From Chloroflexota bacterium (GTDB taxonomy: Bacteria > Chloroflexota > Anaerolineae > UBA1429): DNA of 64,000 nucleotides. Within the stretch, counting starts at the first letter, position 1. Every line of letters starts with the position of its first letter. Below the pieces are notes generated by a model, which worked only from the letters and a program-made list of their open reading frames with translations, was not told the origin of the DNA and searched no databases. Location of the stretch: assembly GCA_012719135.1 (NCBI GenBank), contig JAAYAW010000073.1:1-64000 (forward strand), written 5' to 3'. This document shows, piece by piece, positions 1 through 64,000 of the stretch. The translations under genes were made by a program, and so were the position numbers.

Positions 1-46
1 CGCTCGACCAGTTGACAGGCCGGGCGCTCGGCATCATGATGCGCAC

Positions 47-1297
47 ATGTCCCATAATACGCTGGAGGCGCCCTCCGAGTCAAGGCCTTACTCCGCGTCC
101 GTGGCCGTTCGCCGGCTGCTGACGCTGCTGCGCGCTGCTCCTGAAGAGGCGGCCAGGCTCGTCGCGCCCTGGCAGGATGAGGAGTGGTCGGCTGTGGTCG
201 CTCAGGCGGAGCGACGCTCTCTGGCTCCGCTCTTGTACGATCGCATGCAACGGATGGCCATCGCGGTTTCAGAGGGACAGATGCAGCGCCTGCGGCGCCA
301 GTACCTCGCCACCGCGGCCGCGAACCTCAGGCGATCCCACCTGCTGGGCGGCACGCTCACCTCGCTGCGTGCGGCCGGTATTCGTGTGGCGCTCTTGAAG
401 GGAGCGCATTTGGCGCCCCTCGTCTATGGCAACGAAGCGCTGCGCCCAATGGCCGATACCGATCTCCTGGTGCAGGAACAGGAGGCCGGGCTCGCGCTGG
501 AGATCCTCGCCGAAAGCGGCTACGATCCCGTCTCGGGGCAGGCCTGGATGGGCGAGCGCTACGGCCACTATGCCCTGCGCCACTGCGAAACCGGGCTTCT
601 GCTGGAACTTCACGCCCGCCTGGCGCCCTTTGAACAGCGCGGGGAGATCGATCAGGCTGCGCTTTGGGACCGGATGCTGCCCGCCACGGTTGCCGGCGAG
701 CGCGTATGGACGCTATGCCCGGTGGACCTGCTGGTGTACCTCTCTATCCACGCGGCCTCGCAGCACCTGTTGCAGATGGGCCTACTTCCTCTATTTGATC
801 TCGCGGCCCTCTGTGCTGTGAGCGGCGGCGAGATCGAGGCGCAGGAGCTGGCGCTCCGCGCTCGCGAATGGGGTGGCACGCGTGCCACCTGGCTGGCGCT
901 CACGCTCGCCCGAGATCTGGCCGGCGCTCGGGTGCCGGATGCGTTCACCCAAGCGCTGGGTGCCGCGGCGACTCCGGGTTTGCTCGCGGATCTGTGTGAG
1001 CAACTCCTGCGGGAACCTGGGCAGGCTGGCGGAGCACCCTCGCCTAACCTCATGGCGTTGTGGGCGGCGCCCGACTGGCGTACGCGCCTGCGAACCTGGG
1101 GCAGAATTCTCCATCCGGAGGCGGCTCACATGCGGGCGCTGTATCGTCTGGGTGAGGACGAGCCCGTTTCCGGGCTACTCTATCTGCGTCGGCTGAGTGA
1201 TCTCATATTCCGGCGTAAGGCTACCCTGCGCGGCCTCCTGGGCAGGACTCGCGAGACGCCGTATGAGGCGCTCGCTCGCTGGTTGGCCGACGGCTAA
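47..1297 (+). CDS. Nucleotidyltransferase family protein (NTP_transf_5-like)
   Basis: 416 aa ORF; motif LLKGAHLAPLVYGNEALRPMADTDLLV typical of PF14907-like nucleotidyltransferases. Confidence 0.8.
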   Translation: MSHNTLEAPSESRPYSASVAVRRLLTLLRAAPEEAARLVAPWQDEEWSAVVAQAERRSLAPLLYDRMQRMAIAVSEGQMQRLRRQYLATAAANLRRSHLLGGTLTSLRAAGIRVALLKGAHLAPLVYGNEALRPMADTDLLVQEQEAGLALEILAESGYDPVSGQAWMGERYGHYALRHCETGLLLELHARLAPFEQRGEIDQAALWDRMLPATVAGERVWTLCPVDLLVYLSIHAASQHLLQMGLLPLFDLAALCAVSGGEIEAQELALRAREWGGTRATWLALTLARDLAGARVPDAFTQALGAAATPGLLADLCEQLLREPGQAGGAPSPNLMALWAAPDWRTRLRTWGRILHPEAAHMRALYRLGEDEPVSGLLYLRRLSDLIFRRKATLRGLLGRTRETPYEALARWLADG

Positions 1298-1904
1298 CCA
1301 GAAGCCCGTATGAAGTCGTACTTTAGCGGGTATGTAGTGCCGGTTTGGCGCCGTTCGATCGAGCCCGTCAGAAATCCGACGATGCCGGCGTCTGGGTGGC
1401 CGAGATATGAGCCCGAGGCCGCCTGCTGCATCATGACGCGACGAGTTTTGGATGCCGGCGCGTCGATGTGCTGGCGGACGCCCTTATCGCGGGCCCATTC
1501 GCTCTCGGACCCTTGCCTCAGCGCACATACGACGGCCCGTAGCGTCCCACCTCCGACCAATCCTCTATTACTCTTGGAAAAGGTCTCCGCGCGCCACGGC
1601 GCGGCGTCACGGGCGGGTGACACAACAGGCTGAACTCAAGCGAGGTGGAAGGTGGCGGGCCAGGGGGTGGCACGATCGAGCCGGATGAGCATGGCACCGT
1701 GCACAAGGAGTGGCTCGATCCTCGGCCACGGCACGGATGGCTTCGTCCGCAGGCGTGCCTCTCCCGTTCCTCTAAAGTGCGTGAGTCTGAGCATCCCCCC
1801 CGGCGGTGATGCCCACCCCGACGCAGGCGGTCGGCCGCGCATCAGTTCGTGCGGCCTATCTGTAGGGCAAAGGCGCCATCGGCTGCGGGAATTAGCGCGA
1901 TCGA

Positions 1905-1933
1905 TTTACACAGCGGGCGAACGTGTCTAGAAT
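1905..1933 (+). promoter_or_regulatory. Predicted sigma70-type promoter of the phn-like operon (TTTACA-N17-TAGAAT)
   Basis: TTTACA at 1905-1910, 17-bp spacer, TAGAAT at 1928-1933, about 100 bp upstream of the phnD-like ORF. Confidence 0.5.
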
Positions 1934-1945
1934 ACACGCGTGTAT
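1932..1945. promoter_or_regulatory. 14-bp perfect palindrome ATACACGCGTGTAT, candidate operator
   Basis: Direct reading; overlaps the end of the predicted -10 box and the start region. Confidence 0.4.
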
Positions 1946-2034
1946 CCGGCCGCTCTGCGTGGGCTCATGGAGCGACCAGAACAACGTACAGGTGATGAAT
2001 CAGGGATCGGAGAGTCTGGAGGAGGCGTGAGCGA

Positions 2035-3054
2035 ATGATCAAGAGGTTGTGGTCTGTGATGCTGGTGTTCGTACTGGTGGCCACCTCGGCCCTGGTGGGA
2101 GGGTGCGCTGGCAACGCACAAGTGGGGACTGAGGATCACCCCATTCAGATCTACTTTGTGCCGTCAGTGGAAGTGTCAGTCATCGTGGAGAGCGGCGACG
2201 CCATCGCCAACTTCCTCGAGGAGCAGACGGGACTCAAGTTTGAGGTCAAGGTTCCCACGACCTATTCCGCCGTGGTGGAGGAGATGGGGGCCGCCGAGGG
2301 TGACGCGATTGCGTTCGTCCCGGCCATGGGGTATGTGCTCGCCGCGGACACCTACGGGGCGGAGGTTGCCCTGGCGACCGTGCGGTACGGCTGGGGTTTC
2401 TATTGGGCGCAGTATCTGGTGCGCTGCGATAGCGGCCTGACGAGCCTGGCCGACCTCGAGGGCAAGACCTGGGCCTACCCCGATACGAGCTCCACATCGG
2501 GATACCTGGTGCCTGCTTCGTACTTTGCCAAGGAGGGTATCGATCCGGGCGATGAGATCCAGGCAGGCGGGCACCCGCAGTCCGTGATCGCCGTGTACGA
2601 GGGCCAGGTGGACTTTGCCACGACCTTCTTTAGCCCTCCTGGGAACGAGGGGGACTGGAAGATCGGGGATCCGCCGCAGCCGGCCGGAGAGATCGAGGTG
2701 CAGACCGAGGGCGATACGACCCGTGGTTTCGTCGGTGGCCTGCAGATCCGCGACGCCCGCTCCAGCCTGATCGGGGATTATCCGGATGTTCTGGAAAAGG
2801 TCTGCATCCTGGCGATCTCAGACCCGATCCCCAACGATACGGTGAGCTTTAGCAAGGGATTCCCTGAGGATGCCAAGGAAAAGATCGTCCAGGCATTGAT
2901 CGACTATGCCGGCACCGATGAGGGCCAATCCGTACTGGCGAATGACGAGTTCTATGACATCACCGGTTTCGCCAGGGTGGACGATTCGAACTTTGACCCG
3001 ATCCGTGACATGATCACCGGGCTGGGCCTCCGCGAGGAAGACATCCTGCAGTAG
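2035..3054 (+). CDS. phnD: Phosphate/phosphite/phosphonate-type ABC transporter substrate-binding lipoprotein (PhnD-like)
   Basis: 339 aa; lipobox LVGGCAG; PhnD-like SBP features (FVPAMGYVLA, WAYPDTSSTSGYLVP). Confidence 0.85.
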   Translation: MIKRLWSVMLVFVLVATSALVGGCAGNAQVGTEDHPIQIYFVPSVEVSVIVESGDAIANFLEEQTGLKFEVKVPTTYSAVVEEMGAAEGDAIAFVPAMGYVLAADTYGAEVALATVRYGWGFYWAQYLVRCDSGLTSLADLEGKTWAYPDTSSTSGYLVPASYFAKEGIDPGDEIQAGGHPQSVIAVYEGQVDFATTFFSPPGNEGDWKIGDPPQPAGEIEVQTEGDTTRGFVGGLQIRDARSSLIGDYPDVLEKVCILAISDPIPNDTVSFSKGFPEDAKEKIVQALIDYAGTDEGQSVLANDEFYDITGFARVDDSNFDPIRDMITGLGLREEDILQ

Positions 3055-3084
3055 TTGTGCGCCGAGCGCGCCGGGTGTTGTAGA

Positions 3085-3121
3085 ACCGGGGGCAACCTGG
3101 CCAGGTCAGGTTGCCCCCGGT
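3085..3121 (+). terminator. Intercistronic 15-bp perfect stem-loop between phnD and phnC
   Basis: ACCGGGGGCAACCTG-GCCAGGT-CAGGTTGCCCCCGGT; no U-run. Confidence 0.6.
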
Positions 3122-3149
3122 CTGTAGCCAGCTGGATGAGGGGAAGGAG

Positions 3150-3914
3150 ATGCCTGTGCTGGAAATCAGGAACCTGACCAAGATCTACGACGGCCGGGTG
3201 CGTGCTCTGGATGACGTGAGCCTGAAGGTGCAGCGCGGCGAGTTTCTGGTGGTCGTTGGCCTGAGTGGCTCGGGCAAGTCCACACTGATGCGTTGTATCA
3301 ACCGGTTGGTGGAACCGACGGCCGGGCAGGTTCTCTTCGACGGCGTCGACGTGACGGCCGCTTCGCCCGAGGAGTTGCGACTCGTCCGCCGCCGGATCGG
3401 TATGGTCTTCCAGCACTTTAACCTGGTTCGGCGGTCGTCGGTGTTGACGAACGTTCTCTCAGGACGCCTGGGATATGTGAACCCCTGGCCGAGCCTGCTC
3501 CATCGCTTCCCGGCCGTCGAAGTCGAGCGCGCCATGGCCAACCTCAGGCGCGTGGGAATCGAGGAGAAGGCCGAGGCGCGGGCGGACGAGCTATCGGGGG
3601 GGCAACAACAGCGTGTGGGGATCGCCCGAGCTCTGATGCAGGACCCCGAGATGATCCTGGCTGACGAACCCGTGTCGGCGCTGGACCCGGCCACGTCGCA
3701 CTCTGTGCTGCGCTATCTGGAGGAGATCAACCGCGAGGACGGTACCACCATCCTGTGCAACCTCCACTTTCTTGACCTCGCGCGGAGGTATGGTACGCGG
3801 ATCATCGCGCTCAAGGCCGGAAGGCTCATCTTTGACGGGCTGCCGAGCGAGATCGATCGCGACCGGTTCCGCGAGATCTATGGCGAGGAAGCGCAGGAAG
3901 TCGGTGTGTCATAG
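3150..3914 (+). CDS. phnC: Phosphonate-type ABC transporter ATP-binding protein
   Basis: Walker A GLSGSGKST, signature LSGGQQQRVGIARAL, Walker B MILADEP; ATG at 3150 preceded by GGGAAGGAG (ORF track start at 3111 lies in the hairpin). Confidence 0.88.
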   Translation: MPVLEIRNLTKIYDGRVRALDDVSLKVQRGEFLVVVGLSGSGKSTLMRCINRLVEPTAGQVLFDGVDVTAASPEELRLVRRRIGMVFQHFNLVRRSSVLTNVLSGRLGYVNPWPSLLHRFPAVEVERAMANLRRVGIEEKAEARADELSGGQQQRVGIARALMQDPEMILADEPVSALDPATSHSVLRYLEEINREDGTTILCNLHFLDLARRYGTRIIALKAGRLIFDGLPSEIDRDRFREIYGEEAQEVGVS

Positions 3915-3922
3915 GAGGCGGC

Positions 3923-5401
3923 ATGGAGACTCGTAACGCGGGCTGGAGCACTCGCCTGAAGGCCTTTGCCCTGGACTGGCTGATCTGGGCCTATGTGCCG
4001 GTGGCGGTGGTCTACTTCTTCCGGGATCGTCTTGCCGGTCAGCCGTACGCTCTGTGGCTGTATCTCGGCTCTTTGCTGCTGGGCCTGGTGCTGGCCGCGA
4101 TTCTCGAGGCCAAGGGCGAGTCGATTGGCGAGCGGGTGGCCGGGCTGGGGAGATCACAGGTTGACGTCGAGGGAGCTACAGTACGCCGAGGTCCCTGGTA
4201 TCGGACGCAGGTGGGTATCACGGGGGTGATCCTCGCCCTGGTGACGCTCATTCTGGGGTGGAACATCACCGAGATCAACCTGTACTATGTCTTTACCCGG
4301 GCCGATCGGATGGCCAACATGACAGATCGGCTCCTGAGGCCCTATTGGGCGGTCTTTCCCGCGCTGATAGAGGGGATGGTCGAGACCATCTTCCTGGCCC
4401 TTATGTCGACGGTCATATCCGTGCCCATCGCCGCGTTGCTCAGCTTTTTCGCGGCGCGCAATCTGATGCAGCGGGTGACGTCTCCTTACGGCCCGCTATC
4501 GGCTGGGTTCGCAGGCGTGGCCGCCGGCGCGCTGCTGGGCAGCCGCCTGGCGACTGCGCTGCTGGGCCCACTGGATGCGGGCGTGCTTGATGTGGCCCTC
4601 ATTGGTGGGATCCTGCGCCCGTTGCTCATCGTAGCCGGAGCCGCGCTGGGCGGACTCGCTGGGGCCAGAACGGCCCGGCGACTCTCGCTGGGGGAGCGCC
4701 ACGGCGCGGCACGGCTGTTATCCACGCTGGTGACGGCCGCCATCGGGGCCGTGGGAGCCTTTCTCCTGGGCGCTCTGGGATCGGCGGTGGTGTACGCTGC
4801 ATCCTGGGACATTTTCGTCCGTGAATGCGGGCCCTGGCCCTATGTTCTGCTCGCCGCCGGTGCGCTCGCAGGGGCCGTCCTCGGAGCCCGACAGACGCCC
4901 GCCGCCGAGTTCCCCGTCGGCCAGGTGATCTATGGCGTGATGCGCTTTGTGATGAACGTGACGCGATCGATCGAGCCATTCGTCTGGGCATTGATCTTTG
5001 TCACCTGGTTTCGCCTGGGGCCCTTCCCGGGCATGGTGGCGCTGATGGTTCACTCGGTTGCTGCACTGGGCAAGCTGTATTCGGAGCAGATCGAAGGGAT
5101 CGATCCTGGCCCGTTGGAGGCCGTCCGTGCTACGGGCGCCAACGAACTGCAGACGATCGTGTACGCCGTGGTGCCGCAGATCATTCCGCCCTTTATCTCC
5201 TTCACCATCTATCGCTGGGACATCAACGTGCGGATGAGCACCATCATCGGACTTGTGGGAGGCGGTGGAATCGGCCAGTTGCTGTTCCAGTACCAGAATC
5301 TGGGGCAATGGCGGAGCGTGAGCGTGGCCGTCATACTGATCGTGGCGGTGGTCATGACGCTGGACACCGTAAGCGCGCGGATCCGCGAGAACATCCTGTA
5401 G
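3923..5401 (+). CDS. phnE: PhnE-type ABC transporter permease with N-terminal RDD-like region and an internal membrane insertion
   Basis: 492 aa; PhnE signatures RSIEPFVWALIFV, PQIIPPFISFTIYRWDINVRMSTIIGLVGGGGIG; N-terminus RLKAFALDWLIWAY...GESIGERVAGL resembles RDD. Confidence 0.8.
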   Translation: METRNAGWSTRLKAFALDWLIWAYVPVAVVYFFRDRLAGQPYALWLYLGSLLLGLVLAAILEAKGESIGERVAGLGRSQVDVEGATVRRGPWYRTQVGITGVILALVTLILGWNITEINLYYVFTRADRMANMTDRLLRPYWAVFPALIEGMVETIFLALMSTVISVPIAALLSFFAARNLMQRVTSPYGPLSAGFAGVAAGALLGSRLATALLGPLDAGVLDVALIGGILRPLLIVAGAALGGLAGARTARRLSLGERHGAARLLSTLVTAAIGAVGAFLLGALGSAVVYAASWDIFVRECGPWPYVLLAAGALAGAVLGARQTPAAEFPVGQVIYGVMRFVMNVTRSIEPFVWALIFVTWFRLGPFPGMVALMVHSVAALGKLYSEQIEGIDPGPLEAVRATGANELQTIVYAVVPQIIPPFISFTIYRWDINVRMSTIIGLVGGGGIGQLLFQYQNLGQWRSVSVAVILIVAVVMTLDTVSARIRENIL

Positions 5402-5435
5402 ATCGCGGCCCGGAGCAAAGTCAAGGGGGACTGAA

Positions 5436-7418
5436 ATGCACTATGGCGCTGATTACTATCCGGAGCACTGGCCGGAGGAGCGATGGGAGGAGGATGCGCG
5501 GCTGATGCAGGCCGCTGGCCTGAACGTTGTGCGGATGGCCGAGTTCGCGTGGACGCGGATGGAGCCCAGTGAGGGCGCGTTCAACTTTGGCTGGCTCGAT
5601 CGCGCGATCGCGTTGCTGGGCCGCCATGGCATACGGACGGTGCTGGGCACGCCAACGGCAGCGCCGCCCGCCTGGATCATGGCAGCCCATCCGGACGCGA
5701 CCCTGATCCGCGAAGACGGCCGCCCGGTGACGTACGGCAGCCGCCGCAACTACTGCCCCAACAATGCAGACTATCGCCGGCACAGCGCCCGGATCGTTAC
5801 AGCCATGGCCGAGCATTATTCAGGCAACCCGCTCGTGATCGGATGGCAGATCGATAACGAGTTCGGTGGGCGGTGCTATTGCCCTGTGTGCCAGGCCGCT
5901 TTTCAGCGCTGGCTCCAGGACCGGTATGGCAGTCTGGAGGCGCTCAACGCCGCCTGGGGTACGGAGTTCTGGAGCCACATCTACTCGGCGTGGGAGCAGA
6001 TTCCGCTGCCATGGGCGGCTACGGGCACCCACAACCCTTCTCTGGCCCTGAACTATCGCAGGTTCATGTCGGATAGCTATGTGGATTACCAGCGGGCGCA
6101 GATCGATATCCTCCGCCAAATCTGCAAAGACGTGCCGATCACCCACAACATGATGGGCTTTGGCTACCCGAACCTGAACTATTTCGATCTGGCGCGAGAC
6201 CTGGACTGGGTGAGCTGGGACAACTATCCGCGTCTGCGTGGCGAGCCGGACCCCGCGGCAAGGGCGCTGGCGCACGCCACCATGCGTGGGCTCAAGGGCA
6301 AGCCGTTCTGGGTCATGGAGGAGCAGGCGGGGCCAACGGGAGGCTCCACCGTGGCGCTGACGCCACGGCCGGGGGAGATCCCGTATTGGGCTTGGCAGGC
6401 GGTCGCTCACGGTGCGGACGGGATCGTGTACTTTCGGTGGCGAACAGCGAGGTTTGGCGCTGAGGAGTACTGGCACGGCATTCTGGATCACCATGGAATT
6501 CCAGGTAGACGTTACGACGAAGTGCGGTCGATGGGGGAGGTTCTCGAGCGCATGGGCGATCGACTCGATGGCAGTCGCGTCAGCGCTTCGGTGGCCATGG
6601 TGCTCTCCTACGACTCTCGCTTTGCCTTTCAGAACCAGTCACATAACCCGCATCTGGACTATCCCCGTGTCTTTGCCTCGCTGTACCGCGCGCTCTGGAA
6701 GCGCAACATCGGTGTGGACATCGTGCCCTGTGTAGCCGAACTGGGGCGCTACCGAATCGTCCTTGCGCCGATGCTGTATTTGCTGGATGCCGATACGGCT
6801 GAACGCTTCCGCTCCTACGTTGCCCAGGGCGGCACGCTGGTGATGACTTGCCGGAGCGGGGTGATGGATATGGACAATGTGGTCGTGGATACACGCCTGC
6901 CCGGCCTGCTGAGCGCGCTGTTCGGTATCGAGGTCGAGGAGTATGACTCCCTTGAGGACGGAAGGGCCGTGGCGATCAAAGGGGTCGGGCCCCTGCAGGG
7001 CCCCCGAGGGGAAGGTTCTGCCTGGGCCGATGTGCTTGCTCTGCAGCAGGCGGAGTCTCTTGCCTGCTACGAGGGTGAGTACTATGCATCGCGGCCTGCC
7101 ATCACCGCCAGCAGAGTTGGAAAGGGGCGCGCTGTATACCTGGGCACCCTGCCCGACGAGGCCCTGGCGGACGCGTTCCTCACTGCACTGGGCGCCCGGC
7201 CCGAGTTCTCCAGCCTTGTACGGGCTGACTCAGGCCTGGAGGTGGTTGAACGCACCGCTGACCACGCGAGTTACCTGTTCCTGTTGAACGGGACCGGCGA
7301 CGAAAAGCGTGCCGATGTGGGCGCGGGTGGCCACGAATGGATAACCGACCGCGAGGTCGCAGGCGAGATGGTGGTGCCTCCGCTCGGCGTGCGTATCGTA
7401 GAGAGTCCTCGCGGCTAG
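5436..7418 (+). CDS. Beta-galactosidase, glycoside hydrolase family 42
   Basis: 660 aa; GADYYPEHWPEERWEEDARLMQAAGLNVVRMAEFAWTRMEP and QIDNEFGG motifs of GH42. Confidence 0.92.
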   Translation: MHYGADYYPEHWPEERWEEDARLMQAAGLNVVRMAEFAWTRMEPSEGAFNFGWLDRAIALLGRHGIRTVLGTPTAAPPAWIMAAHPDATLIREDGRPVTYGSRRNYCPNNADYRRHSARIVTAMAEHYSGNPLVIGWQIDNEFGGRCYCPVCQAAFQRWLQDRYGSLEALNAAWGTEFWSHIYSAWEQIPLPWAATGTHNPSLALNYRRFMSDSYVDYQRAQIDILRQICKDVPITHNMMGFGYPNLNYFDLARDLDWVSWDNYPRLRGEPDPAARALAHATMRGLKGKPFWVMEEQAGPTGGSTVALTPRPGEIPYWAWQAVAHGADGIVYFRWRTARFGAEEYWHGILDHHGIPGRRYDEVRSMGEVLERMGDRLDGSRVSASVAMVLSYDSRFAFQNQSHNPHLDYPRVFASLYRALWKRNIGVDIVPCVAELGRYRIVLAPMLYLLDADTAERFRSYVAQGGTLVMTCRSGVMDMDNVVVDTRLPGLLSALFGIEVEEYDSLEDGRAVAIKGVGPLQGPRGEGSAWADVLALQQAESLACYEGEYYASRPAITASRVGKGRAVYLGTLPDEALADAFLTALGARPEFSSLVRADSGLEVVERTADHASYLFLLNGTGDEKRADVGAGGHEWITDREVAGEMVVPPLGVRIVESPRG

Positions 7419-7430
7419 CTTGTGATCCGC

Positions 7431-7478
7431 AAGGGAGAGCCATACCGGAGGCTGCAGCCTCCGGTATGGCTCTCCCTT
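7431..7478. terminator. 48-bp perfect palindrome, probable bidirectional terminator
   Basis: AAGGGAGAGCCATACCGGAGGCTG followed directly by its reverse complement, between convergent GH42 and MOSC genes. Confidence 0.75.
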
Positions 7479-7496
7479 TGGTCGTTCACGGCCATC

Positions 7497-7967
7497 TCAG
7501 GACGAGGAGGCTTCCTGCTCAGATGGCTGGCTGATGATGGTGACGGAGCTACCCGCACTGACGGTCCCCGGCTCCAGAATGCGCACGAAGATGCCCTCAC
7601 GCGGCATCACGCAGTCGCCGGCCAGTTCGTAAATGGCGCAGTGGCTGTGGCATTCCTTGCCGATCTGCGTGACCTCTGCCAGCGCGGTGCCGAGGCGCAT
7701 GCGCGTGCCGATGGGCAGTTCGTAGAGCACCAAACCCTCTGTGGTGATGTTCTCGGCAAAGCTGCCCGGCTTGACCTTTAGCCCTGCCGCCTGCATCTTC
7801 TGAATGCTCTCCATAGCGAGAAGCGACACCTGCCTGTGCCAGTCGCCGGCATGTGCGTCACCTTCCAGCCCCCAGCTGGGGCGCAGCGTGCCCGTATCGA
7901 CCGGTCTCTTGGGAACGCCCGTCTTTGCACTCGTGCAGACAGCCACAACGCGACCTTCTGTGTTCAT
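7497..7967 (-). CDS. MOSC domain-containing protein
   Basis: 156 aa; GDAHAGDWHRQVSLLAMESI, GSFAENITTEGL and GKECHSHCAIY motifs. Confidence 0.85.
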   Translation of the reverse strand: MNTEGRVVAVCTSAKTGVPKRPVDTGTLRPSWGLEGDAHAGDWHRQVSLLAMESIQKMQAAGLKVKPGSFAENITTEGLVLYELPIGTRMRLGTALAEVTQIGKECHSHCAIYELAGDCVMPREGIFVRILEPGTVSAGSSVTIISQPSEQEASSS

Positions 7968-7970
7968 GCC

Positions 7971-8444
7971 TTACTCCAGTGTGATCTCTCCGCTCCGGCC
8001 ACCGCTCTTGTGAACCAGGCGGATCTCGCCGATGCGCATGGCGCGATCGACAGCTTTGCACATGTCATAGATCGTAAGCGCCGCGACGCTGACGGCCGTC
8101 AGGGCCTCCATCTCGACGCCCGTCTGCCCTGTACAGCGCGCGGTGGCCTCGATCCGTACGGCCGAATGCTCCCTATCCAGTTCCAGATCGACAGCGACGC
8201 TGGTTAGCAGCAATGGATGGCACAGGGGAATGAGGTCGTATGTGCGCTTCGCGGCCATGATGCCCGCCAAACGTGCGGCGGATAGCACATCGCCCTTGGG
8301 GAGCCCGGACTCTTCGATCAGCCGGAGCGTCTGCGCCGCCATCCGGATTTCTCCGCGAGCGACCGCTTTGCGCTGGCTCGGTGCCTTGTCACCGACGTCG
8401 ACCATTCTGGCCCTGCCCTGAGCGTCGAGGTGAGTCAGTTCCAT
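7971..8444 (-). CDS. moaC: Cyclic pyranopterin monophosphate synthase MoaC
   Basis: [64 protein letters not shown]; start at 8444 fits the family better than 8639. Confidence 0.93.
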
Positions 8445-8451
8445 CTTCCCA

Positions 8452-9441
8452 TCAGCCTCCGATCCAGGACATGCGGTGATGCGTGGTCGTGAGCGCCTCA
8501 TCCAGGTGGTGACGGGCGGGCTTGTGCGCCAGAGCGTCACGCCAAATCGCCGCCAGGGCGGCATCGTCCGCACCATCACGCAGCGGCCCTCGCAGATCGA
8601 ACTCGGCGTCACTAAAGAGGCAGGGCACCAGCTTGCCATCAGAGGATAGGCGCATGCGATTGCAGGAGCTGCAAAAGTGCTCGCTCACGGCGCTGATAAA
8701 GCCGATAGTCCCTTGGGCTTTCGGCAGGCGCCAGTTGCGCGCGGGGCCTGCACCGGTCACGTCGGCAGAGAGCAGAGAGCCCAGAGCTTCTTCGATTCTC
8801 GCGCGGATGAGGTGCGAAGGCACGTACTCGGCCCGGGCGTCCTCCTCTCCATCGCCGAGTGGCATGTACTCGATAAAGCGGACATGCCATGGCTCCGCAA
8901 GCGTCCTAAGAGCATAGTCGACCACTTCATCTGCGTTAACATCCCGCATGACCACCATGTTGATCTTGACCGGGGCGAGGCCGGCCGCGCGTGCGGCCTC
9001 GATGCCTGCGAGCGCGTCGGCCAGGTTTCCGATTCGGGTGATGCTGCGGTAGCGCTCAGGCCTCAGGCTGTCCAAGCTGATGTTCACGCGATCCAACCCG
9101 GCCTCTGCCAGAGCGTTGGCCATGCCGGCGAGGGCAACCCCGTTTGTGGTCATGCTGATCGACTCGATGCCGGGCATGGCCCGTATGAGCCTGACCAGGT
9201 CCACAACACCCTTTCGCACCAGCGGTTCCCCGCCGGTCAGGCGGACGTGGCGTATGCCTGCGCCCACCCCGATACCCACGAGCCGCGCGATCTCTTCCAG
9301 ACGCAGAACTCGCTCATGGCCAATCGAAGGGACTCCCTCCTCCGGCATGCAGTAGCGACAGCGCAGGTTGCACCGGTCGGTTACAGAGACCCGCAGGTAA
9401 TCAATTCGTCGATTGCAGGCGTCGAACTGGCTCTGGGTCAT
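8452..9441 (-). CDS. moaA: GTP 3',8-cyclase MoaA (radical SAM)
   Basis: [25 protein letters not shown]-terminal [21 protein letters not shown]. Confidence 0.94.
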
Positions 9442-10682
9442 GATGGCTGCTCTATCTCAGGCTCCTCAATCATCATCGCCGTGACCGTCGTCCCGGCGTC
9501 AAGGTCCCCGGTTCCACGCGGGATCAGCAACAGGGCATTCGCTCCCACCAGCGAGAGAAGCCGGCTGGACGCCTGCGACCCGGTTGTGCGGGCCCACCAG
9601 GCCCCGTCCCGTGCGAACACCTGCGCACGCTGGAACTCGAGGCGCGCGGGCTCGTGCCGGATGGCGTGGTCCAGCCGGACCTGACGCTCCGGGCGCCATC
9701 GGGCGGGCTGCGAGGCGAGTGCCCGGAGGACCGGTCGGACAACGACCTCGAATCCAACAAGCGTAGAGACCGGGTTCCCCGGCAGCCCGAGCACCGGCAC
9801 ACCCAGGACCGTCGCAAAGGTGAGAGGGAGCCCCGGCTTGACGGCCACTCTACCAAAGTGAACGGTCCCCAGATTCTCAAGTACGGGTTTGATGAGGTCA
9901 CGGGTGCCCATGGATACGCCGCCCGTCGTGAGCACGAGATCGGCTTCGGCAGCGGCCGAGCCGATGGCGCTCGAGAGTTGCGAGGCGGAATCGGGGATCT
10001 GGCGGACGGTGGTAACGGTGCACCCGATGGCTCGCACGGCAGCTGCAAGGACGTAAGAGTTGCTATCCCGTATCTGCCCCGGCGCGGGCACGGCGTCCTG
10101 GGAGGCGAGTTCATCGCCCGTCGCCAGGATGGCGACGCGAGGTGTCGGGTAGACCAGAGGCTGGTAGATACCCAGGGCGGCCAACAAGCCGATCTCGGCG
10201 GGGCCGAGGACGGTGCCGCCGGACAGGACGGTTTGGCCGCGGGCGACGTCCGAGCCGCGGGATCGAACGTTCAGCCCGATTTGAGCGGCCATCTCCGTGG
10301 CCATCCATCCCTGCTCTTCGCGCGTCCACTCGACGGGGATCACAGCATCGGCACCCGCCGGTAAGGCGGCGCCAGTCATGATCCGGACACATTCGCCGCT
10401 GGAGAGCGTGACATTGGCAATCGGGCCGGCGTTCTGTTCCGCAAGCACGCGTCGTTTCACCAGGCCATCCGCTGCGATGACCGCATATCCATCCATGGTG
10501 GAGGCGTCAAACGGGGGTACTTGCTCCTCGGCCGTCAGGCTCTCTGCAAGGACTGTGCCCGCCAAGATCGTGCCGAGCGAGGCAGGCCGGGGGGCGAGGG
10601 GAAGAATGCGCTCGGCGAGGATGCGTTTGGCCTCCTCAAAGGCGATCATCGGATAGTCACTCTCGGTCCTGAAGATACTCAC
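9438..10682 (-). CDS. moeA: Molybdopterin molybdotransferase MoeA (paralogue 1)
   Basis: PPFDASTMDGYAV, TGDEL, TTGGVSMGTRDLIKPVL, GLPGNPVS. Confidence 0.9.
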   Translation of the reverse strand: MSIFRTESDYPMIAFEEAKRILAERILPLAPRPASLGTILAGTVLAESLTAEEQVPPFDASTMDGYAVIAADGLVKRRVLAEQNAGPIANVTLSSGECVRIMTGAALPAGADAVIPVEWTREEQGWMATEMAAQIGLNVRSRGSDVARGQTVLSGGTVLGPAEIGLLAALGIYQPLVYPTPRVAILATGDELASQDAVPAPGQIRDSNSYVLAAAVRAIGCTVTTVRQIPDSASQLSSAIGSAAAEADLVLTTGGVSMGTRDLIKPVLENLGTVHFGRVAVKPGLPLTFATVLGVPVLGLPGNPVSTLVGFEVVVRPVLRALASQPARWRPERQVRLDHAIRHEPARLEFQRAQVFARDGAWWARTTGSQASSRLLSLVGANALLLIPRGTGDLDAGTTVTAMMIEEPEIEQPS

Positions 10683-10692
10683 GTCGCTGCCT

Positions 10693-11913
10693 CTACCTTA
10701 GTGTGATGATCTGAACGTCGCTGCCCGCATCAAGGTGGTCCACAGATTCTGGGATCACAGCGAGCCCGTCGGCGCGCACCATCGATGTCAGAATACCCGA
10801 CCCCTGGTCTCCGGTAAGCCGGGCCAACAGCCCCTCGTCGTCGCTCTCCAGGGTTACCCGGAGGTAGTGACGTCGCGAATCCTTGCGCGTGATGGGTTCA
10901 GCCAGCCGCGCCCGGACGGATTGATGGGGCTGGAAAGTGCAGCCCAGCAGGCGGTGGATGGCCGGCTCGCCAAAGAGGAGCATCCCGAGCATCGCGGCCA
11001 CCGGATTCCCCGGGAGGGCCAGGAGCGGTATGTCATTCAGGAATCCAAAGGCCATAGGGCGACCGGGCTTCATGTTGACCCACCAAAAGTCCAGCGAGCC
11101 CTCGGCCGCCAACACCTGCTTGACGAGGTCGAAATCGCCCACCGACACGCCGCCCGAGGTGACGATGAGATCTGCCGATTGCCTTTGTGCCTCGCGCAGA
11201 CGTTGCACCAGGGACGACTCCTCGTCGCGAGCGGCTTCGAGGACGAGCGGCACTCCTCCTGCACGCATGGTCTGGGCGGCACAGGTGTAGCTGTTGGCGT
11301 TATAGATCTTGCCTGGTGCCGGGGCTGCGTCTGGCGGTAGAATCTCGTCGCCGGTGGCCAGGATGGCAACCCGCGGGCGCCTGCGCACCGCCACGCGCGA
11401 CTGTCCTAGCGAAGCGAGCATACCGATCTCCGCCGGGCCGAGAAGAGCCCCCGCCGCTAGCACTGTCTGTCCTGGCATCACATCCTCACCAGCGAGGCGC
11501 ACGTCGGCTCCCCTCCTGGGCCGGTTGGGAACCAGCAAGACCGTGCCATCCAGCCTGGCCTCCTCGAACCGCACGACGGTATCCGCGCCGGCAGGAAGTG
11601 GCGCGCCCGTCATGATGCGAACCGACTGGCCCGGTAGCAGTGTGCCCTCCCAGACGCTACCCGCGGGGACCTGCCCGGCGACATGCAGGCGCGTCACCCC
11701 GCTCTCGGATAGATCGGCATGGCGGATGGCGTATCCATCCATCGCCGAGTTGGTATGGGGTGGGATGGGTGTACGGGCGACCAAATCGGAGGCAAGCGCT
11801 CGGCCGCAGGCTTCGAGGATCGGCACACGCTCTTCGTCCAGGGGGGCCAACTGGTCCAGAATGCGGGCCCGAGCCGCCTCTACGCTCAGGATAGGGTAGC
11901 TGGACTCTCTCAC
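10693..11913 (-). CDS. moeA: Molybdopterin molybdotransferase MoeA (paralogue 2)
   Basis: IPPHTNSAMDGYAI, TGDEILPPD, TSGGVSVGDFDLVKQVL, ALPGNPVAA. Confidence 0.9.
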   Translation of the reverse strand: MRESSYPILSVEAARARILDQLAPLDEERVPILEACGRALASDLVARTPIPPHTNSAMDGYAIRHADLSESGVTRLHVAGQVPAGSVWEGTLLPGQSVRIMTGAPLPAGADTVVRFEEARLDGTVLLVPNRPRRGADVRLAGEDVMPGQTVLAAGALLGPAEIGMLASLGQSRVAVRRRPRVAILATGDEILPPDAAPAPGKIYNANSYTCAAQTMRAGGVPLVLEAARDEESSLVQRLREAQRQSADLIVTSGGVSVGDFDLVKQVLAAEGSLDFWWVNMKPGRPMAFGFLNDIPLLALPGNPVAAMLGMLLFGEPAIHRLLGCTFQPHQSVRARLAEPITRKDSRRHYLRVTLESDDEGLLARLTGDQGSGILTSMVRADGLAVIPESVDHLDAGSDVQIITLR

Positions 11914-12410
11914 GCCGGATCCTCTTTGTGCTCGAGATCGGTGCCCTGGGCCATTTGGAGTGCGTGTGCTAGAACGGGCTGAAGGATCTCCATCGCATCA
12001 CGGACGGCGCCTTGGCTGCCGGCCACGTTGATGATGAGGCATCGACCTCGCAACCCCGCGACGCCCCTGGAGAGCACCGCTCTCGGGGTATGGTCATAGC
12101 CTTTCCAGCGGAGCAGCTCTGCGAGGCCCGGCACAGGTCGTTCGATCACGGCCATCGTGGCCTCTGGCGTCCAATCTCGGGGTGCTGCACCGGTCCCGCC
12201 AGTGGTGACGATGAGGTCGATGTCGCCGCCATCCGCGAGGGCGCGCAGCTCTGCCTGGATCAACTCGGATTCGTCGGGCAGTACTCGTGCGGCTCGGACT
12301 GTGGCTCCCAGTGCTTCTAGCGAGCGAGCCAGGAGCGGACCGCTCAGATCCTCTCGTTCTCCGGCGTAGCCTTTGTCACTGATTGTCAGTACGGCTGCGT
12401 TGAAGCGCAC
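11910..12410 (-). CDS. MogA/MoaB family molybdenum cofactor biosynthesis protein
   Basis: VRFNAAVLTISDKGYAGEREDLSGP, TTGGTGAAPRDWTPEA; GTG start at 12410 with AGGAGG upstream. Confidence 0.88.
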   Translation of the reverse strand: MRFNAAVLTISDKGYAGEREDLSGPLLARSLEALGATVRAARVLPDESELIQAELRALADGGDIDLIVTTGGTGAAPRDWTPEATMAVIERPVPGLAELLRWKGYDHTPRAVLSRGVAGLRGRCLIINVAGSQGAVRDAMEILQPVLAHALQMAQGTDLEHKEDPA

Positions 12411-12433
12411 AAGAACCTCCTGGATAGGTAAAC

Positions 12434-12456
12434 GGCGCACCCATGCTTGGTGCGCC
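12434..12456 (-). promoter_or_regulatory. Hairpin between riboswitch-like element and Moco operon, candidate expression platform
   Basis: GGCGCACC-loop-GGTGCGCC, perfect 8-bp stem. Confidence 0.45.
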
Positions 12457-12469
12457 GGCACATCCTGTG

Positions 12470-12590
12470 CCCAGCGGTACTCTCCTTTCCAAGCACGGGA
12501 GGTGCAGTGGTTTCCCATCTGACCCTTGCTGGCCAGGCCAGCGGGTCGCTCACCATGGCAGGCGCGGTAGGTGCAGCGACTCGGAGATCA
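12470..12590 (-). ncRNA. Moco riboswitch-like RNA (Moco RNA motif)
   Basis: Minus-strand CTCCGAGTCGCTGCACCT...TGGGAAACCA...CACCTCCCGTGCTTGGAAAGGAGAGTAC resembles the E. coli moaA leader as recalled (GCCTCCCGTATCTGGAAAGGTGTAC); directly upstream of the Moco operon. Confidence 0.75.
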
Positions 12591-12743
12591 CGCGATTCAG
12601 CCTGGAGGTATTATACTCGGATCCCGACGGTGCGCGAGGAGAGCTTGGACGCAGAGGAGAGGCTTCACTTGCGTCTGCCTGATGTTTTGACACCGGATGG
12701 CCCGACCGCTATAATGCCGCATGACTTGATGGAAGAGAGCGAT

Positions 12744-13310
12744 ATGCTTGCGTTCAACGTTGCGCAACTGCTCAAGGAACCAGTAGGCCACTCTCGAGCG
12801 CACGAACTGTCCGGTGAGTTGTTCGAGGTGGACGAGCGCAATCGAGGACCGATTGCTGTCAGCGGACAGGTCATGCTGGTGCGTACTCCCTCGGGGGTGC
12901 TGGCTACGGGCACGGCCGATGTCATGCTCGAAGTAGCCTGCCGGCGATGCCTTGAGCCCGTAAAGCGTACCGTCCAGATTGAGGTTGAAGACGAATTCGT
13001 CCCCTCGATCGACGTGGTTACTGGGAGGCCACTGCCGGTTGACGATGACGTGAGCGCCGAGCTGGTCATCGATGAGCATCACACGCTCGACCTTACCGAG
13101 GTGCTCTGGCAGTATGCTGTGGCTGAGACTCTGGAGCCAGCATATTGCTCCAGTGACTGCCGGGGACTATGCCCCCAGTGTGGTGCCAATCTCAACCTGG
13201 GGCCATGTGCCTGCAAGACGGACCAGATCGATCCGAGGCTCGCCGTATTGGCGGACCTGCTGGATGGATCTGAGCAGCCTGATACGACTGAAGAAGGGGT
13301 AATCGAATGA
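12744..13310 (+). CDS. DUF177 / YceD family protein
   Basis: CRRCLEPVKRTVQIEVEDEF and YCSSDCRGLCPQCGANLN; next to rpmF as in many bacteria. Confidence 0.88.
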   Translation: MLAFNVAQLLKEPVGHSRAHELSGELFEVDERNRGPIAVSGQVMLVRTPSGVLATGTADVMLEVACRRCLEPVKRTVQIEVEDEFVPSIDVVTGRPLPVDDDVSAELVIDEHHTLDLTEVLWQYAVAETLEPAYCSSDCRGLCPQCGANLNLGPCACKTDQIDPRLAVLADLLDGSEQPDTTEEGVIE

Positions 13311-13489
13311 CACCGCTACCGAAAAGGAAGCACTCTCACGGCCGTACCCGGCGCCGCCGGGCACACGATCACCTGACGGTTGTGAACCTGGTGGAATGCC
13401 CGTCGTGCCACGCGATGCGCCTGCCGCACACCGTGTGCTCTGCCTGTGGCTCCTACCGGGGCAAGGTCGTTCTCGCCGCGCAGAGCTGA
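13307..13489 (+). CDS. rpmF: 50S ribosomal protein L32
   Basis: MTPLPKRKHSHGRTRRRRAHD...CPSCHAMRLPHTVCSACGSYRGK. Confidence 0.96.
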   Translation: MTPLPKRKHSHGRTRRRRAHDHLTVVNLVECPSCHAMRLPHTVCSACGSYRGKVVLAAQS

Positions 13490-13509
13490 GTCCGGAGCCG
13501 CGAATTAGC

Positions 13510-13546
13510 AACGGGCCGATCGAGGACGGGCGCCTCGCGGCCCGTT
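13510..13546 (+). terminator. Putative terminator after rpmF
   Basis: AACGGGCCG...CGGCCCGTT followed by TGTT. Confidence 0.5.
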
Positions 13547-13590
13547 TGTTCGGTTGAAAGCCCTGGATCGGGCCAGAAGATGGGGGAAAG

Positions 13591-13941
13591 ATGGGAGATG
13601 GCAAGCTCGGAACAGTGCGGATTTCTCCGCAAGTGCTCGCTACCATCGCGCGGCTGACGACAGTCTCGGTTCCGGGAGTCGCGAGCCTGTACCACGACTT
13701 TTCCAGCGACGTGGGCCGTCTCTTTCGCGGCAAGGGCGGTGGAGGAGTGAGCGTGGAGGTCGTGGATGGTGCCGTGCGCGTCGATCTAGGGATCGTCGCG
13801 GACAAAGACGTCAATCTCTACGATCTGGGGCTCGAGATCCAGACTCAGGTCGCGCGTGCCATCAAGGAAATGGTCGGCATGCCCGTGCTGGCGGTGAACG
13901 TGCACATCGCGAACGTTGCGATGGGGCTCTCCGCCGAGTGA
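13591..13941 (+). CDS. Asp23/Gls24 family envelope stress response protein
   Basis: GTVRISPQVLATIARLTTVSVPGVASL and VNVHIANVAM. Confidence 0.9.
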   Translation: MGDGKLGTVRISPQVLATIARLTTVSVPGVASLYHDFSSDVGRLFRGKGGGGVSVEVVDGAVRVDLGIVADKDVNLYDLGLEIQTQVARAIKEMVGMPVLAVNVHIANVAMGLSAE

Positions 13942-13963
13942 TATCTGCAAGCGGCGTGTCCCA

Positions 13964-14431
13964 ATGAAGCCAAGACGCAAGGCGCGGATCATCGCCCTAC
14001 AGGTGCTCTTTGAGGTGGACCTCACGGGACACAACCCCGAATTCGCCCTGCGCGAGAGGCTCCAAGAGCAGCCTGTCCCCGAATCGGGGGAGGTGTTTGG
14101 CAGACGCCTGCTGGCGGATGCGCTCAGTCACCGTGAGATCCTGGACGTGATCATCCAGCGTATCGCGCCCGAGTGGCCTCTGGATCAGATGGCTCCCGTG
14201 GACCGTAATATCTTGCGCTTGGCCGCGCAGGAGTTGCTCTACGGTGAAGACACGCCTCCCAAGGTGGCCATCAATGAGGCCGTCGAACTGGCCAAGCTCT
14301 TTGGCAGCGAGAGCTCGGGGCGGTTTGTGAATGGCGTGCTCGGCACGCTACTGAACCAGCGGCAGGAGTTGATGGCCACTTATCACATCACTCCGGTGAC
14401 ATACGAAGGAACAGAGATCGAAGAGGCCTAG
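13964..14431 (+). CDS. nusB: Transcription antitermination factor NusB
   Basis: RRKARIIALQVLFEVD; MAPVDRNILRLAAQELLYGEDTPPKVAINEAVELAKLFGSESSGRFVNGVLG. Confidence 0.93.
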   Translation: MKPRRKARIIALQVLFEVDLTGHNPEFALRERLQEQPVPESGEVFGRRLLADALSHREILDVIIQRIAPEWPLDQMAPVDRNILRLAAQELLYGEDTPPKVAINEAVELAKLFGSESSGRFVNGVLGTLLNQRQELMATYHITPVTYEGTEIEEA

Positions 14432-14478
14432 ACCCCTCTGGCGTCTGGCAGTGTCATGCAAGGAGGCTTGCACGCGCG

Positions 14479-15129
14479 ATGTTTGGCATAGGTCTCTTGG
14501 AACTAATCACCATCTTGGTTCTCGCCACATTGGTCGTGGGCCCTGAGGGCATGGTCAAGTTCGCGGGTCAACTCGGCCAGTGGCTGGCCAAGTTCCGTCG
14601 CGAGACACAGGGCATTACTCAGGAGTTCAAGGAAGCCTTTGACCTTGAGCTAATGAACCCCACCTCCGAGAGCAATCCGCGCGCGGGTGCCGGGGGAGAC
14701 CCCTCCGCGACCAACCGCCAGTGGAATCTGCCCACCACCAATGAGAACGAGAAAGCCATCGAGGTCGGCCGTCCGAGTGCCGAGCCGGCGGTGGAAGACC
14801 CTTCTGCTGCTGCGTCCCCTGCTACAGAACCCCATCGCGACATACCGCCGGCGCTTGCCCAGGCGATGGCCGCTAGCCAGGGCATCCCCTACGGTGGGGT
14901 AGAGGGGGCGGACGATCAGACGAAGGTGAGCCCGGAGGTCGTGGAGTTGGCTGTTGAGGTATCACCGGACGCCGAGCCCGTTGAGCTGGGCATCGCCCAG
15001 TGGGTCCCGGAGGATGACGATATCGAAGCGACCGTCGTCGGTGAGCCGGTGTGGGTGCAAGCTCCGGACGAAGACACCGGCGAGAAGGGCGACGACGCTG
15101 GTCGTAACGGCGCGGAGGATGTCGCGTGA
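14479..15129 (+). CDS. tatB: Sec-independent translocase TatA/TatB family protein
   Basis: MFGIGLLELITILVLATLVVGPEGMVKFAGQLGQWLAKFRRE; followed by tatC. Confidence 0.85.
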   Translation: MFGIGLLELITILVLATLVVGPEGMVKFAGQLGQWLAKFRRETQGITQEFKEAFDLELMNPTSESNPRAGAGGDPSATNRQWNLPTTNENEKAIEVGRPSAEPAVEDPSAAASPATEPHRDIPPALAQAMAASQGIPYGGVEGADDQTKVSPEVVELAVEVSPDAEPVELGIAQWVPEDDDIEATVVGEPVWVQAPDEDTGEKGDDAGRNGAEDVA

Positions 15130-15869
15130 GCACGTATACGGATCGCGAACTCTCGATCATGGAGCATCTCCTCGAGCTCCGCACGAGGCTGATGTGGGCT
15201 GTGATCGCGCTGGTGATCGGGACGGCCATCGGTACGATCTTTACGGAACGGGTGCTTGGGCTTCTGACTATCCCGCTCGGCGATAATGTGCCGCAAGCCA
15301 TTGCCCCCACTGAAGCCATCCTGGTCTACTTTCGGATCGCGCTCATCCTTGGCGTCACCATTGCCATGCCCGTCATCGTCTACGAGATCATCCTGTTCTT
15401 GCTGCCCGGCCTGTTGCCGTCCGAGCGCAAGTACCTGACGATGCTGGTCCCCGGTGCAGGTGTTTCTTTCGCGGCCGGCGTCGCTTTTGCCGTGTTCGTC
15501 ATGATGCCGGGAATGGTTCAGTTCATGCAAGGATTCCTCACGAGTATTGTTGAAAACAACTGGACCTTGCAGAACTATATCAATTTCGTGACTTTTGTGA
15601 TGTTTTGGATGGGCATACTCTTTGAGATGCCTCTGGTCATCTTCTTTCTGGCGAAACTCGGAGTCGTCTCCGTGGCGCAGCTATCCAAGGCGCGCCGATG
15701 GGCAGCCATGGCCAGTGCCTTGGTGGCCGCCATCGTTACACCCACCCATGACCCGGTGAATATGCTCGTGCTGATGGTGCCTCTTGTGGTGCTGTACGAG
15801 ATCGGGATCCTGCTCGCCCGTTTTGCCAAGCCAAAGACGGACGAGGCAGCCGAGACCATGATCGCCTAG
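15126..15869 (+). CDS. tatC: Twin-arginine translocase subunit TatC
   Basis: MEHLLELRTRLMWAV; multi-TM; WAAMASALVAAIVTPTHDPVNMLVLMVPLVVLYEIGI. Confidence 0.94.
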   Translation: MSTYTDRELSIMEHLLELRTRLMWAVIALVIGTAIGTIFTERVLGLLTIPLGDNVPQAIAPTEAILVYFRIALILGVTIAMPVIVYEIILFLLPGLLPSERKYLTMLVPGAGVSFAAGVAFAVFVMMPGMVQFMQGFLTSIVENNWTLQNYINFVTFVMFWMGILFEMPLVIFFLAKLGVVSVAQLSKARRWAAMASALVAAIVTPTHDPVNMLVLMVPLVVLYEIGILLARFAKPKTDEAAETMIA

Positions 15870-16008
15870 CAGATCGGGCGTGGTGACCGTCTGACTCGCC
15901 TTGGCAGGCATCTCCTGGTGTGTGGCTCCAAGCCGATGGGCTCCCCTGGATAGGATCGGAGTGTCGCAGTCCGGGTATCGCAGATGCATACATGGGGACG
16001 CAAGGAAC

Positions 16009-16035
16009 AGCGGCCAGCATCAGCTGCTGGCCGCT
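16009..16035. terminator. Hairpin between tatC (+) and bcp (-), probable terminator
   Basis: AGCGGCCAGCA-TCAGC-TGCTGGCCGCT, 11-bp perfect stem. Confidence 0.6.
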
Positions 16036-16141
16036 GCTTGATCGTGCGTGGTGCCGCACTCCCCGAAACGGATGGCGAACCGCTCGGCGCGGTGGGTCCG
16101 CTTCGGATGGTGCGTCCCTGGTAGCGTCGAAACGCCAGGCT

Positions 16142-16594
16142 CTACAGTACCTCCAGGACCTCGCCCACGTGCCCCTCAACCTTGACCTTGGGGAACACCT
16201 TGATGATCGTGCCATTCTCATCGATCACAAAGGTGGAACGCGTCATGCCCTGGGTCGTCTTCCCACAGACGACCTTCTCACCCCAGGCACCGTAGGCGAT
16301 CGAGACGGCGTGATCAGAATCGCTCAGCAGGTAAAAGGGCAGATCGAACTTGCTGCGGAACTTGGCGTGTGAGGCTACGCTATCCGGGCTGATCCCTACG
16401 ACAACGGCCCCCTTCATTGACAGGGCAGCGTTCTCATCGCGGAAGCTGCAGGCCTCCTTTGTGCAACCGGGGGTGTTGTCCTTGGGGTAAAAGTAAACGA
16501 CAACCTTCTTGCCGCGGAAATCGCTCAGTGAGATGCGCTCTCCTTGGTCCGAATCCAGTGTAAAGTCGGGAGCGACGGTCTGTTCCTGAAGCAT
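16142..16594 (-). CDS. bcp: Thioredoxin-dependent peroxiredoxin (Bcp/PrxQ)
   Basis: VVVYFYPKDNTPGCTKEACSFRDE. Confidence 0.93.
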   Translation of the reverse strand: MLQEQTVAPDFTLDSDQGERISLSDFRGKKVVVYFYPKDNTPGCTKEACSFRDENAALSMKGAVVVGISPDSVASHAKFRSKFDLPFYLLSDSDHAVSIAYGAWGEKVVCGKTTQGMTRSTFVIDENGTIIKVFPKVKVEGHVGEVLEVL

Positions 16595-16620
16595 GGTTTA
16601 CCTCCTGTGGATCTTTCATA

Positions 16621-16649
16621 ATCATACCTATTTACAGTAAGTTTGTCAA
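16621..16649 (-). promoter_or_regulatory. Consensus sigma70 promoter for bcp (TTGACA-N17-TATGAT)
   Basis: Minus-strand TTGACA (16649-16644), 17-bp spacer, TATGAT (16626-16621). Confidence 0.7.
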
Positions 16650-16738
16650 GATATCGGTGATGGTCCAGAGGGCAGCGGTGTTGTGGCACAGGCGGGCCAC
16701 AGGTACAATCGAGGTGAGCGTCAGGGGGGCAGTGTGCC

Positions 16739-17860
16739 ATGCACAGACGGTTCATCCGCATCGGCACGATCGCTGGAGCGCCGGTGGTTCTGGACATCGG
16801 CTGGTTTCTGTTGGTTGCGGGGCTGCTGTGGGCGCTGCCGCGCTACTACCTTGAGGCGATTCTGCCTGCCTCGTCTGCTGTGGAGCGGGTGGCCCTGGCC
16901 CTGGGCGTTTCCCTGGTGTTTTCTGGCACAATCCTGCTGCACGAGCTCGCCCACCTCGGGATGGCCAGCGCGCTCAGGCTCAGGGCGAAGCGTATTACGC
17001 TCACGTTGTTTGGCGGCGCTGTCTCTCTGGCGGAGGACCGGTCTCATGCGGCTCAAGAGTTCCTCATATCCCTCGCCGGCCCGGGGGCGACGCTGGCGCT
17101 GGGGCTGGTATTCGGGCTGCTGCACCGGTATAGCGTAGGGAGAGCTCCCGTTGTCGCTGCTGCGGCCAGGGCCTTGCAGCTGGCCTGCATTGGCCTCGGG
17201 CTGTTCAATCTGTTCCCCGCGTTGCCGCTGGATGGCGGGCAGGCGCTGAGAGCGGTGCTTTGGGCACTCTCGCGTGACCGGCACACGGCGGGGTTCTGGG
17301 CAGCGCGCATCGGACAGTGGGCCGGCTCGGCCATGACCATCGTCGGCCTGATGGGTTATCTCTCGCGTGACGCGAATCAGTGGATCTGGCTGGCCGTCGT
17401 CGGCTTGCTGGTTGAGGGCGGCGCTCGAGCTGCCTACAGGCAGGTCGGAGTCGAGCGGGCCATCGAGGGGCATGTGGCGGCCGATGTGATGGTCCGCGGC
17501 TGCGTACCTCTGAGTCCCGATCTGACACTGGATCAGCTGGACGGGGCCTTGGCCCGCCGTAGTGTGCCATGCCTCGTCGTGGGAGACGAACGAGGTGTGT
17601 ACGGCATGCTGACCGGGAGCCGGATCAGGCGAGTGCGAAGATCGCGCAGAGGGCGCACCACCCTGATGCAGGTGTTGCTTCCTATCGCTGAACAGCACCG
17701 GGTGTCGCCTGAAATGCCGCTACGGGAGGTCCTGGAGCGGATGTTCGATTCCGGGTTACAGGAACTCCCCGTGATGCGGGATGGCGCGATGCTGGGGATC
17801 GCCGTGCATCACGAGATCGTGAGGCTGATCGAGTCGCGTTCGATAGGGGGGCTGAGCTGA
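16739..17860 (+). CDS. Site-2 protease family M50 metallopeptidase with CBS domains
   Basis: HELAH zinc motif; NLFPALPLDGGQ; C-terminal CBS-like pair. Confidence 0.88.
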   Translation: MHRRFIRIGTIAGAPVVLDIGWFLLVAGLLWALPRYYLEAILPASSAVERVALALGVSLVFSGTILLHELAHLGMASALRLRAKRITLTLFGGAVSLAEDRSHAAQEFLISLAGPGATLALGLVFGLLHRYSVGRAPVVAAAARALQLACIGLGLFNLFPALPLDGGQALRAVLWALSRDRHTAGFWAARIGQWAGSAMTIVGLMGYLSRDANQWIWLAVVGLLVEGGARAAYRQVGVERAIEGHVAADVMVRGCVPLSPDLTLDQLDGALARRSVPCLVVGDERGVYGMLTGSRIRRVRRSRRGRTTLMQVLLPIAEQHRVSPEMPLREVLERMFDSGLQELPVMRDGAMLGIAVHHEIVRLIESRSIGGLS

Positions 17861-18075
17861 GCCGTGCGTGGGAGCGGCGCGTGAGGCGCGAGGCCGGTGG
17901 CCATGTCCTGAGCCTGCGGACGCCCTCGGCGTGCGGGATAGCGAGGAGGCGTACGGCAGGGAACCCACGGACGCCAGTGACGGGGCCGGCGGCTACGGAT
18001 GTGCGTGCTCGAGGGTGCGAGAAGAGGGGCCATCCTGAGGCTGATTTGCCCTACTACCAAGGTGAGGCGGGAGCG

Positions 18076-19077
18076 ATGTCGGATCGACTGTCATATCCTC
18101 TGTTTTTTGAGCCACAACTGAGGCACTACATCTGGGGCGGCCGCAACCTCGAGATCCTGTACGGCCGACAATTGCCTCCCGGCAGAACGGCCGAAAGCTG
18201 GGAGATATCGGGACATCGCGATGCCCCGACCGTTGTAGCGAACGGGCCCCTCACGGGTGAAAGCCTGATCACCCTGGTAGCGCGGATGGGGAAAGATCTG
18301 GTTGGCTGGCGTGCAGAAGGCAGCTGTGGCGCGGGCTCCTTCCCGCTGTTGGTCAAGCTTCTGGATGCGCAGCAGGATCTCTCTGTCCAGGTGCATCCCG
18401 ATGATGACTACGCCCTGACCCATGAGCCCGGCGAGCGCGGCAAAGTGGAGACCTGGTATGTGCTATCGGCGGGCGCGGATGCCCGGTTGGTCTATGGGCT
18501 CCGCCCGGGCATCGACCGGTCGGCGCTCGCCGGCGCCTTGGAGCGGGGGAGTGTGGCGGACGTGCTGGCTTACCTGCCGGTGAAGCCGGGTGATTGCGTC
18601 CACGTACCGGCCGGCACGTTGCATGCGATAATGGCCGGGACCGTTGTGGTAGAGGTGCAGCAGACTTCTGATGCGACCTACCGGCTCTTCGATTGGGGAA
18701 GGCTCGGGCACGATGGCCGGCCGAGGGAAGTTCACATCGACAAGGCCCTGGCCACGATCCGCTGGGATTCTCCTGCGCCGGGTACGGTTGTCCCGAGACC
18801 CTTGGATACCGACAACGGCGTTCGCCAGTGGGAGCTCGTGCGGTGCCCTCAGTACAACCTCGACAAGATCGAACTCAGTCCGGGCGCAGCCTTCGACGGC
18901 CACTGCTCGGGCGAAACGTTCGAGATTTGGGGTTGCGTTGAGGGCGAGGCCACGGTGAGCGCCGGCGGTGAGTGGGAATTGGCGGCCGTGCGGTTCGCCC
19001 TGCTGCCGGCCATAGTGGGACGGTATCGTATCTCGTCCGGCAGCGGTGCGACGCTACTGAGGGCCTATTGCGGATAG
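18076..19077 (+). CDS. manA: Type I mannose-6-phosphate isomerase family protein
   Basis: YIWGGRNLE, VQVHPDDDYA, GDCVHVPAGTLHAIM; start at 18076. Confidence 0.9.
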   Translation: MSDRLSYPLFFEPQLRHYIWGGRNLEILYGRQLPPGRTAESWEISGHRDAPTVVANGPLTGESLITLVARMGKDLVGWRAEGSCGAGSFPLLVKLLDAQQDLSVQVHPDDDYALTHEPGERGKVETWYVLSAGADARLVYGLRPGIDRSALAGALERGSVADVLAYLPVKPGDCVHVPAGTLHAIMAGTVVVEVQQTSDATYRLFDWGRLGHDGRPREVHIDKALATIRWDSPAPGTVVPRPLDTDNGVRQWELVRCPQYNLDKIELSPGAAFDGHCSGETFEIWGCVEGEATVSAGGEWELAAVRFALLPAIVGRYRISSGSGATLLRAYCG

Positions 19078-19127
19078 CGAACTGTTCGCCATAGGCTACA
19101 CGAGTATCGCCCTATCGGCCGGTGGGC

Positions 19128-20162
19128 TCAGTCGAACACAAAGACCGTTCTGATGTTGCCCTCGACGCCGGCGTACAGGCGGTCAAAAACGGCTTGGCCT
19201 TCTTCCAGATGGGCGTACTCGCTGATGAATGGATCGACATTGAGCCGGCCGGATGCGATGAGATCCGCGCAGTCGGCGACTTCACCGTTCGAGGCACATA
19301 CGCCATAGATCGTGAGCTCTCGGCTCACAACATTCTGCAGCGCCATTGTGACCTCCGGAGCGACGTTGCCGATGAGGGTGAGGCTGCCACCTTTGCGCGT
19401 GATCTCCAGTGCGATCTGGAAGGTGGCCTGGACGCCGACAGCCTCCAGGGCAGCGTCGGCTCCGCGTGGGCCGGTGGCGAGGCGCAGTTGATCGATCAGA
19501 TCGGGAGCGTCAGCCGGAATGGTGACGTCAGCGCCCATGGAGCGAGCCATCTCCAGGCGCGATGGGGACAGGTCGGTCACGATCAGCTTGCCGGCGCCCT
19601 TCAGCCGCATGGCCTGTAGAGCGACGAGGCCGATCGCGCCGGCGCCGACGATGACGACGGTGTCGTTCAGTGTGAGTGGCGTCCGGTTTGCCGCGTGCAC
19701 ACCCACGGATGCCGTCTCGATCAGCGCAGCCTGTGCAAAGGACAGGCCCTCGGGCATCTTGGCGGCAATCCAGTACGGGACCGTGACGTACTCGGCCATC
19801 GCGCCGTGTCGCCGGTAGGTGCCCTCGGACACCCCCAGCACCTCGCGGTGGTCGCAGAGGTTGAGGTGCCCACTCTGGCAGTAGTGGCACAGGCGGCAGT
19901 AAATCGTCGAGTCGAAAGTGACACGGTCGCCGGGAGTGAATCCGGCAACCTGATCGCCAACCGCCTCCACCACTCCCGCAGCCTCGTGTCCCATGATGAT
20001 CGGTGGCTGACGCCGGCCTGTCACCCCTGAGTATCCCTTGATATCAGAGCCACAGATGGCGCAGGCACGCACCCGAACCAGCAGCTCTTCTGGCCCCGGC
20101 TCCGGTTTCGGCCAGTCGGTGTACTCCAGAACAAAGGGCGCCGTATGCACCAAGGCTTTCAT
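19128..20162 (-). CDS. Zinc-dependent alcohol/polyol dehydrogenase (MDR family)
   Basis: CAICGSDIKGY, GHEAAGVVEAVG, VIVGAGAIGLVALQ. Confidence 0.88.
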   Translation of the reverse strand: MKALVHTAPFVLEYTDWPKPEPGPEELLVRVRACAICGSDIKGYSGVTGRRQPPIIMGHEAAGVVEAVGDQVAGFTPGDRVTFDSTIYCRLCHYCQSGHLNLCDHREVLGVSEGTYRRHGAMAEYVTVPYWIAAKMPEGLSFAQAALIETASVGVHAANRTPLTLNDTVVIVGAGAIGLVALQAMRLKGAGKLIVTDLSPSRLEMARSMGADVTIPADAPDLIDQLRLATGPRGADAALEAVGVQATFQIALEITRKGGSLTLIGNVAPEVTMALQNVVSRELTIYGVCASNGEVADCADLIASGRLNVDPFISEYAHLEEGQAVFDRLYAGVEGNIRTVFVFD

Positions 20163-20231
20163 GGGGCCACCTCCTTTTGCGTTGCGCCGATTATCGGTGG
20201 GCCCGTAAGGCCTGTCAACGTCAAATGAACA

Positions 20232-20259
20232 CGCCTCCTCACGATATCGTGGGGAGGCG
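20232..20259 (-). terminator. Near-perfect 28-nt palindrome downstream of arsA-like operon
   Basis: CGCCTCCTCACGATATCGTGGGGAGGCG, one T/G wobble. Confidence 0.5.
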
Positions 20260-20489
20260 GGACGGCGTGCGCCAGAAGCCCGGCAGGGGCCGCGCTACAG
20301 GACCTGTGCCTTGGGACGGCGACAACTTGCTCTCTCGCGGCGGGTGGGCTGCCGCTGCGGTGCCTGTGAAGCCCGTGTTCCTGGCGTGACCGGCACACCA
20401 TCCCTGGGCGACGCCTGTCCTTGCCACGCAGGCGACAAGTCGGGTGCGATGGGCTGATGGCTTTCCCGGGCCAACACGCGACGCGCCTT

Positions 20490-21668
20490 CTACCGGGCCG
20501 AGGGCTCGCGAAAGGCGACGTGGAGTTCCTGTCCCTCGATGGATGCCCACTCCGGCTCTAGCGAGGCGAGGACCTGCGGAAGCGAGAGAGTCCGGCGAAA
20601 GCGGCCCAGGCGGATGAGCAACTGGTCGGCATCCTTGGTCAGGTCCACCGTGCCGGCTTCCACGGCTGCGAGCCGGAGGATGAGGATGTACCGGCCGTCA
20701 CGCCTCTCAAACCGCAGGGGTTGCTCAACGGAGAGAGGACGGCTTGGATCCACATCTCCATAGGTTTCCTCCGCCAGAGACGTCAACGCCTCGACGCCGA
20801 TCACCTCCCGGCGTCTCAAGGCGATGTGGAAAGTGGGAAGGGGGGCGAACACAGCCTCTACCGAATCGATGTACCCTGCCTGGTCGGCCTTCCAGTGCTC
20901 AAAGAACGGGTCCTGGACGGCATCAGGTAGTATTCTATTGACATAAAGACTGTCTACGCTGAGACCAAACAGGCTCATGTAGGTAAAGGCCCGCTGGGTC
21001 TCCTGAACGGAAAGCTGGTCCGGATTCAGCACCAGACGTACTGAAGTCTGCTCGCGATCGGTGAGCACGTCTCGCAGCTGGGTAACCTGATCAAACAGGC
21101 TGGTGATCTGTTGCTGAATCTGTGGCTCACTCCATGGCAGCTTGAGGGCGCGCTGGAGTGAAGGCAGAAAGAGGCGGGCTGCGCCGGAGCTGAGGCCCGC
21201 CAGGTGGCGTACGTACCACTGTTGCAGATCGGGCGCCCCGAGGAGACGCATGGACGCCCCCGTGGGGGCGCTATCGATGATGATCACCTCATAGTGGCCC
21301 TGCTCCTGGTACCGGAACAGACGGATTAACGAGACCAGCTCGTCCAGCCCGGGAAACACAGCCAACTCACCAGCGATTGGGCCATCGACACCCTGGCCCT
21401 CAAGGCTGGACGCGATTCGACGCCTGATACTGCCCCAGTAGCGCTCGAGTTCCTCAGCCGTATCGAGCTCCGTCGCGTACAGCGACGTGCCGCTCACCGG
21501 TTGCGGGTCGTTGGTGAGCGGCATGCCCAGCGCGTCAGCCAGGCTGTGCGCCGTATCCGTGCTGATCACCAGCGTGCGGTAGCCAAGCTGAGCGCAGCGC
21601 AGGGCTGTGGCGGCGCTCAGCGTGGTCTTGCCCACGCCCCCTTTGCCTGTGAAGAGAATCGTCCTCAC
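20490..21668 (-). CDS. ArsA/Get3-family ATPase
   Basis: GKGGVGKTTLSAATALR P-loop; STDTAHSLADAL; IIDSAPTGASMRLL; C-terminus resembles ArsA HSP20-like domain. Confidence 0.87.
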   Translation of the reverse strand: MRTILFTGKGGVGKTTLSAATALRCAQLGYRTLVISTDTAHSLADALGMPLTNDPQPVSGTSLYATELDTAEELERYWGSIRRRIASSLEGQGVDGPIAGELAVFPGLDELVSLIRLFRYQEQGHYEVIIIDSAPTGASMRLLGAPDLQQWYVRHLAGLSSGAARLFLPSLQRALKLPWSEPQIQQQITSLFDQVTQLRDVLTDREQTSVRLVLNPDQLSVQETQRAFTYMSLFGLSVDSLYVNRILPDAVQDPFFEHWKADQAGYIDSVEAVFAPLPTFHIALRRREVIGVEALTSLAEETYGDVDPSRPLSVEQPLRFERRDGRYILILRLAAVEAGTVDLTKDADQLLIRLGRFRRTLSLPQVLASLEPEWASIEGQELHVAFREPSAR

Positions 21669-22163
21669 TCAGGTGGCCGTCGCGCTTAGGCCATCGATGG
21701 CCTTGAGGATCGCGGTGCGACGCTCGTGCTCCAGCTCGTAGGCGCGCACAGCATCGAGTTGCTTGGCGCTCAAACCGGTCAGCCTGGCGATGATCTGGTC
21801 ACTCTCAAGCGAATCATAGTCGGTGATGGGCACCATTGGTACGGTGCGCCGCCCAAGCGGCTGGGTCTCGGTGCTCTTGTGACCCAGCAAGCCCATGACG
21901 GTGCGAGTAACAGGCCCGGGGTGTTCTGCGGCTTCCTGCCCCGCCGCGCGAGCCTCTTCAAGCGTCCTCACAACCGAGCGGGCCGTGAGGATCGCGAGAC
22001 CGATGCTGGTAAGAGCCACCTGTTCGAGCGCCTGACGTACGGGCTCAACGTCCGCTTTGGGCAGGTGGATGTCCTCTCGGCGGGGGCGCTTTAGCTCAAA
22101 CTCGACAACCCGGCGTGTCCCACTCGATCCCGCGTCATCGAAAGACAGCGTAGTATCACTCAT
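21669..22163 (-). CDS. Conserved hypothetical protein linked to ArsA-like ATPase
   Basis: 164 aa; helical middle; C-terminal YDSLESDQIIARLTGLSAKQLDAVRAYELEHERRTAILKAID; stop adjoins arsA start. Confidence 0.7.
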   Translation of the reverse strand: MSDTTLSFDDAGSSGTRRVVEFELKRPRREDIHLPKADVEPVRQALEQVALTSIGLAILTARSVVRTLEEARAAGQEAAEHPGPVTRTVMGLLGHKSTETQPLGRRTVPMVPITDYDSLESDQIIARLTGLSAKQLDAVRAYELEHERRTAILKAIDGLSATAT

Positions 22164-22206
22164 GTTTCCTCCGTTGCTCTGCGTAACTGCACACTATACG
22201 CAACGA

Positions 22207-22980
22207 TCAGGCGGAGGTTGCATCGCTTGGAGCCGGCGTCTGCGCTGTGACGCAAGAGCGCGCCATCGGGCAGCCATAGCACCGGGGCGTGGCGCGGCAA
22301 TGGGCCTTGCCGTGCTGTACGATCAGGGCGTGGCACTCGTTGTAGACCTGCGGATCTGTGCCCAGGCCCTGGGAGAACCAACTCTGAACGGTATCGTAGC
22401 TGGATTCCCGGGCCCAATCATGACCAAGGCGCACCAAAAGGCGGCGGGTGTATCGATCGACGACAAAGACACGCTTGCCGAGAGCGTACAGCAGAATACA
22501 GTCGGCCGTCTCGGGACCGATGCCCTTCACCGAGAGGAGCAGCGTGCGACATTCTTCCGTGGTGAGCGTGCCGAGCGCGCACAGACCGCCCTGATCAACA
22601 ACCAGACGCAGGAGGTTCATCAGCCTGCCGTACTTGACATTGTAGCAGCCAGCCGGGCGAATGCAGGCCTTGACCCTGTCCTCAGGGGCTGCCAACAGCC
22701 GCTCGAAGGAGTCGAGTCCCGCTGCCTTTAGCCTGCCGATGGCCTGAGCGGCGTTAGCCCAAACGGTGTTCTGTGTCAGAACGGCCCCGAGGACGACCTC
22801 CGCGGGCGAGTCTCCCGGCCACCACCGTTGATCGCCATAGGCGTGATAGAGCTGTGTATAGAGGCAGGTAGCATCAGGCGCGGCGATTGACAAGGTTGGG
22901 CTCCGTGTGGACAGGCTGGTGAGCGGACTATATGCATCCGCCGTGGTGCTGGCAAGGCTGCTGGCGAAGGATTCCTGCAC
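22207..22980 (-). CDS. Endonuclease III-like HhH-GPD DNA glycosylase with FeS cluster
   Basis: GAVLTQNTVWANAAQAI, LLSVKGIGPETADCILLYALGKRVFVVDRYTRR; C-terminal Cys cluster CRATPRCYGCPMARSC; start uncertain. Confidence 0.88.
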   Translation of the reverse strand: MQESFASSLASTTADAYSPLTSLSTRSPTLSIAAPDATCLYTQLYHAYGDQRWWPGDSPAEVVLGAVLTQNTVWANAAQAIGRLKAAGLDSFERLLAAPEDRVKACIRPAGCYNVKYGRLMNLLRLVVDQGGLCALGTLTTEECRTLLLSVKGIGPETADCILLYALGKRVFVVDRYTRRLLVRLGHDWARESSYDTVQSWFSQGLGTDPQVYNECHALIVQHGKAHCRATPRCYGCPMARSCVTAQTPAPSDATSA

Positions 22981-23039
22981 AGTACGGGAGGATTGTTGGC
23001 CAGCCTGGGCCTATGGTATCATCGAGCAAGGGGGTAGGC

Positions 23040-24404
23040 ATGCAGGACCATCCGGGCGAGGAACTGAGCGCGCGCGAGCTCGAGATACTGCGTCTGGTTG
23101 CCACTGGGGCGACCAACCGGCAGGTCGCGCGTACGTTGTTCATCAGCCCCAATACGGTCAAGACACATCTCCGGAACATCTTTTCCAAGATAGGGGTTGA
23201 ATCACGCACCGAGGCTACGCTGTACGCGGTTCAACAGGGCTTGGTGGACGTTGGACTGAACACGAGAGACGACTCGCCAGTCGAAGAGCAAAGGGATGAA
23301 GAGACGAGGCGTGCGCTTCTCAAGATGTTACAGTGGGCTCGCACGACGACGCCGTCTCCCTGGTTGAGGCCGGTGACCGTGATCTTGGCCGTGGCTCTAG
23401 CGACGCTGCTGATGGTATGGCCCGCCGGGGGTTTGAACAGCGCGATGCAGCCGATGGATCGGCTCTCGGATGACTCGAGTCTATCAGGTGTGGGCGGCCA
23501 GGCCGCGGGGCTATCGAGATGGGGCGATCGTTCTCCGATGATCAGTGCGGCAGGCCGGTTTGGCCTGGCTATGGAAGGAGACAACGTCTACCTCATAGGC
23601 GGCGCGGGACAGAGCGGCGTGACAGGGACCGTTCAGGTGTACAACGTCGCTCAGGACGTGTGGGGGATGGGCAAGAGTAAGCCCACGCCGGTATCCAACG
23701 TCGGCGCTGCGACCGTCGGTGGGCGGATCTACGTCCCGGGTGGATTGGACGCGGAGGGCAACGTGCTGGACACCCTGGAGATCTACGATCCGAGGATGGG
23801 CCAGTGGACCACGGGGCCCTCGTTGCCGGTGGGGCTGTGCTCATATGCTATTGCGCCCGATGACGATGGATTCTACCTCTTCGGGGGCTGGGATGGTGCC
23901 GGCTATGTCGATGCCGTATACCACTACGGCGTAGGAACGGCGCGCTGGGAACGTGTGGCTACGCTCAGCCGGCCGCGCGGCTTTGCCGCAGCGGCTACGG
24001 CGGATGGGATCATCTATCTGCTGGGCGGGTACGATGGGGCCCAGGAACTCGACAGCTGCGAAGCCTTCCATGTGGACGCGGCCTGGGCCGGGCGCGATCC
24101 ATGGGAACGGCTCTCTGACATGCCAGAGGGGCGCGCCGGACATGCCGTGGCTGCCGGCCTGGGGAACCTCTACGTGTTGGGCGGAGGATGGCAGAGAGCG
24201 TTGAGCGAGAGCGCGCGCTACGACATCGGAACCGATAGCTGGGGTACGATTCCATCTCCCATATCTGATGAATGGCGCACCCTGGGCGCTGCCTCCGTAG
24301 ATACGAGCTCTGGGTTGTTTGTCTATGCATTCGGCGGATGGAGCGGCGCCTACCTGGCGGACGTGTACGCCTATCAGGCGTTCTACCGGCTCTATCTGCC
24401 GTGA
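23040..24404 (+). CDS. LuxR-type HTH, transmembrane and Kelch-repeat protein
   Basis: LSARELEILRLVATGATNRQVARTLFISPNTVKTHLRNIFSKIGV; TM segment VTVILAVALATLLMVWPAGG; multiple Kelch repeats. Confidence 0.88.
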   Translation: MQDHPGEELSARELEILRLVATGATNRQVARTLFISPNTVKTHLRNIFSKIGVESRTEATLYAVQQGLVDVGLNTRDDSPVEEQRDEETRRALLKMLQWARTTTPSPWLRPVTVILAVALATLLMVWPAGGLNSAMQPMDRLSDDSSLSGVGGQAAGLSRWGDRSPMISAAGRFGLAMEGDNVYLIGGAGQSGVTGTVQVYNVAQDVWGMGKSKPTPVSNVGAATVGGRIYVPGGLDAEGNVLDTLEIYDPRMGQWTTGPSLPVGLCSYAIAPDDDGFYLFGGWDGAGYVDAVYHYGVGTARWERVATLSRPRGFAAAATADGIIYLLGGYDGAQELDSCEAFHVDAAWAGRDPWERLSDMPEGRAGHAVAAGLGNLYVLGGGWQRALSESARYDIGTDSWGTIPSPISDEWRTLGAASVDTSSGLFVYAFGGWSGAYLADVYAYQAFYRLYLP

Positions 24405-24414
24405 TGGGGGAGAG

Positions 24415-24843
24415 ATGACCAATAACACTGTCAGCGTTCAGACGACCTGGATAACGAAGATGCAGTTCGACGCGACGGGAACGGCCTCTCAAGAAACCGT
24501 GCGAATGGATGCTCCAGTCGAATCGGGCGGGAAGGGCGAGGGCATCCGGCCGATGGAGACCCTGCTATCGGCGGTTGCCGGCTGCAGTGGCATGGACGTG
24601 ATCAGCATTCTGAACAAGATGCGCCAAGAGGTGACAGGTCTCTCAATCGTCGTGTCCGGAGAGCGTGCTGCCCAGTACCCTCGTGCGTTTGAGCGCATCA
24701 CAGTGGAGTATCTGTTCCGCGGGCGCGACCTCTCAGAGGCCGCCGTGGCACGAGCCATCGCTCTGTCGGTGGAAAAGTACTGCGGTGTGCTGGCTTCGCT
24801 TCGCGCGGAGATCACGACCAGCTATCGCCTGGAGACGGACTGA
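24415..24843 (+). CDS. OsmC family protein
   Basis: RPMETLLSAVAGCSGMDVISIL and VEKYCGVLASLRA. Confidence 0.88.
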   Translation: MTNNTVSVQTTWITKMQFDATGTASQETVRMDAPVESGGKGEGIRPMETLLSAVAGCSGMDVISILNKMRQEVTGLSIVVSGERAAQYPRAFERITVEYLFRGRDLSEAAVARAIALSVEKYCGVLASLRAEITTSYRLETD

Positions 24844-24909
24844 CAGGCACCAGAGCAGACTGCGCGCACTCTATGGTATAATCAAGCGGCTTTGGCGCAA
24901 GGTAGGTGT

Positions 24910-25197
24910 ATGATGATCATTGGCCTGCTTGTGCTGGAGTTGCACATTCCGGCCTCGGGCTCACTCAAGGATAAGCGGCAGGTCATACGGTCGTTGGTCA
25001 CGAGGATCAGGCAGACCTATAACGTGTCGGTATCTGAGGTCGATCACCAGGATAGCTGGCAGCGGTGCACTCTTGCAGCCGCTTGCGTGTCAGGCGAGCG
25101 GGCCAGCGCGCAGCGGGCGCTGCAACAGGTGTCCGACTTTGTCGAAGACAATGCCAGCGAGTATGTTGTGCTGGAAGTGAGCACCGAGCTGATGTAG
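24910..25197 (+). CDS. DUF503 family protein
   Basis: LLVLELHIPASGSLKDKRQVIRSLVTRIRQTYNVSVSEVDHQDSWQRCTLA. Confidence 0.88.
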   Translation: MMIIGLLVLELHIPASGSLKDKRQVIRSLVTRIRQTYNVSVSEVDHQDSWQRCTLAAACVSGERASAQRALQQVSDFVEDNASEYVVLEVSTELM

Positions 25198-25227
25198 GCA
25201 CCGATCCGGATCAGGGAGGGACGGTCC

Positions 25228-25530
25228 GTGTTCTCGCACGTCGCAGCCATTGCCAGGGATTGGTCTCTGATCATACTCATCGTGCCCGCGTTGATCATGT
25301 TGGGCGTGCAGGCCTATCTCTTGTGGCACGTAAACCGTGCGCTGCGCCGGTTCGGGCCTCGTGTGAGGCCGGCGCTACGCTCAGTGCAGGAGACCGTGCT
25401 TCGGGCTGCAGGCACGGTGGATGCTGCCAGGCAGCAAGCCGAGCGCCCCTTTGTCTGGCTTCGCGTTTGGCCGGCTCAGGTGAGGGGCACCTGGCGCGCC
25501 GTCGTTGGTGGCCGCCAACCGAGGAGGTAA
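25228..25530 (+). CDS. Small hypothetical membrane protein
   Basis: 100 aa; N-terminal TM WSLIILIVPALIMLGVQAYLLW; operonic position. Confidence 0.55.
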   Translation: MFSHVAAIARDWSLIILIVPALIMLGVQAYLLWHVNRALRRFGPRVRPALRSVQETVLRAAGTVDAARQQAERPFVWLRVWPAQVRGTWRAVVGGRQPRR

Positions 25531-25533
25531 GCA

Positions 25534-25746
25534 ATGCGTCGGGAGGCCCGTCGAGTGTTGGTTGGGGCTGTGGCTGGCGCCTTGATGGGAGCCGCCGCGG
25601 CGGTAGTGTACTCGCGGCTCGCGGAGAAGCGTTCCGGCGGGTTGGTTGCTGTGCCAGGGGAGCGCGCCGCCCTCACGGTTCAGCAGGCCACTACGCTGGG
25701 TCTTCAGATCGTCAATATCGTGCGGCAGCTGCTATCCATCGCCTGA
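25534..25746 (+). CDS. Small hypothetical YtxH-like membrane protein
   Basis: 70 aa; VLVGAVAGALMGAAAAVVYSRLAEKRSGG. Confidence 0.5.
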   Translation: MRREARRVLVGAVAGALMGAAAAVVYSRLAEKRSGGLVAVPGERAALTVQQATTLGLQIVNIVRQLLSIA

Positions 25747-25833
25747 CCGGACGTCACCTGTGCCACAAAGGGACACGATGCTCTGGGCCGTGGCTGGACG
25801 CCGTCGCTGCTGACTTTAGCTTCAGGAGGTTCT

Positions 25834-26688
25834 GTGTACTGCATTCTGTCCAAGAAGACGCTCACTCCAGTGACGACGGAATACGTCATCGAGGCCCCCG
25901 AGATCGCACGCAAGGCTAGAGCTGGCCAGTTCGTGATCGTTCGGGTTCACGAGCGGGGAGAGCGCATACCTTTGACCATCGCCGATCGGGACGCCGACGC
26001 AGGCACGATCACCGTAGTAGCGCAGGAGATCGGAGCCACCTCGCGGCGCATGAAGGAACTGGAGCCCGGCGATAGCCTGGCCAGTCTCACCGGGCCGCTG
26101 GGAAGGCCCACGGAGATCGAGCGCTATGGCACCGTGGTGCTTGTCGGCGGGGGCCTGGGTATCGCCGCCATTCACCCAATCTGCCAGGCGCTGCGGGACG
26201 CGGGCAACCACGTCATCGCGATCATCGGCGCACGCAGCGGTGATCTGCTGTTCTGGGAAGACAGAATGCGCCAGGTGACTGATGATCTGATTGTCGTGAC
26301 GGATGATGGCAGCTACGGGCGCAAGGCGCTTGTGACGGTGCCTCTCAAGGAGTTGATTGAGGAACGGCAGATCGACCGCGTGTGGGGTATCGGTCCTGCG
26401 ATCATGATGAAGTTTGTGTCGCTGACGACGCAACCGTATGGCGTCAGCACTATTGTGAGCCTGAACTCGATCATGGTGGATGGTACCGGCATGTGCGGAG
26501 CCTGCCGTGTTTCCGTTGGAGGGCGCACCTACTTTGCCTGCGTTGACGGGCCCGAGTTCGACGCGCATCAAGTAGACTGGGACTTGCTCTTTAGCCGACA
26601 GCGGTTCTACGCCGATGAAGAGCGGCGGGCTTTGGATCTGTACGAGGAGAACTGCAAGGCGATACCTGAGCAGGAGGATGCTCGCTAA
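25834..26688 (+). CDS. FAD/NAD-binding sulfide dehydrogenase / NfnA-like subunit
   Basis: GQFVIVRVHERGERIPLTIAD; GGGLGIAAIHPICQAL; C-terminal CGACRVSVGGRTYFAC; GTG start. Confidence 0.87.
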   Translation: MYCILSKKTLTPVTTEYVIEAPEIARKARAGQFVIVRVHERGERIPLTIADRDADAGTITVVAQEIGATSRRMKELEPGDSLASLTGPLGRPTEIERYGTVVLVGGGLGIAAIHPICQALRDAGNHVIAIIGARSGDLLFWEDRMRQVTDDLIVVTDDGSYGRKALVTVPLKELIEERQIDRVWGIGPAIMMKFVSLTTQPYGVSTIVSLNSIMVDGTGMCGACRVSVGGRTYFACVDGPEFDAHQVDWDLLFSRQRFYADEERRALDLYEENCKAIPEQEDAR

Positions 26689-28127
26689 TGGCAACTGGCA
26701 AAGAGCAAGCAAACGCACGTCACGCTATGCCTGCACAGGACCCGCAAGTGCGGGCGTGCAACTTTGATGAGGTGGCGCTGGGGTACGATCACGAGATGGC
26801 CGTGGAGGAGGCTCTCCGCTGCATTCAGTGCCGGCGGCCGCTCTGCGTAACAGGATGCCCCGTGCAGGTCCGAATTCCCGAGTTCATCAAAGCCCTCCGC
26901 GAGGGCGACATGTGGCAGGCGGTAGAGTTCCTCAAGGACAACAACAGTCTTCCGGCGATCTGCGGGCGTGTGTGTCCGCAGGAGAGCCAGTGTGAGGCCT
27001 TGTGCATACTCGGGCGCCGTGGCGAGCCTGTCGCGATCGGCCGTCTTGAGCGGTACGTGGCGGATTGGGAGCGGGAGCAAGGCGTCCGTGTCCCGGAAGT
27101 CGCGCCCTCCAACGGTATCCGTGTGGCCGTTATCGGTTCAGGGCCAGCCGGCCTGACCGCTGCTGGCGACCTGGCAAAGAAGGGCTATCAGGTCGACATT
27201 CTGGAGGCGTTGCACGAGCCGGGGGGCGTGCTGGTGTACGGCATTCCCGAGTTCCGCCTGCCCAAAGCCGTCGTCGCTGCCGAGGTGGACTATCTGAGGA
27301 AGCTCGGCGTTTCGATCCTCTTCAACAGAGTGGTTGGCAAACTGTACTCGCTTACCGAGCTGCGCGAGCAGTACCAGGCTGTGTTTCTGGGCACGGGCGC
27401 TGGGTTGCCCATCATGATGAGCATCCCTGGCGAGAATCTGAACGGCGTCTACAGCGCCAATGAGCTGCTCACCAGGGTGAACCTGATGAAGGCGTTCGAC
27501 TTCCCCAACTGGGATACTCCGGTCCGCGTGGGCGAGCGTGTGGCGGTGGTGGGGGCCGGAAACGTCGCAATGGATTCAGCGCGCAGCGCTCTCCGTCTGG
27601 GGGCGAAAGAAGTGCATATCGTGTACCGTCGCTCTCGAGAGGAAGTGCCTGCCAGAGCTGAGGAAGTCGAGCATGCCGAGGAAGAAGGCGTGGTCTTTGA
27701 CTTTCTCACCAACCCCATAGCTGTTCTCGGCAACGAGCAAGGTGGCGTGACGGGCATCCGGTGCATCCGGATGACGTTGGGCGAACCAGACGACAGCGGG
27801 CGCCGCCGACCGGTTCCAGCGGAAGGCTCCGAGTTCGAGATGGGCGTCGATACCGTGGTGATGGCGCTGGGCACTCGCCCGAACCCTCTGGTGTTCATCG
27901 AGGCGGACGGGTTGGAGCGTGCGCGGGGTGGCACGGTGGTGGCCGATCTCGAGACGGGCCGTACGACGCTGGAGCGTGTCTGGGCGGGCGGTGACATCGT
28001 CACAGGGGCTGCTACGGTAATCAGCGCCATGGGAGCCGGACGTGTGGCCGCCAGCGACATTGACGCCTTTTTCCAGGCGGGATCGCCTGGACCCTGGAAG
28101 GCAACCAAGGAGGATGTCCCCGCCTGA
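26688..28127 (+). CDS. gltA: NADPH-dependent glutamate synthase small-chain-like / NfnB-like oxidoreductase
   Basis: CIQCRRPLCVTGCPV, CGRVCPQESQCEALCILG, GSGPAGLTAAGDLAKKGYQVDILEAL; 1-bp overlap with previous CDS. Confidence 0.9.
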   Translation: MATGKEQANARHAMPAQDPQVRACNFDEVALGYDHEMAVEEALRCIQCRRPLCVTGCPVQVRIPEFIKALREGDMWQAVEFLKDNNSLPAICGRVCPQESQCEALCILGRRGEPVAIGRLERYVADWEREQGVRVPEVAPSNGIRVAVIGSGPAGLTAAGDLAKKGYQVDILEALHEPGGVLVYGIPEFRLPKAVVAAEVDYLRKLGVSILFNRVVGKLYSLTELREQYQAVFLGTGAGLPIMMSIPGENLNGVYSANELLTRVNLMKAFDFPNWDTPVRVGERVAVVGAGNVAMDSARSALRLGAKEVHIVYRRSREEVPARAEEVEHAEEEGVVFDFLTNPIAVLGNEQGGVTGIRCIRMTLGEPDDSGRRRPVPAEGSEFEMGVDTVVMALGTRPNPLVFIEADGLERARGGTVVADLETGRTTLERVWAGGDIVTGAATVISAMGAGRVAASDIDAFFQAGSPGPWKATKEDVPA

Positions 28128-28175
28128 GCGCTGGCGGGGACTGCGGATCACTGTACGGGGGTTGTGCACGCTGCG

Positions 28176-29222
28176 ATGTCACAGGACCGACTGATCTCTG
28201 AAATACGTGAACAGCCGTCGGTCCTGGATGGCCTGCTGCGATCGGGCCGTTCCGCCGTTCAGGCGCTGGCCGAGGAGGTCCTGCGCCGGCAGATCGCCCA
28301 CGTTGTGATCGTGGCTCGCGGCACGTCAGACCATTCGGCCACCTATGCGAAATACCAGCTTGGGATTGCCCATGGTCTGTCCGTCAGCCTGGCCGCGCCG
28401 TCGATTACTACGCTGTACGATGCCTCTCTGCGCCTGACGCCTGACACTCTGGTCCTGGGGATCTCGCAGTCCGGAATGTCACCCGATATCGTGGCCGTTG
28501 TCGCCGAGGCGCGAAAGCAGGGAGTTCTGACGGCTGCGTTGGTCAACTCCACCGAGTCGCGACTCGCAGGAGTCGCGGAGTGGGTGGTCCCACTGGGGGC
28601 AGGCCCGGAGCAGAGTGTCGCAGCAACAAAGTCGTACACGGCGCAGCTGATGGCGCTGGCCATGCTTTCCGCTCTGCTGGATCAGGATTCCGACCGATTG
28701 GCTCAGCTGGCCGCCGTGCCTGAGGCAGTCCGGCGGGCGCTTGACCTGGAGGAGGGGATCGCCAGACGAGCCGAGCGGTATCGCTACATGGAGCACTGCG
28801 CGGTCATCTCGCGGGGCTACAACTATCCCACGGCCCTCGAGATCGCCCTCAAGCTCAAGGAGCTTACGTATACCGCGACTACGGCGTACTCCGCAGCGGA
28901 CTTTCTGCACGGCCCAGTCGCTGTCGTGCGTGAAGGGTACCCGATCGCGGTCGTTGCCTGCCAGGGGCGGGCTTGGCGCTCGCTACAGGCTTTTTTCGGT
29001 GCGATGCACGAGCGCGGTGCGGAGCTGATCACCATCACGGACGACGAACAGCTGGCTCAAGAGTCGGCCTTTGGGCTGTTTCTGCCTCAGACTCTGCCAG
29101 AGTGGCTATCGCCGATTGTCGCCGTTATTCCGGGGCAGTTGTTGGCCTACCATCTGGCCAGGGCGCGCGGCATCGACCCGGAGAAACCCAGGGGCCTGGC
29201 CAAGGTGACTGAGACGCGCTAG
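28176..29222 (+). CDS. SIS-domain sugar isomerase (GlmS isomerase-like, no glutaminase domain)
   Basis: MSQDRLISEIREQPSVL; GTSDHSATYAKYQL; GISQSGMSPDIV; VAATKSYTAQL. Confidence 0.87.
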   Translation: MSQDRLISEIREQPSVLDGLLRSGRSAVQALAEEVLRRQIAHVVIVARGTSDHSATYAKYQLGIAHGLSVSLAAPSITTLYDASLRLTPDTLVLGISQSGMSPDIVAVVAEARKQGVLTAALVNSTESRLAGVAEWVVPLGAGPEQSVAATKSYTAQLMALAMLSALLDQDSDRLAQLAAVPEAVRRALDLEEGIARRAERYRYMEHCAVISRGYNYPTALEIALKLKELTYTATTAYSAADFLHGPVAVVREGYPIAVVACQGRAWRSLQAFFGAMHERGAELITITDDEQLAQESAFGLFLPQTLPEWLSPIVAVIPGQLLAYHLARARGIDPEKPRGLAKVTETR

Positions 29223-29248
29223 GGCGCCCCGCCGCGGCGGGGCGCCCT
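29221..29248. terminator. 28-bp perfect GC palindrome, probable bidirectional terminator
   Basis: AGGGCGCCCCGCCG followed by its reverse complement, between convergent genes. Confidence 0.7.
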
Positions 29249-29269
29249 GACCCGTGTGACCTGCTGCGA

Positions 29270-30343
29270 CTAGGCGACTACATCCACCATGACCTTGATT
29301 GCCGATTCCTTGTGCTCGTCGGCGAAGCGCAGTGCCTCTTCAGCCGCCGCCAGGGGAAAGTGGTGCGTCACCAGGGAGGCGACATCGATGCGGCCGGCGG
29401 AAGTGAGAGCGATCGCGGGGGGGTACCGGTTTGCATAGCGGAATTGCCCGCGGATATCGATCTCCTTGCTTGCCGCAGAGACAATGTCCAGCTCGACCAT
29501 CGGCCGTGAGGGGAGGCCCGTCAGCACTGCGACGCCACCGGGTCGCGCGGCGGCAAGGGCGTTGCGGGTGGTAGGCACTGATCCCGCTGTCTCAAAAGCC
29601 ACGTCCACTCCGGCCCGGCTGGGTGCCTCGCCGAGCGCGTTGGCCATGTGCGCGCGGATCTGCTCCAGGGCGGTTCCGTCGGTATCGTTGATCGTGAGCG
29701 TCGCACCGAGCCGTTCGGCGCGCGCCAGACGACTCGGTTCCACGTCGATGCAGATGATCGTGGTGGCCCCGGCGATGCGGGCAGCTTGGAGGGTCAACAG
29801 CCCGATGGGCCCGCAGCCAAACACGGCTACGCTGTGCCCCGGGCGAACCTGCCCCCGCTCCACGGCCCACAGACCGACCGAAAGTGGCTCCATCATGGCG
29901 CCGTCGTCAAAGCTCATGTTCTCTGGCAAGGCGAAAGCAAAGTCCTCTGGCCAGACAACGTACTCGGCCATCGCTCCATCCACCGGAGGGGTTGCCATAA
30001 AGACCACATCTGAACACAGGTTGTAGTGTCCTGAACGGCAGTACCGGCACTTGCCGCACGTGTACCCGGGCTCGATGGCCACGCGATCACCGGAGACGAA
30101 TCGCGTGACACCTTCACCCGTGGCGACCACAACGCCGGCGCTCTCGTGGCCAAGCACCATGGGCGCTCTTACGACAAAGTCCCCAATGCGTCCCTGCCGG
30201 TAGTAGTGCACGTCGCTCCCGCACACGCCTACTCGATGGATTCGGACCAGAACCTCATGCGGCCCTGGCTTGGGAACGGGGCGCTCCTCGATGCGCACCT
30301 CCTCGATCCCGTGCAGTACGGCACACTTCATCGTCTCTTGCAT
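29270..30343 (-). CDS. NAD(P)-dependent sorbitol/xylitol dehydrogenase-like MDR alcohol dehydrogenase
   Basis: GVCGSDVHYYRQGRIGDFVV; CGKCRYCRSGHYNLC; FGCGPIGLLTLQAA. Confidence 0.88.
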   Translation of the reverse strand: MQETMKCAVLHGIEEVRIEERPVPKPGPHEVLVRIHRVGVCGSDVHYYRQGRIGDFVVRAPMVLGHESAGVVVATGEGVTRFVSGDRVAIEPGYTCGKCRYCRSGHYNLCSDVVFMATPPVDGAMAEYVVWPEDFAFALPENMSFDDGAMMEPLSVGLWAVERGQVRPGHSVAVFGCGPIGLLTLQAARIAGATTIICIDVEPSRLARAERLGATLTINDTDGTALEQIRAHMANALGEAPSRAGVDVAFETAGSVPTTRNALAAARPGGVAVLTGLPSRPMVELDIVSAASKEIDIRGQFRYANRYPPAIALTSAGRIDVASLVTHHFPLAAAEEALRFADEHKESAIKVMVDVVA

Positions 30344-30418
30344 TATCTTCCGCCTTTCCTATGTGGATCTTGTGGACATCGGCCGTCGTGTGCGGCTCGT
30401 GCCCGGACGCCTGTCAGT

Positions 30419-32968
30419 CTACCGGTGGTACTCAAAGACCACGATGTGCTGCCCGGGGGTGAGCAACAGGCCCCGGAAAAGCCCATCGACGGTCATGATC
30501 GGCGCACCGGCGCCGTCCACCCTCGCCTGCCAACCCGGATAGGCCATATCCGCGAGCACGAGCAGCGCGTTCTGTTCCACTGCACATTCTAGCCTCACGC
30601 GCTGTGCCTCGTACACGAGAAAGTCTACGCTTCCGAGTGCATTCGCACTCAGATTGACCTCCAGGCTCGCTGTGCCATCCCCCAGGCTCACGTGGCGCAA
30701 AGGAACAGTATAGGCCCGCGGCCACACGCTGCGGTTCTCGTACACCACGGCATCCTCGCTCCGATAGACGATGGCGTGTTCGCCGAGGCCCAGAAGGTCG
30801 GAGGCGAGGTGCTCGCGACCATCGCTGGTAACAAAGCGGATCTGCTCGATCCGGAGGTAAGCCTCCGGGAACTGCGGCATGATGCGAAGGCTCTCGATGC
30901 GGGCAGGCGAAGCGAGCGTGAACCTGGCCAGGTAAGTGTGGCCGGCATGCTCCTCCGGGGGAAAGCCGGACCGCGCCGAGAATGTGGATGCGATAGGCGC
31001 CAGGGAGTGACGCACGGCTCTCGATACGTCGCTTCGCATGTAGGCCCACTCGGCCGTCTCCAGCCCCACGCGTACAGGATACTCCAATCGCTCGCCGGAC
31101 TCTGTAAGGAGCTCCACCGTGCCTGCGATCTCGCCATCCTCTCTATCGGCGGCATGGCTCACGTAGGACTCTACCTGGACCTCCACCACATCATCAAGGC
31201 CAATCGCCTGCTCCGCTCGGTACCTTATGGCGGAGAAGGGATTGAGTACATCATAGAGCTCGCTCGCCTCGTCCACAGGCAGGAGCTGCGGGATGATATA
31301 GTAGCGCACATTCAGCCGGTTGAGGCGCTCCGCATCCAGGGCCTCTATATAGGACAGATATGACTGAGGAACCAGCGGGGTGTATATGTTGGCACTGCTG
31401 ACCCCGTAGGAGGAGGCAATGTTGGGGAAGAGCGACTCTTTCTGCACCGACGGAAACGGCAGAATGCTCTCCTTGGTCCAGATGCGATAGGGGCCATCGG
31501 TCGCGCTCAAGAGCGGAAGAATCGCGGGCTCCCGGAGCACTTCCTGAAGCGACTCGGAGGGCGTGTACGTTGCCCTCAAGACGGCACCATAGGTGAAGAG
31601 ATCTGCACAGAGAAGCGTCATCGCGATGGCCGATGCCGCTCGCCAGTGTAGCAGGCGAACCCCGAGCAGCCACAGAGCCAGGGCGGCACCGTGGACGAGA
31701 GGTAGCCATCGCCACAGAGCGACCATCTCATCGGCGTCGCCGAGTCTCCGTATGAGGATGACACTGGCCAAAGCAAGGACGAGGGATATTGCTCCAAGGA
31801 GCGTACCGGGCCAGGCCGCCGTCGTACGGCGGGCCACAACTCGATCCAGGCCCGTGCCGGCAAGCAGAGCGAGGCCAAAGCTGGTCCAGAGCAGGTACCT
31901 TGCCGGGGCGCGGAACAGGTTCAGGATAGGCACCCGTCGGACGAGTGCATAAAGCGGATTGTACTCACCAAAGGCCATCAGCAACCCAGCGACAGCAATC
32001 GCCAGGAGGAGCCACTTTTGCTGGCCTCGGTCCTGCCGAATGGCGATCCAGCTCAGAGCCAGCGGAGCCAGGCCCAGGTAGCCCATCAGCTCAATGGTGC
32101 CTTCGGGATAGGGGTTCCCCCGCAGGAAAGGCGAAAGAAACGTGGCCGAGAGCAAGGGGTGGAATGAGTAACCCGTGTAAAAGTCGCTGGCCAGGCCCGC
32201 CGCACGTTGAGAGAGACTCGTCAACTCCAGCGTCTCCAGCAACTGTGGCGCGGCGATGAGCGTCCCGATCGTGGCAGCCAGGAGAGGCGGTATGAGGCGG
32301 CGCAGCGCCTTCGCCCGCGCTGGAGCGGCAAGAACAAGGTATGTGGCCCAGGGAATCGACGGTATGAGGATGAGCAGAGACATCTGTGCGTGGCCGACGA
32401 GGAACTGGAGTGCGATGACGCCGGCCAGGCCCGCGGCACAGGCGGCGCGCTCTCTGGGATTGGCCGCAGCCATCGCTCGATGCAGGAGCACCAGCACCCA
32501 GGGCATCCAGGCACAGACGCCGATGATGCTCACATGGCTGGCATGGGCAATGAGGAACCCACCCAGTGCGAAGGTGAGTGCGGACAAGAGCGCGCTGCCA
32601 CGGGACAGGCCGATGGTTCTTGCCAGCCACGCCATGCCCAAACCCGAGAGAAGCAGGTGGACCAGCACTGAAACCGTCAGCATGACCTCGGCCGGGAGAA
32701 GAGCGTGTAGCAACAGGTTCAGCGGGTACAACGCCCCGATCTCGCCTCCCGCGATCAGGGGATAGCCAGCGCCGATCAGCGGGGACCACCAGGGCAATCG
32801 GCCCTCCGCCAGAGAGGTCGCGAGCATGCGCTGCTGCGGCAGGTACAGGCGGGCGATATCGCCGCCAAAGTACACCTCACCACGGAGTGGCAAGTAGGCG
32901 AAGAAGGCCAGGGCGATCAGAACCGTCGCGGCGACAACTTGCCACCGGGCCCAGTCACGTTGGCTCAT
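30419..32968 (-). CDS. YfhO family membrane protein
   Basis: 849 aa multi-TM; GGDIARLYLPQQ...WWSPLIGAGYPLIAGGEIGALYPLNLLL. Confidence 0.85.
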   Translation of the reverse strand: MSQRDWARWQVVAATVLIALAFFAYLPLRGEVYFGGDIARLYLPQQRMLATSLAEGRLPWWSPLIGAGYPLIAGGEIGALYPLNLLLHALLPAEVMLTVSVLVHLLLSGLGMAWLARTIGLSRGSALLSALTFALGGFLIAHASHVSIIGVCAWMPWVLVLLHRAMAAANPRERAACAAGLAGVIALQFLVGHAQMSLLILIPSIPWATYLVLAAPARAKALRRLIPPLLAATIGTLIAAPQLLETLELTSLSQRAAGLASDFYTGYSFHPLLSATFLSPFLRGNPYPEGTIELMGYLGLAPLALSWIAIRQDRGQQKWLLLAIAVAGLLMAFGEYNPLYALVRRVPILNLFRAPARYLLWTSFGLALLAGTGLDRVVARRTTAAWPGTLLGAISLVLALASVILIRRLGDADEMVALWRWLPLVHGAALALWLLGVRLLHWRAASAIAMTLLCADLFTYGAVLRATYTPSESLQEVLREPAILPLLSATDGPYRIWTKESILPFPSVQKESLFPNIASSYGVSSANIYTPLVPQSYLSYIEALDAERLNRLNVRYYIIPQLLPVDEASELYDVLNPFSAIRYRAEQAIGLDDVVEVQVESYVSHAADREDGEIAGTVELLTESGERLEYPVRVGLETAEWAYMRSDVSRAVRHSLAPIASTFSARSGFPPEEHAGHTYLARFTLASPARIESLRIMPQFPEAYLRIEQIRFVTSDGREHLASDLLGLGEHAIVYRSEDAVVYENRSVWPRAYTVPLRHVSLGDGTASLEVNLSANALGSVDFLVYEAQRVRLECAVEQNALLVLADMAYPGWQARVDGAGAPIMTVDGLFRGLLLTPGQHIVVFEYHR

Positions 32969-33021
32969 CGGCTTCGCGATGGCGTGAAGGGGGTGACGCT
33001 TGCCGCGATCAGCCCATAGCG

Positions 33022-33053
33022 AAAGGGCAGCACCTCACAAGGGGCTGCCCTTT
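33022..33053 (-). terminator. Hairpin downstream of the 33077-35217 operon
   Basis: AAAGGGCAGC...GCTGCCCTTT. Confidence 0.5.
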
Positions 33054-33076
33054 GCGGATCGACGGTACAGGCTCTG

Positions 33077-33502
33077 TCACTCACGGTAGGGCCGGATACC
33101 CAAGTATACCTCGCCGGCCGTCAGCGTGCGCAAGATCACCTCAGGTGTACGATGGTTGACTTGCTCGTGGATCTCGCGGACGGTCAGAGGGGCATTGCCG
33201 TTCGCAACGAACACGCGGAACACGCCATCCACAATGGGCGTCGTGCTGGTGATATAGTCCGGTCTCTTGGAGCAGCACGTAAGGAGCGAATCCCAAATCG
33301 GATCCACCTGCCGGACTTCGCCGGTCTCAGGGTCCACGGAGTCGATCGTCTGATCCAGGGCGAGAGAGGCATAGGAGGATCGACAGTCCTCACAGAGCAG
33401 GTCCCGCAGGTAGACGCGGATGTCACGGCCCTGGTCTTTCCACCAGGACATATCAATGTAGAAGCGTGTGTCCAGCGTTGGCCGTTGCCACCTGAGCGCC
33501 AT
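33077..33502 (-). CDS. Hypothetical protein, CxxC/CC and winged-helix-like C-terminus
   Basis: 141 aa; LLCEDCRSS, LLTCCSKRP, TPIVDGVFRVFVANGNAPLTVREIHEQV. Confidence 0.65.
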   Translation of the reverse strand: MALRWQRPTLDTRFYIDMSWWKDQGRDIRVYLRDLLCEDCRSSYASLALDQTIDSVDPETGEVRQVDPIWDSLLTCCSKRPDYITSTTPIVDGVFRVFVANGNAPLTVREIHEQVNHRTPEVILRTLTAGEVYLGIRPYRE

Positions 33503-33513
33503 CCATAACCTCC

Positions 33514-35217
33514 CTAGTTCTCTACATAGCGCACGACCTGGTCGCGCACCAGATCGCCGCGGTGGGAGAGCGGGCGCTCTCGCATCTCATCCGGAGTCTC
33601 GTAGATATGGCCCTCCAGCGATCCATCGTAGGCCCATTGGCCTTCGCCGATGGGGTCAAAGCAGGCGTTTCGCGTCAGGATGGCAAAAACGGGCACCGCT
33701 CCAGACCGGCGGTACATGTTCACTGCCGAATAGATGGCCTGGCAGGAAGCCACACCCTGCGGGCTGAGCTTGGCCAACTCTGTGAAGACGGCTTTCACCA
33801 GCCCGTAGAGCGAGCGACTCGTCTGCTGTGATTGCCACATCAGGCGAGCCACGGCATCGCGGTCCGCAACATCGATCTGCGTTGCGGGGTCGTAGCGCAC
33901 GCCGATCCGGCCGAGCTGGTTCTGTATGACCAAGGCGCCATCGCTCACGGCGGCCGCCCGTATCCAGCCGCTGCTGCTGGTTCTCGGCTGGGTGATGGAT
34001 AGCTCCAGAGAGGCGGGCCTATCCCCCGGCGTCACGTTGACAATCCCCCCGACGACCATCCCGACCGCCTTGTACCAGGGGTCCACACCGGCGATGTAGC
34101 CCTCTTCAGGCAGCAACCAGGCCGTGTAGGTGCGCCGGTTTCGGGCGTCGATGAGCGTCAGCTGAAGGTGCTGGCCCTCTTCATACTCAAAGAGGTCGAG
34201 CAAGCGGCGTGACGCGGGCATTGTTCCGGCGTGGAGGTGCGGGAAGGACACCTGGAAACCAAGAGAGGCATCGTTACCCACCCGTGCGCCGGGCAAGCTA
34301 TCCAGCTCATCGCCGAGGGCTTCGACGATGTCCAGCATGGTGAGCCCGATGTACTCGTCGCCCGTTGACACGATGGGGCTCGCGTGAACAGCCGGGCGAG
34401 AGAAAACCGCCTCTGGCAACAGGGCCCTCAAGTACCAGACCTGCTGAGTCCGCGTGCCCACGTTCTCAAAGCGCGAGTCCAGGGCGAGGGAATGATTCAA
34501 GGAAAACAGCTGAGCCTGGCGAGAACCCGGGAGACCGAGGTCCAGCCGGCCGAGCATCTCGTTGACGGGCAGCGGATGCGCGGCCTCGTAGATCGCTGCC
34601 TCTGCCAGGTTCAGATGCCCCACATGGAACTCAGGCAGAAGCTCTCTCAGGTACCACACGCCGTCGAACTGAACCCAGTCATCCTGTTCGGAAAGAACCT
34701 GCTCCAGAGCGGCGGCAACGTCCTGCCGGTACGCCGCAACGAGATCCTCTTCCGTGAGGTCATCCATGCTGCCACCGACGAGCTCCTCGGTTGGCCGGTT
34801 GAGGGGATGCTCGATATCCAGCCCGGAGGCGTACTCCTGCTCGGTGCCATCTTCAAAGAGCACGCGTATGACTTCGAACTGAGCGTACCTGGGGTTGACG
34901 CCTGGGCGGGTATCAGTCACCGACGCCTGAGCAAACTCGCGTCCCGTAAACACCAGTTGCTGACCGACAGCATAGCGATCCGCCGGGCGGTATATCTCCC
35001 CATCTGTCACCTGCTTGGCCGCGCGTTCCTTCTCCCGCTGAATCAGGCGCAGCATGAGGCCGCTTGTCAGGTCATCAAGGCTGCGGGGCATGCCCTCTTC
35101 GAGAATGACGCTGGCTAGATGGTCCAGATCATCCTCAGAGGGCGTATACTCCTGCCAAAACGCAGCTTCCTGGGTTCGCATGCGACGAACACGGGCCATC
35201 GAATCCTCCCGGGCCAA
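33514..35217 (-). CDS. Hypothetical protein with repeated winged-helix-like segments
   Basis: 567 aa; repeated wing-like motifs VWYLRELLP / VWYLRALLP. Confidence 0.7.
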   Translation of the reverse strand: MAREDSMARVRRMRTQEAAFWQEYTPSEDDLDHLASVILEEGMPRSLDDLTSGLMLRLIQREKERAAKQVTDGEIYRPADRYAVGQQLVFTGREFAQASVTDTRPGVNPRYAQFEVIRVLFEDGTEQEYASGLDIEHPLNRPTEELVGGSMDDLTEEDLVAAYRQDVAAALEQVLSEQDDWVQFDGVWYLRELLPEFHVGHLNLAEAAIYEAAHPLPVNEMLGRLDLGLPGSRQAQLFSLNHSLALDSRFENVGTRTQQVWYLRALLPEAVFSRPAVHASPIVSTGDEYIGLTMLDIVEALGDELDSLPGARVGNDASLGFQVSFPHLHAGTMPASRRLLDLFEYEEGQHLQLTLIDARNRRTYTAWLLPEEGYIAGVDPWYKAVGMVVGGIVNVTPGDRPASLELSITQPRTSSSGWIRAAAVSDGALVIQNQLGRIGVRYDPATQIDVADRDAVARLMWQSQQTSRSLYGLVKAVFTELAKLSPQGVASCQAIYSAVNMYRRSGAVPVFAILTRNACFDPIGEGQWAYDGSLEGHIYETPDEMRERPLSHRGDLVRDQVVRYVEN

Positions 35218-35282
35218 CCCGCGGATCAGCCAAGCTATAAAGAAGGGACTCCGGCCAATATGGCCGAAGCCCTGTGGATCAG

Positions 35283-35355
35283 TGGGCGAAACAGGGCTCG
35301 AACCTGTGACCCCTTCCTTGTAAGGGAAGTGCTCTCCCAGCTGAGCTATTCGCCC
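35283..35355 (-). tRNA. tRNA-Val (anticodon TAC)
   Basis: GGGCGAATAGCTCAGCTGGGAGAGCACTTCCCTTACAAGGAAGGGGTCACAGGTTCGAGCCCTGTTTCGCCCA cloverleaf; loop CTTACAA; CCA not encoded. Confidence 0.95.
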
Positions 35356-35473
35356 AAAGTGTCTTCGGCTGCACCGCTCTGCAGTGTAGCACAGAAGACA
35401 GCCTCGGTCAAAGCTCCGAGCCCCCAGCCTTTTGGGCGTTACCTGGTGGCGGGCTGATGCCGCATCTGGGCTG

Positions 35474-37138
35474 CTACATGGTATCTGGAGCGGTCATCCC
35501 CATAATCTCCAGCACGCGCCGTAGCACGGCCTGGCAGGCGCGGACCAGGCGGATGCGGGCCGAGCCCACAGCTCGATCAGCCGGATCCGAACTGACCACC
35601 CGGCAATCCCGATAGAAGGCATGGACATCCGACGCCAGTTCGTAGGCGTAGTAGGCCAGGTGGTGTGGCGCGAGCTGCTCTGCGGCAAGCTGTATGATCT
35701 CGGGCAGCTGAATCATGCGGCGGATCAGCGTGAGCTCGGCCGGGTGGGTGAGCAGCGACACATCGGCCTCGGAATCGCTCAGCTCGATGGCATGGCGCAG
35801 TATGGATGACAGGCGAGCGTGAGCATACTGAATGTAGTACACCGGGTTCTCGTCCGACTGCGCGACGGCCAGGTCGAGGTCGAACTCCATCTGGCTATCC
35901 GCGCTGCGCGAAAGCAGGAAATACCGCATTGCATCCGGGCCGACTTCATCAATGACCTCGCGCAGCGTGATCATGTCCCCGGTGCGCTTGGATAACCGGA
36001 CGATCTCACCCCCGCGCTTGAGGGTAACCAGCTGATAGAGCACGAGCGTTAGTCTGCTTGGGTCCAGCCCCAGCGCCTCCATCATGTGGTTCATGCGCGG
36101 CACATGGCCCTGATGGTCGGCTCCCCACACATCGATGACGCGATCGAAACGGCGCTCGACGAACTTGTTGTAGTGGTAGGCGATGTCCGAGGCAAAGTAC
36201 CCGGGACTGCCGTCCGAACGGACGATGACTTCGTCCTTGGAGCCGCCGAGTTGCGTGGCCGTGAACCAGACGGCGCCATCGTGGACATCGAGATAGCCGC
36301 CCTGTCTCAAGAGCGACATGATGGCATCAAACTGGCCGTCGGCATAGAGCGATGCTTCGGAGAACCAGCAGTCATAGTGCACGCCCATGGCGGCCAGGTC
36401 ATCGCGAGCCTGAGCGATAACCGATTCCAAGGCGAGCGCTCCCACCCTGGGTGTCGCCTCTCCGGGGTCCAGCGCCAGCAGGGCGTCTCCCAGTTGATCC
36501 GCGAGCTGCTGCCCGAGATCGACCATGTAGGCGCCGTGGTAACCGTCTTCGGGAACGGGGAAGTCCCGTCCGAACGCCTGTGCATAGCGCGCGTAGGCCG
36601 TTTGATAGAACACCTGCATCCGGCTGCCGGCGTCGTTGACATAATACTCGCGCTGCACATCATAGCCCGCGCTCTGCAACACAGCCGCCAGGCTATCACC
36701 CAGCACAGCATTGCGCGCCGAGCCCATGTGGAGCGGGCCCGTCGGGTTTGCGCTGACGTACTCGACCTGGACGCGCGTTCCCTCGCCGAGATCAAGCTGG
36801 CCGAGCGACTCGCCGGCGCTTAGTATCGCATTGACTTGTTCGGCCAGCCAGCGCTCCGACAGGCGGAAGTTGATGAACCCGGGATGGGCAACGGTGGCCT
36901 CGGCGATATACTCGGGTAGCTTCATGTAGCGGACCAAGGCCGCGGCGATGGCGACCGGTGCCATGCGGGCATAGCGCGCCAGTTGCATGCACACCGGCGT
37001 GGCATAGTCTCCCATGTCGACCTGGCGGGGATGCTCGACCGGTATGTCCGCTGGCACGTCAAAGCTCGGCAGATCACCGTGGCGCTGTGCGCGCTTGATA
37101 CCCGCGGCTATTGTCTCTCTCAGCTCGACATCGATCAT
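35474..37138 (-). CDS. argS: Arginyl-tRNA synthetase
   Basis: VEYVSANPTGPLHMGSARNAVLGD; VWGADHQGHVPRM; LVTLKRGGEIVRLSKRTGD. Confidence 0.95.
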   Translation of the reverse strand: MIDVELRETIAAGIKRAQRHGDLPSFDVPADIPVEHPRQVDMGDYATPVCMQLARYARMAPVAIAAALVRYMKLPEYIAEATVAHPGFINFRLSERWLAEQVNAILSAGESLGQLDLGEGTRVQVEYVSANPTGPLHMGSARNAVLGDSLAAVLQSAGYDVQREYYVNDAGSRMQVFYQTAYARYAQAFGRDFPVPEDGYHGAYMVDLGQQLADQLGDALLALDPGEATPRVGALALESVIAQARDDLAAMGVHYDCWFSEASLYADGQFDAIMSLLRQGGYLDVHDGAVWFTATQLGGSKDEVIVRSDGSPGYFASDIAYHYNKFVERRFDRVIDVWGADHQGHVPRMNHMMEALGLDPSRLTLVLYQLVTLKRGGEIVRLSKRTGDMITLREVIDEVGPDAMRYFLLSRSADSQMEFDLDLAVAQSDENPVYYIQYAHARLSSILRHAIELSDSEADVSLLTHPAELTLIRRMIQLPEIIQLAAEQLAPHHLAYYAYELASDVHAFYRDCRVVSSDPADRAVGSARIRLVRACQAVLRRVLEIMGMTAPDTM

Positions 37139-39888
37139 GCGTTGTTCATCTCCATCCAGTTCTGTCCCACGGCCACATCGACCTTCAGGGGCACACGCAG
37201 CTCGACGGCGTGCGCCATGGTATCCACCAGCAACTCCTGAGCGGCGGCGCGATCCCCCTCGGACACCTCCAGGACGAGTTCATCATGAACCTGGAGGATC
37301 ATGCGGGCATCCAGCCCGGCGGAGAGCAACCGATCGTGCAGCCGGATCATAGCGATCTTGAGAATGTCGGCGGCGCTACCCTGAATGGGCATGTTCACCG
37401 CCGCGCGTTCCGCTGCCGCCCGTACCGCCTGGTTGACGGTGTGCTGAGTGAGCTCGGGAAAGTACCGGCGCCGGCCCATGATCGTCTCTACATACCCGTG
37501 TTCGGCGGCCTGCACCTTGGTCTGCTCCAGGTAACGGTGTACGGCCGCGAAGCGGGAAAAGTAGGCGTCAATGAATGCGCCGGCCTGATCTCGCGTGAGA
37601 GAGGTGCGCGCCGCGAGGCCATAGGCGGACATGCCGTACATCAGGCCAAAGTTGATCGCCTTGGCCATACTCCGCTGCTCGTAGGTGACGTCCTCCAACG
37701 GGATGCCAAAAATGGCCGCCGCCGTGCTGGCATGCACATCCTCGTTACGCTCAAAGGCCGCGATCATCTCGGGGTCCTCAGAGACGTGTGCCAGCATGCG
37801 CAGCTCCACCTGCGAATAGTCGCAGGCCAACAGCAAGTATCCGGGGGGCGCGATGAAGGCTCGTCGCACCTCGCGGCCGATCTCTGTGCGCACCGGGATG
37901 TTTTGCAGGTTCGGGTCACTCGACGACAGCCGCCCCGTGCTTGTGCCCGCCTGGTTGTAGGAGGTGTGCACACGACCCGTGTCCGGATGCGCCAGCCGGG
38001 GTAGCGTGTCTATATAGGTGCCCCGGAGCTTGTCCAGGTTTCGATACTCTAGCAGCAGGCTGACCATGGGGTGCGCATCACGGAGTTCCTCTAGTACCGA
38101 GGCGTCGGTAGAGGGACCGGTCTTTGTCGAACGCACGACGGGGAGGTTCAACTCCTGAAAGAGAACTTCACCCAGTTGCTTTGGCGAGTTGAGGTTGAAG
38201 CGATGGCCCACATGGTCGTAGATACGCGTCTCGAGTGCCTGGATCTGTGCACCTACCGTGCGCGACATCTCTTCAAGGTAGGCGACATCCACCAACACCC
38301 CGTGCATCTCGATCTCTTTGAGCACCGGCACGAGGGGGACCTCGATGTGGTCGTAGAGGTCCTGCTGGTCTCTATCGGCAAGCTCGCCCCGCAGTACGTG
38401 GTGGAGCCTGAGCGTCATGTCGGCATCGGCGCAGGCATACATCCCCACGGTCTCAATGGCCACCTTGTCCATGGTGGTTTGAGCTCTTCCCTTGCCGATA
38501 ACTTCGGAGGTGTCCGTCATTTCGACGCCCAGCCGGTGAAACGCCTGCTCGCGCAGGCTGATGCCTCTGCCTGTTGGCGAAAGCAGCCAGGCGGCGAGCA
38601 TGGTATCCTCACAGCGTCCGCGCACGGGCATCCCGTGGCGCTCCAGGACGATCAGGTCATACTTGGCGTTGTGCAGGACCTTCGGCCGATCCGGGTCAGC
38701 CAGGATGGGTCCCAGAACGCGGGATACTGTGTCCAGGCTGAGCTGTCGAACGGCTGGGCGCCGTTCGTGACCCACGGGTACGTACCAGGCGTTGCCTTCT
38801 GCCGTGGCGATGGAGATGCCGACGAGGCGGGCCTGCATCTGGTCGGTGCTGGTGGTTTCCGTATCCAACCCGAATAACGCGCAATCCTGTAGGCTCTCTT
38901 TGAGCTCCTGCAGGATCGCGGTGGTATCCACGATGCGATAGTTGCCGAACACGCGGTGGTCTCCAGCGTTGGCGGGAGCAGGCGTCGCAAAGAGCGTGAG
39001 TTGCTCGCCAGGCGCCGGCCCCTCGCCGGGAAGGCGGTCGATAAGCGAATGAAAGCCCAGTTCGCGCAGCAGTTCGACGAAGCGGACACGGTCAAACTGG
39101 GGCCAACGCGCGGACTCCAGGTCCAGGTCCTCGTCCAGATCTCGGACGATGGTCACCAGATGGCGGCTCATCAGAGCATCCTCACGCCCGGAGCGCAGGG
39201 CCTCGCGGAACCGGGAGCGCGATACATCCTCCAGATGCTCATAGATCTGGTCCAGTGAGCCATACTCTTTCAGCAGGGCCGTGGCGGTCTTTTCGCCGAC
39301 GCCTTTCACCCCGGGGATGTTGTCGGACGAATCGCCCATCAGCGCCTTGAGATCAATAAGCTGGGCAGGAGCGAGCCCGTATCGCTGCTGGACGGCGCCC
39401 GTGTCATACAGCTGTACATCGGCCATCGTCCGGCGGGGCATCAGGACGTGGACGTCATCGGACACAAGCTGGAGGGTGTCACTATCTCCGGTGACAATGA
39501 TCGTTTCAAGCCCAGCCTTGCTGGCGAGCGCAGAGATCGAGCCCATGAGATCATCGGCTTCGTAGCCCTCACGCGTGTGCACGGGAATGCCAAGCGTCCT
39601 GGCGAGCTCCATGATCCGCTCGATCTGGACGGCGAGGTCATCGGGCATCTTGGCACGCGTCGCTTTGTACTCGGCATATTCCTCATGGCGGAACGTACGG
39701 CCCGAGTCAAAGGTGGCGATCACGTAATCGGGTTGCTCATCACCAACGGCCTTGAGCAGCATGCTCGCAAAGCCAAACACCGCATTCGTGGGCTCGCCGG
39801 CCGGCGAGGTGAGGGGAGGAGTCGCGAAGTAGGCCCGATAGGCCATCGCGTGCCCATCGATGAGCATCAGCCTCTGCTTGTTCTTCAT
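37135..39888 (-). CDS. polA: DNA polymerase I
   Basis: 917 aa; 5' nuclease domain; exo motifs LDTETTS, HNAKYDLIVL, YACADADMT; polymerase motifs LACDYSQVELRMLAH, RSMAKAINFGLMYGMSAYGL, QVHDELVLEV. Confidence 0.96.
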   Translation of the reverse strand: MKNKQRLMLIDGHAMAYRAYFATPPLTSPAGEPTNAVFGFASMLLKAVGDEQPDYVIATFDSGRTFRHEEYAEYKATRAKMPDDLAVQIERIMELARTLGIPVHTREGYEADDLMGSISALASKAGLETIIVTGDSDTLQLVSDDVHVLMPRRTMADVQLYDTGAVQQRYGLAPAQLIDLKALMGDSSDNIPGVKGVGEKTATALLKEYGSLDQIYEHLEDVSRSRFREALRSGREDALMSRHLVTIVRDLDEDLDLESARWPQFDRVRFVELLRELGFHSLIDRLPGEGPAPGEQLTLFATPAPANAGDHRVFGNYRIVDTTAILQELKESLQDCALFGLDTETTSTDQMQARLVGISIATAEGNAWYVPVGHERRPAVRQLSLDTVSRVLGPILADPDRPKVLHNAKYDLIVLERHGMPVRGRCEDTMLAAWLLSPTGRGISLREQAFHRLGVEMTDTSEVIGKGRAQTTMDKVAIETVGMYACADADMTLRLHHVLRGELADRDQQDLYDHIEVPLVPVLKEIEMHGVLVDVAYLEEMSRTVGAQIQALETRIYDHVGHRFNLNSPKQLGEVLFQELNLPVVRSTKTGPSTDASVLEELRDAHPMVSLLLEYRNLDKLRGTYIDTLPRLAHPDTGRVHTSYNQAGTSTGRLSSSDPNLQNIPVRTEIGREVRRAFIAPPGYLLLACDYSQVELRMLAHVSEDPEMIAAFERNEDVHASTAAAIFGIPLEDVTYEQRSMAKAINFGLMYGMSAYGLAARTSLTRDQAGAFIDAYFSRFAAVHRYLEQTKVQAAEHGYVETIMGRRRYFPELTQHTVNQAVRAAAERAAVNMPIQGSAADILKIAMIRLHDRLLSAGLDARMILQVHDELVLEVSEGDRAAAQELLVDTMAHAVELRVPLKVDVAVGQNWMEMNNA

Positions 39889-40041
39889 GGCGTGGCCTCC
39901 AAGGTCGGATTATACCACAGGCCACACACCGCACAACCGCACAGGGATCCATGCCAGAAGAACGCAGCTAGTGGACGAGCACTGTGGCCGTGTGTATAAT
40001 GGCTGCGATGGATAGCGATGTCCGCGCATAAGGAGAGGCCC

Positions 40042-40776
40042 ATGAACGTGTTCAACCGAATCGTGATGGTCTTGCTTATTCTGGGGCTGCTCGCACTTGC
40101 GGTGGTTCTGCTGATATGGCCAGAGGCTGCTATGGAGACCACGGCAGCCGGTCTCACGCGGGTACAAGAGAGTGGGTTCTTCTCCAGCGCCAGCCAGAAC
40201 AGGTACTACCTCGGTGGTGTGGGTGCGGCCGCGCTCATCCTCTTGGTCCTGCTGATACTGGAGATTCGCAAGACGCGGAAAAAGGCCGTTCGAATCCGCA
40301 CAGAGGGAAATGGCCGTGCTCGGATCGGCGTGGATTCGGTGATGCAGAGCCTGGCGTACCGGATTGATGAACTGCCAGGTGTCCGCGACGCCAAGCCGAG
40401 AGTCACCTCGCGCGGAAACGACGTTGATATCGCGATCGATCTGCATACCAGCCCCACCGTGAATGTTCCCGGGGTCACGGCGCAGATCGTCAACCTGGCG
40501 CACGAGATTATCGAGACACAGCTGGGCGTCAAGATCCATGGTAAAGTACAGGTCAACGTCGCCCATGAACCTTTCCCGCGCGGCACCATGGCGCCAGCCG
40601 CTGCGCCAACGGCGCCCTCTGGCGCAGCCAAACCGGCTAAGGAGCCCGAGAGAGTTGTCATCCCGCCGGTGACGATGCAGCAACCACGGCCGGCTGCGGC
40701 TACCAGGTCGGAGGAAGCATCGGCCGAGAGGCCGTCGGCCGGGGCGCCTTCAGCGTCCAAGCCCAGCGGTCAGTAG
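40042..40776 (+). CDS. AmaP-like alkaline shock response membrane anchor protein
   Basis: Two N-terminal TM segments then Asp23-like domain and Pro/Ala-rich tail. Confidence 0.8.
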   Translation: MNVFNRIVMVLLILGLLALAVVLLIWPEAAMETTAAGLTRVQESGFFSSASQNRYYLGGVGAAALILLVLLILEIRKTRKKAVRIRTEGNGRARIGVDSVMQSLAYRIDELPGVRDAKPRVTSRGNDVDIAIDLHTSPTVNVPGVTAQIVNLAHEIIETQLGVKIHGKVQVNVAHEPFPRGTMAPAAAPTAPSGAAKPAKEPERVVIPPVTMQQPRPAAATRSEEASAERPSAGAPSASKPSGQ

Positions 40777-40894
40777 CGACCATACTGCCAGTGAGAAGCC
40801 CTCGCGGAGCGCCTCGGCCACCAGCCGGGTGAGCCGCGAGGGTGCCTGTATACGACCCGATTACTCCTGACCGCCAGATGAGGACCAGGCTCTT

Positions 40895-41431
40895 GTGGAT
40901 GTGAGCTGTGCAACAGACTGCGATCTCGCCCGCCTGCTGGAGGCGCTCCTCTTTGTGGCGGATGAGCCAGCGAGCGTAAGCGATCTGGCGGCGGCACTGG
41001 ACGCTCCGATTGAGGCCGTGCAGCAGGCGCTTGACTGGTTGACTGCCGAGAATGCAAAGCGGGGCGTCTCGGTGATCCGCGTGGGCATGCGCGTGCAGAT
41101 GGTGACGATTCCCGAGGCGGCGGCCTGTGTGGAGCGATTCCTTGGGATGGATCGGACGGCGAGGCTTTCGCCGGCGGCGCTCGAGACGGTCGCGATTATC
41201 GCCTACCGGCAGCCAATCACCCGTGCTCAGGTGGATGCCGTCCGAGGGGTGAATTCGGATGCGGTAATCCGTACATTGAGGGCAAGGAATCTCATAGAGA
41301 CGGTGGGTCAGCTTGAGCAGGCCGGCAGGCCAGATCTGTTTGGCACGACTTTTGAGTTCCTGCGCTACTTTGGCCTCGCCTCGCTGGAGGATCTGCCCAG
41401 GCTTCCAGAGCCCGACGAGTTGCCGGCCTAG
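40895..41431 (+). CDS. scpB: Segregation and condensation protein B
   Basis: LLEALLFVADEPASVSDLAAALD; LSPAALETVAIIAYRQPITRAQVDAVRGVNSDAVIRTL; FGTTFEFLRYFGLASLEDLPRLPE. Confidence 0.95.
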   Translation: MDVSCATDCDLARLLEALLFVADEPASVSDLAAALDAPIEAVQQALDWLTAENAKRGVSVIRVGMRVQMVTIPEAAACVERFLGMDRTARLSPAALETVAIIAYRQPITRAQVDAVRGVNSDAVIRTLRARNLIETVGQLEQAGRPDLFGTTFEFLRYFGLASLEDLPRLPEPDELPA

Positions 41432-41472
41432 CGGAGTGGCAGTCCGTCGTTGATGGTGGAACTCGCGCAACG

Positions 41473-44400
41473 CTAGGAGCTGATCTGGAGCGAGATGCTC
41501 TGGGAAACCCCCTGGTCTTCCATGGAGATGCCGTAGATCGTCTCGGCAGCCTCAATCGTGCGCCGGTTGTGGGTGATGACCACGTACTGAGTAGCTTCTG
41601 CCTGGCTGCGCAGTAGATCTCGAAAGCGCCCCACGTTCGACTCGTCCAGAGCGGCATCGACTTCATCAAGGAAGCAGAAGGGGACGGGATTCGCGCCCAG
41701 CAAGGCAAAGAGCAGCGCGACCGCCGTTAGCGCTCTCTCGCCACCGGAGAGAAGCGACAGGCGCTGAGCGTGTTTGCCAGGCGGATGAGCGATGATATCG
41801 ACCCCGGTCGTGGCCAGACTTGTGGGATCAGTGAGCACCAGGTGAGCCGTTCCTCCGCCGAATAGCTCCTCGAAAAAGCGGGCGAAACTCACGTCCACAC
41901 GCTCCACCGCAGCACCAAAGTCCCGCTCGATCACCTCATCCAGTTCTTCTATCACCTCCTGCAGAGAGGCGATGGCTCCACGCAGATCGGATATCTGGCT
42001 TTGTAGGAAAGTCTGCCTTTCCAGCAGCTTCTCATATTCCCTCGGAGCCTCGGGATTGATGCCGCCGACGCGTCGCAACCGGGCGCGCAACTGCCGAATC
42101 TCGTCACTCAGCCCTGAGGGCAGCGCGACGACTCGGGGCAGTTCGACGACGTTGTCGTCAAGGTTGAGCCGAAGCTGGTGCGCGTGTGCGTCCGGAAGGT
42201 CTATCGGCCCGAGAGATTCCTCGATCTCGATGCTGAGGCTGATCTGTTGATCCCTGGCGCGATCGCGTTCCAGAACGACCTGGTTGAACTCTGTCTCCGC
42301 CTCGTGTAGCCTCTCAAGGCTGTCCCCATGGAGCCTTACGGTGGATTGTTCCTCGCGTTCCAGCTCAGCACGCTGTCTGCGGAGGGGATCAATTCTTGAG
42401 CGGGCCTCCTCGATGCGCGCCTCCAGGGCCTGCAAGCGCTCCCAGCCCTCTGCCAGCAACGTTTCTACTTCTTTGAGACGCGCCTGCTGTTCCTCGCGGT
42501 GGCCGCGCCGCAAGGACAGCTGAGAGTCAACCTGGTCGACATTCCGCACATGGCTCTCAACGAGCGCGGCGACGCTCCGGTAGGTTCGCGCATTCACCTC
42601 AGCCTCTGTCTCGAGGGCGTTCAGCCTGTGGCGCGCCGGGCCGTCCTGAATGGCATCGCGTCGCCCGGTGATCTCCGAGAGGGAGGCCGCGAGATCTTCG
42701 CCCTGCCTGCTCAGTCGATCCATCGCGGCGGAAGCTGCCGTCTGACGCACCGCCAGCTGGGCGAGGTCCTCTGCAATCTGTGCCGCCCGCGAGTTCTGCC
42801 AGGAGGCTTCTCGTTCGGCACGGGCGAGCGCGTCCTCGTGCTTCTGGCGGGCTCGGCGCGCCATGTCGTTCTCGGCTCTCTGCTCGGCGATCTGCCTGGA
42901 GCGATCGCGAATTGCCGTCTGCAGGTCGGCGATCTGCAGCTGGTGAGCGGACACAGCCGCCGCCGCGTCATGCAGCCTGTCCTTTGCGGCCTGTACTCGC
43001 GCTGGCAACTCGCGCCATTCCCTTTCCTGAGCGAGGATCTGCGTCTGTACCTGCCGAGCCCCGCCGCTTACAGCGCCGCTTGGCTGCACCGTCTCCCCCT
43101 CCAGGGTCACGAGGAGACTGGCACCCGTACGTTCTCTGAGCAGGCGGCGCGCCGTGGCCAGATCCTGCGTCACCAGGATGTGGCCAAGGAGTAGGTCGTA
43201 CACAGGCGAGAACTCGGCGTTGTATCGCACGAGTTCGGACGCGACGCCGACCACGCCGGGGCGCGATACGTTCTGTAGCGGTGGGCGCACCTGGAGCGTA
43301 TCCAGCGGCAGGAAGGTAGCCCAACCAGCCTGGCGCTGCTTTAGCAAGGCAATGGCGGCTTCGGCATCCTCCCAGCGATCCGTCACGATGTTCTGAAGCC
43401 GCGTGCCCAGGGCGGATTGGATCGCTTGCTCGTACTCACGAGGTACGCGCATGAGGCTGGCGACAGTGCCGCGCACTCCTGTGAGCTCTTCCGAGGATCG
43501 CAGGACCAGGCGAACGCCCGGATGGTATTCGCTCATCTGATCTCGCTGCCTCTGGAGCGCGCGTTGGCGGCTGAGGAGTGCGTCGTGATGGCTGCGTGCT
43601 TCGCTGGCAGCTCTCTCGAGCGAGACTAGCTGCTCGCGCACAGCCAGAAGCGCCGTTTCTTCGTTCGTCTGCTGTTGCTCAAGCAGGGCGAGCTGTGCCT
43701 CCAGTTCGCTCTCACGAACGTCGAGCTCGGCGGCCTGACCGCGCAAGATCTCCAACTGGCGGACGGCACTCTCCGATCGGCTTCGAAGCTCTCCGCGTTC
43801 GGCTTCGAGCTCATGCTCTCGCTCGTCGAGCTGCTCGTTCTGAGCCTGGAGCTGCGCGGACTCGCGCTCGCGCGCCGCGATGCGGCGCTCGACCCCCTGC
43901 AGCTCGCCGGTCAGCCTGGCTCTCTCCGCATCGGCGGAGGCCAGCTCTTGCCTCAGCGTTTCGATTTCGCTCAGGCACCGTGACCGGCGATCACGGTGCT
44001 CAGCCAGATCCGCCCTGGCCCTTGCGACCTCTTCTTCGAGAATCTGGCGACGCGAGATCAAGGCCTCCTCTTCCTGCTGTGAGGCCGCGATCTGTTGGGC
44101 GTACAGCCGTTCGCGCTCTGAAGCGACGGCCAGATCTCGCCCCAGGCGCTCGCTTTCTTCCAGCAGCGCGGCGAGGCGATCGGTATGTGTCTTCTCCTGG
44201 GCCGTCAGGGTCGCGATCTGATCGCGTAGCGAATCTTGCTTTGCCTGAAGCTCACGGGTTTGGCTACGCAGAGCGTCCGCGTGATCACGGGCGGAATCTA
44301 CGCTTGCCTCGCCCTGGGCCACCTTTGCCTGGACGTTCTGCCACTGATAGCCATACCAGATGCGCTGGAGCTCTCTCAGATCCTGGAGGAGGAGCATATG

Positions 44401-45042
44401 CTCTTCGGCCCGCTCTGCCTGACGGCGCAGGGTGTGGGCACGCGGGCGCAACTCGTTGACGATGTCCTCAGCGCGCTCCAGGTTCCTTTGAGTCTCCTGG
44501 ATGCGACCGAGCGTCTCCTCGCGTCTGCGCAGTTGCGGTGCAATACCGGCAGCTTCCTCAAACAACGACCGACGCGCTTCGGGGGTCAGGGCCAGGGCGG
44601 CATCCACCAGTCCTTGGCCGATCACGACATAGTTGCTGGCCGTGAGGCCGGCTGCGCCAAGCAGGTCGGCGATCTCGCGATATCGAACGCGGCTACCATT
44701 CAGGAGGTACTCATTCTCCCCCGAGCGGTAGGCCCGCCGGCCGATGGTGACCTCGGTAAAGTCGATATCCAACCAGCGATCGGAGTTGTCCAGCGTGAGG
44801 GTGACTTCGGCCATGCCGAGGCGCGCGCGGCGGCGCGAGCCGGCGAAAATCATGTCCTCTGTGCGGCGGCCGCGAAGGTTGCTATAGCTCTGCTCGCCCA
44901 GCACCCACCGGACACCATCGGCAATGTTGCTCTTGCCGCTGCCATTGGGCCCGACGATGGCCGTAACACCCTCCGCGAACTCAAAGGTTGCGCGAGAGGC
45001 AAAGCTCTTGTAGCCGTACAGCTCCAAACGCTTTAGACGCAT
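41473..45042 (-). CDS. smc: Chromosome segregation protein Smc
   Basis: 1189 aa; VGPNGSGKSNIADGVRWVLGEQSYSNLRG; coiled coils and hinge; LSLLSGGERALTAVALLFAL. Confidence 0.96.
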   Translation of the reverse strand: MRLKRLELYGYKSFASRATFEFAEGVTAIVGPNGSGKSNIADGVRWVLGEQSYSNLRGRRTEDMIFAGSRRRARLGMAEVTLTLDNSDRWLDIDFTEVTIGRRAYRSGENEYLLNGSRVRYREIADLLGAAGLTASNYVVIGQGLVDAALALTPEARRSLFEEAAGIAPQLRRREETLGRIQETQRNLERAEDIVNELRPRAHTLRRQAERAEEHMLLLQDLRELQRIWYGYQWQNVQAKVAQGEASVDSARDHADALRSQTRELQAKQDSLRDQIATLTAQEKTHTDRLAALLEESERLGRDLAVASERERLYAQQIAASQQEEEALISRRQILEEEVARARADLAEHRDRRSRCLSEIETLRQELASADAERARLTGELQGVERRIAARERESAQLQAQNEQLDEREHELEAERGELRSRSESAVRQLEILRGQAAELDVRESELEAQLALLEQQQTNEETALLAVREQLVSLERAASEARSHHDALLSRQRALQRQRDQMSEYHPGVRLVLRSSEELTGVRGTVASLMRVPREYEQAIQSALGTRLQNIVTDRWEDAEAAIALLKQRQAGWATFLPLDTLQVRPPLQNVSRPGVVGVASELVRYNAEFSPVYDLLLGHILVTQDLATARRLLRERTGASLLVTLEGETVQPSGAVSGGARQVQTQILAQEREWRELPARVQAAKDRLHDAAAAVSAHQLQIADLQTAIRDRSRQIAEQRAENDMARRARQKHEDALARAEREASWQNSRAAQIAEDLAQLAVRQTAASAAMDRLSRQGEDLAASLSEITGRRDAIQDGPARHRLNALETEAEVNARTYRSVAALVESHVRNVDQVDSQLSLRRGHREEQQARLKEVETLLAEGWERLQALEARIEEARSRIDPLRRQRAELEREEQSTVRLHGDSLERLHEAETEFNQVVLERDRARDQQISLSIEIEESLGPIDLPDAHAHQLRLNLDDNVVELPRVVALPSGLSDEIRQLRARLRRVGGINPEAPREYEKLLERQTFLQSQISDLRGAIASLQEVIEELDEVIERDFGAAVERVDVSFARFFEELFGGGTAHLVLTDPTSLATTGVDIIAHPPGKHAQRLSLLSGGERALTAVALLFALLGANPVPFCFLDEVDAALDESNVGRFRDLLRSQAEATQYVVITHNRRTIEAAETIYGISMEDQGVSQSISLQISS

Positions 45043-45111
45043 GTTCTCCTCAGAAGCGCCTTGCGGGTGCCACGGGTATACCTCCGATCATCCCTGCCAA
45101 AAGCATCACTG

Positions 45112-45852
45112 TCATAGCGAGCGCTCCACGATCGCTGCTCGGGCAGCGGCCTGTTCGGCGGCGCGCTTGCTGCGGCCGGTGCCCTCGCCCCAGATCTGTT
45201 CGCCGACGAGTACCTGCGCGACAAAGACGCGCTCATGATCTGGCCCGCGCTCGTCCACGATCTGGTATCTGGGCGTGATGCCGAGGTCAGATTGCGTCTG
45301 CTCCTGGAGGTATGTCTTGGCGTTCTTTATGGAACGCTGTTCCTCGATCTCCACCGCTAGACTCTCCAGGTGTTGACGCACCAACTGACGGGTCGGCTCG
45401 ATGCCCCGATCCAGGTAGAGAGCGCCAAAAAAGGCCTCCACTGCGGCACATAGGTTGGCCTCACGCAGGCGTCCCCCGCTGGCTTCCTCACCGCGTCCCA
45501 TGCGCAGGAACTGGCCAATGCTCCAGGCACTCCCCAGCCGTGCGAGGCTCTCTGAACGCACCACAAAGATGCGCAGGCTGGTGAGATCTCCCTCGCTCAC
45601 GTCGGGGTAGCGGCGGAAAAGCCACTCGGCGACGAGGAATCCCAGCACCGCATCTCCGAGGTACTCTAGACGTTCGTTGTCTGCAGTAACCGATCCCGGG
45701 TTCTCGTTTGCGAACGAACTGTGGGTGAGCGCCTCCTCCAGCAGGCTGGGATCGCGGAACGCAAAGCCGATGCGCTCCGAAAAGGCCTCGACAGTCGAGG
45801 CATCCTTCCGCGCGCCCTGGCCGGGCTGATCGCTCTGCACGTCAGCTCTCAT
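45112..45852 (-). CDS. rnc: Ribonuclease III
   Basis: NERLEYLGDAVLGFLVAEWLF; C-terminal dsRBD; start 45852 or 45873 (both overlap aspS). Confidence 0.94.
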   Translation of the reverse strand: MRADVQSDQPGQGARKDASTVEAFSERIGFAFRDPSLLEEALTHSSFANENPGSVTADNERLEYLGDAVLGFLVAEWLFRRYPDVSEGDLTSLRIFVVRSESLARLGSAWSIGQFLRMGRGEEASGGRLREANLCAAVEAFFGALYLDRGIEPTRQLVRQHLESLAVEIEEQRSIKNAKTYLQEQTQSDLGITPRYQIVDERGPDHERVFVAQVLVGEQIWGEGTGRSKRAAEQAAARAAIVERSL

Positions 45853-47605
45853 CGACTCGGATATGAAGCTCACCCAGTTGTTTTGTGGTTAGCTCCGAAG
45901 GGGCGTCTGTCATGAGGTCGACGGCACTCTGGCTCTTGGGGAAAGCCATCACCTCGCGGATGTTGGGCTCGCCGGCCAGCAGCATGACGAGCCGGGCCAT
46001 CCCCGCAGCGATGCCTCCATGTGGAGGGGCGCCGAACTCAAAGGCCTCCAGGAGATGGCCGAACTGCGACTGGGCGGCCTCTTGCGTCATGCCGATTGCC
46101 GCGAACAGGCGCTCCTGAATGGAGCGGCGATGGATCCGGATGCTTCCGCCCCCAATCTCGTAACCGTTGGCGACGATGTCGTACGCCTTAGCGCGCACCT
46201 CCGCGGGGGCGGTCTCCAGCATGGGCAGATCTTGATCCACGGGCGCGGTGAAGGGATGGTGGACGGCAGTAAAGCGCTGCTCCTCTTCGTTCCATTCCAG
46301 CAGCGGGAAATCGGTAATCCACGCAAAGGCCAGGATGTTATCATCCAGCAGAGATAGACGCCGGCCGAACTCCAGGCGAAGCTGCCCCAGTATCTGCGCG
46401 ACGACCTGTGGGCGATCGGCAGCGATGAGGATCAAGTCGCCTTCGCTGGCGCCACAGCGCGAGATGATGGACTGCATCTCCGAATCCGGCAGGACCTTGC
46501 CCAGGGAGGAGCGTACGCCATCCGGGCGGATCTGAACAGTAGCGAGCCCGCTGCCCCCCAGGTCCTTGGCCAACTGCACGAGCTCATCTATCTGTCGCCT
46601 GGAATAGCCTGCGCAGTCCGGGGCAACCAACGCTTTGACGAGACCGCCTGACCGGGCGGTGGCGCTAAAGACATCGAATTCGCTGTTGATGGCGAGGTCC
46701 GTGAGGTCAATGAGAGTGAGGCCAAAACGGAGATCTGGCTTGTCGCTTCCGTATTTAGCGATTGCATCAGCGTAGGACATGCGAGGGAAGGGGATCTCTG
46801 CGATCCGCTTACTGCAGACCGACGGCACCAGCGAGGTCAGGAGGTCCTCCATCAGGCCCATGACGTCTTCGCGATCGACAAAGGACATTTCCAGGTCCAG
46901 CTGAGTGAACTCGGGTTGCCGGTCCGATCGCTGATCCTCGTCGCGAAAACAACGCGCGATCTGAAAGTAGCGCTCGATACCGCTGACCATGAGCAGTTGC
47001 TTGAGCTGCTGAGGCGACTGAGGCAGAGCGTAGAACTTGCCGGGATGGATCCGGCTGGGGACCACATAGTCGCGGGCCCCCTCGGGTGTGCTCTTGAACA
47101 GAATCGGCGTCTCGATCTCGATAAAGTCGCGGGCAGATAAATAGGTGCGCATGAACTGAGCGACCTCATGATAGAGGACGAGATTCCGCTGCATGCGTGG
47201 GCGGCGGAGATCGAGATAGCGGTAACGGAGCCTGACGGCTTCGTCCACATCGCCTTCGCGATTGATGTGAAAGACGGGCAGTCGAGCCTCGTTAAGGATC
47301 TCGAGATGAGTCGCCAGGATCTCGATATCTCCAGTCGGCATGTCCGGGTTGCGCATACCATCCGGGCGGGGCATAACCTGGCCTGTCACGCGGATGACAT
47401 ACTCCAGATGTAGCTCCGTGGCCAGAGCGTGCGCGGCAGGGGATAGATCGGCGTTGAACACGACCTGAGTGATGCCAAAGCGGTCGCGCAGATCCACAAA
47501 GACCACGTTACCGTGGTCACGCCGGCGATGTACCCAACCCGCGAGCTCCACGGTGCTCCCGGCATCTGTCACGCGCAGCTGGCCGCAGTTGTGTGTCTTT
47601 AGCAT
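45842..47605 (-). CDS. aspS: Aspartyl-tRNA synthetase
   Basis: WVHRRRDHGNVVFVDLRDRFGITQVV; FRDEDQRSDRQPEFTQLDLEMSFV; GGIAAGMARLVMLLAG. Confidence 0.96.
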   Translation of the reverse strand: MLKTHNCGQLRVTDAGSTVELAGWVHRRRDHGNVVFVDLRDRFGITQVVFNADLSPAAHALATELHLEYVIRVTGQVMPRPDGMRNPDMPTGDIEILATHLEILNEARLPVFHINREGDVDEAVRLRYRYLDLRRPRMQRNLVLYHEVAQFMRTYLSARDFIEIETPILFKSTPEGARDYVVPSRIHPGKFYALPQSPQQLKQLLMVSGIERYFQIARCFRDEDQRSDRQPEFTQLDLEMSFVDREDVMGLMEDLLTSLVPSVCSKRIAEIPFPRMSYADAIAKYGSDKPDLRFGLTLIDLTDLAINSEFDVFSATARSGGLVKALVAPDCAGYSRRQIDELVQLAKDLGGSGLATVQIRPDGVRSSLGKVLPDSEMQSIISRCGASEGDLILIAADRPQVVAQILGQLRLEFGRRLSLLDDNILAFAWITDFPLLEWNEEEQRFTAVHHPFTAPVDQDLPMLETAPAEVRAKAYDIVANGYEIGGGSIRIHRRSIQERLFAAIGMTQEAAQSQFGHLLEAFEFGAPPHGGIAAGMARLVMLLAGEPNIREVMAFPKSQSAVDLMTDAPSELTTKQLGELHIRVDES

Positions 47606-47751
47606 GGCAGTCTCCTCAAGCCGATCGTCAGGCTATCGGATTATAGGTGAGCGCGGTCACGACACAAAACCCAAAAGACACAGGCTGGAGCACTTGGCAA
47701 CTCGATCCTGCAGCGCTACGATGCCAGCGCATACTGGCAGGGGAGGGAAAC

Positions 47752-48990
47752 ATGAGCGAGCGCGGCTGCAGACCGGTCACGATCACAGATGTCCAGACCA
47801 TTCTTACGGCACCTGCGGGGATTCGGCTGGTGGTGGTGAAGGTGCTCACCAGCGAGCCCGGGCTGTACGGCCTGGGTTGTGCGACGTTCACTCAACGGGC
47901 TTTGGCGGTGGCGACAGCCATCGAATCCTACCTCAAGCCCTTTGCCATCGGGCGCGATGTGGACCGGATCGACGATCTGTACCAGGCTGCCCACGTGAGC
48001 TCGTACTGGAGAAGCGGGCCAGTGCTGAACAACGCGCTTTCGGGGCTGGATGAGGCGCTCTGGGACATCAAGGGCAAGCGGGCCAACATGCCCGTCTACC
48101 AGTTGCTCGGTGGAAAGGTCCGCGAGGCTGTCCCCGTATACGTGCATGCGTCCGGGCGGGATCCGATCGAGGTGGAAGATCGCGCACGGGCGTATCTGGA
48201 GCAGGGTTTCCGCTATGTGCGCTGCCAGATGGCGATCGCGGGGCTCACGACCTATGGAAGCCGAGGCGGTGCCACCGTTCAGGCGCTCGATCCAGCTCAA
48301 ACCCGCACGTGGGAGCCCGGGCCGTACGTGCGTGCGGTGCCCCGGCTGTTTGATCATCTCCGGTCGACGCTGGGCGATGACGTCGAGTTGCTGCATGATG
48401 TTCATGAGAGGATCCCGGCGAGCGATGGCCTGTGGCTTGCGCGGGCCCTCGAGGAACACCGCCTGTTCTTCCTCGAGGATCTCTTTGCGCCTGAGGATGT
48501 GGCGTACTTTGCTCTCGCGCGGCAGCAGACGGCGACTCCCCTGGCCATGGGCGAGCTGTTCGTTAACCCGGCAGAGTACGTGCCGCTGATCAAGGACCGT
48601 CTGATCGATTTTATCCGAGTCCATATCAGCGATATTGGCGGCTTTACTGTGGCGCGCAAGCTGGCCGCCTTTTGCGAGTACATGGGCGTGCGCACCGCCT
48701 GGCACGGGCCCGGGGATGTCTCCCCTGTGGGGCACGCGGCCAACATGCACCTGGATCTGGCCAGCCCGAACTTTGGCATCCAGGAGTTGGCTCTCATGGA
48801 CGATGCGGTGCGTGAGGTCTTCCCCGGGACCCCCGACGTGCACGATGGTGCCATGTGGGCCAATGACCTGCCAGGATGGGGAGTGGATATCGATGAGGCC
48901 CAAGCGGCGCGCTATCCGTTCAAGGAAGAACCCGGCAACGGCTACTGGCCCGAGATCCGGCGGCTGGATGGCACGGTAATCCGGCCGTAA
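47752..48990 (+). CDS. Enolase-superfamily sugar-acid dehydratase (mannonate dehydratase/RspA-like)
   Basis: ALWDIKGKRANMPVYQLLGG; HDVHERI; FFLEDLFAPED; WHGPGDVSPVGHAANMHLDLA. Confidence 0.88.
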   Translation: MSERGCRPVTITDVQTILTAPAGIRLVVVKVLTSEPGLYGLGCATFTQRALAVATAIESYLKPFAIGRDVDRIDDLYQAAHVSSYWRSGPVLNNALSGLDEALWDIKGKRANMPVYQLLGGKVREAVPVYVHASGRDPIEVEDRARAYLEQGFRYVRCQMAIAGLTTYGSRGGATVQALDPAQTRTWEPGPYVRAVPRLFDHLRSTLGDDVELLHDVHERIPASDGLWLARALEEHRLFFLEDLFAPEDVAYFALARQQTATPLAMGELFVNPAEYVPLIKDRLIDFIRVHISDIGGFTVARKLAAFCEYMGVRTAWHGPGDVSPVGHAANMHLDLASPNFGIQELALMDDAVREVFPGTPDVHDGAMWANDLPGWGVDIDEAQAARYPFKEEPGNGYWPEIRRLDGTVIRP

Positions 48991-49060
48991 TCCACGCCGG
49001 CACGCGAACGACCCTGGAGGGGGAGCGAGAACGGCTCGCCCCCCCTCTCCCATGCGGCCA

Positions 49061-49900
49061 TCATGCCGGGATGCCTGGGATCGTGGTCCGCAGCCTGTAG
49101 ATCCCCGTTCTGGCCGTGATATAGAGCGTGCATCGATCGCTCCCGCCGAAAGCCAGGTTGGCGGGTTGCTCCGGGCCCCTCAGTATGCCGAGCAACTCGC
49201 GATCGGGCGTGTAGACCCAGATGCCCCCCGGGCCGGTGCACCACACGTTGCCATCCTGATCGACCTTCATGCCATCCGGGCTGCCGGCATCGGGCGAGGC
49301 CATCTCGGCCCATACCTCACCGCCTGCCAGCATGCCGTCCGGCTGGACGTCGAAAGCGCGGATGTGCCGCCGTTGCGAGTCGTCTACATACAGGATGGAT
49401 TCGTCCGGCGACAGGGCGAGCCCGTTGGGTCGCTGCATATCGGACACGAGCAGATGTAGATCCCCCGCAGGCGATAGGGCGTAGACGCCGTTATGCGGCA
49501 GCTCCCGCTCCGACTCCTGGATACCGTAGGGCGGATCGGTAAAGTACACGGTGCCATCGCTGCGCACAACCACGTCGTTGGGGCTATTGAGCCGGGCGTC
49601 GCCGTAGTGATCTGCCAGAGACGTGATAACCCCCGGTTGCCTCTCGATCGACACACGCCGGTTGCCGTGCTCGCAAGCGATCAGGCGTCCATTGCGGTCC
49701 CAGGTGAGGCCGTTGGAGTTGCCGCTTGGGTATCGCCAAACCCGCCGAACTCCTTCCGGCGAGAGGCTGTAAATCGTGCTGGCGGGAATATCGCTGAACA
49801 AGAGGTAGCCCTCGGGCGCCCACAACGGCCCCTCTGTGAACTGAAAGCCACCGGCTACCATCTCCCATTCGCTCGACACAACGATGGTCGCAAGCTGCAT
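49061..49900 (-). CDS. SMP-30/gluconolactonase/LRE family protein
   Basis: FTEGPLWAPEGYLLFSDIP; LNSPNDVVVRSDGTVYFTDPPYG; PDGMKVDQDGNVW. Confidence 0.92.
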   Translation of the reverse strand: MQLATIVVSSEWEMVAGGFQFTEGPLWAPEGYLLFSDIPASTIYSLSPEGVRRVWRYPSGNSNGLTWDRNGRLIACEHGNRRVSIERQPGVITSLADHYGDARLNSPNDVVVRSDGTVYFTDPPYGIQESERELPHNGVYALSPAGDLHLLVSDMQRPNGLALSPDESILYVDDSQRRHIRAFDVQPDGMLAGGEVWAEMASPDAGSPDGMKVDQDGNVWCTGPGGIWVYTPDRELLGILRGPEQPANLAFGGSDRCTLYITARTGIYRLRTTIPGIPA

Positions 49901-49915
49901 GGTGCCTCCTTCTCT

Positions 49916-51085
49916 CTAGGCCAAGTCCGAAAGTGTGACAGGCTGCCCTTTCTCCGCGGACAACACGATAGCGGCCACCGTAAGGGACTGCTTCAGGCCA
50001 TCGACATGATTGGGGAGCGGACCGGGGCCCCTCCAGGATTCCGGATGGGGGTCACCGGCCAGGATGGCGTCCACAACGCTGTGAGTGAGCGCCATCGGAT
50101 CCCCAATGGGGTGGTCGTAGGCCTCCAGGGCCAGCGGCAACCGGTCTCCACACGCGGGGCCGTGAGGATCGCCAGGGGCGCCCCGGTCAACGACGCCGCG
50201 AAGGTGAGCTCCAGAGCGCGCGAGGAGCTGCTGATGAGCCAGGAGTTGCTCCATGGTCACCGTTGGTGAAAGGTTCGCTCGCCATCCGGATCGGGTCCCA
50301 AATCCGGGCAGCTTGTTGTAGATGAGAGTGCCCTCTGCACCAGAAAAGCTGAGATAGAACTCCACCAGCTCGTCCATGTGCCGAATCCATTCCGCTTTGA
50401 TGCGCACGCGGGCTCCGGTGTCGAGAAGCAGGTAGGCGTCATATAGGTCCGGCGTGTACCCCAACACTCTCTGCTGCTTGAGCGCATACACCTCTGTGAT
50501 CTCGGCGGGATGCAGATACCAGCGCACCAGATCGACCACATGGCTAAGCAGAAAGTGCGCAGGGGAGGAGGCGCCGGCCCAGTCACGTGATCGCGCTCCC
50601 CACAGCGCCGTGGGCACGCTGATATTGTCGTCAAGGCGGATATCGCCATACACGATCGGGCCGATCAGCCCCTCGCGGATCGTGTGGCAGGTAGCAATGT
50701 CCAGCGGAGCCGTGCGGTTGGCATAGTTCACATAAAGATGTACGCCAGAACGCTCTACGGCTTCGTGGATTGCCCGGGCATCTGTCAGGTTCGTGGCCAG
50801 GGGCTTTTCCTGCAGGATGTTGGGCACACCCGAGTCGATCGCGCAGAGGGTGGGCTGAAGGTGTTGGGCGTCCGGAGTCGCGACCACGACCAGGTCCGGC
50901 GCGTGGTGCGATAGCATCTCATCGACGCTGGAGAAGGCCTGAGCGCCCACCTGCATAGCCAGCGCTCTGGCGGCGTCGAGACGCAAATCGCAAATCGCCA
51001 CCACCGCAGCGTCCGTCCTTTTGCTGAGAGCCAGGGCGTGGGCAGTTCCAAGTATTCCAGCGCCAACCACACTGATCCAGAGCAT
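49916..51085 (-). CDS. Gfo/Idh/MocA family oxidoreductase
   Basis: VVGAGILGTAHALALSKRTDAAVVAICD; ILQEKPLATNLTDARAI. Confidence 0.88.
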   Translation of the reverse strand: MLWISVVGAGILGTAHALALSKRTDAAVVAICDLRLDAARALAMQVGAQAFSSVDEMLSHHAPDLVVVATPDAQHLQPTLCAIDSGVPNILQEKPLATNLTDARAIHEAVERSGVHLYVNYANRTAPLDIATCHTIREGLIGPIVYGDIRLDDNISVPTALWGARSRDWAGASSPAHFLLSHVVDLVRWYLHPAEITEVYALKQQRVLGYTPDLYDAYLLLDTGARVRIKAEWIRHMDELVEFYLSFSGAEGTLIYNKLPGFGTRSGWRANLSPTVTMEQLLAHQQLLARSGAHLRGVVDRGAPGDPHGPACGDRLPLALEAYDHPIGDPMALTHSVVDAILAGDPHPESWRGPGPLPNHVDGLKQSLTVAAIVLSAEKGQPVTLSDLA

Positions 51086-51207
51086 CGGCTCCCCCCGTAT
51101 GTCCTCGCGGTGGCTGCATTCTAGAGGCGCGCATAGATGCGTCAAGGGCTTTGGTGGGCGGCTCGCACTGGCCGGCAATTCGGGCTATAATAGGCCGCTT
51201 AGGATGT

Positions 51208-54200
51208 ATGGCTGTCACGTGCACTGGAGAGGGCAAGCGCTTGCTCGGTTACAAGTCGATACTACACGGAACCTGGATCGCCCGCGAGGACCAAAAAGAG
51301 GAGCTGTTCTTCATTTGGGGCGAACGCGAGGCTGAGGCTCTGGTCGCTACCAAACAGAGCGCCAACCAACCGCGGATACAGCGGCATCCCCATGCCGCCA
51401 CGACGATCGAGATTGCCGAACTCCTCTCCGAGTTCGTTCCAGAGATCGATTGGCGGTCCACGGAGCGACTGACAAGGGTGGCGTTCCTGCCGTCGCTGGG
51501 CATGGCGCCGATGGCGGCGGCATGGCTGTATCGTGAGCCGGTCGATCTCGGGAACGAACTCGCGACAATCGAGCCGTGGCGCATCGAAGGGCTATGCGTG
51601 CCGCCAGCACGGCTCTTGCGGCTGCTCATCACCCTTCCTCTGGCTCACCGTGTGATACGCACAGTGAACCGGCTTGGTGACGATCTGCTCTACTGGGGGG
51701 GCGTGGCCAAGTTCGCTCTCGAGCTCCTCGCCAAGCAACGTTTCCTGCCGGGACTGGCCGGCGATAATGGCTCGATGCGCGCCGTCTGGCTGCCGGTGCT
51801 GGATGGCCCTGAGGATAGCGCGCGGTTCGACGCTTATGCGCATGCGATGCCTCCGGCTTGTCGCGCGCTCCTTCCAGAACGCGATGCGCGTGGGGATGCA
51901 TCGATACTGCGGCCAGATGCGGTACTGCAGAGTTTTCTGCGAAGCCTCGTGGATGCGGCCGTACGCGAATGGGGCTTTGAGAAAGATGGGAGGCCTGCGC
52001 GCCTGGCCTCTGCAGCCCATAGTGCGGCGGCGTCGGTTTCGTCAGTCTGGTGGCAAAGCCTGGGTAAAGATCCCGATATCCGCGTGCCACAGGCCAAGAC
52101 GGCCGAGATCGGGCGGTTCTACCAATCATGGAAGAACTGGACCTACAAGGCCAAGTCGGAGAGCGGCTCCTCTTTCCGTCTGTGCTTCCGTCTGGAGCCC
52201 CCGGCCTACGAGCCCGAGTCCGATCATCCGACCGCTGCCCACTGGACGCTTCGCTTTTTCCTGCAGGCGATCGATGACCCGAGCCTGCTCGTTCCGGCGG
52301 AGGAGGTGTGGCGCGAACGCGGCGATGTGCTCAGCTATCTGAACCGCCGCTTTGACAATCCTCAGGAGAAGCTTCTGGAGGGGTTGGGAATCGCGGCTGA
52401 GCTCTGCCCGGCCATCCGTCGCAGCCTGAAAAACCAGTCGCCAGAGTCCACGACGCTGACCGACCAGGAGGCTTTTCACTTCCTGCGCGAAGTGGCGAGG
52501 CTCTTGGAGGGCGCTGGCTTTGGCGTGATGATCCCCCCCTGGTGGAACACGCCCGATACCCGGCTGCGCGTTCGGGCCGTGCTTCGGGCGAACGGCGACG
52601 GCCAGGGGCCCGGGACTCTGAACATGAACTCGATCGTCTCCTATGATTGGGAGATGGCCCTCGGAGATGAGACGCTCAGCCGGGAGGAGTTCGAGAGGCT
52701 GGCGGCCCTAAAGACGCCCTTGGTTCAGGTGCGAGGGCGGTGGGTGTTGCTCCAGCCCGATCAGATCGAGTCCGTGGTCGCCTTCTGGGAAAAACACCGC
52801 GGGCGGGGGACGCTCCAGCTACGCGATGCGCTCTCGTTGGCGCTCGGCGCTCAGGACGAGCTGGACGGTCTACAGGTGAGCGAGGTCCAGCTGGACGCCT
52901 CGTTGAAGGACGTCCTGTCTCGGCTCACCCGTAAGAATCAGATGGAGTTGCTGGCTGCGCCAGCAGGCTTCGTTGGAGAGCTAAGGCCCTACCAGACGCA
53001 GGGGCTTTCCTGGCTGGCCTTTATGCGCCGTTGGGGCTTTGGCGCCTGCCTGGCTGATGATATGGGGCTTGGGAAGACGATCCAGGCGATCGCGCTGGTG
53101 CTTCACGAGCAGCAACACTGGCCAGAGAGCGCCCCCACGCTGGTCGTGTGCCCCACTTCGCTCGTGGGCAACTGGCAGCGCGAGGTGGCCAGGTTTGCGC
53201 CCGGGCTCAAGACAGTGGTGCATCATGGAACCGGGCGCGCGGAGGGCAGCGCCTTTGTCGAGCAGGCCCTCGCGAGCGATCTGGTGATCAGCACCTACGG
53301 GTTAGTCCGGCGCGATCTTCAAGACCTGGTGCAAGTTCGCTGGGCCAACGTGATCATCGACGAAGCGCAGAACATCAAGAACCCTGCGACCAAGCAGGCC
53401 CGTGCAACACGTCGGCTGCAGGCGGACTTTCGCCTGGCCCTCACGGGCACCCCGGTAGAGAACCGTCTCTCCGAGCTCTGGTCGATCATGGCCTTCCTGA
53501 ACCCGGGGTACCTTGGCTCCAGAGCGAGCTTCCGGCGCGAGTTCTCGGCGCCCATCGAGCGATTCCAGGATGCTCAAGCGGCGGAGCGATTACGCAAGCT
53601 GGTGAGGCCCTTTGTCCTGCGCCGCCTGAAGAACGACCCCGCCGTCATCCGGGACCTGCCGGACAAGTTCGAGCAAAAGATCCTCTGCAACCTCACACGG
53701 GAGCAGGCCACGTTGTATGAGGCTATCGTGCAGAGCGGGATGTCTGCGCTCTCCGGCGAGGAGAGGGCGGCCGGGATGCAGCGCCGGGGCATGGTGCTGG
53801 CTATGCTGACCCGACTCAAGCAGGTATGCAACCATCCTGCGCTGTTCCTTGGGGACGGGTCGTCCATTGGGCAGAGATCGGGCAAACTGAACCGGCTTAC
53901 CGAGATGCTGGAGGAGATCCTCGAGGTTGGTGAGCGTGCGCTCATCTTTACCCAGTATGCGCAGATGGGTTTTCTGCTGCAATCTCACTTGCGGGATACC
54001 TTTGGGCAGGAAGTCCTTTTCCTCCACGGCGGAACGCCGCAGCGCCAGCGTGACCGGATGCTGGAGCGCTTTCAGGAACAGGCCGATGCGCCGATGGTGT
54101 TTGTTCTCTCCCTGAAGGCGGGAGGAACCGGCCTGAACCTGATGCGAGCGAACCATGTTTTCCACTATGATCGTTGGTGGAACCCGGCGGTGGAGAACCA

Positions 54201-54423
54201 GGCGACCGATCGAGCCTATCGGATCGGACAAAGCCGGGACGTGCAGGTGCACAAGCTGATGTGCATCAGCACGCTTGAGGAACGTATTGACGCACTAATC
54301 GAAAGCAAGCGGGAGCTTGCGGACGCGGTAATCGGACAGGGAGATAACTGGGTAACCGAGCTGACGACGGACGAGCTGTACGATCTTGTGTCGCTGCGGT
54401 CAGAGGCTTCGGAGGCGGAGTAA
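51208..54423 (+). CDS. SNF2-family DEAD/DEAH helicase
   Basis: LADDMGLGKTIQAIAL; IIDEAQNIKNP; LTGTPVENRLSELWSIMAFLNPGYLG; DRWWNPAVENQATDRAYRIGQSRDVQVHKLMC. Confidence 0.93.
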   Translation: MAVTCTGEGKRLLGYKSILHGTWIAREDQKEELFFIWGEREAEALVATKQSANQPRIQRHPHAATTIEIAELLSEFVPEIDWRSTERLTRVAFLPSLGMAPMAAAWLYREPVDLGNELATIEPWRIEGLCVPPARLLRLLITLPLAHRVIRTVNRLGDDLLYWGGVAKFALELLAKQRFLPGLAGDNGSMRAVWLPVLDGPEDSARFDAYAHAMPPACRALLPERDARGDASILRPDAVLQSFLRSLVDAAVREWGFEKDGRPARLASAAHSAAASVSSVWWQSLGKDPDIRVPQAKTAEIGRFYQSWKNWTYKAKSESGSSFRLCFRLEPPAYEPESDHPTAAHWTLRFFLQAIDDPSLLVPAEEVWRERGDVLSYLNRRFDNPQEKLLEGLGIAAELCPAIRRSLKNQSPESTTLTDQEAFHFLREVARLLEGAGFGVMIPPWWNTPDTRLRVRAVLRANGDGQGPGTLNMNSIVSYDWEMALGDETLSREEFERLAALKTPLVQVRGRWVLLQPDQIESVVAFWEKHRGRGTLQLRDALSLALGAQDELDGLQVSEVQLDASLKDVLSRLTRKNQMELLAAPAGFVGELRPYQTQGLSWLAFMRRWGFGACLADDMGLGKTIQAIALVLHEQQHWPESAPTLVVCPTSLVGNWQREVARFAPGLKTVVHHGTGRAEGSAFVEQALASDLVISTYGLVRRDLQDLVQVRWANVIIDEAQNIKNPATKQARATRRLQADFRLALTGTPVENRLSELWSIMAFLNPGYLGSRASFRREFSAPIERFQDAQAAERLRKLVRPFVLRRLKNDPAVIRDLPDKFEQKILCNLTREQATLYEAIVQSGMSALSGEERAAGMQRRGMVLAMLTRLKQVCNHPALFLGDGSSIGQRSGKLNRLTEMLEEILEVGERALIFTQYAQMGFLLQSHLRDTFGQEVLFLHGGTPQRQRDRMLERFQEQADAPMVFVLSLKAGGTGLNLMRANHVFHYDRWWNPAVENQATDRAYRIGQSRDVQVHKLMCISTLEERIDALIESKRELADAVIGQGDNWVTELTTDELYDLVSLRSEASEAE

Positions 54424-54428
54424 GCAGA

Positions 54429-55343
54429 GTGGGGGAGCGAACGAGCGAAGATCAGGGATACGCCGGGAGTGGGCCAGAGACGACAGCGGAGCTCTCCAGA
54501 GTCGGGCACGGCCCGGGCCGGGTGGAGTATACCTGGTGGGCTGGCCGCTGGATGCGGGCTCTTGCGCAGGTGTTGGATTCCAGCCGCATCTCCGAAGGGC
54601 AGGCGTTTGCCAGGGCCGGCAGGGTTACTCAGATCGAGGTACAGCCCGGGCTGGTGCTCGCAGAGGTCGATGGAGCCGCCGGCTCTGTGCAGACTCCCTA
54701 TCGGGTGCGGATGAGCACAGTGACCTTTACGGACACACAGTGGGAGCGGGTCCTTGCGCTCATGAGCCAACGCGCGATCTATGCCGCGCAGTTGGTCAAC
54801 GGCGAGATGCCCGAAGACATCGAAGGCGTCTTCCAGGCGGCGGGCGTATCGCTGTTCCCCACAAGCATGCACGACCTGGGCGCCAGTTGCTCCTGCTCCG
54901 AATGGCCAAGCGCCTGCCGGCATGTGGTGGCGGTCTTCTGTCGCCTCGGGGACATGATCGACGATGATCCCTTCACACTGTTCACCATCCGCGGACGCAC
55001 CAAAGAGCGGATCATGAGTGAACTACGGGCACAGAGAGCTGGCCAATGGGACGCCGGTCTCTCTGATGCGCTCGATAGAGGTGTGAGCGCCAACGTCGTC
55101 ACCGATCCACGGAGCCTTCCGTCCAATCTGGACGAGTTCTGGCATCTGGATAGCCGCATCGAGGAGATCCAGATCCGAGTGGGTCCGCCGGAGATCGAGG
55201 CCGAGCTACTCAAGTTGCTGGGCGAGATGTCCTTCGTGGATGATCGCGATGTCCGAGCGCAACTGGAAGCGATCTATGGGCGCGTGTCACGCAAGGCGCA
55301 GGACCTCGCCTTTGATGGTGGCCCCCGGGATGGCGGCGAGTAG
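54429..55343 (+). CDS. SWIM zinc-finger domain protein
   Basis: CSCSEWPSACRHVVAVF fits CxC..CxH SWIM; 6 bp after SNF2 gene. Confidence 0.88.
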   Translation: MGERTSEDQGYAGSGPETTAELSRVGHGPGRVEYTWWAGRWMRALAQVLDSSRISEGQAFARAGRVTQIEVQPGLVLAEVDGAAGSVQTPYRVRMSTVTFTDTQWERVLALMSQRAIYAAQLVNGEMPEDIEGVFQAAGVSLFPTSMHDLGASCSCSEWPSACRHVVAVFCRLGDMIDDDPFTLFTIRGRTKERIMSELRAQRAGQWDAGLSDALDRGVSANVVTDPRSLPSNLDEFWHLDSRIEEIQIRVGPPEIEAELLKLLGEMSFVDDRDVRAQLEAIYGRVSRKAQDLAFDGGPRDGGE

Positions 55344-55423
55344 CGCTTTGAGGGGCGGTTTACAAATGCAGCGGATGGGCCATAATAGGAGCATCTGATC
55401 ACTCTAGTACAGGAGGAACAGGC

Positions 55424-56854
55424 ATGACGACCCTGGCAGTTATCGTAGGTAACCGTGGATTCTTCCCATCACACCTCGCACAGTCGGGCCGAGAGACCAT
55501 TCTTCGGGTTCTGGCGGAGGAGGGCTTTAGCGCAGTCTGCCTTACCCCGGAAGACACCGAACACGGCGCGGTGGTCACGTTTGAGGATTCGGTCAAGTGT
55601 GCCGAGTTGTTCAAGAAGCATGCCGAGGAGATCGATGGCGTTCTGGTGACGCTGCCGAACTTTGGCGAGGAGCGGGGCATCGCGGACGCCGTGCGGTTGT
55701 CCGGCTTGAACGTACCCGTACTGGTGCAGGCTACGCCTGATGACCTGAGCAAGATGGACATCAACTGGCGGCGCGATGGCTTTTGCGGAAAGATGTCGGC
55801 CTGCAACAACCTCACGCAGTATGGCATCAAGTACAGTCTGACCACGCTGCACACTGTGGACCCCGAGTCAGAGAGCTTTAGGGAGGATCTTCGGACCTTT
55901 GGCGCCGTCTGTCGCGTGGTGAATGGCCTCAGACGGGCGCGGTTTGGGCAGCTTGGTGCCCGGCCCGCGGCGTTCATCACCGTCCGCTACAGCGAGAAAC
56001 TGCTTGAGAAGGCGGGCATCTCCGTGGAGAGCATGGACCTCTCGGAGGCCTTTGGGCGCGCCTGGAAGCTAGCCGATGACGACGCCGCTGTGGTGGCAAA
56101 GGTCGCAGAGATCAAGGCCTACATCGGCACCGATGGTATCCCCAACGAGGCCCTCCTCAAGATCGCCAAGTTCGGCGTGGTGATGGAGGCGTGGATCGAG
56201 GAGCACGAGCTGGACGGCACGGCGGTGCAGTGCTGGACGTCGATGGAAGAGTTCTACGGCGTCGTGCCGTGCACCACCATGAGCATGCTAAGCAACAGCC
56301 TAAAGCCCAGCGCCTGTGAGACGGACATCGCCGGCCTGATCGGCATGTACGCAATGGTGTTGGCCTCCGGGAAGGCCAGTGCCATCCTGGACTGGAACAA
56401 CAACTTTGGTGGAGATCCGGACAAGGCGGTGGTGTTCCACTGCAGCAACCTCCCGCAGGATCTGTTCGGCGGAGAGGCCACCATGGACTATCAGGAGATC
56501 ATCGCTGGATCCGTGGGAAAGGAAAATACATACGGCACCGTCTTTGGCCGCATGAAGCCGACCAAGCTGACCTACTGCCGCGTCTCTACCGATGACGAGT
56601 ACGGACGCATCCGAGCGTACATGGGCGAAGCGGAGATCACAGACGACAAGGTCGACACCTTTGGTGGCTATGGCGTGGTGCGGGTGCCCGAGTTCCAAAA
56701 GTTGCTGCACTATGTCTGCTCGAACGGCTTTGAGCATCACGTAGCCATCAGCCCGTCTCAGGTAGCAGACGCCCTGTACGAGGCATTCACCAAGTATCTC
56801 GATTGGGACGTGTATCTGCACGATACCGAGCGGCCCCTTCGGCTCCAGCCCTGA
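55424..56854 (+). CDS. L-fucose/L-arabinose isomerase family protein
   Basis: 476 aa; overall fold and C-terminal features of fucose isomerase-like proteins (CWTSMEEFYGVVPCTTMSMLS, ASGKASAILDWNNNFG). Confidence 0.85.
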   Translation: MTTLAVIVGNRGFFPSHLAQSGRETILRVLAEEGFSAVCLTPEDTEHGAVVTFEDSVKCAELFKKHAEEIDGVLVTLPNFGEERGIADAVRLSGLNVPVLVQATPDDLSKMDINWRRDGFCGKMSACNNLTQYGIKYSLTTLHTVDPESESFREDLRTFGAVCRVVNGLRRARFGQLGARPAAFITVRYSEKLLEKAGISVESMDLSEAFGRAWKLADDDAAVVAKVAEIKAYIGTDGIPNEALLKIAKFGVVMEAWIEEHELDGTAVQCWTSMEEFYGVVPCTTMSMLSNSLKPSACETDIAGLIGMYAMVLASGKASAILDWNNNFGGDPDKAVVFHCSNLPQDLFGGEATMDYQEIIAGSVGKENTYGTVFGRMKPTKLTYCRVSTDDEYGRIRAYMGEAEITDDKVDTFGGYGVVRVPEFQKLLHYVCSNGFEHHVAISPSQVADALYEAFTKYLDWDVYLHDTERPLRLQP

Positions 56855-56886
56855 TCGACCAGGATCGGGCCCGCGGAAAGACGAGA

Positions 56887-56918
56887 AAGCGCCCGTCCCC
56901 TGTTGGGGACGGGCGCTT
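56887..56918. terminator. Bidirectional terminator-like hairpin
   Basis: AAGCGCCCGTCCCC-TGTT-GGGGACGGGCGCTT, 14-bp perfect stem. Confidence 0.8.
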
Positions 56919-56935
56919 GATTTACTCGCCGCGCT

Positions 56936-58957
56936 CTAGAAGAGTGTGAGGGCGTACTTGACGATGAGCGGCGCAAAGACCGTGGCGCTCAGCGACATCA
57001 CGGTGATGAGCGTGTTGAGGGACGGGCCCGCGGTGTCCTTGAACGGGTCGCCAACGGTGTCACCGATGACCGCGGCATCATGGGCGGGAGAACCCTTGCC
57101 ACCATGGGCGCCATCCTCGATGTACTTTTTGCCGTTGTCCCACAGCCCGCCAGCGTTGGCCATGAGGAGCGCAAACAGAATGCCTGTCACGATGGATCCC
57201 GCCAGAAAACCGCCGAGCGCCTCGGGGCCCAGGATGATGCCCACGAGCACCGGGCTGACCATGGCGAGCACCGCGGGAAGGACGAGTTCCTTGAGCGCGC
57301 CTGCCGCCGCGATATCCACGCAACGGGCGCTATCGGGCTCGGCTTTGCCCTCCAACAGGCCAGGGATCTCGCGGAACTGACGCCGGATCTCCTCAACCAT
57401 CACGTTCGCGTTCTTGGTGACTGAGAGCATGAGCAGGGCGCTAAAAAGCGGCGGCATCATGCCTCCGATGAACAGCCCGACCACTACAGCCGGGGAGCTG
57501 AGGTTCATCATTGTGAGGCCCACTGTCTCGGAGTAGGCGTGGAAGAGGGCGAGCACCGTCAGAGCCGCAGCTCCGATCGCAAAGCCCTTGGTGATGGCCT
57601 TGGCCGTGTTTCCTGCCGCATCAAGACGGTCGCACACCGCGATCACTTCCTCAGATTCCTTGCCATACTCGGCGCAACCCTTGGCGTTGTCCACGATCGG
57701 GCCGTACGCGTCCGAGGACATGATCATGCCCGTGATTGAGAGCATCCCCACGGCAGCGATAGCCACGCCATAGGTTCCCGGGACGCCGAACTGCGTCGCA
57801 AGCAGCCAAGAGGCCACCATGGCGATACAGATGCCGAGGACCGAAGGCACGATGCTCAGCAGGCCGTATGAGAAGCCCTCCAAGATCACGAGGGCAGGGC
57901 CCGTCTCCGCAGAGGCTGCTGTGCTCTGGACGGCCTTCTGATCGATGTCGGTGAAAAAGTCCGAGGTGAAGCCGATGACGATTCCGGCCGCCAGACCGGC
58001 AAGAACCGGCCAGAGGACGCCCCAGGTGTGCTCGCCAAAGCCCAGGAGATTGACGATCACGACGGCCAGCACGGCAAAGATCAGCGCCGTGACAATAGTG
58101 CCCATGTTCAGGGCGCGGCCCGGGTCCTCACTCTCCTTGGAGCGTCCGACAAAGACCATGCCGATGAGCGAAGCGACAATACCCACTGCGCAGAGGATCA
58201 GCGGGAAGAGCACATAGAGCGGATTGCCTGCAAAAGCCGGCAGAGCCGCGCCGAGGAGCATCACCGAGACGACGCTGGCGACATACGAGTCAAAGATGTC
58301 GGCGCCCATTCCGGCGACGTCACCCACGTTATCGCCGACGTTATCGGCTACCACGGCAGGGTTGCGGGGGTCGTCTTCGACCAGATGCAGCTCGACTTTG
58401 CCAACCAGGTCGGCACCGATATCGGCCGTCTTGGTGTAGATACCGCCACCGGCCTTGGCCAGCAGGGCCAGCGAACTCGCACCAAAGCTAAAGCCGAGGA
58501 CAACTTCAGGGTCTTTGAAGATCATGTAGAGCAGCGTCATGCCCACGAGGGCAAAGCCCACCACGGCGAGCCCCATGACCGCTCCGGAGAAAAAGCCCAC
58601 GGAGAGGGCCTTGGAGAGGCCGGTACGGGCCGCCCAAGCGACGCGGCCGTTCGCTCTCGTGGAGACGATCATGCCGGTGTAGGCCGCAGCAGCGGAGCAG
58701 GCTGCGCCGATGATGTAGGCGATGGCGCTGCGCCAGCCTACGGCGACCAGCAGAACGACCGTGATGACGAGGGCCAGGATCGCCAGCACCGAGAAGAGAC
58801 GTTTTAGGTAGGTGGCAGCCCCCACCTGCACGAGCTCCGAGTACTTGGCAATACCCTCGTTCTTGTTTTCCTGGCGCATGACCCATCGGTACAGGTAACC
58901 TGCCACACCGATGGAGGCCAGACCGGCGACGAGCGCTACGATCTCCCAGACGACCAT
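56936..58957 (-). CDS. hppA: Membrane-bound H+-translocating pyrophosphatase, probably K+-independent
   Basis: GGGIYTKTADIGADLVGKVE; DPRNPAVVADNVGDNVGDVAGMGADIFDSY; GNTAKAITKG (Lys at K+-determining position). Confidence 0.95.
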   Translation of the reverse strand: MVVWEIVALVAGLASIGVAGYLYRWVMRQENKNEGIAKYSELVQVGAATYLKRLFSVLAILALVITVVLLVAVGWRSAIAYIIGAACSAAAAYTGMIVSTRANGRVAWAARTGLSKALSVGFFSGAVMGLAVVGFALVGMTLLYMIFKDPEVVLGFSFGASSLALLAKAGGGIYTKTADIGADLVGKVELHLVEDDPRNPAVVADNVGDNVGDVAGMGADIFDSYVASVVSVMLLGAALPAFAGNPLYVLFPLILCAVGIVASLIGMVFVGRSKESEDPGRALNMGTIVTALIFAVLAVVIVNLLGFGEHTWGVLWPVLAGLAAGIVIGFTSDFFTDIDQKAVQSTAASAETGPALVILEGFSYGLLSIVPSVLGICIAMVASWLLATQFGVPGTYGVAIAAVGMLSITGMIMSSDAYGPIVDNAKGCAEYGKESEEVIAVCDRLDAAGNTAKAITKGFAIGAAALTVLALFHAYSETVGLTMMNLSSPAVVVGLFIGGMMPPLFSALLMLSVTKNANVMVEEIRRQFREIPGLLEGKAEPDSARCVDIAAAGALKELVLPAVLAMVSPVLVGIILGPEALGGFLAGSIVTGILFALLMANAGGLWDNGKKYIEDGAHGGKGSPAHDAAVIGDTVGDPFKDTAGPSLNTLITVMSLSATVFAPLIVKYALTLF

Positions 58958-59278
58958 TTTCCTTCCCCCTGGAACAGAGTTATATGGACTGGCGGGCAGC
59001 CGTACGATAGCGACCCGCCAGTGAACACACCTCAGAGCGGTGGATATGCCGGTCTCGGAGCCGGCACATGCAAACAAGAGGACTGCCGTCCAGGCAAAGC
59101 CAAACCAGGGTTGCCCAACGCCGGCAAACACACCCTGTGCGATCATACAGTCGAACAGGGGGAGTGTCAAACAGTCCGCGGCATACGCCATTCATCTGGG
59201 CAAACGGGCGACAGTCGTAGGAGGGGCAACCCAGGGCTGAGGGCCTGTAAGATCTGAGGCTCGGAGGTAGTGCTCGGC

Positions 59279-60079
59279 CTAGCCACGCTCCGCCAGTTGC
59301 TCGGGAATGCGCCATGGGCGGAGCACGTCTCGACCGTCACGTACGCCCTGTATCACTGTGAGGTTGACGTAGCTCTCCAGTCTCTCACGTAGGGTGCGGT
59401 TGTCGAGGCCGCTGGCGATGTGCCTGCGGATGGCGGGGAGCTCTGCTATAAGGGCCTCGTTCTGCAGGCGGATCGCGTCTACATCGATCCACAGCGACGG
59501 CATGCCCGAGCGGATCAGGGCGGCGAGATCGTGCTCGTCGCGGGGGAGAGCGTCCACCTCGAGGGCATAGAGCCCCAGCATGTCTACATGATGACCGTCG
59601 GATGCGGCTGTGGTCGGTAGGCCGAGCTGAAGAGCGAGGTCTACGGCCCGAGTGTGCGAATAGTTGTAGATGTTCGTGCTCATGATTTCGACGGCGTCTA
59701 CACCATAGTTGTAGACTTCATCCGGCACGCAGTCACGGTACCGATACGGGTGCGCCAGTACGACAGAGGCGCCCTGGCCGTGCGCTATCTGCAGAATCTC
59801 GGATGCCTCCATGCCGGCGCCAACAGACGACCGGTCTGTGAGACCGTAGACGAGGTAATCGTCACCATCGCTCGAGGTTAGCTCGGTGGCAACGTACAGC
59901 CGGACGTCGGGGTAGGCCGCCTGGACCTCATCCACCTCATCCTGGGGCCAGTGCAGATTGTGCTCGGTGAAAACCACCGCGTCCAGCCCGATCTCCTGCG
60001 CTCTGGCGACCATCTCTTCCGGGGTAGACCGTCCGCAGGGGGAATACCGGCTGGTGTGCACGTGCAAGTCAATCAGCAT
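59279..60079 (-). CDS. PHP domain-containing protein
   Basis: MLIDLHVHTSRYSPCGRSTPEEMVARAQEIGLDAVVFTEHN. Confidence 0.9.
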   Translation of the reverse strand: MLIDLHVHTSRYSPCGRSTPEEMVARAQEIGLDAVVFTEHNLHWPQDEVDEVQAAYPDVRLYVATELTSSDGDDYLVYGLTDRSSVGAGMEASEILQIAHGQGASVVLAHPYRYRDCVPDEVYNYGVDAVEIMSTNIYNYSHTRAVDLALQLGLPTTAASDGHHVDMLGLYALEVDALPRDEHDLAALIRSGMPSLWIDVDAIRLQNEALIAELPAIRRHIASGLDNRTLRERLESYVNLTVIQGVRDGRDVLRPWRIPEQLAERG

Positions 60080-60260
60080 GGAAACCGCCTTCTAGCGTGC
60101 CCTGACAGGGCCTGGCGAGACGCTCCAGGCAGTATAGCACAGGCCCCAAGTGATGACCGCATCGGATACGGGTGCCCCGCCTGCCATCGCGCTGCTCGCC
60201 ATCCCGGTAGCAGGCACCCGCGGGAAAAGCAAAGGAGCCAGCCTTGCGGCTGGCTCCCTC

Positions 60261-60337
60261 TGGTCGGGGCGAGACGATTTGAACGTCCGACCACTTGAAC
60301 CCCATTCAAGTGCGCTACCGGGCTGCGCTACGCCCCG
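60261..60337 (-). tRNA. tRNA-Pro (anticodon GGG)
   Basis: CGGGGCGTAGCGCAGCCCGGTAGCGCACTTGAATGGGGTTCAAGTGGTCGGACGTTCAAATCGTCTCGCCCCGACCA; CCA encoded. Confidence 0.93.
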
Positions 60338-60409
60338 ATCATCTGCCATTATAGGAGGCTTGCCTTTGCCGCGCAAATCACGGCGTCGCGAGCGGCTCGA
60401 GAGCGCAGT

Positions 60410-60438
60410 TTGACAGGCCGTCAGGCCCGTGATATGAT
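60410..60438 (+). promoter_or_regulatory. Consensus sigma70 promoter of the lys operon (TTGACA-N17-TATGAT)
   Basis: TTGACA 60410-60415, spacer 60416-60432 (17 bp), TATGAT 60433-60438. Confidence 0.75.
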
Positions 60439-60487
60439 CCGGCCCATTCAGAAAGAGGCCGCCAGTGAGCCTCAGTGGAAGCAAGAA

Positions 60488-60583
60488 ATGGTATATCGCG
60501 AGCGCATAACCGAGATCCCCGCCGTTTCGGCGGATCTCATCAAGAAGAGCAAGCGTATCAAGGCTGACCCCTGGTCAGGCTAG
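60488..60583 (+). CDS. Candidate lysine leader peptide MVYRERITEIPAVSADLIKKSKRIKADPWSG
   Basis: 31-codon ORF between promoter and terminator; Lys codons at 60542-60547, 60551-60553, 60560-60562. Confidence 0.6.
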   Translation: MVYRERITEIPAVSADLIKKSKRIKADPWSG

Positions 60584-60620
60584 TCTTGCTCATGCCTCGC
60601 ATCTGAGGATACGGAAACAA

Positions 60621-60654
60621 GAGCGACTCCCCGGCCAGGGGGGTCGCTCTTTTT
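60621..60654 (+). terminator. Intrinsic terminator/attenuator upstream of lysW
   Basis: GAGCGACTCCCC-GGCCA-GGGGGGTCGCTC-TTTTT; 12-bp stem with one G/U. Confidence 0.88.
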
Positions 60655-60721
60655 CGTACGTCGGCATCGTGGGCGTGTTGGTGTTGTGGCAGTGGGTCAA
60701 CTAGAGAACAGGAGACATGAG

Positions 60722-63280
<2,559 letters not shown>

Positions 63281-63289
63281 GAGGGATGC

Positions 63290-63787
63290 ATGGCCACCGT
63301 ATGGGTCTTCGGAGATGATGTCGACACCGATCAGATCGTGCCTGGACGGTATGCGCCCTATATGAAGTCCGAATCCGAACTGGGCAAGTTCCCGTTCATC
63401 GAGGCGCGGCCGGAGTTTGCCAGAGAGGTGCAACCCGGTGACGTGATCGTCGCGGGCCGCAACTTTGGGTGCGGTTCCTCTCGAGAGTATGCCCCGCGGG
63501 CGCTGTTCATAGCCGGCGTGGGCGCGATCGTCGCCCCGAGCTTTGCGCGCATCTTTTTCCGGAACGCGCTAAATCTGGGCCTGCCGCTCGTACAGGCCGA
63601 CCTGCGGGGGCGCGTGGTCGATAGACAGCCGGTAGATCTCGACCTGGCACGTCCGGGGCTGCGCGTGAATGGCGAGTGGCTGGCGCTGCCCGCACAACCG
63701 GAATGGCTGCGGCTGGCATGGGCCGAAGGGGGCATCATACAGTACTATGCCAGACACGGGCGCCTGCCCGTGGAGGCAACCTCGTGA
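63290..63787 (+). CDS. Homoaconitase small subunit (LeuD/HacB family)
   Basis: [32 protein letters not shown]. Confidence 0.9.
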
Positions 63788-64000
63788 GCCCGGTGATCTG
63801 TCTCCTCGAAGGGGATGGCATCGGCAGGGAGGTGATTCCCGCGGCAAGGCGCGTGCTGGAGGTTCTCTGCCCCGATCTGTCCTTTGTGCAGGCGGAGGCG
63901 GGCTGGGAGACCTTCCAGAGGGAGGGCACCGCGCTCCCTGAGCGTACTGTGGATGCCGTGGCCCATGCCGATGCCACTCTGTTCGGCGCGGTCTCGTCGC
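63784..64000 (+). CDS. Isocitrate/isopropylmalate dehydrogenase family, probably homoisocitrate dehydrogenase (partial at window edge)
   Basis: GTG start; [28 protein letters not shown]...[11 protein letters not shown]; 4-bp overlap with previous CDS. Confidence 0.85.

Follow-up and report, generated by a model that had tools for sequence, protein, structure and literature searches.

The window, which is the whole stretch of 64,000 nucleotides of Chloroflexota DNA analysed here, ends inside a complete operon for lysine biosynthesis by the LysW/aminoadipate pathway. The first genes of this operon lie within the window (Table 1), whereas lysX, lysY, lysZ, lysJ and lysK follow further along the contig, past the window's end. 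All ten genes match NCBIfam models, several of them above the cut-off. The nearest LysW proteins with named records come from Chloroflexota MAGs, several of which are labelled Anaerolineae.

A sequence-only reading of this DNA had proposed that the region in front of lysW is a lysine leader-peptide attenuator, made up of a consensus promoter, an ORF of 31 codons that has Lys at four positions in a run of seven, and an intrinsic terminator. Scans and sequence confirm each of these elements. The promoter is the sole promoter-like site that the scan finds within 2 kb. The leader ORF, whose codons 19, 20, 22 and 25 are Lys, is alone among the 621 ORFs of 15–60 codons on both strands of the window in reaching four or more Lys in seven codons; upstream of its ATG, GGAAG is only weakly Shine-Dalgarno-like. 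Hence, as expected of a ribosome-mediated attenuator, a short ORF that is rich in codons for the pathway's own amino acid, and that is predicted to be translated, lies between promoter and first gene, and an intrinsic terminator lies between this ORF and the first structural gene, lysW. The terminator stem is formed by AAGAGCGACTCCCC and GGGGGGTCGCTCTT (60619–60651) and is followed by a T run. The leader as a whole is more stable than its shuffles (z of −3.7). A hairpin inside the ORF, for which a role in pausing had been suggested, is real (the 36 nt that precede the Lys run fold at −16 kcal/mol), but it is only partly conserved: the hairpin beats shuffles in about half of the relatives, with z of about −2 to −3 in five leaders and near 0 or positive in eight others.

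Table 1. Features of the leader and of the operon behind it (window coordinates).
Feature	Position	Strand	Basis or remark
Sigma-70-type promoter, TTGACA-17-TATGAT	60410–60438	+	Scan; 11/12 matches
Leader peptide ORF, MVYRERITEIPAVSADLIKKSKRIKADPWSG*	60488–60583	+	31 codons; ATG at 60488, stop TAG at 60581–60583
In-ORF hairpin directly 5' of the Lys run, possible pause hairpin	60512–60538	+	Partly conserved
Sensor codons, Lys AAG at 60542, 60545, 60551 and 60560	60542–60562	+	Sequence; Lys run kept in homologous leaders
Helix P1, 5' arm GAGCAAG, overlapping the Lys codons; partner 60585–60591	60547–60553	+	MFE
Arm A, CTGACC (GCCGGACC in relatives), P-D codons; pairs with B	60564–60569	+	MFE
Arm B, TGGTCAGG, codons W-S-G; partner A or C	60572–60579	+	
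AGTCTTGCTC, P1 3' arm; alternative partner GAGCGACT (60621–60628), lengthening the antiterminator	60582–60591	+	
Intrinsic terminator (attenuator)	60619–60654	+	Scan and folding; conserved with compensatory changes
Arm C, CCCGGCCA, terminator 5' arm and loop; complementary to B	60630–60637	+	
lysW, first gene of the controlled operon	60722–60886	+	TIGR01206, above cut-off
Homocitrate synthase (LysS type)	60889–62043	+	TIGR02146, above cut-off
lysT, homoaconitase-type large subunit	62036–63280	+	NCBIfam model match
lysU, homoaconitase-type small subunit	63290–63787	+	NCBIfam model match
Homoisocitrate dehydrogenase, 5' part inside the window	63784–64000	+	NCBIfam model match

Comparison with relatives shows that the short ORF and its Lys codons are both conserved, so this check did not refute the proposal. 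LysW is present in 76 of 100 relatives. In the window's own family, all 14 genomes that bear lysW have a Lys-codon leader just before a terminator, and the ORF ends 98–188 nt upstream of lysW. Peptides from different genomes have unrelated N-terminal halves and share the Lys run, the codons P-D-x-x-S-G and the stop. A TTGAC[AG]-17-TAnnnT promoter is found 87–158 nt before the leader stop in 15 of 15 close leaders (the 14 of the family plus that of genome G036). Looking more broadly, a strong terminator is present in 31 of 91 non-redundant lysW upstream regions, and in 24 of the 31 it is closely preceded by a short ORF rich in Lys. At a threshold of at least four in seven codons, Lys scores 20 among these upstream regions and the next residues score 2, while reverse strands and dinucleotide shuffles of the same regions yielded no Lys cases. 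Two leaders from further afield also combine Lys codons and a terminator before lysW: one in Gemmatimonadota (L081), with an 11-pair complement between arms B and C, and one in Phycisphaerales (L103), which we do not claim as a member of the common chassis described below, as its B and C arms look different.

Four arms recur among the leaders: P1, in which GAGCAAG pairs with CUUGCUC after the stop; A, which reads GCCGGACC; B, which reads xGGUCUGG and encodes x-S-G; and C, which reads CCAGACCx'. P1 and A:B form a competing 1:2 structure, and C together with the 3' half forms the terminator. We assign the A:B pairing to the terminating or no-ribosome state. Because B also pairs with C in the 5' arm and loop of the terminator, B and the post-stop segment constitute an antiterminator with the terminator's 5' half. 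The sequence-only reading has to be corrected here. In the main antiterminator, the end of the ORF and the post-stop segment both pair with the terminator's 5' half; the competing 1:2 helix involves the Lys-codon segment itself. Of the two antiterminator pairings suggested earlier, the one between AGTCTTGCTC and the terminator's 5' half fits this conserved scheme, whereas the one between GACCCCTGG and the 3' half is not conserved (mean complementarity of 11.5 versus 18.6 for the 5' half).

The pairings are supported by covariation. Over 18 leaders, P1 is 91.7% paired and shows compensatory changes, and of the 26 pairs that make up the attenuated state as a whole, which are 87% paired, 13 have double changes. 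None of 500 shuffles matched these 13 double-change pairs, and sliding the partners collapses the signal. Over 81 aligned members, 24 of the 26 pairs have double changes, a count that leans towards structure since the alignment was fitted to it. Because MAFFT put arm C out of register, B:C was tested by comparing own with swapped partners and by a hand-registered alignment. The complementarity of B with its own C is 18.6, versus 15.8 for swapped partners, and none of 5000 permutations attains the observed value. In the hand-registered set the first base of B pairs as U-A, G-C, A-U and C-G. This base is also the first base of a W, R, G or K codon, so that changes there are non-synonymous while the pairing is kept. 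Furthermore, in four leaders (L030, L208, L253 and L254) the stop lies upstream of B, and GTCTGG is nevertheless retained; B is therefore conserved as RNA and not as peptide. The window's own B:C helix has seven of eight possible pairs, including one G-U, and one mismatch, and is weaker than in many relatives. Covariation thus backs an antiterminator that excludes the terminator, as well as a 1:2 helix that spans the regulatory codons and, in the absence of a stalled ribosome, leaves the terminator free.

Ribosome-masked folding adds information on the order of events. At equilibrium the finished leader folds to the terminator whatever the position of the ribosome. When the whole 5' leader is included, the antiterminator pairing is weak (at most 0.09), with Lys A-site positions that are 1–2 nt off. 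A terminator as the final equilibrium fold is expected for attenuators of this type. If the leader is a switch, it must therefore be a kinetic one, decided before the 3' half of the terminator exists. Our codon scan represents this situation by folding only the RNA that lies 3' of the ribosome and 5' of the terminator's 3' half. In the window, the terminator's 5' half forms 11–16 expected pairs with upstream RNA when the ribosome is at the Lys codons, 7.4 when it is at the stop and 3.2 without a ribosome. The Lys-codon state exceeds the stop state in 48 of 48 Lys leaders tested, with means of 15.7 and 4.0. In most leaders the drop starts 1–2 codons past the last Lys; part of it is built into the method, as more RNA is masked when the ribosome stands further downstream.

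The leader is not restricted to lysine operons. Two covariance models were used, one built on Lys leaders (R1) and a second one that includes the argC-leader locus of the window's genome (R2). The Lys-leader model matches 137 of 299 genomes of the class at E up to 0.01, of which about 3 are expected by chance from the E-value, and there are matches in other classes of the phylum too. The additional matches do not represent noise. Matches at E of about 1e-5 to 1e-4 that resemble plain terminators (e.g., L262, L263, L309 and L314, and likewise L316, L321 and L323) were not counted as leaders. The second match in the window's genome (L232, G000:C27:35942-36048) lies outside the window, before argC. 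It reads L-W-R-S-R-R-Y-E-P-D-K-P-S-G-stop, with the Arg codons RSRR in the same chassis, and has an E-value of 0.004 with R1 and of 1e-11 with R2, which includes it. The argC leaders of the family carry RRSPR or RRSRR codons in the common A/B/C chassis, with the P1 arms refitted (GCCCGAG with CUUGGGC). Other matches comprise Arg leaders before argG and carA, Pro leaders before proS, and Lys leaders before lysW, lysX or homocitrate synthase (in the last case lysW is internal to the operon). Scanning 98 loci (39 Lys, 46 Arg and 13 Pro) for all 20 residues in three frames with no prior choice, we find that the dominant leader residue agrees with the downstream pathway in 86 of them. Shuffled labels give 36 matches on average and 53 at most.

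Several loci of this family deserve to be mentioned individually. Pro-rich leaders on the same chassis precede proS operons at ten loci, and in some of these operons a metallophosphoesterase gene comes first, between the leader and proS. Ten loci belong to tandem pairs of Lys leaders before one lysine operon. In genome G008, a Lys leader (L023) precedes one of the two lysW operons and an Arg leader (L156, RIRRARAK) precedes the other. At five loci, operons with two LysX-type ligases have mixed Arg/Lys leaders (RRARAKR, RVRKRAKR), which suggests joint lysine and arginine biosynthesis or control. An apparent mismatch between cassette and gene occurs at L303 and L308, where a Pro-/Gln-rich leader, QPLPYKRPQPQPPK, precedes a homocitrate-synthase-like gene. 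Lastly, a weak model match before aspartate kinase (L258) has Met codons in its short ORF, MKNMLMTQFGWNRE.

Taken together, our results indicate, with a probability of roughly 90%, that the element in the window attenuates transcription of the LysW operon by sensing lysine through a translating ribosome, and that it is a member of a family of Chloroflexota attenuators in which sensor codons are exchanged on a common RNA chassis. The original proposal was largely right: relatives show conservation or covariation of the Lys codons, the position of the stop, the spacing of the promoter, the terminator and the alternative pairings. From these elements, and from the match between codons and downstream genes, we infer where a ribosome would stall, how stalling would be timed, in which direction regulation would run and which chemical signal would drive it. 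Transcription would start near 60446, and a ribosome would enter the leader ORF. If Lys-tRNA is scarce, the ribosome would wait at the Lys codons and cover the 5' arms of the 1:2 structure, that is, GAGCAAG and, once it stands at the last Lys, also arm A. Covering these arms would leave arm B and the post-stop segment free to pair with arm C and GAGCGACT before the 3' half of the terminator is made, and the polymerase would continue into lysW. If lysine is plentiful, the ribosome would reach the stop and cover B, the terminator would form and transcription would end. Without translation, A:B and P1 would form, and termination would be the default.

One could argue instead that the terminator is constitutive, sitting in a long 5' leader in which a Lys-rich ORF occurs by coincidence. 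Terminator-like hairpins are common in GC-rich leaders, and equilibrium folding does always give the terminator. Yet the Lys run, the stop position and the alternative pairing are conserved across family and class, and residue identity tracks the downstream pathway. Codons that match the pathway contradict a fixed terminator with a chance ORF, and we regard this explanation as highly improbable. Even less credible is that the terminator is controlled by a direct lysine-binding riboswitch or a T-box. Lysine genes elsewhere are indeed under L-box riboswitches or T-boxes, but here the structured segment overlaps the codons and tracks them from Lys to Arg to Pro. In addition, an Rfam search of 60000–61000 with E up to 1 returned only a tRNA and a sub-threshold sRNA, with no T-box and no lysine riboswitch (RF00168); RF00168 was likewise missing from 60 relatives, although it was detected in the positive-control genomes, and no Rfam family explains nine further leader loci.

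A similarly minute chance is left for the short ORF being a functional small protein next to an incidental terminator. The conserved C-terminal motif KKPDxxSG speaks for a peptide, but the N-terminal half is not conserved, the motif varies non-synonymously with compensating changes in the terminator, and the stop can move upstream of the motif while the nucleotides stay. Poor N-terminal conservation and moved stops thus make a functional peptide unlikely. Translation of the leader could also act mainly in another way, either through Rho-type termination when coupling is lost or through a regulator protein that binds the leader, with Lys codons that merely slow the ribosome. Ribosome transit influences Rho as well as intrinsic terminators. 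However, the intrinsic terminator present is strong and followed by a T run, the antiterminator covaries, and we did not see an additional conserved protein-binding site. This last explanation we consider very unlikely. We therefore retain the lysine-sensing, ribosome-mediated attenuator as our reading of the locus.

Leader-peptide attenuation itself is of a known kind; the most interesting aspect is a shared chassis with exchanged codons. In Thermus thermophilus, the lysine cluster was reportedly described by Tsubouchi and colleagues, in about 2005, as being under leader-peptide attenuation. By that description, the system resembles ours in its LysW/aminoadipate pathway, in its leader peptide with Lys codons and in having an attenuator ahead of the operon. 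It belongs to another phylum, whereas the Chloroflexota leaders share a common A/B/C chassis with Lys, Arg or Pro codons and occur in tandem copies in several genomes. The trp, his, thr and ilv attenuators of Proteobacteria likewise have a leader ORF with regulatory codons, 1:2, 2:3 and 3:4 helices and a terminator before the first gene. Here, in contrast, the codons are for Lys, Arg or Pro, the lineage is a different one and a single sequence-similar chassis serves several amino acids per genome. The L-box riboswitch (RF00168) also controls lysine genes through a lysine-responsive terminator, but neither its sequence nor its structure is matched in the window or the 60 relatives, and sensing in our leaders would be by codons. 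Outside Proteobacteria, classical leader-peptide control of biosynthetic and aminoacyl-tRNA synthetase genes is found in Actinobacteria as well (trpS, leuS, ilv and others), where no conserved RNA structure is reported ahead of operons for arginine or lysine (PMC1262725). Most descriptions of leader-peptide attenuation concern Proteobacteria and Actinobacteria, and a 2010 survey states that such systems were unknown elsewhere before its own case in Firmicutes (PMC2965389). In the literature searched we found no published example of a leader-peptide attenuator from Chloroflexota.

It is likely, in our view, that these leaders make up an undescribed modular attenuator family of Chloroflexota. 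Its chassis (CCGGACC/GGTCTGG/CCAGACC plus terminator) would have been duplicated genome-wide and retargeted to Lys, Arg or Pro by swapping the sensor codons and the P1 arm. The family would control biosynthetic operons and prolyl-tRNA synthetase, often with tandem copies in the case of lysine.

If our interpretation is right, attenuation is widespread in a phylum, the Chloroflexota, for which hardly any regulatory data exist, and it occupies the place that the lysine riboswitch has in other bacteria. Tandem Lys attenuators pose the question of multiplicative control. A shared chassis with exchanged codons would be a natural experiment on how attenuators are duplicated and retargeted. Should the family indeed be modular, then the codon cassette could tell whether an ambiguous LysW-type operon makes lysine or arginine.
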